DNA from: a virus
DNA: 39,917 bases
Virus record (IMG/VR): IMGVR_UViG_3300032309_001000
Location: 1-39,917 of that record
Reading direction: 5' to 3' (one strand)
A program made the translations under genes and the position numbers. Every line of letters begins with the position of its first letter. Positions within the stretch are counted from its first letter, which is position 1. The notes under the pieces are model-generated. The model had not been told where the DNA came from. It saw only the letters and a program-made list of their open reading frames with translations, and ran no database searches. This document shows positions 1-39,917 of the stretch, one piece after another.

Positions 1-246
1 AGGGTAGATCTCCTTTCGGAAGTTCCCAGAGCCTGTGAAGTGAATGGTCAGGCTTCCCTTGGTCATGGCCGTGTACTTAGCCATGGTCGCCTCTGCCATC
101 CCCAACGCCTCGTTCAAGTTACAGAACACCACATCGAGATCGTCATCGAACCGAGCGCAGTATTCACATGAGGAGCAGATACCGTAGATCAGGATGTCGC
201 CATCAATGTGAACTCGGTCAAACTTGTCGGGAAGTCTCTCAGTCAT
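1..246 (-). CDS. 5'-3' exonuclease, T7 gp6-like (3' part missing)
   Basis: The ATG at 246 opens a frame that runs off the left edge after 82 residues, so only the N-terminus is present. It has a VHIDGDILIYG segment at about residues 12-22, where T7 gp6 has its VMDGDWLVF strand with the first metal-binding aspartate. Near residues 67-82 an F-T-G-S-G-NFRKE-YP segment matches the NWRKE region of the same family. In T7 this enzyme removes RNA primers and supplies nucleotides from host DNA. The start overlaps the stop of the upstream gene (ATGACTGA), as expected in a coupled replication operon. Position after DNA polymerase fits gene 6. The family call rests on motifs and context; the full catalytic set cannot be checked. 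Confidence 0.8.
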   Translation of the reverse strand, partial: MTERLPDKFDRVHIDGDILIYGICSSCEYCARFDDDLDVVFCNLNEALGMAEATMAKYTAMTKGSLTIHFTGSGNFRKEIYP

Positions 247-880
247 TTGCGATGTCCTCTGCGAGTTTCAAGTTGTGCTTTCCGTGGAATCCAAAAGATG
301 TGAGGAGGCTGTGAGACTCATCAATCGGATGTTCGCAGGAGAACTCTTTAGCGAGATGCTGGTCAGCAAACTTGAATCCGCGTTTCACGAGTAAATCTCG
401 GTAGAAGACACAGATGGCCATGTCCTCTGGTTGGTTTGGGAACGGAAGGGTCGAGCAGAACTCGCAGAACTTCCTAGTCCTGAGACTGAAGCCTCCATTA
501 CCAACCTTGTAGCCCTTCGCAGACCAGTTGAATCGCTCTGGCCACGGTGCGCCGATGTAGTCGTAGTCCATGAACTTCGGGTTCCATCGATCCTTGTTCA
601 AGGCATACCCATCGTCTTGGTAGATGAGGATGTAAGGCTTGTCCGTGTATAGGTGGATCTTGGAGAAAACAAACGCACTGTATTCGGCAAGGCTCATCTC
701 CCCGATGCTTCTAACGGAGACGTTCGAGTATGTGAGTTTCGGTGGAACTGCGGACAGGACAACGACCTCTCCGAATCCAAACTTCTCCTTGGCCTTGCTA
801 CCGATCAGGCTCAGTTTATCGACGGCGTTTTCCGAGCCTCCTCGTCCATCGATTGCGATGTAGCAAATGTCATTCCTCAT
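239..880 (-). CDS. DUF5672-like glycosyltransferase
   Basis: A 213-residue protein with the landmarks of the DUF5672 family, which is related to GT-A glycosyltransferases: ILIYQDDGYAL at about 84-94 (DD as possible nucleotide-sugar/metal site), YDYIGAPWP at 106-114, VGNGGFSLR at 126-134, PEDM at 151-154 and FGFHGKHN at 196-203. The ATG at 880 is preferred over longer options because GGAG lies six bases upstream and the open frame before it is an unrelated overlap. It overlaps the previous gene by 11 bases and the next by 8. T7 has no equivalent here. Likely role is sugar transfer to a phage or host molecule; the acceptor is not known, and DNA base glycosylation or host surface modification are both only inference. 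Confidence 0.75.
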   Translation of the reverse strand: MRNDICYIAIDGRGGSENAVDKLSLIGSKAKEKFGFGEVVVLSAVPPKLTYSNVSVRSIGEMSLAEYSAFVFSKIHLYTDKPYILIYQDDGYALNKDRWNPKFMDYDYIGAPWPERFNWSAKGYKVGNGGFSLRTRKFCEFCSTLPFPNQPEDMAICVFYRDLLVKRGFKFADQHLAKEFSCEHPIDESHSLLTSFGFHGKHNLKLAEDIAND

Positions 881-1082
881 CGGATGCTCCAATGTCTCTG
901 GCGATGTCCTTGGCCATCTCAAGAAGGCCAATGACCTCGTGTGGATCTGCGTTCGTCGCGCAGTGGTAATCAGAACTCTTTTTGGTCGTGCGCTTGTACC
1001 CGATGAAGAACATCGAGTCGTAGCGTCGTTTGATCTCTGCAATCAGTTCTTCAGTAGGAATGAAGTCGAGTGGCTGTTCCAT
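870..1082 (-). CDS. Small protein of unknown function
   Basis: A 70-residue acidic protein without recognisable motif; the C-terminal half looks helical. Its ATG overlaps the DNA polymerase stop codon (TGATG), so it is probably translated by coupling from the polymerase message. I do not recognise the family. The tight packing on both sides supports a real gene. Confidence 0.6.
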   Translation of the reverse strand: MEQPLDFIPTEELIAEIKRRYDSMFFIGYKRTTKKSSDYHCATNADPHEVIGLLEMAKDIARDIGASDEE

Positions 1083-2827
1083 CAGTGAGTCTCCGCCCAG
1101 TTCTTACCGACACGGTATTCGCCATCCAACGGGCATCGGAAGCCGAACGAAGCACCCGCACGGCGGATAGCCTCAACCATGATCTTACCAACAGTGTCAG
1201 CATGGAGCGGATCACACATCAGTTGGTATTCATCGTGAACCGCAGCAACTTGTTGCACATCAAGGTTGTTCTTCTTGAACTCATCGTTGGCAATGATGCA
1301 AGCTTCCTTCATGATCACAGCACCCGCGCTTTGAAGCAGAGTGTTCAGTGCTGCGTGTGAGCTTCGGATCGGAAGCACTCGACCATCAATGCCCTTGAGT
1401 TGTCCTTTGGTTCCAACGATGCGCTCAACATCATCCTTGAGCTTCTGAAACGCAGGGACAGCCGTGTAGAAGTTCGCACGGCTCTTCTTACCCTTCTTCA
1501 CATCACCGCCGAGAACCAGTCCAAGCTTGGTGTCTGCTGCGCCGTAGATCAGGGCGTAGATTCCTCCCTTGGCTTGGTTTCGTGCAGCCTTGTGGCTTGG
1601 GTTTGCTTTGTCTTGCTGCTGCTGAGGAGCCAGACCAAATGCCTTCGCATTCTCCCAGTGAATGTCGCAGGAGATGACCTTCTTGGCGTACTCACCTTTG
1701 TCGTACCGCCCGAGGAAATGCGCGAGACAACGAAGCTCAAGACCAGAAGCGTCAGCACCTACGAGAACCTTTCCGTCAGAAGGAATGAACAGAGACCTGT
1801 AGGCCGGATCGGTGGGAACCTGAGCCATGTTGGGAACGCTGTGAGTACAACGGCCAGTCACTGCTCCGTTGGTGTTCACACGACCATGAAGCTTGCCGTT
1901 GATGTGAAGCTTCAGCCAAGCGTTCTCACCGTCTGCAAGTTGCCCAAGACGCTTGACGCAGGTCAGGTACTTGGCGAGAAGCTTTGCCTCTGGGTAATCC
2001 AGAGAGTCGAGTACAGACTCATCAACACGAGCACGACCATCCGGAGTCATCTCAGTTGGTTGCCAGCCGTACTTCTCGATGAGACGCTCTGCGATCTGTG
2101 TGCGTGAGCCGGGATTGAACTCCTCGATCTTCGGCTTCAAAGGCTTTCCTGTCTTCTCACTGACTCGATTGATGATCTTGTCGGGGAAGACCTGACGCAT
2201 CTGTGCTTCGATCTCCAGCTTCTCTCGAAGGAGTGCAGCATGAAGCTTCTCAGCCGCAGAGACATCGAAGCAGAAGCCATTGCGTTCTTGTTGTCTGATG
2301 ACCTCTGCGAACTTGTGCTCGACCTCCACAGCCTTCGGATCAATCTCTGCGATGCTGAGATGTTCGTAAAGCTTCACCGTGACGCGAACATCCTGCTGGC
2401 AATACTCCAGCATTTCTTCGGAGAACTCAGTGAAGTCAGGAGCATCTCCCTTGTGGAGCTTCAGCCTGTGTCCCCAAGCCTTCAGGCTGTGAGAACCAAC
2501 CAGCTCCTTCGGGAAGCCACTGTTCAGGGTTCCGAAGTCATCGTTGCGGAGATCCGGATACTTGAGGCGAGACACGACAAGCGTGTCAATGATCGGGCAG
2601 GAAAGATTCAGACCAATCAGCTTCTGAAGAGCTGGGAGATCGAAGGCCATGATGTTGTGGCCGATGACGATCTCCGCGATGGCACACAGCTCGATGAGTT
2701 GTGAAGCAGTTACTTGCCGAGGTTCTGCTCCATCGACGCTCACGACGATGCAGTGCAGCGTCTTGAGATCCGTCATGTGGATCCAGTCCTCGATCATGTT
2801 CGTTTCGATGTCTAGGAAGAGTTTCAT
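1082..2827 (-). CDS. DNA polymerase, T7 gp5-like family A
   Basis: This 581-residue protein has a proofreading exonuclease and a family A polymerase domain. Exo I is FLDIETN (D6, E8), Exo II is IGHNIMAFD (56-63) and Exo III is YCQQD (142-146). Polymerase motif A is VGADASGLELR with D359, motif B is R416 to G429 (RNQAK then YALIYG), and motif C is HDEY with H531-D532. T7 gp5 has 704 residues; most of the difference is in the thumb. Between about residues 208 and 238 only a short linker stands where T7 carries the roughly 76-residue thioredoxin-binding loop, so a different or no processivity factor is expected. The ATG overlaps the upstream stop as ATGA. It replicates the phage genome with the primase-helicase and SSB of this operon. 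Confidence 0.97.
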   Translation of the reverse strand: MKLFLDIETNMIEDWIHMTDLKTLHCIVVSVDGAEPRQVTASQLIELCAIAEIVIGHNIMAFDLPALQKLIGLNLSCPIIDTLVVSRLKYPDLRNDDFGTLNSGFPKELVGSHSLKAWGHRLKLHKGDAPDFTEFSEEMLEYCQQDVRVTVKLYEHLSIAEIDPKAVEVEHKFAEVIRQQERNGFCFDVSAAEKLHAALLREKLEIEAQMRQVFPDKIINRVSEKTGKPLKPKIEEFNPGSRTQIAERLIEKYGWQPTEMTPDGRARVDESVLDSLDYPEAKLLAKYLTCVKRLGQLADGENAWLKLHINGKLHGRVNTNGAVTGRCTHSVPNMAQVPTDPAYRSLFIPSDGKVLVGADASGLELRCLAHFLGRYDKGEYAKKVISCDIHWENAKAFGLAPQQQQDKANPSHKAARNQAKGGIYALIYGAADTKLGLVLGGDVKKGKKSRANFYTAVPAFQKLKDDVERIVGTKGQLKGIDGRVLPIRSSHAALNTLLQSAGAVIMKEACIIANDEFKKNNLDVQQVAAVHDEYQLMCDPLHADTVGKIMVEAIRRAGASFGFRCPLDGEYRVGKNWAETH

Positions 2828-3015
2828 TTGTTCACCATATCCTCGTATGTCTTTCCCTGATCTTCAAGCAGTCGCTTCAGCTTTCGTAGAGCTTGTAAGC
2901 CACATTCCTTGATGGATTCGGGAGAGTCAGTCTTGTTCTCTTGTGAGTTCCAGATCCGAGTTACCTCAGACCAAGACCTCAGTCCTTTGTCGAATTCAGT
3001 ACTCACGGGCTTCAT
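2824..3015 (-). CDS. Small protein of unknown function upstream of DNA polymerase
   Basis: A 63-residue charged, probably helical protein. The stop overlaps the polymerase start by four bases (ATGA), and the start lies inside the end of the previous gene. The ATG at 3015 has a GGAG only one base away, which is too close; a GTG at 3006 in the same frame is an alternative start. No family recognised. Confidence 0.55.
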   Translation of the reverse strand: MKPVSTEFDKGLRSWSEVTRIWNSQENKTDSPESIKECGLQALRKLKRLLEDQGKTYEDMVNK

Positions 3016-3334
3016 ACTCCGCGAGGCGAAGCAGAAGCTTTGTGTTCTCTTTCTTCAGCCTCATGATCGTTTCTTCCTTGGTCTCGACTGGCTCCATGAG
3101 GATCGGAGTGTGTTCCCCATGCCAGCCTCCCAAGATGTTGAAGTTGAAGAACTCGATGGCATCAGTTTCATCCATGCCTTCAGCCATCAGGTTGGCACGG
3201 ATGATTGCGTTGTCGTAGACAGCAAGAGCCAACTGGCCACACCGCTGACCAACACCGATGATTGCATTGTCGTGGCCATCAACGAACAAGGCAAGTTCAT
3301 TGTGCTCTGCGACGAATGTTCGTGGGTCATGCAC
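2996..3334 (-). CDS. Conserved phage hypothetical protein
   Basis: A 112-residue protein. Its features are an N-terminal segment with repeated AII-G/YDNAII strings, then GMDETDAIEFFNFNI and GGWHGEHTPI at about 65-90, then a lysine/glutamate-rich helical tail. This pattern (an AIEFF-FNI stretch followed by G-x-x-GE-TP) is one I recall from many small tailed-phage proteins of unknown function. I chose the GTG at 3334 because AGGAAGG stands six bases upstream and GTGCATGA overlaps the previous stop. ATGs at 3364 and 3355 in the same frame lack a ribosome binding site. Confidence 0.7.
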   Translation of the reverse strand: MHDPRTFVAEHNELALFVDGHDNAIIGVGQRCGQLALAVYDNAIIRANLMAEGMDETDAIEFFNFNILGGWHGEHTPILMEPVETKEETIMRLKKENTKLLLRLAEYEAREY

Positions 3335-3542
3335 GAAGCACCTTCCTGACTGCATCAAGTGCATCGAGCATCTGCGAAAGAGGAACTTCGACTTTGGTGT
3401 TCACAATCTTGTCTTTCTCAAGATCATGTTTCTCAACCACAAGAGTGACCGTATCGATGTGTTCGCTCCAAGCAGAGACGATCAGAGTTGTCCTGCTGAC
3501 CTTCCGCTGCTCCTCGCAAACTAGACGAATGTCCAAGGTCAT
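3327..3542 (-). CDS. Small hypothetical protein
   Basis: A 71-residue protein starting MTLDIRL; a longer GTG start at 3554 is possible, but the ATG at 3542 has GGAAAG just upstream. The composition suggests a beta-rich N-terminal half and a helical C-terminus. It sits one base after the preceding stop and overlaps the next gene. No family recognised. Confidence 0.6.
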   Translation of the reverse strand: MTLDIRLVCEEQRKVSRTTLIVSAWSEHIDTVTLVVEKHDLEKDKIVNTKVEVPLSQMLDALDAVRKVLRA

Positions 3543-3543
3543 T

Positions 3544-3810
3544 TCACTTTCCACGGCTGTCCTCCTTGAAGCAGTCCCAGCCGCGGTCTTTCATGTACTT
3601 CATGGCGATCTCATAGAAACGACCGCTTTCCATGCCATCTGCGGTGTCGGCTCCATCAACAATCGCTGCGTACTCACAGCAAGAACGCCGCGCCTCGTCG
3701 CGCTCCTTCCGCAGCCGTTCGATCTCGTCGGCGGCGTTCGCGATTGTCGGCCAGTCGGCGTTGTTGGCCGTGAAACGACGCAGCCGCGTCAAGATGTCAT
3801 TGCGTTCCAT
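3544..3810 (-). CDS. Small coiled-coil hypothetical protein
   Basis: An 88-residue protein with a heptad-like charged segment (DEIERLRKERDEARRS) at about 27-42, followed by a region with two cysteines and a C-terminal FYEIAMKYMKDRGWDCF stretch. It starts inside the end of the upstream 58-residue gene. Phage genes of this kind often encode small regulators or accessory subunits, but no function can be assigned. Confidence 0.65.
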   Translation of the reverse strand: MERNDILTRLRRFTANNADWPTIANAADEIERLRKERDEARRSCCEYAAIVDGADTADGMESGRFYEIAMKYMKDRGWDCFKEDSRGK

Positions 3811-3973
3811 TGGTCAGCTCCTTGAGCTTCGTCTCGTTCATTCTGATTTCGATATTGAGCATTCGGATCTGGTGCTTCAGTTCTTTGATGCGATCTAGAA
3901 ACTTACGACGTTGCACATCAATGTTGATGGCCTTGTTCCATGGATGATCCTTCTTGGGCTTTACGGCAGTCAT
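3797..3973 (-). CDS. 58-residue coiled-coil protein
   Basis: This short gene starts at the ATG that overlaps the glycosyltransferase stop (TAATG) and ends at TGA 14 bases inside the next gene. The protein has a basic N-terminus (AVKPKKDHPWNK) and then a continuous heptad-like helix (FLDRIKELKHQIRMLNIEIR). It fills the gap between two good genes exactly and has phage-typical coupling, so it is likely real. Function unknown. Confidence 0.65.
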   Translation of the reverse strand: MTAVKPKKDHPWNKAINIDVQRRKFLDRIKELKHQIRMLNIEIRMNETKLKELTNGTQ

Positions 3974-4650
3974 TAGTCAACCTCGCAGTTTCCGGGGCGT
4001 CCGTTCTTCTTGAAATCGTTCACGAACTGGTGCTTGTAGTGCTTTCCATCCGGCCAAGTGATGAGCAGCTGGAGATGGCCGATCTTCACCGTGGGACACA
4101 CGCAGATCCGTCTGGAGTAATTCCGCATCTGCTGCCAGAAGTAGATGTCCTCGTCGGTCTTGTACGGCCCCCATTGCCCACTCATGTCAGGCTTGCTGAG
4201 GAACAACGGCCTAGGGAGACGTTTCAACGAAGAGATGCGAATCAGCGTCAATCCGAAATGGCCAGTGAGAACCTCGACGGCATCACGGGTGGTAGGAACC
4301 TTTGGTTCTGGATCAACCTTGTACAGGAAATCGTTCTTCTCCCGCATCACCTGAACCGGACACAGGGCGTCGATGGTTGGATCAGCCTCCATGACCTCCC
4401 ACAGCTTCACGATGTCGTTAGTGTCGAACACGCTGTCGTAGTCGATGACAAGGATGTACTTCTCCGTGCCATCAGCGATGGCCGCTTCGATCTCACGCTC
4501 AAGGCACTGGCCCCAGAACACGCCAGTCACCATACGCATCCTGAAGTTCAGTTCATAGACGGGCCTGAAGAGGCAGTCCATGGTCGCTGTCCAAGTAACT
4601 CGTGGGAGGGACATGATGCCCCTGATGCTGTTTCCGATTGGATTACTCAT
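3973..4650 (-). CDS. GT-A fold glycosyltransferase (GT2-like)
   Basis: A 225-residue protein. A hydrophobic strand leads into a DXD-type motif, YILVIDYDSVF, with D70-x-D72, the usual metal and nucleotide-sugar site. Residues 165-171 read TDEDIYF, resembling the acidic catalytic-base motif of GT2 enzymes, and H192 in KIGHLQ fits the metal-ligand histidine late in the fold. The ATG overlaps the helicase stop as ATGA. Placement between helicase and DNA polymerase is unusual for a T7-like phage. Donor and acceptor are unknown; capsule or LPS modification or DNA base glycosylation are possible inferences. It is not a copy of the DUF5672-like gene at 239-880. Confidence 0.8.
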   Translation of the reverse strand: MSNPIGNSIRGIMSLPRVTWTATMDCLFRPVYELNFRMRMVTGVFWGQCLEREIEAAIADGTEKYILVIDYDSVFDTNDIVKLWEVMEADPTIDALCPVQVMREKNDFLYKVDPEPKVPTTRDAVEVLTGHFGLTLIRISSLKRLPRPLFLSKPDMSGQWGPYKTDEDIYFWQQMRNYSRRICVCPTVKIGHLQLLITWPDGKHYKHQFVNDFKKNGRPGNCEVD

Positions 4651-6239
4651 TCGATATCCTCATTCACTGGAAGTTCTTCGACTTCGGCCAAGCGACCATT
4701 GTCCCTGTACCACCGAAGTCCTCCTGCCAGTCCTGTCTCACCTGTGTATCGGTTCTTCAAGACGCGCAGCGTCAGCAGATTGGCATTCTCGTCATCCTGC
4801 TGATTTCGTTCAAGTCCGATCACCGCATCAGCCAACTGTGCGATGCTGTGTGAGCCGCGCAGCTGTGCCAGCGATGTCTGTGCTCCATTCTCGTGACCAC
4901 GATCACCGTCAGGACGGCGAAGGTGAGACACGACGAACAGCGCGATCTGCGTCTCCTCGACTAGGGAACGCAGTGATGTCATGGCGTTGTCGATCAGTCT
5001 GCGCTCATCTCCATCACCGAGACCAGACACCACGATGCTCAAGTGATCGAGGAATACATACTCGCATCCAAGAGCCTTGGTCATGTAGCGAACACGAGCA
5101 AGCAGGTTCTCTGGGTCAACCGATCCGAAGTGATCGAACATCACGACCTTGGCAACGGTTGCGTCGAATGCTTCCTTCTTCTGCTGCTCGGAGATGCTGC
5201 GTTCAGCCCACCAGTACGGAGGACAGTTGAGATGAATGCCCATGAGGTTGCGTCCGCTGCGCTTCACGGACTCCTCAAGCATCAGCATTCCAACCTTTTT
5301 GCCAGCACGAATCAGGTGGCAGATCAACTCACGGCAGACCGATGACTTGCCGATGCCTGTACCGGAGGTAAGAACGACGAGTTCACCCTTGCGGATCCCA
5401 AGCAGCTTGTCGTTGAGTTGTGTCCACGGGTAATCGACGCTCTCCGTGTTGTCTTCGGTGATGACGGTTTCCCACAGGTCTGAACCCATGACAACTCCGT
5501 CCGGCCTGTAGGTCTTCGCTCCGTACACAGCGTCAACGATCTTCGCAGCAGAGCCAGCCTGAAGAGCCTCGTTGGCATCCTTGTAGCCAGCCACGCGCCC
5601 GATCTTGGCCTTGCCCGGAGTAAGCAGGAGAGCACACTCCTTCGCTGCCTTGCGTCCCGCATCGTCATCATCGAACAGGATGTGGACTGCGTCGAAGGTC
5701 TCAAGCCACTCAAGGCTCTTCTGAAATGCTTTCACTGCTCCGGCGGCTCCGGTGGGAACAGACACAACGGGCCACTTGTTGCTGAAGACTTGTGAGACGG
5801 TCAGTGCGTCGATCTCTCCTTCAGTGACCGTGACCATCTTGCCACCGTCACGCCAAAGGTGCTGACCATACAGGCCGACATCTTTGAACTCGCCAAGAGC
5901 CACGAAGTCCTTGGAGGGGAATCGAAGCTTCTGTGCGACGATTGCTCCATCCTTCATGTACTGAGCGACTTGAACGCTCTGACCGTTGTACTCGCCAACT
6001 CCATATCCCCAGAAACGGCAAGTCTCTTCTGTGATCCCACGCTTCTTCAGCGCAGAGAATGTGACATCGATCATGTTCGTTTTCCTTGTAGTGCCAGTGA
6101 AACGTGTTTCACCGTCACCTCGTTCTCTGTAGTTGCAGCCAAAGCACCAAGCATGGCCGTCCGTGTACCGAGCAAGGTTGTCCTTACTCCCGCACTTCGG
6201 GCAGCTTTCGTGTCTTACGAATTCGGATTGGTTCGACAT
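4647..6239 (-). CDS. Primase-helicase, T7 gp4-like
   Basis: A 530-residue protein (T7 gp4: 566). The N-terminal zinc-binding domain has CPKC at 13-16 and WCFGC at 31-35. A Toprim primase domain follows with TEGEID (139-144) and the acidic FDDDDAG run (189-195). The DnaB-like helicase has a Walker A motif GTGIGKSS at 293-300, a Walker B YVFLDH near 395-402 and an LRGSHSI-Q segment near 450-458. It primes the lagging strand and unwinds DNA ahead of the gp5-like polymerase. I chose the ATG at 6239 because the zinc domain begins right after it; a longer frame to 6320 lies inside the RusA gene. Residue M56 has its own ribosome binding site, suggesting a short zinc-free form as in T7 gp4B. Confidence 0.96.
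   Translation of the reverse strand: MSNQSEFVRHESCPKCGSKDNLARYTDGHAWCFGCNYRERGDGETRFTGTTRKTNMIDVTFSALKKRGITEETCRFWGYGVGEYNGQSVQVAQYMKDGAIVAQKLRFPSKDFVALGEFKDVGLYGQHLWRDGGKMVTVTEGEIDALTVSQVFSNKWPVVSVPTGAAGAVKAFQKSLEWLETFDAVHILFDDDDAGRKAAKECALLLTPGKAKIGRVAGYKDANEALQAGSAAKIVDAVYGAKTYRPDGVVMGSDLWETVITEDNTESVDYPWTQLNDKLLGIRKGELVVLTSGTGIGKSSVCRELICHLIRAGKKVGMLMLEESVKRSGRNLMGIHLNCPPYWWAERSISEQQKKEAFDATVAKVVMFDHFGSVDPENLLARVRYMTKALGCEYVFLDHLSIVVSGLGDGDERRLIDNAMTSLRSLVEETQIALFVVSHLRRPDGDRGHENGAQTSLAQLRGSHSIAQLADAVIGLERNQQDDENANLLTLRVLKNRYTGETGLAGGLRWYRDNGRLAEVEELPVNEDIE
6072..6087 (-). promoter_or_regulatory. Internal ribosome binding site for a short helicase form
   Basis: On the minus strand AAGGAAA is followed, after about eight bases from its AAGGA core, by the in-frame ATG for M56 of the primase-helicase. 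Initiation here would give a 475-residue protein lacking the zinc domain, parallel to T7 gp4B, which starts at M64. Strong context, but expression is inferred. Confidence 0.6.
6096..6113. repeat. Palindrome related to the early-region hairpin, inside primase-helicase
   Basis: The arms AGTGAAAC and GTTTCACc flank a two-base spacer; other copies have three. It lies within codons for the helicase linker and 9 bases upstream of the internal ribosome binding site. It may be a functional relative of the early hairpins or a chance match. Confidence 0.45.
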
Positions 6240-6606
6240 GGTGTTCTCGTATTTCCACTTCGATCCTCGGCGTGTCCGAATACTTCTTCGAGGCGATGAT
6301 CCTGCACACCTGCACATCATCTTGCCAAGCCCATCCGTTCAGCACATCGAGCAACCCCTTCTGGTAGTTGTCGATGTCACCTATAGGATACTGATTGCTT
6401 GGGTTCTTCGGTGTGCGGCAGTAGAAGGTGATCTCGACCTCAAGAGGACAAGACAAAGGGCAGCCCTTGGGTCGGCTCATCTCACCAAGGGCTGCCCACG
6501 CGAGTTTCCTGAAGTTGTCGTATCGCTTCTGGTAGTAGACCCTGCCGTTCCTCGCAACGCGAGGTCGGGAGGCAGCAACAGGTTCAACCCAGAGTGTGAT
6601 TCGCAT
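6184..6606 (-). CDS. RusA-like Holliday junction resolvase
   Basis: A 140-residue protein with the RusA signature: GDIDNYQKGLLDVLNG at 76-91 and QDDVQV at 95-100. D77, D79, K83 and D96/D97 correspond to the D-x-D-N-x-x-K and late D-D-x-Q catalytic motif of RusA (D70, D72, K76, D91 in E. coli). RusA enzymes cut four-way junctions as dimers. In T7 this job belongs to the unrelated gene 3 endonuclease I, which I do not see in the window, so this is probably a replacement in the same operon position. The ATG overlaps the SSB stop (TGATG); the gene overlaps the helicase start by 56 bases. An arginine/lysine-rich tail follows the core. Confidence 0.9.
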   Translation of the reverse strand: MRITLWVEPVAASRPRVARNGRVYYQKRYDNFRKLAWAALGEMSRPKGCPLSCPLEVEITFYCRTPKNPSNQYPIGDIDNYQKGLLDVLNGWAWQDDVQVCRIIASKKYSDTPRIEVEIREHHVEPIRIRKTRKLPEVRE

Positions 6607-7199
6607 CAGAAGTCGTTGTCCGAATCCTCGAAGGGAACCGTTGCTTCCTGCTCCTTGACGAAACCATCGGTCGCCTTGAAGCCGAACGCATCGAAGTTGT
6701 CACCAGCGATGTATTGCCGCAACTCAAGCACCTGAACAGCTCGGAGGCGCAATGAGATGCCGTGGCCAACCATTGCCGTGAAGTAGGGAGCCACATCGAA
6801 AGCCACCTTCACAGTGGAGCCGCTGCCGACATTGAGATCCTTGACTGGATTGCCCTTGGCGTCGAAGAGCGCGGGCTTCTGATCCCACTGCTTCTCGCCA
6901 GTGCCAGCCTTGGCCTTGAGCTTGAATTTGAAGCGGGTCTTTCCGTCTTCAGTCTGCTTCCACGGCATATCTGCTCGCTTCAGATGCTTCTTGCCCTTGG
7001 ACTTGCACTCTTCCGCGTAGGCCGAATCTGCGATCTTCTGAAGCTTTGCTGCGAGTTCCTCAGCGTCGGCTCCAGAGAGATCAAGGTCGATGCTGTAAAC
7101 CCCGTTCACATCGAACTTCGTGTCTGGCTTCTCGATCTTTGGGTAGACGGCGATGCCAGCTGGGGTGGTGACTCGGACGATGTTCTGCTTGCCACTCAT
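6606..7199 (-). CDS. Single-stranded DNA-binding protein, T7 gp2.5-like
   Basis: A 197-residue protein (T7 gp2.5: 232). It begins MSGKQNIVRVTTPAG, has a beta-rich OB-type core with SIDLDLSG near 36-43, and closes with the acidic tail FEDSDNDF, which ends in phenylalanine as in gp2.5. That tail contacts polymerase and helicase in T7. The ATG at 7199 is chosen because AGGAG lies 10 bases upstream; a longer frame to 7232 overlaps the RNA polymerase end without such a site. A sigma70-like promoter stands about 85 bases upstream inside the RNA polymerase gene. Confidence 0.9.
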   Translation of the reverse strand: MSGKQNIVRVTTPAGIAVYPKIEKPDTKFDVNGVYSIDLDLSGADAEELAAKLQKIADSAYAEECKSKGKKHLKRADMPWKQTEDGKTRFKFKLKAKAGTGEKQWDQKPALFDAKGNPVKDLNVGSGSTVKVAFDVAPYFTAMVGHGISLRLRAVQVLELRQYIAGDNFDAFGFKATDGFVKEQEATVPFEDSDNDF

Positions 7200-7212
7200 G
7201 TTCTGTGTTCTC

Positions 7213-9609
7213 CTAGTTGAAGTAGTATTCACTCTTCAAAACCTCAGTCACGTCCAGAGAACCGTACTCTGGAACTTCAGGAATTATAGCAGAATTTGGA
7301 AGATAAGTCAATACCTCCCGGCGGAACTCTGCCAGCACATCGTGCTGAAAGATTTCAACAGTAGCCTTTCGCACACAAGAAGCAACTACTGGTACATCAG
7401 CAGCGAGACACAAGATCTGGTCATGCACTGATCCGATGTCTTGAACGCCTTGTGCTTGGCACAGGTTGACTGTCTTACCTAGCAAGCCACCGATGCCATC
7501 AAGACTGTGAACAAAGTTTGGAGCAGCTCCGTTCAGTGCCTTGCGCTTCGACTGCTTGCCGTTCTCCTCACGGATGGTCAGCACACGAGCACGAGCACCG
7601 ATCCTAGTGGACACGGTCATCGAGTCGTAGTTCTCGTAGCGCATCCGTACAGGTAGACCGAGCGGGGTGCTCCATCGTGGAGTGATGTCATGATCGACAA
7701 GAACTCCCATGCAGTCTCGAATGAACTTCATTCCTCGCGTGGCTGATCCAACAACATCCTCCATCGAGTTCCAAATCATCTTGCCCAAGAACGCAGCTGG
7801 CTTGTAGATCTCAAGGCCGAATGGATTAGAAAGGTGACGAAGACGATCATCAAGCCACTCTCGCGTGTACCCGATGCATGAGTGCTGCGTCAGCCCATAA
7901 GGCAATGTCATGGTCTGACGCTTCGTGGTGCTCCGGTCGATGCCGAGAGACAGCAGACCCTTGGCATACGGCGAGTCTGAGACAATCAGTTTATCGATGA
8001 CTCGATTAGCCACTGCTTGATACGGATCCGCAGGTGCTGAACTAGGAAGTACGTTCGTTGCAGCAGCGGCGACTGGGTCACGGAGAAGAAGCGCATAGAT
8101 CTGAAGTCCCTGAGTGGTGGCATCCATGCCGATTGGAAGTCGAGAGATGTAGCCGAAGCCGCGATTCCAGAAGTTCGTCAGCTCCTTACAGGCAGCGTAG
8201 AACGCGAATGGATCGTCAGCCTCCATCCATTGTCCGTTGGCTATTGGATCGTTTCCACTACATTTGATGAGATCTGTATTACTTTCGATCCAGTTGAGGC
8301 GATGCTCTTTGGACTTCTTGTCCAGTCCCCACTTGTTTGCAGTGTGAAGCATCAGTGCTTCTAGCTGCTGTTGAGTTTGGATCGGCTTGCCTCGGGCGAA
8401 CCGCAACATTGCTTTGGCTACGCCTGTTCCCTGTGGGTGGAAGAACAAGGGCAAGGGATAAGCACGGCCACGGAAGTCCAGCTGCTGCGGGTAGAAGATC
8501 CGCTCGTAGGTCTTCATCTTGTCCGCAACGAACAGGGTCTTGAGAAGCTGAAGACGCTGACTCTCAAGAGACTCGTTGTGGAAGTAGACCTTGGCCGCAG
8601 CCTTGCGCCACTGGCGACGAGAGTCCGCATTGGTCTCGATATCGTCTGGCTTTGTTGGAACTGCTTCGTCTTTTGCGCTGGGCAAGCCATCGATTTTCCA
8701 CGAGCCCTTCCACGATTCATGTACTAGTTCGTGTACTTCTTGATCTACCTGCCAAGGCGTGGCCTGAATCATATTCGTGGCGTGATAGATTAATGATAGA
8801 TCGCAGCCAGAAAGCTCGGTCTGGTACTCTTTGTTCCGAGTCTTGATCAGAGGGCGCGGTTTCCAATCCAACTGACGGTAGCCACCGATCCACGGATTGG
8901 CCCAAGGGAGCGGACGCTCGACCATGGGCAGGAAGAAAGGAGTCAGTTCTTCGTGGTACTCGTGGCACTTCTTCACCCAGTCACTGATGTCCTTGCTAGG
9001 TGCAACAGCGCAGTAACGACGGCCACGAGCATTTAACTTGGTCAACAACTGGATGATGTTGGTACGCATGGCCATCATCTCGACTAGTACGACACCAAGA
9101 GCGAGTGCGTCTGCCTTGGCCCATCGTTGGGTTACGAGATCCACGGCTTTCGCAGCGTCCCGAATGAAACGACGTTTCAATCCTGCACCAACAGACTTGA
9201 AAGACAACTGCTGCATCTTCCTGAAGAAGTCTGGCTCCTCTTGGGCGAGTTTCTCCAACAGGATTTCGTCTTCAATAGCACGACCAACAGCGATGCACAG
9301 GGATGTCATCATCCTTTCAGTGCTCAACCCATCAATGATGACCTTTGAGGCAATTACGGCCATCTTGTCTGCGGGCAACATCTCCACAAACGGGAGACAT
9401 CGGTGATGCTTTCCCGGACTGGTACGCGCCTTTACGAGCCAAGCCTCAATTCCAAGCCTCATTTCCTCTGTGCATCTGTTCAGGAGCTGACGGCCAGGAA
9501 TTGTGTTGGATTCTGCGACAATTTCGCTGGCCTTCTGCTTTCGGGAGCGGTATCGAGACTTCCCGAGTGAGCGCATTTCGGCTTGCAGAGCGTCCTGTTT
9601 GATATCCAT
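7213..9609 (-). CDS. Single-subunit DNA-directed RNA polymerase, T7-like
   Basis: A 798-residue enzyme (T7: 883). Conserved elements in order are DFRGRAYPLP at 378-387, motif A PIGMDATTQGLQ with D496, motif B R559 to G572 (DRSTTKRQ, then LPYG) and motif C VHDQ with H729-D730. The stretch PNFVHSLDG (697-705) precedes motif C as in T7. It should transcribe replication and late genes from phage promoters, which I could not identify. No ribosome binding site precedes the ATG; the message may be leaderless from the promoter at 9617-9646. Upstream are two terminators and one copy of the early hairpin, so the gene is separated from the early block. The shortening is mostly before the catalytic core. 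Confidence 0.97.
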   Translation of the reverse strand: MDIKQDALQAEMRSLGKSRYRSRKQKASEIVAESNTIPGRQLLNRCTEEMRLGIEAWLVKARTSPGKHHRCLPFVEMLPADKMAVIASKVIIDGLSTERMMTSLCIAVGRAIEDEILLEKLAQEEPDFFRKMQQLSFKSVGAGLKRRFIRDAAKAVDLVTQRWAKADALALGVVLVEMMAMRTNIIQLLTKLNARGRRYCAVAPSKDISDWVKKCHEYHEELTPFFLPMVERPLPWANPWIGGYRQLDWKPRPLIKTRNKEYQTELSGCDLSLIYHATNMIQATPWQVDQEVHELVHESWKGSWKIDGLPSAKDEAVPTKPDDIETNADSRRQWRKAAAKVYFHNESLESQRLQLLKTLFVADKMKTYERIFYPQQLDFRGRAYPLPLFFHPQGTGVAKAMLRFARGKPIQTQQQLEALMLHTANKWGLDKKSKEHRLNWIESNTDLIKCSGNDPIANGQWMEADDPFAFYAACKELTNFWNRGFGYISRLPIGMDATTQGLQIYALLLRDPVAAAATNVLPSSAPADPYQAVANRVIDKLIVSDSPYAKGLLSLGIDRSTTKRQTMTLPYGLTQHSCIGYTREWLDDRLRHLSNPFGLEIYKPAAFLGKMIWNSMEDVVGSATRGMKFIRDCMGVLVDHDITPRWSTPLGLPVRMRYENYDSMTVSTRIGARARVLTIREENGKQSKRKALNGAAPNFVHSLDGIGGLLGKTVNLCQAQGVQDIGSVHDQILCLAADVPVVASCVRKATVEIFQHDVLAEFRREVLTYLPNSAIIPEVPEYGSLDVTEVLKSEYYFN
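7283..7311 (-). promoter_or_regulatory. Sigma70-like promoter inside the RNA polymerase 3' end
   Basis: On the minus strand TTGACT (7306-7311) and TATAAT (7283-7288) are separated by exactly 17 bases. The elements lie within the last 35 codons of the RNA polymerase gene and point at SSB. This is a near-consensus host promoter; activity is inferred. Confidence 0.6.
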
Positions 9610-9616
9610 AGCAAGT

Positions 9617-9646
9617 ATTCTAATGCAGAAGGTTTAGCGAGGGCAA
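9617..9646 (-). promoter_or_regulatory. Weak sigma70-like promoter for RNA polymerase
   Basis: TTGCCC (9641-9646) and TAGAAT (9617-9622) with an 18-base spacer. The -35 box overlaps the tail of the terminator just upstream. The expected start is at or next to the ATG at 9609, which has no ribosome binding site, so the transcript could be leaderless. Confidence 0.45.
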
Positions 9647-9685
9647 GAAAAAACCCCCGGAGCAACCAAAGGCCGCTCACGGGGG
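9644..9685 (-). terminator. Rho-independent terminator upstream of RNA polymerase
   Basis: Minus-strand stem CCCCCG-(bulge)-GAGC paired with GCTCCGGGGG, followed by TTTTTTCTTG. It would stop early transcripts before the RNA polymerase gene. Confidence 0.85.
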
Positions 9686-9726
9686 CAGAGGAAAAGAGAA
9701 CGTATTGAGTATAGCGTGGTTCACCC

Positions 9727-9745
9727 AGTGAAACGCTGTTTCACT
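9727..9745 (-). repeat. Early-region hairpin copy 1
   Basis: Minus strand AGTGAAACAGCGTTTCACT: perfect 8 bp arms with the three-base loop AGC. It lies between the two terminators upstream of RNA polymerase, not next to a ribosome binding site. Confidence 0.9.
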
Positions 9746-9762
9746 CAAAGAAAAGGCGACAA

Positions 9763-9790
9763 GAGTAATAAACCCCTGCCGCCCGAGGGG
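9763..9790 (-). terminator. Terminator after the DUF932-like gene
   Basis: Minus strand CCCCT, an eight-base loop, AGGGG, then TTTATTAC, beginning nine bases after the stop of the 242-residue gene. The stem is short but G-C rich. Confidence 0.65.
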
Positions 9791-9798
9791 AAAGGTGA

Positions 9799-10527
9799 TT
9801 AGGCAGTGACGAACGTCTCGTCAAGGAACTTGTCGAAGGCGATCACACGGCGAGCAAAGTCGCCAGCCTCCATGCCCTTGGCCGTGTGGGTGTAGGCGTT
9901 GTGGATGTTCCACAGCGTGTTCTCCTTGACCTCGTAGTCAAAGGATGGCTTGTGGATCTCGTCAGCGTAGGCCAGTGCCTTGCTTTCAGGAAGCAGACCA
10001 CGACGGCAAACCTCCATGGCGAAGGCGTCGATCAACTTGCGGTCATCCACAACGATCTCTCGAAGGCGGTCGTTGCGCTGCTGCGCGTTGCTGATCGTCT
10101 CCCCGAAGGTATAGACGCTGCGAGAAATCAATTCGGGGATGCGATCCCAAACATTTAGCGTGTGTCGCGTCTTCAACTTGTGATCCGCAATGATCATGCC
10201 GTTGGAGCAGACAAAGACACGAGCACCAAACAGCAACGTCACGCTGCGCGTCATGTCGTATGAGTTCATCACGCCCACCTGCCAATCGAGAGCCTTGTCA
10301 TTCGGAAGCCCGCCACCCGACACAGAGAAGGTCGAGACGAAGCGGGGCTTCTTCTTGTGGATCTGATGTGCAGGGCGGTCGATGGTGAAGCCGTTGGTCG
10401 TGAAGGCCGACATAACCTGATGCATCAGGTGACGGTGCGGGACGGGAGTGTACGAATGTGTTGGCGTCGGAATTGCGATGTTGTCGATGGCGTTGCTAGA
10501 AACGTAGGCGGTATTGAGCGAAAGCAT
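9799..10527 (-). CDS. DUF932-like protein
   Basis: A 242-residue protein resembling DUF932 proteins found on plasmids and phages. Supporting segments are VGVMNSYDMTRSVTLLFGAR followed by VFVCSNGMIIAD (about 87-118), and near the C-terminus NTLWNIHNAYTHTAKG. The biochemical role of the family is not established. The ATG has GAGGA seven bases upstream. It is the last gene of the early block before the terminators, and is probably co-transcribed with the 66-residue gene from the promoter at 10749. Confidence 0.7.
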   Translation of the reverse strand: MLSLNTAYVSSNAIDNIAIPTPTHSYTPVPHRHLMHQVMSAFTTNGFTIDRPAHQIHKKKPRFVSTFSVSGGGLPNDKALDWQVGVMNSYDMTRSVTLLFGARVFVCSNGMIIADHKLKTRHTLNVWDRIPELISRSVYTFGETISNAQQRNDRLREIVVDDRKLIDAFAMEVCRRGLLPESKALAYADEIHKPSFDYEVKENTLWNIHNAYTHTAKGMEAGDFARRVIAFDKFLDETFVTA

Positions 10528-10541
10528 TGTCTTGTCCTCTG

Positions 10542-10742
10542 TTAGTTCTGCGATTCCCGAAGCACGGTTTCCAAATAGCGTTCCTCTTCGGGATTGAGGT
10601 AGCCATCATCCACACGCTGAAGGGCTTTGACTGCCCACCTGAAGGCGAGATCCAAATCGTGCTGCGTGTAGGCACGACAGGAGTGGACGATTGCGTCCGA
10701 AACGAGAAGGCGATTCTTGTGTTTGGGAGGTCTCTGATCCAT
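10542..10742 (-). CDS. Small early protein
   Basis: A 66-residue protein, basic at the N-terminus and acidic, helical at the C-terminus. The ATG lies six bases after the -10 box TATACT, so the message would begin at or next to the start codon; no ribosome binding site is present. Unknown family. Confidence 0.6.
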   Translation of the reverse strand: MDQRPPKHKNRLLVSDAIVHSCRAYTQHDLDLAFRWAVKALQRVDDGYLNPEEERYLETVLRESQN

Positions 10743-10748
10743 GTGTGT

Positions 10749-10776
10749 AGTATACCCGAAATACCGCAGAAATCAA
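10749..10776 (-). promoter_or_regulatory. Sigma70-like early promoter
   Basis: TTGATT (10771-10776), 16-base spacer, TATACT (10749-10754), then ACACACATGG. The same TATA-TACACACATGG string occurs at the promoter at 11822. It overlaps the last codons of the 80-residue gene at its upstream end. Confidence 0.65.
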
Positions 10777-10777
10777 G

Positions 10778-11020
10778 TCAGTTGTACTCGGGCGGGGTTG
10801 CGTCAGCCGCGCAAACGGCGCAGTTGCATCCTCCGTCTACAATGAGCATGAGACCTGAAGAGATCCCGATCAGGGCCGAGATGTCGTTCTCGAATATGTG
10901 CGTCTTGCCGATCTTCTGCACCTCTTCGAGACGCTTGCGGATGAGGAATGCGGCCTTGGAGCACTCGGTCAGGAACTGGATGTCGCGCTGACTGAGGATG
11001 GTCTTGTCGTGGATCTTCAT
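10778..11020 (-). CDS. Small early protein with C-terminal cysteines
   Basis: An 80-residue protein ending in a cysteine group, GGCNCAVCAAD, near residues 66-76, preceded by a hydrophobic stretch (ISALIGISSGLMLIVD). The ATG overlaps the previous stop (ATGA) and has a perfect AGGAGG six to seven bases upstream. The cysteines could bind metal. Family unknown. Confidence 0.7.
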   Translation of the reverse strand: MKIHDKTILSQRDIQFLTECSKAAFLIRKRLEEVQKIGKTHIFENDISALIGISSGLMLIVDGGCNCAVCAADATPPEYN

Positions 11021-11202
11021 CGGGAGACCTCCTGTCGGTACGCTGCGCGGATCTCTTCGGTCAAAGCGTAGATGGTTTCGGTCTTGGCACAGGCGATGCA
11101 AGTAGAAAGAGCGATGCTGAAGATGTCGCTGCGTTCCTTGTTGACTTCTCGAAGTGCCTTGAGCGAGTCGATGGCGATGATGATCGTCTTTGTTCTGTCC
11201 AT
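11017..11202 (-). CDS. Small early protein
   Basis: A 61-residue helical protein (MDRTKTIIIAIDSLKAL onward). The ATG at 11202 is supported by GAGGA four bases upstream; a longer frame to 11247 is less likely. It is coupled to the next gene by an ATGA overlap. Unknown family. Confidence 0.65.
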   Translation of the reverse strand: MDRTKTIIIAIDSLKALREVNKERSDIFSIALSTCIACAKTETIYALTEEIRAAYRQEVSR

Positions 11203-11259
11203 GTTTTCCTCTGAATCCGCGTTGCTTTTAGGGTATGCGCGGCCCACCCCGAAAGGAAA

Positions 11260-11745
11260 TCAAGCGGTGGGCTTGGAAGCTTCGGCGCGGATCTCACGGA
11301 GCAGAGCCTTGGCAAGCAACTCGTAACTGATGCCACGCTCCATGACTTCATCCGCGAGACTGCTCATGGAGATGTCGTTGGCAAGGTCGCCAAGGTTGAT
11401 CTCGTTGACGATGTCGCTGATGCTGAAGTGCGTAGCGAGATCCGACAACTCGATGTTGTAGGCAACCTCGTTGTAATCAAGGGTGTTGTCCACAACCCGC
11501 TTGATGGTGCGCTCGATGCTGTGCGAGTCGTTGATGGCATCCCTGATGGAGTTGTCGATGGCTTCGCTGCTGTTGACCACACTCTCTGCGATGGCGTGGA
11601 TTTCGTCACGGATTCGCCCGTCACCCTCGATCAAGGTTGCCACGGTGTCGCGAGTGAACAAGGTGGGGAGGGACTCTTCCCCGATGATCGTCTTGATCAT
11701 GGTGCGGAAGGGATCGGACGGGATGCTGATGGTGATGTCGCTCAT
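11260..11745 (-). CDS. Helical early protein of unknown function
   Basis: A 161-residue, strongly acidic, probably all-helical protein containing loosely repeated segments such as DLATHFSISDIVNEI, DLANDISMSSLADEV. No enzyme motif is visible. The ribosome binding site AAGGA is seven to eight bases upstream and is overlapped by the end of a 21-codon leader frame that runs through one copy of the early hairpin. A consensus sigma70 promoter lies upstream at 11822-11849. Confidence 0.7.
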   Translation of the reverse strand: MSDITISIPSDPFRTMIKTIIGEESLPTLFTRDTVATLIEGDGRIRDEIHAIAESVVNSSEAIDNSIRDAINDSHSIERTIKRVVDNTLDYNEVAYNIELSDLATHFSISDIVNEINLGDLANDISMSSLADEVMERGISYELLAKALLREIRAEASKPTA

Positions 11746-11749
11746 GTTC

Positions 11750-11815
11750 TCAGTTCCTTTCAGTGAAACGCTGTTTCACTTGGTTCTCTTGGCCGCAGGA
11801 ACTCCCTGAAGCCAT
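11750..11815 (-). other. Possible 21-codon leader reading frame
   Basis: An ATG located where transcription should start from the promoter at 11822 opens a frame of 21 codons. The frame crosses the hairpin (codons for VKQRFT) and stops four bases before the ATG of the 161-residue gene, across its ribosome binding site. It could couple or attenuate translation; expression is unproven. Confidence 0.35.
11762..11780 (-). repeat. Early-region hairpin copy 2
   Basis: Minus strand AGTGAAACAGCGTTTCACT, perfect arms and AGC loop, ending immediately before the ribosome binding site of the 161-residue gene. Confidence 0.9.
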
Positions 11816-11821
11816 GTGTGT

Positions 11822-11849
11822 ATTATACGCGAAATTTCACGAAAGTCAA
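11822..11849 (-). promoter_or_regulatory. Consensus sigma70-like early promoter
   Basis: TTGACT (11844-11849), 16-base spacer containing GAAATTTC, TATAAT (11822-11827), then ACACACATGG. It overlaps the stop codon of the upstream 301-residue gene. Confidence 0.75.
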
Positions 11850-12751
11850 GAGGTCTGCCGATGCTGTCGGGCGTACTCATTGCTGTAGTTAGCAAGAGCA
11901 GTCTTCAGCAGGGCTGGATCGTTGCGAGCATGGAACATCTCCATTGCGTGGCCATTCAGAATGACCATGTTGGTACGCATCATTCGGATGAACTTGGCCG
12001 CACCGATGATGTTTGTTTCGACATCAAGAGTGAACGGGTGCTCTGATGCCAAGCTTTGAAGCCAGTCCGCATAGTCCTCGGGTTCCGCGTGGATCCACTT
12101 GGACTCCAACGAGTCGTTGATGGTGCTGTCGATGTCCTTCTCACAGGTCAGGATGAACTTGTGGAACTCCTCGGGGGTCAGCCGGACTGCGTCGCGGGAC
12201 TCAAGCCAGTCCTTCCAGTAGCGCACGGTGACCTCGGGGAATCCTTTGCCCATGGCGTAGTTCATGTGGTCGTAACTGAGCATGGAACGGTTCCTCGATG
12301 GTGTGGGGGAGGTGTTGCAGCCTTTGCACGGGGGATCCTGCATACAGCCGCAGCCGTTGTCGGCAGGAATGACGGACTCAATCCTGACCCTGAAGTGGGT
12401 CGTGTCGTTGAAACTGTTGACGAGTTCCTGAGCCTGAACATCGGGAGGCAGGTTGTTCTCGGTGTCGAACTGCAACGACATGATGGCCGTGTTCTTCTCG
12501 GGCTTCCACAGGTTGTTGCAGACAAAGCGGACAGATCCAGTCTCTGCCCACTTGGGGACAGGCTTCTCATCCACATTGGCAAGCGTGAATGTTCCGTGTA
12601 GGTGGTGAGACCCGTAGACGATGGGCTTGCCATCGGCGGGGTCGGGGCCGTGGTTGACATCGAAGCCTCCGAATCCACACAAGCCTTCGATCACTTCAAT
12701 AAGTGTTTCTTGGTCGAGAGAAGCAAGGTATTGGCGTGTGTCTCGTCGCAT
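11846..12751 (-). CDS. Early protein with cysteine cluster
   Basis: A 301-residue protein. A central cluster CGCMQDPPCKGC at about 150-161 could bind metal and separates an N-terminal part (GLCGFGGFDVNHG) from a helical C-terminal part rich in aromatic and acidic residues. No family recognised. The ATG at 12751 has AAGGAAG eight bases upstream and is preferred over a longer frame to 12793, which overlaps the previous gene. Probably co-transcribed with the 275- and 117-residue genes. Confidence 0.7.
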   Translation of the reverse strand: MRRDTRQYLASLDQETLIEVIEGLCGFGGFDVNHGPDPADGKPIVYGSHHLHGTFTLANVDEKPVPKWAETGSVRFVCNNLWKPEKNTAIMSLQFDTENNLPPDVQAQELVNSFNDTTHFRVRIESVIPADNGCGCMQDPPCKGCNTSPTPSRNRSMLSYDHMNYAMGKGFPEVTVRYWKDWLESRDAVRLTPEEFHKFILTCEKDIDSTINDSLESKWIHAEPEDYADWLQSLASEHPFTLDVETNIIGAAKFIRMMRTNMVILNGHAMEMFHARNDPALLKTALANYSNEYARQHRQTS

Positions 12752-12786
12752 GGTGTGTTCTTCCTTTCTGAATCCCGAATTTGGGA

Positions 12787-13140
12787 TTAGCACTGGTCGC
12801 CTGATTGAACTTTGACAACGATGACTTGGGTTGCGTAGCGATGCTTCTTGCCCTGAAGAACGTGGAAGCCAGTCACCGCGTCAGACTCGCACGAAGCCAT
12901 AAGCCAAACGTGCGAATGGCCTTCTGCCCAAACCCTATAGAGGTTGAGCGCAGGTTGCTTTGGCTCGGGCGTAGTGGTCTGCTCTTCTGTGGGTTCGTCA
13001 TGATCCAAGATGTCATCCAAGCAAGCGTCAAAGCCTAGGAACTTCTGCAAGTCGCGAACGATGGCGTCTGCCTTGTCGCTCGGGTCGGTCTTCTCGCAAG
13101 CGGTGTAGTTGACGTGGATTATTGCGGTGTGAGTTGTCAT
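12787..13140 (-). CDS. Early protein of unknown function
   Basis: A 117-residue protein with an acidic, threonine/proline-rich middle (DEPTEEQTTTPEPKQP) between an N-terminal segment and a C-terminal beta-like segment (LYRVWAEGHSHVWLMA). AAAGGAAA precedes the ATG by six to seven bases, directly after a copy of the early hairpin. Unknown family. Confidence 0.7.
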   Translation of the reverse strand: MTTHTAIIHVNYTACEKTDPSDKADAIVRDLQKFLGFDACLDDILDHDEPTEEQTTTPEPKQPALNLYRVWAEGHSHVWLMASCESDAVTGFHVLQGKKHRYATQVIVVKVQSGDQC

Positions 13141-13156
13141 GTTCTGTTTCCTTTCT

Positions 13157-13175
13157 GATGAAACGCTGTTTCACT
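13157..13175 (-). repeat. Early-region hairpin copy 3
   Basis: Minus strand AGTGAAACAGCGTTTCATC: one arm mismatch near the end of the stem. It contains the stop codon of the 275-residue gene and leads straight into the ribosome binding site of the 117-residue gene. Confidence 0.85.
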
Positions 13176-13998
13176 GACTGACGATGAATGGGGAGTTCCA
13201 AGACGATGCGCTCATGCGCTTGCCGTTAAGGGTCACGACTTTGTAAGACAAACCAACGATGCAGTCGCGCCTGTCTAGGAAGCGCAGATCGTCTGCATCA
13301 CCCTTGATGACATCGAAGCCACGCCACTTGGTTGGCAAGGGCTTGCCGCCTGAAGTGTCGAACACAACTGCAACACGAGCACGAGACTCGGTGAGACAAC
13401 GCTCACAGTCTGTCCAGTTGTGGCCGCTGTACGACAGCGTGATGTCCCAAGTGTTGGGATCCTGCTCGTAGGCACGTTTGAATGACTTGGTGTAGTCGTA
13501 GAAACGCCAACGGCTGAAGTGGATGAACAGGAACGAGGCCATGTATCGCCAGTCGAGATCGCTCGTGCCGTTGAGTCGCATGACTGGAGTCACAGCGCAC
13601 TTGTCCTCGGCCTTCTGCATCTCGGTGAGCAGCGAGTGCATGAAGTCAGCAGGAGACTCGACCAGTCGTTTGGTCTTGCGAATGCGGGCTTCCTGCACAG
13701 AAGAGAGCGCACCCTTGCCCGCACAGTTGAGGCAGATGTCTGTGCAGTCTTGACTGCGCCACAAACATACCTCGTAGCCTGACGAATCCGCAGGGGCAAG
13801 GAAGACAGAGTGGATGCTGTACCCCGAACTACGGTCACTCTCTTTGGAGAGTTTGGTATTGGTCTTGGGTTGCGAGACCACAGGGAACAGAGGACGTGGG
13901 TTCCGCACCGTTTGCCAATGGTCGTAGGCTTGGTGGAACTGGTCGCGAATCTTGGTGAAGTTCACGACCTTGGTCTTGTCGATGACTGGCAGGTTCAT
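13171..13998 (-). CDS. GP88-like / DUF7227-like phage protein
   Basis: A 275-residue protein that resembles a phage and plasmid family I know as GP88-like. Shared traits are an early SIHSVFLAPA segment, a cysteine group (C-x8-C-x2-C-x2-C, about 78-91, ending CLNCAGKGAL), VQEARIRKTKR, a segment VMRLNGTSDLDWRYMASF, then FYDYTKS, and a late CERCLTESRARVAVVFD. Function of the family is not established; the cysteines suggest metal or cluster binding. The ATG has GAGAGGAAA upstream. It heads a likely operon with the 117- and 301-residue genes under the promoter at 14076. Confidence 0.65.
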   Translation of the reverse strand: MNLPVIDKTKVVNFTKIRDQFHQAYDHWQTVRNPRPLFPVVSQPKTNTKLSKESDRSSGYSIHSVFLAPADSSGYEVCLWRSQDCTDICLNCAGKGALSSVQEARIRKTKRLVESPADFMHSLLTEMQKAEDKCAVTPVMRLNGTSDLDWRYMASFLFIHFSRWRFYDYTKSFKRAYEQDPNTWDITLSYSGHNWTDCERCLTESRARVAVVFDTSGGKPLPTKWRGFDVIKGDADDLRFLDRRDCIVGLSYKVVTLNGKRMSASSWNSPFIVSQ

Positions 13999-14014
13999 TG
14001 CTCATTTCCTCTCG

Positions 14015-14033
14015 GGTGAAACGCTGTTTCACT
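14015..14033 (-). repeat. Early-region hairpin copy 4
   Basis: Minus strand AGTGAAACAGCGTTTCACC, 7 bp perfect arms plus one terminal mismatch, just before the ribosome binding site of the 275-residue gene and within its predicted leader. Confidence 0.9.
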
Positions 14034-14075
14034 GGCTCTTTCTGTGGTCTCGGAACACTTCTTCGACCTGCGTGT

Positions 14076-14103
14076 ATATTACCATAATTCTTGCAAAAGT
14101 CAA
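14076..14103 (-). promoter_or_regulatory. Sigma70-like early promoter
   Basis: TTGACT (14098-14103), 16-base spacer, TAATAT (14076-14081), followed by ACACGCAGG. It would give a leader of roughly 70 bases carrying hairpin copy 4 before the 275-residue gene. Confidence 0.6.
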
Positions 14104-14113
14104 TAGCGATTAG

Positions 14114-14157
14114 AAACCTCCAGTGAAACGCTGTTTCATTCCATGGTGTGGAGGTTT
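14114..14157. repeat. Hairpin copy 5 enclosed by a larger inverted repeat
   Basis: Positions 14122-14140 hold AGTGAAACGCTGTTTCATT on the plus strand. Outside it AAACCTCCA (14114-14122) and TGGAGGTTT (14149-14157) form 9 bp arms. It stands just upstream of the promoter at 14076-14103 and is not next to a gene start. Confidence 0.8.
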
Positions 14158-14290
14158 TGAAATTTATGAAACGTGTACTGGTATGTGCTTTGGACGCCGC
14201 GTGATAGATAACCATCCGTTCGGGAGGGAGAGTCCAGAGAACCGCAGGTTCTTTGCCGAGGGGGTACAAGTAGGGGGCAGAGCCCCCTCG

Positions 14291-14669
14291 TCGTGAGCAG
14301 CACACCCAGTGTTAGAGTTGTCGTGGTGAGCCACAGCACATCCCGTGTTCAAGTGTCGTGGGGAGCCGCAACACAGATGACATTGCGATCTAGGCCGCGA
14401 GCCGCACTGAGGCGCAGCCGAAGTTGCTGGCGAGCTCCTGTCGAGCCAAGACACATCCAGTGTTGAGTTGTCGTGGGGAGCCAAGACACATCCAGTGTTG
14501 GAGTTGTCGTGGGGAGCCATGGTGCATCCAGTGTTCAAGTTTAGTGGGGAGCCATGGTGCATCTAGTGTTCAAGTTTAGTGGGGAGCCATGGTGCATCCA
14601 GTGTGATAGTTCTAGTGGGGAGCCGCGATACATCTAGTGTTAGAGTTGTCGAGGGGAGCCATTACTCAG
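14291..14669. repeat. Tandem array of about 36 bp units
   Basis: About nine to ten units of 30-37 bases with the core GTGGGGAGCC, six variable bases, then CATCCAGTGTT. Unit starts are near 14291, 14321, 14356, 14441, 14471, 14507, 14544, 14579, 14615 and 14649. The array is broken between about 14375 and 14440. Units are contiguous with no unique spacers, so it is not CRISPR. Confidence 0.9.
14404..14427. repeat. 24 bp direct repeat, copy A
   Basis: Identical over 24 bases to 16174-16197, in the same orientation. It begins GCACTGAGGCGCAGCC. Confidence 0.9.
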
Positions 14670-14723
14670 TGGATACAGAGGTGTAAGCGAAGATTCGTGC
14701 GAGCTTCGCGAGCACCAGAACGA

Positions 14724-14743
14724 TGCGAAGGCGAAGCCGAAGC
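14724..14743. repeat. 20 bp direct repeat, copy A
   Basis: TGCGAAGGCGAAGCCGAAGC, identical to 14814-14833, 90 bases apart. Confidence 0.9.
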
Positions 14744-14813
14744 ATATCGTAGGAGGGGTCGAGGGGAACCTAAGGTTCCCCCGAGCCGCGCGAGGCGCAG
14801 CCGAGCACCGGCT

Positions 14814-14833
14814 TGCGAAGGCGAAGCCGAAGC
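14814..14833. repeat. 20 bp direct repeat, copy B
   Basis: Second copy of the repeat at 14724-14743. Confidence 0.9.
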
Positions 14834-14881
14834 TTTTCGAGCGAAGCGAGAAAAAAAATTTTGAAATTTCAGTCTGATAAC

Positions 14882-14917
14882 GGAACAACCCCCGCGCATC
14901 CTTGCGGACGGCGGGGG
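14882..14917 (-). terminator. Strong hairpin terminator after the 268-residue gene
   Basis: On the minus strand a 12 bp stem with one bulge (CCCCCGC, then C-GUCC pairing) is capped by a GCAA tetraloop and followed by TTGTTCCG. It lies 32 bases after the stop of the early gene. Confidence 0.75.
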
Positions 14918-14949
14918 CTGCTTCCGTGGTGGTTCTCACTGGTGATAGG

Positions 14950-15756
14950 TCACTCGGTGCGGCGGCTGCTGCTCCGGGTTGCGGTGCGTTCTGTCTTCTG
15001 CTCTTTCTTCTCAAGTTCGATTTTGAGCAAGTCGAGGAATTTTTTGGTTAGTTGTTCTGCCTTCGCGTAGTTCATGCGGCATAGTTGGTTCCCTCTGATA
15101 AACCAGTTCGTTTCGCTGTCCAGTTGTGCATCGGCCTTCTTCATTTCCCGCGTTCGTTGGTCGCCCTCCATGCCGAACGCGAGAAGTTCGCTGAGGGCTG
15201 CGGCGGTATCTCCGATCTTCTGCTCTTTCATAAACTGGGGGAGGGCTTCGGCCACTGCTTGCGCTCCTCCTCGTTTATTGACTTGCGCTTCATTCTGTGC
15301 CATTGTGAGAAGTGCGCGGCTCGGAAGGGCTGCGAGTTCTTTTGAGTTGCCGTTGGTTTCCAGTAGTTCGCCGATCTGCGCGAGTTGATAGGCGCGGCGG
15401 GCTTCAACGGCTACCACTTCATGCTTCTTGAATTGAAACGCGCACCACTGGCCGAAGTTCTCGAAACCCTCGCGGATGTGGAGGCCGTCAAGCATCATTC
15501 GATACGCGGCTACTGCGAAAGTGTTAGATGCCCGACCGTAGGTTTTGGCGGCTGTGATGAAGTCCGCGACGTTTTTTACATCCTCTGGTGTGCGCTCGTA
15601 TTCGTTTGGGTCGGTGTCGACTTCCGTCCATCCTTGCACCTGTTCCACTGGTGCGGCTGCGGCTGTCTTTGCGAAATTGCGCGGGTTGTTTGGATCGCGC
15701 GTTGGGAGCGTGATAGTTGCGGGCGTGGTCGGGGTCTTCTTTGTAGCCTTGCTCAT
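14950..15756 (-). CDS. Putative DNA-binding early protein
   Basis: A 268-residue protein. The N-terminus is threonine/proline/alanine rich and looks disordered (to about residue 35). Residues 95-150 contain FGQWCAFQFKKHEVVAVEAR, then RAYQLAQIGELLE and LPSRALLTMAQ, a spacing reminiscent of the helix-turn-helix part of DUF3102 or ParB-like proteins. The C-terminus is a lysine/glutamate helix ending in a basic tail. This is only a weak resemblance. It is a candidate partner for the repeated early palindromes, which is speculation. AAAAGGAAA precedes the ATG; a strong hairpin follows the stop. It shares the promoter at 15956 with the small membrane protein gene. Confidence 0.65.
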   Translation of the reverse strand: MSKATKKTPTTPATITLPTRDPNNPRNFAKTAAAAPVEQVQGWTEVDTDPNEYERTPEDVKNVADFITAAKTYGRASNTFAVAAYRMMLDGLHIREGFENFGQWCAFQFKKHEVVAVEARRAYQLAQIGELLETNGNSKELAALPSRALLTMAQNEAQVNKRGGAQAVAEALPQFMKEQKIGDTAAALSELLAFGMEGDQRTREMKKADAQLDSETNWFIRGNQLCRMNYAKAEQLTKKFLDLLKIELEKKEQKTERTATRSSSRRTE

Positions 15757-15786
15757 TGTTCGTTTCCTTTTGTTGGGTTGGGGTTA

Positions 15787-15903
15787 TTAGATAATTCCGG
15801 TGGCGCGTGCGCAGTCGATCACCAAGAGAAGTACTACGGTGGCAATTACGAAAGTGATGCCGCCTAGAATTACGAGGTCGTCGAATTGTGGTTTCCGTTG
15901 CAT
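15787..15903 (-). CDS. Small single-pass membrane protein
   Basis: A 38-residue protein: charged N-terminus, then one membrane segment at about 10-29 (VILGGITFVIATVVLLLVI). AAAGGAAA lies five to six bases before the ATG, like the other early genes. It would be the first gene read from the promoter at 15956, where T7-like phages place small host-takeover proteins. Function unknown. Confidence 0.65.
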   Translation of the reverse strand: MQRKPQFDDLVILGGITFVIATVVLLLVIDCARATGII

Positions 15904-15955
15904 TGTTCTTTCCTTTCGTGGTTCTCTGATTCCGTCGCGGAGTTGCGACAAGGGG

Positions 15956-15983
15956 AGAATACACTAAGCCGCAGAAATTACAA
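15956..15983 (-). promoter_or_regulatory. Sigma70-like early promoter
   Basis: TTGTAA (15978-15983), 16-base spacer, TATTCT (15956-15961). The spacer begins TTTCTGCGG, shared with the promoter at 10749. It is the first early promoter after the late genes end. Confidence 0.55.
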
Positions 15984-16029
15984 GTAGTTTGCACCGAAAC
16001 CGGCGGAAATTGTTTGGAAACTTTCGCGG

Positions 16030-16048
16030 AGTGAAACGGCGTTTCACT
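16030..16048 (-). repeat. Early-region hairpin copy 6
   Basis: Minus strand AGTGAAACGCCGTTTCACT: perfect 8 bp arms, loop GCC instead of AGC. It stands about 45 bases upstream of the promoter at 15956-15983. Confidence 0.9.
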
Positions 16049-16173
16049 GGGGCTCAGTTATCGGGCCTCCCCCCCACCGCTAGGCGGGAGTGGCGGAAGT
16101 ACCCCTATGATAGAGAGAGCAGCAGCCCCGCTTGAGCGTACAGCGACAAGGTTTGAGCGAGGGTACATGAGCA

Positions 16174-16197
16174 GCACTGAGGCGCAGCCGAAGTTGC
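16174..16197. repeat. 24 bp direct repeat, copy B
   Basis: Second copy of the repeat at 14404-14427, 1,770 bases away, in gene-free DNA. Confidence 0.9.
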
Positions 16198-16348
16198 AGC
16201 GAATGCCTGTTGGATTCGTAAGGCTGTCTGTTGATGTCTTGAACACCAGAGGGAAGAGCGCGAGAAACCGTAGGTTTCTGGCACTGCGAATAAAGAGAAA
16301 CGTCAGCAAGACCATTGGTTGTCTTGTTGTCTTGAAGTAAGAGAGCAA

Positions 16349-16553
16349 TAGAAGACATACAGAGACACAACAGAGATACACTAGAGATGTACATAGGCAC
16401 ACACATAGATACATCAGAGATATACTTAGGTATATACAGATAGGAGAGAAAGAAGAATAGAAGAAAGAAGTACAGAGACAACCAGAGATGCATTAGAGGT
16501 GCATCTGAGACAGTTAGAGATGACCAGAGATGGTTGGAGACAGTTAGAGATGA
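16349..16553. repeat. Phased 10-11 bp repeat array
   Basis: About sixteen units with consensus YAGAGATRNAC. Seven consecutive 11-base units occupy 16360-16436. After a purine-rich interruption (16437-16472) eight more units of 10 or 11 bases occupy 16473-16553. The period is close to one helical turn. The setting recalls the short repeat arrays that flank the terminal repeats of T7. Confidence 0.85.
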
Positions 16554-16843
16554 ATAAACGGGAAGGTAAAGCCATAGGCCCACCTCCCCGCGCTGCACCT
16601 CAAGCCCTCAAAGAGAACTTAAAGTTTCCTACAAGTTGCCTGTGATGCTCAAATCCCTTTCAGAAGTCCAGAGTTAAGCCTCATCAATCCTGTGGAATAG
16701 AACCGAAATAGACGATAGGGAACTTCTGGTAAATCAGTAGTACTGGGTATATGGGGGTATTTGAGTTTCACTTCCTCTTTCAAACCCTCTCAGATTTTTT
16801 CCCCAAACATTCGACCCCACTAGAAGTAGAACTTAAAGTTCCA

Positions 16844-16990
16844 TCAATAGGAACTCTTGCTCTGCTTCTTCTTGATCTTCACTTTCTCCGGAAGCTTGGC
16901 CATGCTTGGAGTCTTCTTGGCCCACTGCTTGGCCTTCTCAGGCATCTGTGAGAACATGAACCGTTGCTGTGCTTTGGACTTGAATGGCAT
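16844..16990 (-). CDS. Conserved small basic phage protein
   Basis: A 48-residue basic protein beginning MPFKSKAQQRFMFSQMPEKA, followed by KQWAKKTP-x-MAKLPEKVK and a lysine-rich tail. This pattern (PFKSKAQQR-MF, then AK-WA-x-TP, LPEK) is a common tiny gene of tailed phages, function unknown. AGGAG lies seven bases before the ATG. It is the last gene of the late block before the gene-free region. Confidence 0.85.
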   Translation of the reverse strand: MPFKSKAQQRFMFSQMPEKAKQWAKKTPSMAKLPEKVKIKKKQSKSSY

Positions 16991-17019
16991 AGCTTTGCTC
17001 CTAATGGCCCTAGGATCGT

Positions 17020-17385
17020 CTATAAGGCTTCCGGACTGTCCGGTAGGCTCTGACTAGGGGGCCAGTCTAAGTGGTCTGTAATGGGCTCCTGCTGGCTTTT
17101 CCGAAGACGGTCAACCAGCCAACGATTCTGAAGGAAGACAGTCATGAGACCAACCTCCAGAGTGCGGATCTGAGATTCATCAAGGTTGAGACCATTGATC
17201 TCAGAGATCATCTCCATGACCTCATGAAGTATGGTACTAGTTTCTACTTCCTCTCTCAACCTAAGATTAATAGCAATCCTAGGGTAAGGAAAGAAAGAGA
17301 ACTCACCAAAGTCACCTTCAGGTAACTTAGAGGTAACTACAGGAATACTGTAGTGGCCATATATAAGGACTAGGGGGAGCTTCAA
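17020..17385 (-). CDS. Putative zincin-like small protein (HExxE)
   Basis: A 121-residue protein. Residues 51-58 read TILHEVME, a short metal-ligand-like H54-E55...E58 motif followed by GLNLDESQIRTLEVGL. Similar short phage proteins with an LHE-x-x-E helix are common and are sometimes compared with metallopeptidases. Activity is not known. The start is a TTG overlapping the HNH gene stop (TTGA) with GGAGG five bases upstream, so the rare start codon is well supported. Confidence 0.65.
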   Translation of the reverse strand: MKLPLVLIYGHYSIPVVTSKLPEGDFGEFSFFPYPRIAINLRLREEVETSTILHEVMEMISEINGLNLDESQIRTLEVGLMTVFLQNRWLVDRLRKSQQEPITDHLDWPPSQSLPDSPEAL

Positions 17386-17603
17386 GCTTTCCTCCGATTG
17401 GCTCTACGAGACATGATTTGAAGGTTGGAACGTCTATTGTCCTTGGGGTTCCCGTTCTTGTGGTCTACTTCTTTACCGTCTCCCTTACGGACCTTTCCTT
17501 CTTTGATCATGAGTCTTCGTGCTTTGTTCCGGTTTGATCTGTGGTTGATCTGCTCCGGCTTTGCATGGTACTCACGGTATTCTTTCTTGTAGTCTCGTGC
17601 CAT
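17382..17603 (-). CDS. HNH endonuclease
   Basis: A 73-residue basic protein with the HNH core KEVDHKNGNPKDNRRSNLQ at about 44-62: DH (first histidine), N in DNRRSNL and the following basic helix. Small HNH nucleases beside terminase genes assist packaging-linked cleavage in several phages and can also be free-standing homing enzymes. There is no ribosome binding site of note; the gene follows the upstream stop by two bases. Confidence 0.9.
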   Translation of the reverse strand: MARDYKKEYREYHAKPEQINHRSNRNKARRLMIKEGKVRKGDGKEVDHKNGNPKDNRRSNLQIMSRRANRRKA

Positions 17604-17605
17604 GG

Positions 17606-17962
17606 TTAGTCTCGTTTGGCTGGGCTTGTCTTCTTGCCGTGGGCTCCACGCATACCGATCTTTAGCTTCTCTCGTTTCTTGGCTGCAAGCTCAGACTTGG
17701 ACATCTCACCAACGGTCTTAGGAGTCTTCTTGTTGATTTTGAGAGAAGGGCGGCAGTACTCGTTCTTGCCCCCGCCACCACACGGCTTTCCGGTACGGGT
17801 GTCTACCCACTTCTCGTCTTGCCAACGCTTTAGGTTGGCTCCTGCTTCTCCCTTACGAACATTGCCCTTGGCCTTGCGGCACTTGGCTGTGGCTTGAGCT
17901 GCTCGTGCAGACCACTTCCCGTAGGAGCGCATGATCTTCTTGTAGCAAGCGTCTTTAGCCAT
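17606..17962 (-). CDS. DUF5872-like protein
   Basis: A 118-residue, very basic protein. It shows the family pattern: KWSARAAQATAKCRKAKG (16-33), LKRWQDEKWVDTRTGKPCG (44-62), EYCRPSLKINKKTPKT (68-83) and VGEMSKSEL. DUF5872 proteins occur in many large and small DNA viruses; role unknown, possibly nucleic acid binding judging by charge. Confidence 0.8.
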   Translation of the reverse strand: MAKDACYKKIMRSYGKWSARAAQATAKCRKAKGNVRKGEAGANLKRWQDEKWVDTRTGKPCGGGGKNEYCRPSLKINKKTPKTVGEMSKSELAAKKREKLKIGMRGAHGKKTSPAKRD

Positions 17963-17965
17963 GGT

Positions 17966-18205
17966 TCACCAAGCCCTGCAAGACCAGTATCGAGCCTTAG
18001 TCTTTGGTCCGGGGTTGTCGCAGTTGTGACGAGCACGGAAGTTCTTGCGGCGTCCGGGAATGTGCTTCTTGATCTTCATGTTGGGATCACCGAAGCGGAC
18101 GATTTTGGTCTTTTCCCCGTCTTTGACACAGACAGCAGACTTCTTGGGTCCACCGGGAGTCCTGAAGGGCTTGTTTAGGCTCTTGCCTTCACAGGGGCTT
18201 GGCAT
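17966..18205 (-). CDS. Conserved small basic protein
   Basis: A 79-residue basic protein with KSAVCVKDGEKTKIVRFGDP, then MKIKKHIPGRRKNFRARHNC and a C-terminal PGPKTKARYWSC-x-W. I recall this VRFGD-x-NM...FRARHNC...ARYWSCK-W pattern from many phage genomes next to DUF5872 genes; the cysteines and basic charge suggest nucleic acid or zinc binding. AAGGAG lies five bases before the ATG, inside the upstream gene. Confidence 0.8.
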   Translation of the reverse strand: MPSPCEGKSLNKPFRTPGGPKKSAVCVKDGEKTKIVRFGDPNMKIKKHIPGRRKNFRARHNCDNPGPKTKARYWSCRAW

Positions 18206-18372
18206 TTAAACTCCTTGCACATTTCCATGATTTCGGGGGACACGGATTCACGCATCATTCTCATGCCTCGGGCTAGGTCTTTGGCAGAGCTGATGTGACC
18301 ACTGGACTTGAGATGGTCTTCGTAGAGCAGAACAACAGAAGCCATCAGGATTTGCAGTTCGTCTACATCCAT
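18175..18372 (-). CDS. Small hypothetical protein
   Basis: A 65-residue, mainly helical protein. AAGGAGG four bases before the ATG gives a strong start. It overlaps the terminase end by ten bases and the next gene by 31. Unknown family. Confidence 0.7.
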   Translation of the reverse strand: MDVDELQILMASVVLLYEDHLKSSGHISSAKDLARGMRMMRESVSPEIMEMCKEFKCQAPVKARA

Positions 18373-20012
18373 GTGTCCTCCTTGGGACGGCGGCCTACAG
18401 CGTGTTCCATAAACCTCTCTAGTTCTTTTTGGAGCATCTGTTCCCTGAAGTTGGCCATCTTCCTGTCTGCATCCTGAGCCATCTTGTCTGCCCAGAAGCC
18501 CACAGCCATGCTGAGGCAGTCAAGACGGTCATCGTGGTACAGAGATCCCTTGGCTCGACTGATGCGACTGAGCTGCCAGATAAGCGAAAATTGGAGAGCT
18601 TTCTCGCTGGCATATGCTTTGGTGGACTCGTAATCGTTTTTGATGACTGCGATGTCCAAGACCAGACGATGCTGACACAGCACAGGCTCCAGAGTGTCAA
18701 TGATCCGGCGTTCCTTCTGGATGTTGTGTCTGACTTCTTCAGTGGTGCATGGGTACTCACGCAACAAGTACGGCTTGAGCAGCTCAGTGAACATACCGTC
18801 ACCGAAGTTGGACTCGATCAGGATCAGATTGACCTTGTTGTCCTTGGCGATCTTGGTCAGCTTCTTCATGACCTCCTCGCCGTAGCCACCAGCAAGTCCT
18901 CCTGCCTGTGTCACATACAAGAAGCCATTCAGCATCTTGACAACGCAGTAAGCCGTCTCGTCACCACCACGACCCGCAGGATCGATTGCCATGATTCCAC
19001 CCTCATAGGGAATCCAGCGTCCTTGGATCTCCATGGGAGCGTAGAAGCGATCACCGTTGAAGCCAACACAAGGCAGATCCTTGACGATGTTGTTTGGATT
19101 CATCGCCCAGATGGGCTTCTCAGGGGCATTTTCAGGGTTGAGCCCAAACACAATCAAGTCGTTGATCTTCAGTGGATATCGATCAGCATCGCTGAGGGTC
19201 GAGTCCAGCATGAACTGAAGCGCAAAGCCCGTTCTTCCATAGGACGCCTCACGCTCCATCAGATCCATAGCGTCGAATCGCTTGGGATCCGTGGGGTCTC
19301 CAGACTTGCCTATGCGGAGCAGTGGAGCCAACTTCTCACCGAATGCGACCTTCAGCCGATCTTCGGGGAACCGTGCTGGCCATACGCGGGTCACATACCC
19401 CTTTTCGGCCAGACCGTGGTAAATCGATTGTTCCGTCTGGGGCGTACCTAGGTAAATGATCTCCCCACCCGGCTTCAAGACTGCTTCGAACTCAGCCGTG
19501 CTGGCCAGCAGCTTGTCCCGCATCACGGCGGTAGCAGAGTTGTTCAGAGACTCAACGTCATCGGCAATGATCAGATCGCCACGGCTACCAGTGATCTGGC
19601 TGGTGATTCCCTTTGAGACCACGCTGGGAGCCTGACTAGGTGGAGCAGGACCAACATCAAAGGCGATCTTGCTGTTTCTCTGGTTGTCCTTTGGCTTTAG
19701 ATGCTGGCAGAACGGGATCTCATGGATCAATCGCAGAGTGAATGTGCTGAAGTCATCTGCTCGTTGCTTGGAGGCAGACACAACCAGAACATTGAGGGTC
19801 GGGTCATGCAGCAGTCTCCAGACAACATATGCACTGGTTAGCCAGCTCTTTCCCACTCCACGGAACGCTTGGATGACTCGACGCCGTGGACCCTTCTGTA
19901 GAAACTTGGCAATGTCCAGCTGCACAGGAGTAGGCTCAGGAAGCCCAAGGTGATCCCACGCAAGACATACAAAGTTGCGGAAGTCCTTGAGCTTGTCCTG
20001 TGCCTCGCTCAT
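18363..20012 (-). CDS. Terminase large subunit, T7 gp19-like
   Basis: A 549-residue protein (T7 gp19: 586). The N-terminal ATPase has Walker A RGVGKSW at 51-57 and Walker B LIIADDVES at 147-155; an LGTPQTEQSIY segment follows as the coupling motif. The C-terminal nuclease starts at GGIMAIDPAGRGGDETAY with its metal-binding aspartate and ends with YHDDRLDCLSM. It packages DNA through the portal and cuts it at the genome ends. The ATG overlaps the small terminase stop (ATGA). Confidence 0.96.
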   Translation of the reverse strand: MSEAQDKLKDFRNFVCLAWDHLGLPEPTPVQLDIAKFLQKGPRRRVIQAFRGVGKSWLTSAYVVWRLLHDPTLNVLVVSASKQRADDFSTFTLRLIHEIPFCQHLKPKDNQRNSKIAFDVGPAPPSQAPSVVSKGITSQITGSRGDLIIADDVESLNNSATAVMRDKLLASTAEFEAVLKPGGEIIYLGTPQTEQSIYHGLAEKGYVTRVWPARFPEDRLKVAFGEKLAPLLRIGKSGDPTDPKRFDAMDLMEREASYGRTGFALQFMLDSTLSDADRYPLKINDLIVFGLNPENAPEKPIWAMNPNNIVKDLPCVGFNGDRFYAPMEIQGRWIPYEGGIMAIDPAGRGGDETAYCVVKMLNGFLYVTQAGGLAGGYGEEVMKKLTKIAKDNKVNLILIESNFGDGMFTELLKPYLLREYPCTTEEVRHNIQKERRIIDTLEPVLCQHRLVLDIAVIKNDYESTKAYASEKALQFSLIWQLSRISRAKGSLYHDDRLDCLSMAVGFWADKMAQDADRKMANFREQMLQKELERFMEHAVGRRPKEDTWM

Positions 20013-20218
20013 GCGGCTTCCTCCTCATCTGGATCGAATGGCATGACCTTGGCAAGGTTCAAGAGCGGTTCTGACGCCTTCATGTTGGCATCGATGCCGT
20101 TGTCCTTCAGGAACTGCCTAGCCACATTCAGGTCAGCAGGACTGGCTTCTCCGGATTGAATCCGGTTCAGCAGTTCTGCTCCTAGGGCATTGTGGAGTTG
20201 TTTGAAGAGTTCGTCCAT
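20009..20218 (-). CDS. Terminase small subunit, T7 gp18-like
   Basis: A 69-residue protein from the ATG at 20218, four bases after the upstream stop; a TTG at 20242 would add eight residues. It contains ELLNRIQSGEASPADLNVARQFLKDNGI, typical of gp18-type small terminases, and an acidic tail (FDPDEEEAA). It recognises the concatemer and hands it to the large subunit. No clear ribosome binding site; coupling is likely. Confidence 0.8.
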   Translation of the reverse strand: MDELFKQLHNALGAELLNRIQSGEASPADLNVARQFLKDNGIDANMKASEPLLNLAKVMPFDPDEEEAA

Positions 20219-20222
20219 GAGA

Positions 20223-21194
20223 TCACGAGGTGTAAAGTTCAATTCGGAAAGCTTGACTTGTAGCTAATGGGAATACCGAAAAGCTTGTTGAAGAAGTCCA
20301 CATGACGTAGTTGCCTTGAGGAATATTGTTTTCCCCGCCTAAAATACGAGGATTTGTGAAAACCCTGTAGTTGTTTCCGTAGACATTCGGGGGTCCGTAA
20401 TAGACCTTCAAGTATGAATTGGGAAACTGAGCGATAAAGGCAGCAGCTCTGTTGTTTGACCCAAACACGTTAGAAGGTCTAAGAGAAATCATTGGTTTGT
20501 TGTTGTCGTATTCGTAAACATTCCAAATCTTGCCAGTATCTAATGTTGATGGGGATGATGGAGACCCGAAGAAAATTGGCGGAGAGTTTGCAATGTCATC
20601 AGCATCTGGATCGGTAAATGTATAAGAACCAATGAGCTGTGATGACCCCATTGAACTCGAATAAAACTGACTTGTAGTTGTTCCTGCTGCCATCCAAGCC
20701 CACCCAGTACCGTAAGCGGAAAACTCAGGCTGAGCATCAGGAGGAGGAATATCAGAGGACACCGTCACAGTAAAGGTGTCAAGAACAGTGTCGTTGTCTG
20801 AAGCATTCAACACTGAGACAAGGTTTGAACCCGCTTTTGTAGCCAAACATCTAAAGGCTACATAGAAATTTGGGGCCACCGAAAACGATGTCCCCGAAGC
20901 AGTAGTTGTCCATGTTGCATTTCCAGCCAAAAGATCAAGGATATCTGAAGCAACATATCGCTGCATATTTCCTTGAGCTGTCGAAAGTTTCAGATTGATT
21001 GCTTGAGTTGTTCCAGTCACTTTTTGGTAGGTATAACCAGAAACTACTGTTGCTTGTGTGTAGAGATTGAGCCAGTTCAAGTACTCAGGAACAATCCCAT
21101 TTGTCGGCTGTCTTTCAAGTGTAGAAGACAGGTCAAATGAAAGACCATCGCTTGTGGTCCTGTCAAAAGCTGTGAAGACAACAAGGTTTTTCAT
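20223..21194 (-). CDS. Probable virion or tail-tip protein
   Basis: A 323-residue protein rich in serine, threonine, asparagine and aromatic residues, predicted beta-rich, without recognisable domain. Its composition and place in the tail fibre module suggest a receptor-binding or fibre-associated protein. The gene is visibly richer in A/T than the terminase next door, which is common for exchanged adhesin genes. Confidence 0.6.
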   Translation of the reverse strand: MKNLVVFTAFDRTTSDGLSFDLSSTLERQPTNGIVPEYLNWLNLYTQATVVSGYTYQKVTGTTQAINLKLSTAQGNMQRYVASDILDLLAGNATWTTTASGTSFSVAPNFYVAFRCLATKAGSNLVSVLNASDNDTVLDTFTVTVSSDIPPPDAQPEFSAYGTGWAWMAAGTTTSQFYSSSMGSSQLIGSYTFTDPDADDIANSPPIFFGSPSSPSTLDTGKIWNVYEYDNNKPMISLRPSNVFGSNNRAAAFIAQFPNSYLKVYYGPPNVYGNNYRVFTNPRILGGENNIPQGNYVMWTSSTSFSVFPLATSQAFRIELYTS

Positions 21195-21203
21195 GGTTGA
21201 CTT

Positions 21204-21683
21204 TCAGTTGAAGACGTATCCAGATCCAATTACGGATAACGGATTGATTGAGGCGTTTGAAAACGTAACTGTGACTGAGTTGTCGTGGGCTTCTTTAAAT
21301 ACCCCAACATTCAGTCTCTGAGTGTTTTCAATGTTAATCATTGATCCGACACCAACTGTTTGCCATCCAGCTCGCGAAGTCTGCAAAGCAGTAGATGTTA
21401 ATGCATCGTCTGAAACACGGACATATACAGTCGTTCCTGTGATGTTCGTGATGCCCACAACACGAAGTGAAATTGGCTGATTGATTCCGGTCAACTGATT
21501 TGTGCTGTTTACTGAAAACTCGTTTGCGTTAGCTGCAAAGGTTCCAGTCAAAGTTGCCGCACCACTAGCCAACGTAAAATCAACTACACCTGACGGAACA
21601 AGTCCTGCTGAAAGGTTCCAACTTGTTGCCGCAGCTCTTGTGGACACAATGAAACTGTCGATGACAACGATTGGAAAAGCCAT
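21204..21683 (-). CDS. Probable beta-sandwich virion protein
   Basis: A 159-residue protein of small, hydroxylated residues arranged in alternating strands (e.g. AATLTGTFAANANEFSVN; VTVTFSNASINPLSVIG). It resembles phage decoration or fibre-accessory proteins in composition only. AAGGAG stands five bases before the ATG. Confidence 0.6.
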   Translation of the reverse strand: MAFPIVVIDSFIVSTRAAATSWNLSAGLVPSGVVDFTLASGAATLTGTFAANANEFSVNSTNQLTGINQPISLRVVGITNITGTTVYVRVSDDALTSTALQTSRAGWQTVGVGSMINIENTQRLNVGVFKEAHDNSVTVTFSNASINPLSVIGSGYVFN

Positions 21684-21692
21684 TTCAGCTCC

Positions 21693-22004
21693 TTATTGAA
21701 CGATGTACACCGAAACAGTTCCAGTTCCCGCTGAAGTAACAGCTGCACGAAGACTTGGCATAAGAGCCAACGTTTTTCCCGTCGAGGCTGTAATGCCTGT
21801 AGCCAAGTCAATCCAGTTCGTACCGCCGTCAGCACTTCCTTGGACCTTGATTGTTGCGCCGGAACCAGTCACATGAACCATCTGAACTGTTCCGATGTTG
21901 TTTCGGTTATTGTTGTCCCGCATAGCCTCAATTAGAGAGTAAGCAGAACCAACAGTACTAGTAGAAGACCCATCAATCGCAGAAGCAATGAGATGCACGT
22001 TCAT
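21693..22004 (-). CDS. Probable beta-sandwich virion protein
   Basis: A 103-residue protein from the ATG at 22004, which has AAGGA 11 bases upstream; a start at 22040 would overlap the previous gene. Contains IKVQGSADGGTNWIDLAT, a strand-turn-strand pattern common in small tail-associated domains. Family unknown. Confidence 0.6.
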   Translation of the reverse strand: MNVHLIASAIDGSSTSTVGSAYSLIEAMRDNNNRNNIGTVQMVHVTGSGATIKVQGSADGGTNWIDLATGITASTGKTLALMPSLRAAVTSAGTGTVSVYIVQ

Positions 22005-22011
22005 GTTTGTG

Positions 22012-22221
22012 TCAATCCTTAAAAGGGACCATCTTGACAATCATGCCAGCAAGCAGAGAGATAATCGCAGCTGCTCCAAGCATCCACGCTCTGCTTTGTT
22101 CGAGTTCTCTAATTCGCTTGTCTAGAATTTTCAGCTCTTGTTCCTGAAGTCGCAAGGAAGTCATCATCGCGTCAACCTTGCCCTCAAGGCGTCCGAGAGC
22201 CAAGAGGATTTCTTCGTTCAT
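22012..22221 (-). CDS. Small coiled-coil membrane protein (XhlA-like)
   Basis: A 69-residue protein with an N-terminal coiled coil (about 1-44, LEGKVDAMMTSLRLQEQELK) and a C-terminal membrane segment (46-63, WMLGAAAIISLLAGMIVK). This layout is shared by hemolysin XhlA-type and other lysis-associated proteins of phages. It could work with the holin-like gene at 37127, but that is inference. The ATG overlaps the upstream stop. Confidence 0.65.
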   Translation of the reverse strand: MNEEILLALGRLEGKVDAMMTSLRLQEQELKILDKRIRELEQSRAWMLGAAAIISLLAGMIVKMVPFKD

Positions 22222-22529
22222 GGCTCGTACTCGAATGCTTTGATGATGTACAGGGTGTTTGCAACAGGCGCAGAGATGTTTGGAAGGTTGAAGACCGAGC
22301 CGGATCCACCAAAGGTGTTTCCCAGTTTGGTGAACAAATCTGCATACGAGGTCTTGCTCACGGAGGCTCCATTACAAGCCAACCACCCCTTCGGAGCCGA
22401 TGCTGCCGGAATCAACTTGATGTCGCCCACAGCCAAAAGCTGATCTGTGTATAGGCGAATCTCAGACAGGTTGTTTGAGGTCTGCAAAAGACCTGTGCTC
22501 ATGACGGCTTGAACTGTGTTGAGTGACAT
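22218..22529 (-). CDS. Tail collar domain protein
   Basis: A 103-residue protein with a phage tail collar domain: GDIKLIPAASAPKGWLACNG (35-54), SYADLFTKLGNTFGGSG (60-76) and FNLPNISAP. Collar domains sit at the tips of tail fibres. The ATG overlaps the tail fibre stop (TAATG) and GAGGT precedes it, so it is likely made with the fibre and may be a fibre subunit or chaperone-like accessory. Confidence 0.85.
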   Translation of the reverse strand: MSLNTVQAVMSTGLLQTSNNLSEIRLYTDQLLAVGDIKLIPAASAPKGWLACNGASVSKTSYADLFTKLGNTFGGSGSVFNLPNISAPVANTLYIIKAFEYEP

Positions 22530-24130
22530 TACAAATACCTCATTGCGATAAATGTTGAAGTTTGGCTAGAAGCCGTAGTAACAGCAACAGGAGTTGACGA
22601 AGTAATTTGAGCTACGCCCGAAGCTACACGCGCACCACTACTGTTAAAAGTGATGTAGATGACAAGCCAAGTTCCATATGTGGGGGGTCCAGCTTGAACT
22701 TGAAGATTTCCACCAGCAGTAATGTCTAAAAATGTGTCAATCTCAGGGGAGCCAGAAGTAAAAGCTCCGTTTGAGTGTGCAGTCGTGCCAAACATCAAGT
22801 GCCGTCGTGGAGTGCTATATGCAGTGGAAATGTTCCAACCGTTAGCAATTTGAGCACCATCGAATACGTCTTGGAAACGAATCGCATCTCCACTAGAAGT
22901 TGGTGCGCCCAGATTTACACACTTGTACGGCCCAGCTGCAAAGTCCAAGTTGGCTGAAACTGCACCAGCAAAGCCAATGGTGCTAAGAGTCTTAGCGGTG
23001 AGTTCTCCAGTTGTAGCAATGTGAAGGAGACGCTCGACACCATTTCCTGCGAAAGCAACTCCCTTCATGTTGGTCAAGGCCACAGCATTGAGTCCAAGAG
23101 CAGCCGTGTCCACAGCAGCGTTGGCAATCTTTTCACTGGTGATCGCGTTGTTTGCAATCTTGGGCGTAGTCACTGCGCTGGTGATCAATTCAGCTGTACC
23201 AACAGAGTTGGGGGCCATCTGATCATTACCAACAGCATCATCCGCAATCTTTGCCTGAGTGACTGCATCGTTTTGAAGTGCAGCCGTAAACACCGAGTTG
23301 TCAGCCAGCTTTGCAGCCGTCACAGCATCATCTTGAATGTTGCTGGTGCTAATCGAGTTTGCGGCCATGTACGCATTGGTAATCGATGAGTTAGGGACAA
23401 CATCGAGAGCGTTACGGGCCACGCCGAAGTTGCGAACACGGATTCCCAAACCATTGCCGGGAGCTGTCGTAAAGACGATTGCATTTGTAGTAATGGAGTA
23501 ATCAGTTGAAGGCCGTTGAATTACACCTCCAACTTCGACAATGAACATATCGGCAGAAGTGCTGCTGGGAGCTGGATTACTCAGTGAGAAAGAGGTCTGT
23601 GATCCGGTTCCCGTAGTAGACCACGACTGCGGAATGGTCGAAGCTCCATAAAGGGCGACTGCGTCCATCTGAGCCTTGGTCACCAGATCGTTTGGATCAA
23701 TGGCTTGACCAGCGTTCTTCACAGGCAGCGTGGCTGCATTCCAACCAAGCTGATCCGTGGTCTTGCCAAGAGCTCCCGAGCCCGTGTCGTTGGCTTCCTG
23801 AACGATGTGGAGCAGCCCCTTGAAGCCCTTGTCGAGATCTTCAGCCGTCAAGACGGAACCGTTGCTGAAGTCCACGACGTTGCCTGTAAACCCAGCGGAG
23901 GTCGTTGGAGTTTCACGAGCAATCTTGACCTTGACTCCAGACGCCGGAGCCGTTGGGCTGAAGTTCACATTTTCATTTGCAGCGTCAATCGTGTACCCCG
24001 TGGTCTGGAGTACGTCGTTCAGGTAGACCTTGATGTAGGTCACACTGAGGTAGTCATCAATCCCCGCAAAGGAGAACGAGGTCTGAGACCCAGTTCCCGT
24101 GTGCAGGACGTAGCTTAGTGGGTTTGGCAT
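22529..24130 (-). CDS. Tail fibre, T7 gp17-like N-terminus
   Basis: A 533-residue protein. Residues 1-150 match the T7 tail fibre attachment domain: a TGTGSQTSFSF strand, VKIARETPTTSAGF, and FSNGSVLTAEDLDKGFKGLLHIVQEAND. Residues 173-233 repeat the first part of that domain (TGTGSQTSFSL...PSTDYSITTNAIVF). Residues about 249-350 are ten tandem ten-residue repeats of the form AVT-x-AKIAD-N, expected to form a trimeric shaft. The remaining 180 residues form an unrecognised tip. AAGGAG precedes the ATG by nine bases. It binds the host; the small collar and beta-rich proteins downstream probably complete the adhesion device. Confidence 0.9.
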   Translation of the reverse strand: MPNPLSYVLHTGTGSQTSFSFAGIDDYLSVTYIKVYLNDVLQTTGYTIDAANENVNFSPTAPASGVKVKIARETPTTSAGFTGNVVDFSNGSVLTAEDLDKGFKGLLHIVQEANDTGSGALGKTTDQLGWNAATLPVKNAGQAIDPNDLVTKAQMDAVALYGASTIPQSWSTTGTGSQTSFSLSNPAPSSTSADMFIVEVGGVIQRPSTDYSITTNAIVFTTAPGNGLGIRVRNFGVARNALDVVPNSSITNAYMAANSISTSNIQDDAVTAAKLADNSVFTAALQNDAVTQAKIADDAVGNDQMAPNSVGTAELITSAVTTPKIANNAITSEKIANAAVDTAALGLNAVALTNMKGVAFAGNGVERLLHIATTGELTAKTLSTIGFAGAVSANLDFAAGPYKCVNLGAPTSSGDAIRFQDVFDGAQIANGWNISTAYSTPRRHLMFGTTAHSNGAFTSGSPEIDTFLDITAGGNLQVQAGPPTYGTWLVIYITFNSSGARVASGVAQITSSTPVAVTTASSQTSTFIAMRYL

Positions 24131-24150
24131 GGTTTATAGCTCCTTAGACT

Positions 24151-27100
24151 CTACCGACGCGGCTGTTCATACGGAAGGTCGTATTCGTCATTGATGTACT
24201 CCTCCAGTTGACCAAGATATCGGGCTATTGGAGGGTAGTTTTGAAGCGGCACAAGCTTTGAGGCGTTGTTTGTGGTCTTGCGGGTGATGAATCGAGTGTT
24301 TGGATTGCTCGGATCAAGTTGATACATGGCTTCTCCAGCCACATCACGAACCACGCTCTGAGCTCGCTTTGCTGTTTCAAGTACTGGGAAGTCCAACATA
24401 TCGGAAGAGCTATAGCGGTACTGACTGAGTAGAGGCTCATCGCTGATAAAAGACCATCCAGCTTCAGTAGCCATCGATGGAAGCCACAACTCACCCGGAC
24501 CCATAAGTCCTTGCTTCAAGAATCCCTTGAGCCCAATGCCTTCTCTGATCTTGTAGTACTCTTCAAGGTTTCCAGAATCCTTTGCGTTTTGGGCGTTGAT
24601 GATCGTAATGGCTTGTTTGACAAGTCCAGCCATCAAGAATGCTCCTGCAATTTCTGATGCGACCTTGGCTCCGGCAGCTGCTTGGGCTCGGGCATTTCGT
24701 GTGTTGTAGAACCGTGAGTAGTTCTGCAACAACAAGTTGTCCAAAGCTTTGATGTTGTAGTTTCGGAACTGAGTGAGAAGAGAACCAACAGCACTGTCGG
24801 CATATGCAGAAGTGTCTGCAATGGTGGCAACGTCTTGAATACGAGTCTTGACCATGCGGTCCATGATTCTCCGAACAACATCAAAGTCAGGATGGTTTGT
24901 GTTGTTCAGATCGACAATGCGTTCTACGCCACGACGATTGACGGTTACAGCGTTCGCATCTAGGAATCGCCCAGCTGCTTCATACTCAGTCTTAGTCAGT
25001 CCAAGGCTAAGAATCGTGCTTTCATCTAGCTGCTTTACTTGCCCACGACTCATCTCAAGAAGGTGTTGAAGCGTGGTGATTCCTGTCAAGAACTGGGTGA
25101 AAGAGGTGATCGGTGCGAGAAGAGTGACATCGGAATAGATGTTTGAAATGTCTCCAAGAGCCCGACGAGCCTTTCCGCGCTTAGAGAATTGGATTTCAGC
25201 TTCAGGAGTGCTGTAGATGGTTCGACGTAGACGATCTGTAGCAATGCCGAACTGATCGAGAAGTGCCGTGAATCCTTTTTGCTGAATTGAAAGGTCGTTC
25301 CACTCACGCATCATCGATACGGCAATGGGTAGTTCTCGAAGAACTTTGATTGGGCCGTAAGTACCCATCAAGCGTCCTGTTTCTGAAAGAGCCGCAGCAC
25401 CGAACAACCCTGCGTACAGCAAGAAGGTGTAAGCCTTTCCGACGCTCACGCCAGCATTCACAAGGTTCTCTGCGGTGTCGCCAGCAAACCTTCGGACAAA
25501 TGATCGAGTATCGACGCGAGGCTCAAACTTAAGACTGGCGCGAATTCGCTCAACAGCATTTGATTCCGTTGCCTCCAGAGGACGCCCATTCGCTCGGACT
25601 TGGCCTTCTCGATTAGCGAAAGCAACCCATTCATCCGTGTCTTTGAAGCGAAGACGGCCATTCTTCATCCCACCTACTTCCGATTCTCGGAAGCCCATCT
25701 GCCACAGATCTTCTTCGAGGATGTTGAGAAGCTGACGTTCAGCTGTGGCCCCAAGAACTGAGGTGGTGTACTTCTTTGAGACATTCACCAAGTCACGATT
25801 CACGATGTCCCCGAATCGAAGCATCGTGGTTCCTGTGCCAAACAGATCAACTCCAGCGTCGATCTCTACATTCTCGTTGAGAACAATTCTTGGACGGCCT
25901 CTAGGACTTGGGGAACCTGCACGATCACGGAGTGGTCCTTGCATCTGCTCGATGGAGTCAATGATCAAGCGGTCCAATTCGAGCAATGGCGCACCTTCGC
26001 CACCAACAGCAAGCTCCATCAATCGGTTAGAAAATGCTCGGGAAGCAAGGTCAATGTCCGGAAGATCCAGAACTTGGTAACTACCAGTATGTGGATCCCA
26101 CAGTCGAAGCTGGCGGGTTCCCGGATTGAATTCGAGAGCTGCTGCAAGAAGTTTTGTTAACGCTGCACGACCTTGAGCAGTCGCCGTCACCCTTTGAATG
26201 GAGTCAAAGTTGTAGAGACGTGGGAAGTAGTTCTGGAGCATCCGGTGCATCTCGAATCCCGGAACTCCAGCTTGACGCGCATACTCCGCAGTCTCCGTCA
26301 TCATTGTCCGCATCTCTGCGGCGAAGCTGTTCACAACATCACTTGCGTCTGGAGTTCCCGTGGACATGACGGTCCAAACACGGTTGTCGAACTCTTGACG
26401 TGCTGCTCGACTTCCTCGACCAAAGGCACGAGACACAGATGCTCGGGTGATGGTCAAGTTGTCTGCTGTGGTCATCCCCAGCGCAAATCGCTGGAAGTGT
26501 GCTTGGTGTGAGCGGATCTGGCGAGCAAGAACTGTGTCGAGAATGTTCTTGAACTCTTCAGACACGGTACGAGGCTGTGGAACCGGAGCCCCAGTGACTG
26601 GATCAATCAGCACTCGACGCGCAAAGAACGCTCTGTAGGCGAAATGGCGAGCGTGTGGGTTGTTCTGTGGCTCAAGAAGAAGTGCTGCCTGATTTAGGAA
26701 CCGACGAAGCCACGGAATCCGAATGTTGTTTACAGGAACCGCAGCTTCAAGAGCATCAAGCCCCGTGGCTCCCGCAGGAACAGTTCCGGGAAGAGGACTC
26801 GCCTTGCCAAGAGAAACAGAAGAAACACCTTGAGGTGTAATCGTTCCAGTTTGAACTGGGTTCTCAATAGAGTTCAGCGGAGTTTCATCGGCAGCTGTTA
26901 CAGCTGGAGTTACCGCAGGAGAAGGTGTAGGAGCAGCAACAGCTGGCTTGGAAAACTTGACGTTATTTAGTTCGGTAGGTTGAGTGGGATCTTGCTGAAT
27001 GCGCCGAAACCCGAATGGAGAGTTGCGGCCATCCTCAATGTCATCAAACCATGCATCAAGCTTTGCAAGAGTGTCTGGATCATTTGGGATATCTGGAATG

Positions 27101-28578
27101 TCCTTGACCTTTGTGTACCCCGCTGCATTCATGTCGGCAATCAAGCGATCTGCGACCGATGATGCTGCATTCATTCTTGCCCTGTCGAGTCCACTCACAA
27201 ACTCATCGCCCTCTTCCGCAGTTTCTGTGACGGTTTTAGCGACAACATCATTGATGCGGTTAACGACCGAGTCAGTACCTGATTTTCCGAGGGTTTCAGA
27301 AGCCAGTTGAAAGACAGGCAGGTCAGGAACTTTCCCATCAAAGTTTGCGCGGCTAAGTCGTTTGTTGATTTCCTTCAGAACTTCGGGTTCGGTCGGAATG
27401 TCCGCAAAGTTCTTCAAGCCAGCATCGAGAATCCCTTCAGCCTTCAAGTCTGCAAGGAACTGTTTAGGCGTGATGCCCACTTGTCGAAGGTAGTTGGCAA
27501 GAGCTCCTGCTTGCGAGCCCAAGATTCGAGTTGGTCCGGCAGGAATGGCTGCTGAAAGAATGCCCGAAATAGCAACGCCAGCTTGCGGAGTCGAAATTGA
27601 TTGCGCGGTAATCGGAGCGATTGGAAGAGTGCTGAATGAGCTCTCTGCATAACCACGCATAAGGTCGTTTGCCATGCGTTTCGAGAGCGCACCGCCAACA
27701 GCTCCACCAAGAGCGAGAGCACCTGCGTATTCGATGGCAAGTTCTTGTGCAGTCTGATCGTTGAAATCATCAGTGCCATATCGGGCCATCGTGAGGATGG
27801 TTTGATCGATGACGCCGAGAGCTGCATACCGTCCTGCACGTTCTGCCAAACTGATCACAGGAGCCGTCTTGGCAAGGTTCTGAGCCATGGAAGCGGCAGC
27901 GGCAACACGACCAGCTCCAGCAGTTCCTGCGACAGCTGCTTCAGCGGCAGCAGTTCCAGCCTTCGATAAGCGTGAAGCAGTTCCAAGCCAAGCAAGAGGC
28001 TCTGTGATCATTCCTGTTGCGACAAGAGCCGCAGCATCTGTTCCGACATCAGCCCAGATCGGAAGAGATCCTCCGTAGTTTGCAGCCATCTCTTCCATGA
28101 CCGAAGGATCTTTCATTCGGTACATAGAGAGACGGTCTTGAAGCTCTCCCCAGTTTGGAGCATTCAAGATAAAGCGGCGATCTTCATCTGGGATGTCATT
28201 AGTCATCTCCAGAAGACCTTCAAGATTGTTACGCCCAAACTCTGGATCAGAATCGAAGGCTGGACCTAGTGGTCCGTTGTAACCGAACTGCGTCGGATCT
28301 GACATCTTCTTCGGCTCAAAGTTCAACGGCACGTTGTAAGTCGCATCGTTGTCAAAGATGTCAAATCCCAGCTTGTATGCAGCACCTGAAGAGATCCGTG
28401 CAAAGCCGGACAGAAGTGCTCCCGAGTACCAAGATGGATCCGAAATAAGCGGATCTAGTTGTTCTTTGGTACGAGAGCGAACTTTCGCGGCCTGATCAAT
28501 GTTTGCTTGCAGCTGTGCTGCTTCGCGTTCTGGCTGCGTGATGTCTGCAAGACTTCGCGATTGAAAGAAGATGCTCAT
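24151..28578 (-). CDS. Large internal virion protein, T7 gp16-like position
   Basis: A 1475-residue protein (T7 gp16: 1318). It has long helical, alanine-rich stretches, a proline/threonine-rich linker near 545-620, and hydrophobic segments near the N-terminal third and C-terminal part. In T7 the equivalent protein is ejected first to form a channel across the envelope. T7 gp16 has a lytic transglycosylase at its N-terminus; I do not see its catalytic glutamate motif here. Assignment relies on size, composition and order after the gp15-like gene, to which it is coupled (ATGA). Confidence 0.8.
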   Translation of the reverse strand: MSIFFQSRSLADITQPEREAAQLQANIDQAAKVRSRTKEQLDPLISDPSWYSGALLSGFARISSGAAYKLGFDIFDNDATYNVPLNFEPKKMSDPTQFGYNGPLGPAFDSDPEFGRNNLEGLLEMTNDIPDEDRRFILNAPNWGELQDRLSMYRMKDPSVMEEMAANYGGSLPIWADVGTDAAALVATGMITEPLAWLGTASRLSKAGTAAAEAAVAGTAGAGRVAAAASMAQNLAKTAPVISLAERAGRYAALGVIDQTILTMARYGTDDFNDQTAQELAIEYAGALALGGAVGGALSKRMANDLMRGYAESSFSTLPIAPITAQSISTPQAGVAISGILSAAIPAGPTRILGSQAGALANYLRQVGITPKQFLADLKAEGILDAGLKNFADIPTEPEVLKEINKRLSRANFDGKVPDLPVFQLASETLGKSGTDSVVNRINDVVAKTVTETAEEGDEFVSGLDRARMNAASSVADRLIADMNAAGYTKVKDIPDIPNDPDTLAKLDAWFDDIEDGRNSPFGFRRIQQDPTQPTELNNVKFSKPAVAAPTPSPAVTPAVTAADETPLNSIENPVQTGTITPQGVSSVSLGKASPLPGTVPAGATGLDALEAAVPVNNIRIPWLRRFLNQAALLLEPQNNPHARHFAYRAFFARRVLIDPVTGAPVPQPRTVSEEFKNILDTVLARQIRSHQAHFQRFALGMTTADNLTITRASVSRAFGRGSRAARQEFDNRVWTVMSTGTPDASDVVNSFAAEMRTMMTETAEYARQAGVPGFEMHRMLQNYFPRLYNFDSIQRVTATAQGRAALTKLLAAALEFNPGTRQLRLWDPHTGSYQVLDLPDIDLASRAFSNRLMELAVGGEGAPLLELDRLIIDSIEQMQGPLRDRAGSPSPRGRPRIVLNENVEIDAGVDLFGTGTTMLRFGDIVNRDLVNVSKKYTTSVLGATAERQLLNILEEDLWQMGFRESEVGGMKNGRLRFKDTDEWVAFANREGQVRANGRPLEATESNAVERIRASLKFEPRVDTRSFVRRFAGDTAENLVNAGVSVGKAYTFLLYAGLFGAAALSETGRLMGTYGPIKVLRELPIAVSMMREWNDLSIQQKGFTALLDQFGIATDRLRRTIYSTPEAEIQFSKRGKARRALGDISNIYSDVTLLAPITSFTQFLTGITTLQHLLEMSRGQVKQLDESTILSLGLTKTEYEAAGRFLDANAVTVNRRGVERIVDLNNTNHPDFDVVRRIMDRMVKTRIQDVATIADTSAYADSAVGSLLTQFRNYNIKALDNLLLQNYSRFYNTRNARAQAAAGAKVASEIAGAFLMAGLVKQAITIINAQNAKDSGNLEEYYKIREGIGLKGFLKQGLMGPGELWLPSMATEAGWSFISDEPLLSQYRYSSSDMLDFPVLETAKRAQSVVRDVAGEAMYQLDPSNPNTRFITRKTTNNASKLVPLQNYPPIARYLGQLEEYINDEYDLPYEQPRR

Positions 28579-31259
28579 TGATTCTCCGAAGTCGGTGTGA
28601 TGAGTGCTCGCATACGCGCATTGGCTGCTTCAAAGGTCGCGGAGTAGTCGATCCACTGCTCGCCTTTACTCTCAAGAAACTTCTGCTCAGTGCCTTTGGT
28701 TTTCCCAAAGAAAGTAGAGCGTTGTTCAGCTTCTGTCCCAACAAGTTGTTCAACAGTGAATACACGGTTCTGAACGATGTTTCCGTTTTGATCACGGAGA
28801 GCGTAAAGGTGAGTTCCGTTTGCCAACTTAGACACCGGGTAGAAGACAGGCTTCGCTACTCCCGGTGCGTAGAAGCCCGCAAGATTGCGGAAGTGCTCTG
28901 CGTTGTAGGAGCCTTCGCCAATTCCAGCTTCTTTGAACATGAACGACCCGTCGAATGTGACGATGCGTTCTTTAACAGAAGCAGAAGCGTCCCGAATCGA
29001 AGTGGAAAGGTTGAGAGGGTTTTCTGCACTTGACTGGAATAGGCGGATCACCTCTGAACCGTAAAGCCCTTCAAGAAGACGTCGAGAATCTGGGTGTGTA
29101 ATCTTCAAGGTCGAAAGAAGACTCTTGACTTGATTACCAAACCGTTCTTGATCTCCTTGGGCTGCCTGTGTGATGTTGGTCCAGTCAAGAATCGAAGATC
29201 CTTGTGCAACGCTGAAGTCAGAAGCTGCATCAGCCAGTGCGTTGTCAAAGTCAGAACCATTACCAACTCGGACATCAATGCGGTTGAACAGAATTTCGAG
29301 ACGCTTACCTCCCGGTGTAGAGAACAAGTTCTCACGGAAATAACCGCTCTTGCTGGATTTCCATGCTCGCCACAGATCTCGAACTTGGTGCGGAACTCCT
29401 CGCTCGATTGCTTCAGGAGTAAGCATCGTTGCAGCGACGTTCTTCATCGAAGCAATCGTGTCTTCCTGTTCAAAAGCTTCATCAAGCGACAGAAGAGCGT
29501 CCAATCGCACAGCTCTTGCGTTCTCTTTGTACTTTCGAATGTCCGGAGTATCGTTAGGTCGTGGATCAAGCGTGTCGAGCTCAACTGGAGCAATCCCACC
29601 AGACGCTCCTGACTTCATCAGGAAATTGTCGAGCGTTGCTTCTGTAGATACAGACATCTCGCTGTAGAGTTGATCCTTAGCTTTGTTGCGTTGCTCTGGA
29701 GAAAGTCCAGCGGCACGGAACTGCCTGTTGATTTGAGAGTTCAAGTCCGCAACAGAGAACGGACGAGCACCCTGCATCGGATCGTTGATTGTCTGGGTAA
29801 CAAAGTTGCCCAACTGCCCAACAGCTGTAGATGCAATTTTCTGCCTTGCAGTTGTCGTGCGGAGAATCCCAATGTTTTCTGCGTAGTTTGCAGCACGACC
29901 ATCGAAGTACTCTTGAGATGACTTTGAGTACTTCAGAACATCCTCAGGTTTGTATCCGTATTGCGGATTGTTGAGGACACCAAGCATTTCATCTTGAGCA
30001 GCAGCAACACTGAGAGATCCAGCACTGATCCTATTGCCCAATTCGATTTGCTTTGCGGCTTGAATCTGCACAAGAGTTTCTGCGCGATCCTCCGCAGCCT
30101 GTTTATCCAAATCCATAGCCCGCTTTATGGCTTCTTCTCTCGCCGTAACTTTGGCATTGTCGATGGCTTGAGCTTTACGGTAGAGGTAGTCTCGTTCTGA
30201 CTCAGTCTTCGCAGCGTCAATGCTGATGTTTCCTGACTCACGCGCTGCAAACTCATCGAACGCATCTACCAACTTCTTGTGAGCTTCTGGGCCTTCTCCG
30301 AAAATTCCGGAGGAGTACTTGTCCAACAATTCGATTTGTTTGTCGAAGAGAATTCGAGTCTCGTTGGTAGTGGCACGAGATTTCTGATTCTCGATCTCTG
30401 GCCCATACTTAATGAGCAGACTTTGGACCGCAGAAGTGTCGTAGAGGTTTCCAGTTCCCGCTTTCAAGCTCTTCAGAATGAGTTCGGCTTCTTCGACCTT
30501 CTCTGGATTACTCTTCATGATCTGCACAAGCGACATGGCATAAGCCTGTGTGACCTCTGAAGCCCGTCCGCCGGAGTTTGCTACAGCCTCATCAAACGAT
30601 GTCTGAATAGCCCCGATTTGGCCCTCAAGACTCATAGGAGAAACAGAGTCAACAGCCATCTTCACCTTGGCATCAGCGGCAAGAATGGACTTCTGGAACC
30701 TGCTGTCCTCAATGGCCTCGAAGTTCTCTTGTTGAAGCTTGATGATCGATGGGTTGAAGCTCTCGAAGAAAGAATCAGACAGATACTTGTTGCCCCCATA
30801 CTGCTGCGACTTTCGCTGGGCATATGAAGACACAAGAGCATCGAAGTGCTTCGGGTCATCGAGGAACTCTGGATTCTCCGCAGCGGCCTTTGAGACCAGT
30901 GAGCGAATCTCGTTTGAGGAAGTTGCTGCTTCCAAGATTCCAGAAGCCTGTTGAGCTCCTACGGCCATCCATGGATTTTCCGCAGGACGAATTTTTCCTT
31001 CTCGCTCCAGATCTGCATAAGTCTTTCGACTACTGAGAATGATGGCTGCGCCAGCTTCAAGATTCTCTTGCTTCTGTTCCCTTTTGATCTGAATGGCAAG
31101 ATTGCCAACAGATGCGGAGAGATCGCTGAAGGCATCAGCAAATGCGTAAGTGTCCCGAATCGCCTGTTCGTTCAGCGGAGTCGCTTGCTGTTGAATCGGA
31201 GTGACTAGCTGGGAAGTTGGAGACGCGAAAGTCCCAAGATTTGGTCGTTGTTTTGCCAT
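28575..31259 (-). CDS. Internal virion protein, T7 gp15-like
   Basis: An 894-residue, mainly helical, glutamine- and alanine-rich protein (T7 gp15: 747). The N-terminal FADAFSDLSASVGNLAIQIK segment and overall composition are typical of the second core protein of T7-like phages, which forms part of the ejection channel and contacts DNA. The order gp14-like, gp15-like, gp16-like is as in T7. Confidence 0.8.
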   Translation of the reverse strand: MAKQRPNLGTFASPTSQLVTPIQQQATPLNEQAIRDTYAFADAFSDLSASVGNLAIQIKREQKQENLEAGAAIILSSRKTYADLEREGKIRPAENPWMAVGAQQASGILEAATSSNEIRSLVSKAAAENPEFLDDPKHFDALVSSYAQRKSQQYGGNKYLSDSFFESFNPSIIKLQQENFEAIEDSRFQKSILAADAKVKMAVDSVSPMSLEGQIGAIQTSFDEAVANSGGRASEVTQAYAMSLVQIMKSNPEKVEEAELILKSLKAGTGNLYDTSAVQSLLIKYGPEIENQKSRATTNETRILFDKQIELLDKYSSGIFGEGPEAHKKLVDAFDEFAARESGNISIDAAKTESERDYLYRKAQAIDNAKVTAREEAIKRAMDLDKQAAEDRAETLVQIQAAKQIELGNRISAGSLSVAAAQDEMLGVLNNPQYGYKPEDVLKYSKSSQEYFDGRAANYAENIGILRTTTARQKIASTAVGQLGNFVTQTINDPMQGARPFSVADLNSQINRQFRAAGLSPEQRNKAKDQLYSEMSVSTEATLDNFLMKSGASGGIAPVELDTLDPRPNDTPDIRKYKENARAVRLDALLSLDEAFEQEDTIASMKNVAATMLTPEAIERGVPHQVRDLWRAWKSSKSGYFRENLFSTPGGKRLEILFNRIDVRVGNGSDFDNALADAASDFSVAQGSSILDWTNITQAAQGDQERFGNQVKSLLSTLKITHPDSRRLLEGLYGSEVIRLFQSSAENPLNLSTSIRDASASVKERIVTFDGSFMFKEAGIGEGSYNAEHFRNLAGFYAPGVAKPVFYPVSKLANGTHLYALRDQNGNIVQNRVFTVEQLVGTEAEQRSTFFGKTKGTEQKFLESKGEQWIDYSATFEAANARMRALITPTSENQ

Positions 31260-31262
31260 GGC

Positions 31263-31946
31263 TTAGGTTCCGTATGCTCCAAAGGTGACACCACTCAGGG
31301 GATTGGAAGGCGTGTAGCCGGGACCAAGGAGTCCACCTCCACCAGTTGTTGTTCCTCCTCCAGTTGCACCGAACGATGGAGAAACAAGGCCAGCTTGGCG
31401 GAACGAAGTGTGCATCCCAATTCCTTGCGTAACGCCATTCAGGATGCTCGACGCATAGTTGACACTCTGATATGGAGGAAGAGGAGCTGGATATCCACTA
31501 TTGATGATGGACTGACCGCGAGCGTAAATTGCAGACGCTTCACGATTCAACTGAGCCGAGTAGTTCGTCATGTTTCGCTGGGCAGCGGAGGAGTAGTTAA
31601 GAACCTCGCGCTGGAATTGATCATGAACCAGTTGAACGGTTCGGCCTTCAATTCCTGTTTCAGCTTGTGATGCGGTATATGCCGAAGAAGCTGCTCGGGC
31701 ATCCAAACTGATGTTTTGGAGCTGCTGCTTCTGCGCTGCAATGGTCTCCATCTGTTGAGCCATGAGCGCATCGGTCTGGAGCCCTACGTCTCGTTGAACC
31801 GCTTCTACAGTCTGACGGTAATTCTCGTCAGCAGCTTGCCCTTGGCTACGGAGATACTTGTTTTGATCAGAAGCTGCCTTTGCTTGAGAACCAAGAGAGA
31901 CAGCTGTACTTGCAACTGCCAATCCAATAGAAAGTGGGTCACACAT
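31263..31946 (-). CDS. Internal virion protein, T7 gp14-like
   Basis: A 227-residue protein starting MCDPLSIGLAVASTAVSLGS, the usual beginning of gp14-type proteins, with a long glutamine/alanine helix (45-150) and a glycine-rich tail (about 190-215). It forms the outer-membrane part of the ejection channel in T7. It overlaps the previous gene by eight bases. Confidence 0.85.
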   Translation of the reverse strand: MCDPLSIGLAVASTAVSLGSQAKAASDQNKYLRSQGQAADENYRQTVEAVQRDVGLQTDALMAQQMETIAAQKQQLQNISLDARAASSAYTASQAETGIEGRTVQLVHDQFQREVLNYSSAAQRNMTNYSAQLNREASAIYARGQSIINSGYPAPLPPYQSVNYASSILNGVTQGIGMHTSFRQAGLVSPSFGATGGGTTTGGGGLLGPGYTPSNPLSGVTFGAYGT

Positions 31947-32412
31947 TGTTGATCCTCACAAAGTGGTAGAAAGTCCTACCTTCGTGTCCGTAGTTATGAA
32001 TCTCGTTGATGAATTGGAACCCGAGCCACTGAAGCCACTTGATGTGGACAGTGTTTCGGGAGTCGATGTTGTTGTAGAGAACTGGGTAGTCCGAATGGAA
32101 GTGCTCAATCCACCCCTTGGACTTCCTTAGAAACTCCATGGAGTGCAGCTTGATCTCGTCAGATCCGAGAAACCACACCTGCCCAACAGAAGGGTTCAGG
32201 GCCATGGAGACCACACCAAACATCGCCAGAGGCTCGTAGACGGCTTCTGGGCGGACGATGGTGTAACAGTGGCTGGACTGCTCAAAGCCCCTTAGAAGGG
32301 CTAGGTGGGGCGTTACGCCCGATGCAGCCTGTATCTCATCGAGATCAGCCTGTCTCAGGTTCCTAGAAAGTGCAAGACAATCGCTCTGATGGCTCACTCT
32401 GGTGTCGATCAT
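31939..32412 (-). CDS. Internal virion protein A, T7 gp13-like (DUF2833)
   Basis: A 157-residue protein with a GNAT-like layout: ADLDEIQAASG, MFGVVSMALNPSVGQVWFLGSD, a central helix, then KWLQWLGFQFI near the C-terminus. T7 gp13 and its DUF2833 relatives share this arrangement and are needed for correct core assembly. The ATG overlaps the tail tubular B stop (ATGA). Confidence 0.85.
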   Translation of the reverse strand: MIDTRVSHQSDCLALSRNLRQADLDEIQAASGVTPHLALLRGFEQSSHCYTIVRPEAVYEPLAMFGVVSMALNPSVGQVWFLGSDEIKLHSMEFLRKSKGWIEHFHSDYPVLYNNIDSRNTVHIKWLQWLGFQFINEIHNYGHEGRTFYHFVRINNV

Positions 32413-34916
32413 GCAAACCTCTGTGCGCGGTCGGTGTAGTCAGCTTCGACCTCCGCACTGATGATTTTACACGGCAACGGTGAATCGTTCAGGATCTTGA
32501 TCGTTGTTTCGGTGTTCTTGCCGTAGACAGGGAACCGGAACGAGCCACGATCAAGGTAGATCTGGTTCAGCACTGAAGAGCCGACGATGTTTCCTGTGTA
32601 GACGTACTCGTACTGAGCCTGATCGACACCCACAGTGACTTGAATCTTGAAGAACGAGGTGTCTTCGTACAACAAGTTCATGTGCTTCAGTTGGTAGCGT
32701 CCAGTCTGCAATGCAGCGGTTCCACCCAGTGATCGAGATGGAAGCCACAAGTTTGAGAACTGGAAGATCATCTCATACTTGTAACCAATCCAGACTGGAG
32801 TCGTGCTGTAATTGCCCACGGCCACGACGGTTCCTGCGGTGTCTGTATTTGCGTTGTACGAGGTTCCGGAAGAAGCCAGAATCCGTAGACCATTCGTGGT
32901 GTAGATCTGACTCAGCGTCGAGCTATAAGAGTACGGCTTTGGAAGATTCCAAGTCGTGAGTCCAGTTCCGCTGTTGTATGTGCCAGTACCAGAAGCAAAG
33001 TACTGCCGAGCATCTAGATGCGTAAGCCAGTTGACACCAGCGACGATGTCCGCATCTGTCTGGTCAACTCCGAATCGAATGCGTTCCAGTACTGGATTCT
33101 TTGCGGTATTACGCAGAGTCAACAAGTACAGATACGAGTCCACGAACTCAGCCCAGATCACCTTAGCCTTCCCACCAGTCGCCACATCAGGGAATGTGAA
33201 CTTGAACCAAGCGTTCTGTAGCGACTGCTCTGAAGTGCGGAGATACTTGTATAGATATAGATCTCCACCGCTCACCGCAGCCATCATGTCTTCTTGAGTT
33301 GTCGAAGCGATGGTCACAGGCTTACCGAAGATGTATTTCGGAACAAGATCGCTGATTGAGTTCACGACATATGAGCCATCGATGTTTGGCTGTGGTACGA
33401 GCTCACGGATGCCCGCATACCCACCACCACGGTTGTACGGGAAGAAGACAGACAAGCCGGAGGAAACAGGCTGGATGTCTGCATACGACTCGTAGTCACC
33501 GATGGGAAGCAGCGAGACGCTCTTGGGACTCAAGATCTCTCCACCACGGAGGACAAGCTGAGTAGACTCAGTGAACAGCAGAAGCTCTGTGTTGAAGACA
33601 ACACCGGACTTCATGGTGCTGATCTTCTGACTACTGCTGGAGATGTCGATTGGATCTGAGTCAGGAAGATCGAGAGTCGTGGTGCGCCAGAAGTTGAAGA
33701 ACTCTGAAGCCTCACTCAGGATGATGTTCTCACCACTCAGGAAACCAAGACGGTTCTTGAACAACACCATGTTGGTGATGCGATCTCCCACAAAGGTAGG
33801 ATCGCTGTTTGTTTCAAGATCTCCTGCTTCACGATCTCCCCACTTGAAGCTTGTGTAGGTAACACCTGCCGGAACATTACTTGCTGGAGTAGTTCCATCT
33901 GCCTTCTTGAACATGAATGACCCGTCGCTCTGACGAATCAAGATGTGAGGCATCGTTCCGTAGTTGAACTTGTACTTGATTGCTGGGGCAATGGTCTCAC
34001 GCCAGATTCCCTTGGAGAATGTTCCGTCTTCAGCCTCGAACTTCACATAGTAGTCATCGATGCCAGATTCAGGAGCTCCAATAACTCGAACGACGTAGTT
34101 ATGCGGTGCGGCGTATGGGAGATCTTCAAATCGCTGAATCTGGTCACGGATAAGTACTGCACCCTGTCCACCGAAATCGTCTTCAACGGACACGGTAAAG
34201 TTTGTCCCTCTGGTGATCTTCAGAACACCATCGATGGCAACAGCAGTGTAGTTGTTGGACCCGTTGATCGAAGAGGCTAAAGCGTTTGCGGTATGGTCAG
34301 TTCCAATATCATTGTTGACTGACTGAACATGAGGACTCGTATGGCTGTAAGTAACAGTTCCGTTTCCAGCAGCGTTTGTAAGAGTTACTGAAGTTTTTCT
34401 TGCGTAGTTGTCCTGCTTGATGTACACCAAAGCGATCTGATTGTAGTTGATGCTCGTGGTGGTGGACGCATCCATTGCAACCACGGTAGAGCTGTTGCTG
34501 CTGGCTGTGTTCACAATGAAAGTGACATCTGCAATGGTCAAAGCCTTGATGGTGTCTCGTGTTCCACCAGTCAGGTAGTTTTTGGCCCCAGTGTCGTAGT
34601 AGACATTCTGGCGAGTGCCATCAAGGTTGTAGACGAAGATCTCATCTGGGTGGATCAAGCAGATGTACTTCTCGTTGACATCTCGGATGATCAGGTGGGG
34701 CTTTGCATCAGACTCGCTGACAAGAGCAAGAATCGCGTTGTCAGCTTGCTTGCGAAACTCCACAATCTTAGACGCCGGAGGACGCTTGATAAGCCCTTCG
34801 ATTGGACTGGGGAAAGCGTTCTCCATCACCTCGCATTGATTGCTGTCGCGCACAGCAGGAGACTGCTGGCTGACTCCTCCGATGAGGTTTGGGATCGACT
34901 GAGTAATCAGGGGCAT
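32409..34916 (-). CDS. Tail tubular protein B, T7 gp12-like
   Basis: An 835-residue protein (T7 gp12: 794) starting MPLITQSIPNLIGGVSQQSP, the hallmark start of gp12-type nozzle proteins, followed by NAFPSPIEGLIKRPP. The body is beta-rich with many aromatic strands; GDRITNMVLFKNRLGFLSGENI and SEASEFFNFWRTT are conserved in the family. It forms the tail nozzle and fibre anchor. Its ATG overlaps the stop of the gp11-like gene. Confidence 0.95.
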   Translation of the reverse strand: MPLITQSIPNLIGGVSQQSPAVRDSNQCEVMENAFPSPIEGLIKRPPASKIVEFRKQADNAILALVSESDAKPHLIIRDVNEKYICLIHPDEIFVYNLDGTRQNVYYDTGAKNYLTGGTRDTIKALTIADVTFIVNTASSNSSTVVAMDASTTTSINYNQIALVYIKQDNYARKTSVTLTNAAGNGTVTYSHTSPHVQSVNNDIGTDHTANALASSINGSNNYTAVAIDGVLKITRGTNFTVSVEDDFGGQGAVLIRDQIQRFEDLPYAAPHNYVVRVIGAPESGIDDYYVKFEAEDGTFSKGIWRETIAPAIKYKFNYGTMPHILIRQSDGSFMFKKADGTTPASNVPAGVTYTSFKWGDREAGDLETNSDPTFVGDRITNMVLFKNRLGFLSGENIILSEASEFFNFWRTTTLDLPDSDPIDISSSSQKISTMKSGVVFNTELLLFTESTQLVLRGGEILSPKSVSLLPIGDYESYADIQPVSSGLSVFFPYNRGGGYAGIRELVPQPNIDGSYVVNSISDLVPKYIFGKPVTIASTTQEDMMAAVSGGDLYLYKYLRTSEQSLQNAWFKFTFPDVATGGKAKVIWAEFVDSYLYLLTLRNTAKNPVLERIRFGVDQTDADIVAGVNWLTHLDARQYFASGTGTYNSGTGLTTWNLPKPYSYSSTLSQIYTTNGLRILASSGTSYNANTDTAGTVVAVGNYSTTPVWIGYKYEMIFQFSNLWLPSRSLGGTAALQTGRYQLKHMNLLYEDTSFFKIQVTVGVDQAQYEYVYTGNIVGSSVLNQIYLDRGSFRFPVYGKNTETTIKILNDSPLPCKIISAEVEADYTDRAQRFA

Positions 34917-35503
34917 CAGTAAGTCCTGTAGGAGGCGTTTCGCATAATGACGCTGGCAGTCGAGTACTCATCAAAGATTGAGTAGTCGGCAGTGTCCATT
35001 TCGTACTCACGCATCTTTCCGAGAGCCATGACTTCATCTTGAATGTTGAAGACGTGGTGTTTCTCCGAGCCAACCATGCGATCCATGAAAATGCGGGAAG
35101 CACGGATCATGATGTACCTACGGGCTGGCTCCGGCATCTCCTCGAAGTCAAGCATGACGATGCGAGTGACCTCGATGGGGCTGGAGAAGACATACGAGTT
35201 CGTAGCCTTGTTGTACAGCCTGTTTCCCCGTGTGACGATGTCAAGACCTTCGATCAGATCCGTATCTACCCGAGCGACATTCTCGGAGACATACAGAAAT
35301 CCAGAAGAATCTGGGGTCATCGTCACCTTGTACTCGATGTTGAAGTGCCAGCCATACGACTGAACTTCACGGCTGACCTCGTTCAGGATCTGCACGGCGA
35401 TCAGAGAATCGGCCCGCTGCGAGCTCAGGGAGTTCACAGGAGGCTCTCCGATTGTGGACAGCATCGTGTTGATGGCTTCAAGTTGGCTGGTCTTCGTGAG
35501 CAT
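34916..35503 (-). CDS. Tail tubular protein A, T7 gp11-like
   Basis: A 195-residue protein (T7 gp11: 196). LEAINTMLSTIGEPPVNSL near the N-terminus and GWHFNIEYKVTMTPDSSGF, then RIVMLDFEEMPEPARRYIM, are the gp11 landmarks. It forms the adaptor ring between portal and nozzle. GAGG is five bases before the ATG, directly after the hairpin that follows the capsid gene. Confidence 0.95.
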   Translation of the reverse strand: MLTKTSQLEAINTMLSTIGEPPVNSLSSQRADSLIAVQILNEVSREVQSYGWHFNIEYKVTMTPDSSGFLYVSENVARVDTDLIEGLDIVTRGNRLYNKATNSYVFSSPIEVTRIVMLDFEEMPEPARRYIMIRASRIFMDRMVGSEKHHVFNIQDEVMALGKMREYEMDTADYSIFDEYSTASVIMRNASYRTY

Positions 35504-35519
35504 GAGTACCTCGATAAAT

Positions 35520-35551
35520 GGGCGGTAGGCTCCAAGAGGAACCTACCGCCC
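35520..35551 (-). terminator. Hairpin terminator after the capsid gene
   Basis: Minus strand: a 14 bp stem with one wobble pair, GGGCGGTAGG-UUCC against GGAG-CCTACCGCCC, loop UCUU, followed by ATTTATC. The tail is short, so termination may be partial. T7 also has its late terminator right after gene 10. Confidence 0.75.
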
Positions 35552-35564
35552 TTGTGTTGTGCGT

Positions 35565-35580
35565 TCAGCCGTTAGGCTGA
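35565..35580 (-). repeat. Small hairpin before the capsid terminator
   Basis: TCAGCC-TAAC-GGCTGA on the minus strand, eight bases after the capsid stop codon. It may help block exonucleases or support termination. Confidence 0.6.
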
Positions 35581-35587
35581 GGATTCA

Positions 35588-36700
35588 TCAGGTAGCAGCG
35601 TTGATGAGTTCGTAGCAGCACTCTTCGCGGAGAATGCCGTGACCCATTGCGTACTTCGCCAGCATGAGCGTACCGAGACGATCCATGATGTAATCGCTCT
35701 CGACCGAGAGGTCCATCAGCTTGACCGTACCAACGGCATCCGTGTGGAAGACAATGCCTTGAGTCGTGCCGAAGTTTGCCTGACCGTAGCCAACGCCGTT
35801 GCTGCCGAAGGGATCGTTCTTGATGCCCGAAGCATTGTGGACATTGGTCGACGAGGTTTCGGTGGCCGTGGGGATGTGGTTTGACTTCATCACCGTGATG
35901 CCAGCGATCTCAACGATGTTACCCTTGGCGATGTTGCCATTACCACCGTAGTCCTTGTTGATGGCAATCTTCGCGCCGTCACCGTTGACCAGCTTGTAGT
36001 AGTTGCCCGGAGTGAGGAGCGCGTAACGACCATCGGTCGGAACATTGGCCTCGTCCATCTTCTGAGCAGCGGTGAAGAGGCCAGCAATCATCTGTTCAGA
36101 CGAAATTGTACCCACTCCGGCAGAAAGCTCAATCTGAGAACCGAGGTAGGTCGCATTCGATCCACCAAAGCGGTCCGTAGTCACACGAGCACCAGCGATG
36201 ACGGTACGGACCAAGTTCTTGTCAGCGGTGTACGCAAGCGCACGACCGATTTCGCGCGAGTAGGTCGAACGAACATCGTAGTGGTTCTTGAGTTCATCGA
36301 TGTCCGCAACGAACACCGAGCTGACGAGAACATCATCGATGAAGATCTGCTTCTCGTTGTGCCGGAAACGCTGGAGGTACTTGTTCGATCCACCGTCATA
36401 TGCAACGACGAGGTTCGTTCCTGCGCCGCTTCCACTCGTAGCAGTACCGTAACCCGTAGTGTCACCAGTCGAGAGGACCGATTCACCCGGCGTGTGGTAC
36501 TGAGCCGACGCAACGCCAGTCACGGCGAAGGATGCGACCTTGCCCGAGCTGATGGTGCGGACCTTGGTGATGGGAAGCATGAGGTTCGCTTCCTCAAAGC
36601 TGGCGATGATTTCGCCGGAGAAGACCTTGAGAAAGAGTGCATCTACGTCGTTGGCCAGATTCACCTGACCAAGACGTGATGGCTGTGATTGAATTGCCAT
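35588..36700 (-). CDS. Major capsid protein, T7 gp10-like
   Basis: A 370-residue protein (T7 gp10A: 345). Family landmarks are DVDALFLKVFSGEIIASFEE (18-37), FAVTGVASAQYHTPGES (57-73), the FIDDVLVSSVFVADIDELKNHYD segment (about 120-142) and PTDGRYALLTPGNYYKL. It builds the HK97-fold shell. AGGAA is nine bases before the ATG. There is no sign of a long frameshift extension like T7 10B. Confidence 0.95.
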   Translation of the reverse strand: MAIQSQPSRLGQVNLANDVDALFLKVFSGEIIASFEEANLMLPITKVRTISSGKVASFAVTGVASAQYHTPGESVLSTGDTTGYGTATSGSGAGTNLVVAYDGGSNKYLQRFRHNEKQIFIDDVLVSSVFVADIDELKNHYDVRSTYSREIGRALAYTADKNLVRTVIAGARVTTDRFGGSNATYLGSQIELSAGVGTISSEQMIAGLFTAAQKMDEANVPTDGRYALLTPGNYYKLVNGDGAKIAINKDYGGNGNIAKGNIVEIAGITVMKSNHIPTATETSSTNVHNASGIKNDPFGSNGVGYGQANFGTTQGIVFHTDAVGTVKLMDLSVESDYIMDRLGTLMLAKYAMGHGILREECCYELINAAT

Positions 36701-36805
36701 TGTTGGAGATTCCTAGAAAGAGTGCGTGTGAAAGTCTTGACCGTTAGTCGCTACTCTTGAGGTTATCCCACGCATGGGGCCACAACTCGCAACTCGTCTC
36801 ACCCG

Positions 36806-37126
36806 TCAAGAAGGTGAAACTTCCTTAGATTCCTCCACAAAGCTAGGAGGAACTACATACCAACCTTCAGGGATGTCCACAATGTTGTCCATAAGTGTCC
36901 ATTCCCCTTCGATGTAGGCGTAGACCCGTGCCTTTGTTTTAGGGCCGATCCTGATCGGACTTGATTCCGGAATCAGTACGGCTCTTGTGCATCCACTGGC
37001 GAATCCGAGAACCAGCACGACGCAAAACAGCAGGATCCCGATTAGCCTCGATGGCCTTTCGGGATCCTGCTGCAAGCTTCGCGAAGAACTCAAGCAACGC
37101 CACCACCAGCGTCGTGAGTATTGCAT
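36806..37126 (-). CDS. Putative outer-membrane spanin lipoprotein
   Basis: A 106-residue protein with an arginine-rich N-terminus, a hydrophobic stretch at about 28-45 and a lipobox-like FASGC with the cysteine near residue 46. After it comes a short periplasmic part ending in PEGWYVVPPSF. The ATG at 37126 has GGAG eight bases upstream. It starts four bases after, and in another frame than, the 63-residue gene, recalling nested Rz/Rz1 spanin pairs. It would link to the outer membrane and help break the envelope. The lipobox is not perfect (A at -3), so confidence is moderate. It lies between holin and capsid. Confidence 0.6.
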   Translation of the reverse strand: MQYSRRWWWRCLSSSRSLQQDPERPSRLIGILLFCVVLVLGFASGCTRAVLIPESSPIRIGPKTKARVYAYIEGEWTLMDNIVDIPEGWYVVPPSFVEESKEVSPS

Positions 37127-37130
37127 TCAC
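36939..37130 (-). CDS. Possible inner-membrane spanin-like small protein
   Basis: A 63-residue frame from a GTG overlapping the holin stop (GTGA). It has a hydrophobic N-terminal segment (NAILTTLVVALLEFFAKLAA, 2-21) and a charged, probably helical remainder (SRKAIEANRDPAVLRRAG). It is entirely overlapped by the lipoprotein frame. GGAG is only four bases from the GTG, weaker than for the ATG at 37126. It could be the inner-membrane partner of a spanin pair, though it is shorter than most. Confidence 0.45.
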   Translation of the reverse strand: MNAILTTLVVALLEFFAKLAAGSRKAIEANRDPAVLRRAGSRIRQWMHKSRTDSGIKSDQDRP

Positions 37131-37324
37131 TTGGCTCCGGCCTCTTCACTGGAAACATCGTTGTCTCGGGCAAAGAAGCCGATACCAGCCACTCCAAGCG
37201 CAGCGAACACAACCTGCAAGTCAAACACAGTTTGAGGATCGGTGTCGAACAGGTACGAGAGTTGGGCGGCGATGATGCCGATGGCGGTGAGAATTCCAAC
37301 GGTGGTTGTCTTCCAAGACTTCAT
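37127..37324 (-). CDS. Holin-like protein
   Basis: A 65-residue protein with two membrane segments, about 7-25 (TTVGILTAIGIIAAQLSYL) and 35-51 (FDLQVVFAALGVAGIGF), and a charged tail ending in ARDNDVSSEEAG. KSWKTT at the N-terminus and the F-ARDN-VSSE-AG end are typical of small phage holins. It would make the lesions that release the endolysin, which is not visible in this window. AAGGAG precedes the ATG by five bases. T7 has its holin after the tail fibre gene instead. Confidence 0.75.
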   Translation of the reverse strand: MKSWKTTTVGILTAIGIIAAQLSYLFDTDPQTVFDLQVVFAALGVAGIGFFARDNDVSSEEAGAK

Positions 37325-37333
37325 GTTTGCTCC

Positions 37334-38080
37334 TTATCGGCTGTTGACCCCGAAGACATTGCTGTTCTTCAGGCGGTTTTCAAGATCACGACGGTACGCA
37401 GGATCCTTGGAGTAGCGTGGATCCTTCATGGCGGAAACAACTTCAGCAACGCTGCGGAAGACACCACCAGAAGGTCCAATGACATCTCCCTGAATCAGCT
37501 TGGCGGGTTGACCGTTGGTCTGGACGTAACGGGCCTGAAGACCACGGACAGCCATCTGCATGGATGCATTGTTTCCAGAGTCCATGATCTCGTTGAAGGC
37601 GTCGATCTCACCTTCTTCAAGGTTGTCAGCGGCCCACTCCAGCATCGAGTTGTACTGGGCTTCGCCGCCAGCCATCGAGTAGATCTGCTGGGTCTGACGC
37701 TCACCAACAGCCTTGACGCCATCGACGTAGTTGCGAATGACATTCTCAGGAATGCCCTGTGCAACAAGCTTCTGGACACTCTCTTCGCTCAAGTCGCCAG
37801 TCTCTGCGTATTCCTGAGCGTAAGGCTCGAAGTTCAAGCCGCTCGGAGTACCAGCGTCAGCCTGAGGTTCAGCCTTAGGCTTCTCCGCAGGGGTCGAGAA
37901 ACGCTTCTCCAGTTCGGAGTATGCCTTGGCAAGATCCTCAGGCGACTTGAACTTCTCAGGCAACCATTGAGGACGCTCCACGGGTGCGGGAGTGTTCTCT
38001 GCTGCCTGTGCTTCTGCCACGGCCTTTGCCATGGCTTCATCAACGGGTTGTTCTGACTTGTAGATGACTTGGGTACTCAT
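37334..38080 (-). CDS. Scaffolding protein, T7 gp9-like
   Basis: A 248-residue acidic protein. PQWLPEKFKSPEDLAKAYSE at about 38-57 is the family signature, followed by ELEKRF and a proline-rich linker, then long helices (EYAETGDLSEESVQKL, and the AARGLQARYV region). It guides procapsid assembly and is lost before packaging. The ATG overlaps the portal stop (ATGA). Confidence 0.9.
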   Translation of the reverse strand: MSTQVIYKSEQPVDEAMAKAVAEAQAAENTPAPVERPQWLPEKFKSPEDLAKAYSELEKRFSTPAEKPKAEPQADAGTPSGLNFEPYAQEYAETGDLSEESVQKLVAQGIPENVIRNYVDGVKAVGERQTQQIYSMAGGEAQYNSMLEWAADNLEEGEIDAFNEIMDSGNNASMQMAVRGLQARYVQTNGQPAKLIQGDVIGPSGGVFRSVAEVVSAMKDPRYSKDPAYRRDLENRLKNSNVFGVNSR

Positions 38081-39612
38081 GCTTGCGATCTCATGTTTGC
38101 TTGAGCCATGCCGCTCATCGATTTGATGACTTCATTGCCATGGTTTGCCAGCAGACTCGATTGCATCTGCATCTGCTGTTCTTGAGCGAGTTGCTCTTCG
38201 GTCTTTACCAGCCCAGCCGTGTCAATTCCAAGTGCGGCTGCGCGACGATTCATGTATTCACGGACATCAATGTACTGCTGGATCATCTGCGGTCCAAGGA
38301 TCTGTCCGATGCCCTGTAGGTAGACATCCAGTCGGTTGAGGTCGTTACCGCGTCCAAGAGCATCAATGCCTGTGACGATGGTCGGAGTGACAAAGTCCTT
38401 GGGGAGCTTCGGCATACGACGGCTCTTGGTAAGACGGTCAATGATCCGCCCAACCAACGGAAGCTGGAACTCTTGAGACAGGATCGAGTAGATGCCGCCA
38501 AGCTGCCGCTCGATGCTCTGGGTGACAAGACGAACTTCTTCAGCAGTCACTCGCTCTGCGTTTCGGATTGTAGCCTCAGTGAGCAAGAAGGCATAGCTGA
38601 GACGCTCTGAGATTCCCTGAGCAGTAGTCAAAGCTACCTGAAGATCCTGACCCTTGTTCACCTGAAGCACTGATACGTCTGCCGCCATGCCCTCGCGGAT
38701 TGCGCCGTTTGGAGCCTGAGCCAGCGTCTTGGCGCGAGTGGTTCCAGTGGGGTTCACGAGGAAGAGAACCTTGGAGGCGGCTGCTGCGGCTTCTACGATG
38801 CTCTTAGACAGACTCTCAAGTGAGATCAAGTCTCCGAGGTACTGCTCAACGTAAGAGCGTCCGTAGTCTTCTCCATCCACACGATTCATCCGAAGGGCAA
38901 GGAACGGATTCTGTTCCATCGGATAAACACCGTAAGACTCTGGAACGATTTCTCCCTCGACTTCTTGGTAGACCTCGACCTTTCCGTTTGGCATGGTGTG
39001 GCAGCAGGTGTAGATGTCCACGGTGTCTTCGTGGGAACACATACACGAGCGAACGAAAGGTTGAATCTCTTCCGGAAGCATCGACGGAGAGACTGTCTCT
39101 TTGATGACGATCTTCTTGGCATTGCCCATTGGATCACGCTTGACTACGAAACGATCAAGCTTGATGACACGCATGGGGCCATCGTCTGGGAAGTAAAGAA
39201 GAACAGATCCACAGACGATCAGTTGCTTTACTGCCTCAAACAGGCTGCTTCGGATGCCGAGAGATTCGATCTCCTTGCTGACTCGACGCTCAAGTTCAGC
39301 AAGGCTTGTCTCTACCTCCCCCTTCGCATTGGGCGAAAGTGCCATGAGTTTCATCTGGGCTTTCGTGTCCAAGATGAATCGGAAGAAGGGAGCGTTCGGG
39401 GGAAGTAGAGACAACAGCAGTGCAGAAGCAAGGTTGTTAACGCCACGCGCACCTACGGATTGGTAGGGGGTCGGAAGGCGTTGAGCCGATTGATCCCCGT
39501 CATCCGTCATCAGGTGCGGCAGGGTCAGTCGAGCGCAATCTCGGGCTCGCAGCAAATAGCTGTGCCGCTGATTCTCAAGATTGGCGTAGGTTGCCTTCGC
39601 GGTTTGTGGCAT
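38077..39612 (-). CDS. Portal (head-tail connector), T7 gp8-like
   Basis: A 511-residue protein (T7 gp8: 536). The signature is YQSVGARGVNNLASALLLSL at 50-69, then LPPNAPFFRF. Further family segments are NPFLALRMNRVDGEDYGRSY and ERVTAEEVRLVTQSIERQLGG. It forms the dodecameric ring for DNA entry and tail attachment. GGGAG is seven bases before the ATG; the upstream gene ends two bases before it. Confidence 0.95.
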   Translation of the reverse strand: MPQTAKATYANLENQRHSYLLRARDCARLTLPHLMTDDGDQSAQRLPTPYQSVGARGVNNLASALLLSLLPPNAPFFRFILDTKAQMKLMALSPNAKGEVETSLAELERRVSKEIESLGIRSSLFEAVKQLIVCGSVLLYFPDDGPMRVIKLDRFVVKRDPMGNAKKIVIKETVSPSMLPEEIQPFVRSCMCSHEDTVDIYTCCHTMPNGKVEVYQEVEGEIVPESYGVYPMEQNPFLALRMNRVDGEDYGRSYVEQYLGDLISLESLSKSIVEAAAAASKVLFLVNPTGTTRAKTLAQAPNGAIREGMAADVSVLQVNKGQDLQVALTTAQGISERLSYAFLLTEATIRNAERVTAEEVRLVTQSIERQLGGIYSILSQEFQLPLVGRIIDRLTKSRRMPKLPKDFVTPTIVTGIDALGRGNDLNRLDVYLQGIGQILGPQMIQQYIDVREYMNRRAAALGIDTAGLVKTEEQLAQEQQMQMQSSLLANHGNEVIKSMSGMAQANMRSQA

Positions 39613-39614
39613 GA

Positions 39615-39818
39615 TCAGGCTCCCGGAACATTGACGGAAGTTGTGCGAGGAATGGTCAGACCACGTTTGCCCTTCTTCTTATAAGTGATCTCGTCACGAG
39701 GAGTCGCTGGCGCAGGAGTAGACTGCATCATCTGCGGAGCAACCATCGGAGCTGGGGCAGGAAGAGTTGTTTTCTCAACCGTTGTTTGATAAGAACGTCC
39801 ACCACCAACACACATCAT
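39615..39818 (-). CDS. Tail/host-range protein, T7 gp7.3-like
   Basis: A 67-residue protein from the first of two adjacent ATGs at 39818 (the second is at 39815), overlapping the upstream stop (ATGATG). It begins MMCVGGGRSY, has an alanine/proline-rich middle (TLPAPAPMVAPQM) and ends with YKKKGKRGLTIPRTTSVNVPG. A basic GK-x-x-L-x-IPR end is typical of gp7.3-type proteins, which are needed for tail assembly and infectivity. Position before the portal agrees. Confidence 0.65.
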   Translation of the reverse strand: MMCVGGGRSYQTTVEKTTLPAPAPMVAPQMMQSTPAPATPRDEITYKKKGKRGLTIPRTTSVNVPGA

Positions 39819-39917
39819 TGCACCTCGTTCTGCTCGTTGTAGACTTGCCACAGGGTTCTAACGAGCGCGCGTTGCCCTGCGTAGAAGAAAATATCCCGCT
39901 CCCCCATGGAGAGATCG
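39815..39917 (-). CDS. Small protein upstream of portal module (5' end missing)
   Basis: The frame enters from the right edge and ends at TGA 39815. The visible part contains GERDIFFYAGQRALVRTLWQ and NEQNEVQ. An ATG at 39906 has no ribosome binding site, so the gene probably continues beyond the window. T7 gp6.5/6.7-type position; family not recognised. Confidence 0.5.
   Translation of the reverse strand, partial: DLSMGERDIFFYAGQRALVRTLWQVYNEQNEVQ

Follow-up and report, generated by a model that had tools for sequence, protein, structure and literature searches.

A degenerate short-repeat array beside the predicted terminal repeat of a T7-like phage as a possible fast-evolving element of the concatemer junction

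The stretch of DNA analyzed here, which we call the window, is a viral contig of 39,917 bases on which every gene lies on the minus strand. In the gap that separates the last late gene from the first early promoter, it contains an array of 16 degenerate units of 10-11 bp, which are arranged as two blocks of eight around a 27-nt tract (window 16356-16552). The array is non-coding. We read it as the left-end (early-side) short-repeat array of the phage, a fast-evolving, T7-type cis element with multiple sites that would lie at the concatemer junction, and we place the probability of this reading slightly below even. A preliminary description of this DNA had claimed a phased array of about sixteen units at this location, and both the units and their placement were confirmed.

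The phage carrying the array is a member of the Autographiviridae, or T7-like phages, as indicated by the presence of RNA polymerase, primase-helicase, DNA polymerase, portal, capsid, and terminase. Profile matches for the family, all on the minus strand, were to phrog_414 (single-subunit phage RNA polymerase, 7213-9609, 5e-203), phrog_239, phrog_17, phrog_449, phrog_267, and phrog_38 (terminase large subunit, TerL, 18363-20012, 1e-110), with the terminase small subunit (TerS, 20009-20242) matching phrog_891 at 1e-15. Comparison of RNA polymerases gave Pelagibacter, Roseobacter, and Rhizobium phages (32-35% identity) as the nearest named phages, and phage records yielded no DNA match to the window at the megablast level. 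No relatives were retrieved when the first early gene was used as a probe. The record has no end repeat, and in relatives about 0.9-1.2 kb separates the positions that match its last and first base, so a short segment is missing from the record at 39917/1. The record is therefore a linear contig that is broken inside the genome and spans the late-to-early junction, a layout that is as expected if the assembler collapsed two terminal repeats into one.

On the coding (minus) strand, the units of the array run from 16552 down to 16356. Block A (16470-16552) consists of eight units of 10, 10, 10, 10, 10, 11, 11, and 11 nt (CATCTCTAAC, TGTCTCCAAC, CATCTCTGGT, and so on) that share the core [AG]TCTCT, the complement of AGAGAT, and it is kept in the related contigs L002 and L003. 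The tract that follows (16469-16443) is pyrimidine on the coding strand and purine on the plus strand, which accounts for the purine interruption noted previously, and it is identical in L002 and L003. Block B (16356-16442) comprises eight units of 11, 10, 11, 11, 11, 11, 11, and 11 nt (ATCTCTGATGT, ATCTCTGTTGT, GTCTCTGTATG, and so on) and is kept in L002. Raw autocorrelation of the array was weak at lags 10 and 11 (z of 1.9 and 1.7), whereas local recurrence of 8-mers was clear, with a count of 12 in the array compared to 1.5 +/- 2.0 in shuffles, and a scan by this measure placed the array as the top-scoring place of its kind in the whole record. The 7-mer chain score of the window array was 12, with shuffles averaging 6.1 and reaching at most 9; the 6-mer chain score was only marginal, as 9 of 400 shuffles reached it. 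Scores for the 7-mer chain were higher in L002 (15) and L003 (20), which indicates that the window holds the most degenerate copy of the three, and it is these relatives that carry the case for the array. An Rfam search of 15800-17400 returned no match.

On the sense strand, the host-type promoter-like element nearest to the array, TTGTAA...TGTATTCT, was identified by eye at about 15990-15960, some 350 bp beyond it. Other repeats occur in this part of the genome and beyond it. A palindrome, GTGAAAC-N-GCGTTTCAC or a close form, has five copies on the minus strand (16047, 14032, 11779, 9744, and 6112), one of which lies about 60 bp ahead of the likely early promoter. Relatives bear other palindromes near there (ATCCCAAATTTGGGAT, GTCCAATTGTTGGAC, GTCTCAGCACTGAGAC, and ATCCCGAATTCGGGAT), and by analogy these differing palindromes look like operators of different immunity types. 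The early region also contains a 35-bp imperfect tandem array of about six copies (14298-14375 and 14443-14662; consensus GAGCCATGATACATCCAGTGTTAGAGTTGTAGTGGG).

The position of the array relative to the genome ends was evaluated from two landmarks. The motif AAAAATCTGA-N-GGGT, with CCCCC 25-40 nt further on, occurs downstream of TerL in nearly all close relatives. In T7 and T3, AAAAATCTGA precedes the first base of the terminal repeat by exactly 17 nt; a close form in LUZ100, AAAAATGCGA, lies 29 nt before the terminal repeat, the form in ProddE lies 30 nt before its predicted direct terminal repeat (DTR), and the CRP-227 record terminates inside the motif. Most of 73 further viral loci also have the motif after TerL, with its C-run 25-40 nt past it, and among 80 loci taken from cellular genomes, 20 have it by a strict rule. 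The longer form AAAAATCTGA-N-GGGTATA...CCCCC, which begins at 16799 in the window, is conserved in T7-like phages and prophages (e.g., L157, L145, and L209). Within the window, this family-wide motif reads AAAAATCTGAGAGGGTTTGA (16780-16799, minus strand), and in the four named phages with a known or predicted repeat, T7, T3, LUZ100, and ProddE, it stands 17-30 nt upstream of the left edge. The right edge in T7 and T3 is preceded by TCTCT-N-TGTGTCCCT and followed by ATCTGTTA, and in several other phages it is marked by TCTCTCTATCTGTT. The counterpart in the family of the window is a pyrimidine tract with CCCGTTTG, located 154-237 nt past the left motif. In the window, this landmark is CCCGTTT (16556-16562, minus strand; YYTMCCCGTTTG starts at 16562), which is conserved in 13 relatives and may be compared with CCCT|ATCTGTTA in T7. 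A 37.5-kb contig, G001/L025, ends exactly at the landmark (CCCGTTTGTTATC) and is the only contig ending there, and a 48-kb contig ends at TTCTCTTTCTCTAT. Across loci, contig ends were denser around both predicted edges, at 0-50 and 150-300 nt after the motif, with 12 of 50 ends falling in these 200 bp.

Based on the window landmarks at 16799 and 16562, we predict a DTR of about 220 bp (16559-16775, minus strand), with its left edge taken from the motif, its right edge from CCCGTTTRTT and the end of G001/L025, and both edges placed to within 10-15 bp. The array would thus begin a few bases outside the right edge of the predicted DTR. Copies of the array unit were not found inside the predicted repeat, and no companion array was detected on its late side by genome scans and inspection of 16800-16900. 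A terminator-like hairpin, GCGGGGAGGTGGGCC..GGCTTTACCTTCCCGT followed by TTATT (16558-16591, minus strand), was considered as a conserved late terminator and rejected, as it is absent from more distant relatives. Shortly before the late end, the inverted repeat GGAACTTTAAGTTC(C) (16835-16856) also occurs in L004, L010, and L025 and is perhaps a late transcription signal.

Arrays of short repeats beside the ends of T7 have been known since the T7 sequence was read. To our knowledge, their function has never been settled, and among the papers searched none gives a tested role. In T7, the CCTAAAG units start at position 175, which is 15 nt after the 160-bp repeat, and are spaced at 12-13 bp. Like the left array of T7 and T3, the window array is positioned immediately past the right edge of the terminal repeat and ahead of the early promoters, with the window edges being those predicted from motifs and a contig end. 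Both have at least 10 short direct repeats (16 in the window) with a conserved core and loose spacers, and both have a sense strand with C over G. In contrast, the core is [AG]TCTCT in the window and CCTAAAG in T7, and the spacing is 10-11 bp rather than 12-13 bp. The parallel therefore holds in position and fails in core and spacing. The conserved edge motifs, which place the terminal repeat directly beside the array, bear out the T7-analogous map position that had been suggested. The earlier proposals of a packaging mark or a protein-binding array are plausible in this light. The accompanying suggestion that the units are phased by one helical turn applies to this lineage but not as a general rule, since T7 units are spaced at 12-13 bp and those of other arrays at 9-12 bp.

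The array is present in two independent relatives, L002 and L003, which come from two other samples. L003 is longer by 30 bp, corresponding to three extra 10-bp units in block A, and L002 has one extra 11-bp unit in block B, which indicates that copy number shifts in whole units while the phase is kept. About 14 other close relatives with terminases 88-99% identical are without the array, so conservation of the period, proposed earlier as a test, extends to the two nearest relatives but not to these others. The array is thus specific to this lineage, and because most relatives with a near-identical terminase are without it, it cannot be essential for terminase as such. One relative, L008, matches the window up to the first CATCTCT and diverges afterwards. 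Even L004, with 99% terminase identity, differs in sequence from the terminal region onward, so this stretch is readily exchanged. Among the window, L002, and L003, the array varies more than its flanks; between the window and L002, differences number 16 of 206 positions in the array and 9 of 225 and 5 of 275 in the flanks. Within the array, variable sites account for 4 of 80 core positions and 13 of 90 spacer positions (Fisher p 0.04). Five relatives without the array of the window (L004, L014, L015, L018, and L025) have 2-5 copies of GTTATCGGAC, distributed inside the predicted terminal repeat and over its right edge, and GTTATCGGAC is possibly an alternative terminal repeat element in relatives of this kind.

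Arrays with unrelated cores occupy the same position in CRP-227 (CCTGCCG, spaced at 9-11 bp), HTVC201P (CACAAGC), and four uncultured phages or prophages; the array is ATCAACACGG in L131, GAGCCCTGCCT in L104, and CACACTCATAGC in L123, and that of L209, a locus carried by a Maritalea genome, is CGCAAAGAYACC. The differing cores at this spot include CCTAAAG, CCTGCCG, AGCCCTG, ATCAACACGG, CACACTCATAG, and CGCAAAG, and of all results, their recurrence at a single map position is the one of most interest. Chain scores of at least 12 were obtained for 7 of 54 loci at +200-400, immediately past the edge, three of them from the lineage of the window and one (L121) a T-rich run, compared to 0 of 54 at +0-200, inside the DTR, and 1 of 53 at +400-600. 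None of 174 other segments scored 10 or above, a comparison to be read with the knowledge that the score was designed after seeing the window case and that the control segments are mostly coding. High scores in L121, L146, and L152 reflect T-rich runs, and those in L010 and L020 come from an alanine-rich reading frame further out than +430; neither group was counted as arrays. In a second sample, 18 loci taken from cellular genomes, there was one array, with a score of 11, and none at 12 or above, which suggests that arrays are a minority feature whose rate is uncertain. The sense strand at +200-400 favors C over G across loci with or without arrays, with a mean skew of -0.111 +/- 0.018 compared to 0.015 and -0.006 on either side, and the second sample showed skew in the same direction (-0.096 +/- 0.036).

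The strongest competing account, which we consider unlikely but worth weighing against the T7-type element, is that the array is a passive product of slippage and has no sequence-specific role. The spacer that separates the early promoter from the terminal repeat does not code for protein, has little G, and undergoes frequent breakage and re-joining as concatemers form, so short tandem repeats would arise and turn over there. Whole-unit shifts of copy number (+30 bp and +11 bp), divergence of the array faster than that of its flanks, absence of the array from most close relatives, and a core that differs from lineage to lineage are all consistent with slippage. However, arrays cluster at +200-400 rather than in the equally non-coding terminal repeat (7/54 versus 0/54), and variable sites are scarcer in the core than in the spacer (4/80 versus 13/90). 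Moreover, the units are not simple tandem copies, as cores recur with diverged spacers, and the strand bias of C over G is also seen in loci without arrays. That arrays concentrate beyond the edge and that the core is less variable count against slippage, which nonetheless keeps some probability.

A second alternative concerns the edges themselves. The short contig L003 ends at 16064, exactly between GGTGGGGGGAGGCC and CGATAAC, which would permit a terminal repeat of about 715 bp that contains the array and ends near this point. DTRs that run to hundreds of bp occur in T7-like phages, with 985 bp in phiIBB-PF7A as an example (PMC3080317). Yet a single short contig that ends at a G-run is a weak indicator, and the family-wide CCCGTTTRTT and the end of contig G001 both lie on the other side of the array, such that we regard the longer repeat as quite improbable.

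Transcription offers a further, still less probable explanation, in which the array is a pause site or roadblock where late transcription from the terminal repeat stalls past the cut and holds terminase. The class II pause signal ATCTGTT is located in the T7 concatemer junction (PMC11617373), and the window shares with that junction a homologous place and a pyrimidine tract followed by CCC and a motif of the [AG]T[CT]T type (CCCGTTTATT in the window and CCCTATCTGTTA in T7). Stalling might be repeated because the units, which read CATCTCT, resemble the class II signal HATCTGTT, with CATCTCT being one base from CATCTGT. The signal is also present near the right edge of several relatives, and overall 7 of 37 loci have ATCTGTT, mostly after a pyrimidine tract, no more than 450 nt from the motif, compared to 0.04 expected per locus. 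Unlike T7, the window lacks an exact ATCTGTT at its predicted edge, with GTTTATT at the landmark instead. The arrays of other lineages (CCTAAAG, CCTGCCG, and AGCCCTG) are unlike ATCTGTT, and class II signals are not obeyed by every phage polymerase, as illustrated by VSW-3 (PMC9624206), both of which argue against a pause array.

The preliminary description had also raised an intrinsically bent DNA element, which would correspond to a pac site of the SPP1 type. TerS of SPP1 and SF6 is thought to select bent pac DNA (PMC4737164), and the window array has nearly one repeat per helical turn. Curvature prediction did not uphold the idea: for mean curvature in a wedge model, the array ranks at the 53rd genome percentile, an average value, with mild curvature confined to the array edge (about 16525-16600), and phased A-tracts are absent. 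The SPP1/SF6 pac site with its TerS ring shares with the window direct repeats at a packaging start and the idea of many weak contacts (PMC4737164), but it lies within terS of a headful phage and relies on bent DNA, whereas the window array is an end repeat beside the terminus of a fixed-end genome with no predicted bend, and we consider a bent element highly improbable. Finally, the 172-aa frame at 16080-16598 is open in the window, as may be expected by composition because stops are scarce in CT-rich DNA, but a protein-coding repeat is refuted by three stops in L002 and one in L003, and the frame has no PHROGs match.

Returning to the reading that we prefer, in which the array is a T7-type element with multiple sites, the array would lie directly outside the right edge of the DTR, where the concatemer is cut and the unique early region begins. 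Many weak, equivalent sites, spaced here at roughly one per helical turn, could form a platform that holds the maturation complex on the early side of the cut, with the complex being TerS, or TerS and TerL with a paused phage RNA polymerase. The array appears well placed to hold or position such a complex because it would start within a few bases of the junction site. The ATCTGTT signal in the T7 junction (PMC11617373) and its occurrence near the motif in 7 of 37 loci also favor this reading. TerS (20009-20242) is the first candidate for the binding partner. In such a platform, avidity rather than any single site would count, so the core could drift and be re-amplified by slippage, which may explain why each lineage has its own unit. 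Because unrelated cousins carry other repeats at the same spot, the array appears to belong to the genome-end machinery and to change rapidly.

More speculatively, T7-like phages may share a terminus design in which the left-edge signal is conserved, the right-edge signal is rich in pyrimidines, and a multi-copy array with a lineage-specific core lies just outside, with the arrays sharing only a spacing of 9-13 bp and a C-rich, G-poor sense strand and serving as a specificity code that co-evolves with TerS. We consider this general proposal improbable as it stands; if it is true, the code would enable each lineage to cut and package its own concatemers. Terminal repeats are usually collapsed in assemblies, and the edge motifs predict DTR edges for uncultured T7-like phages, such that AAAAATCTGA-N-GGGTATA...CCCCC could serve to locate the edges of terminal repeats in uncultured genomes. 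The natural variants, in which the array is present, absent, or built on another core, can be used to test the role of the array. Taken together, the unrelated arrays at the T7 position and edge motifs that can be read from sequence alone turn what was a curiosity of T7 into a comparative question.
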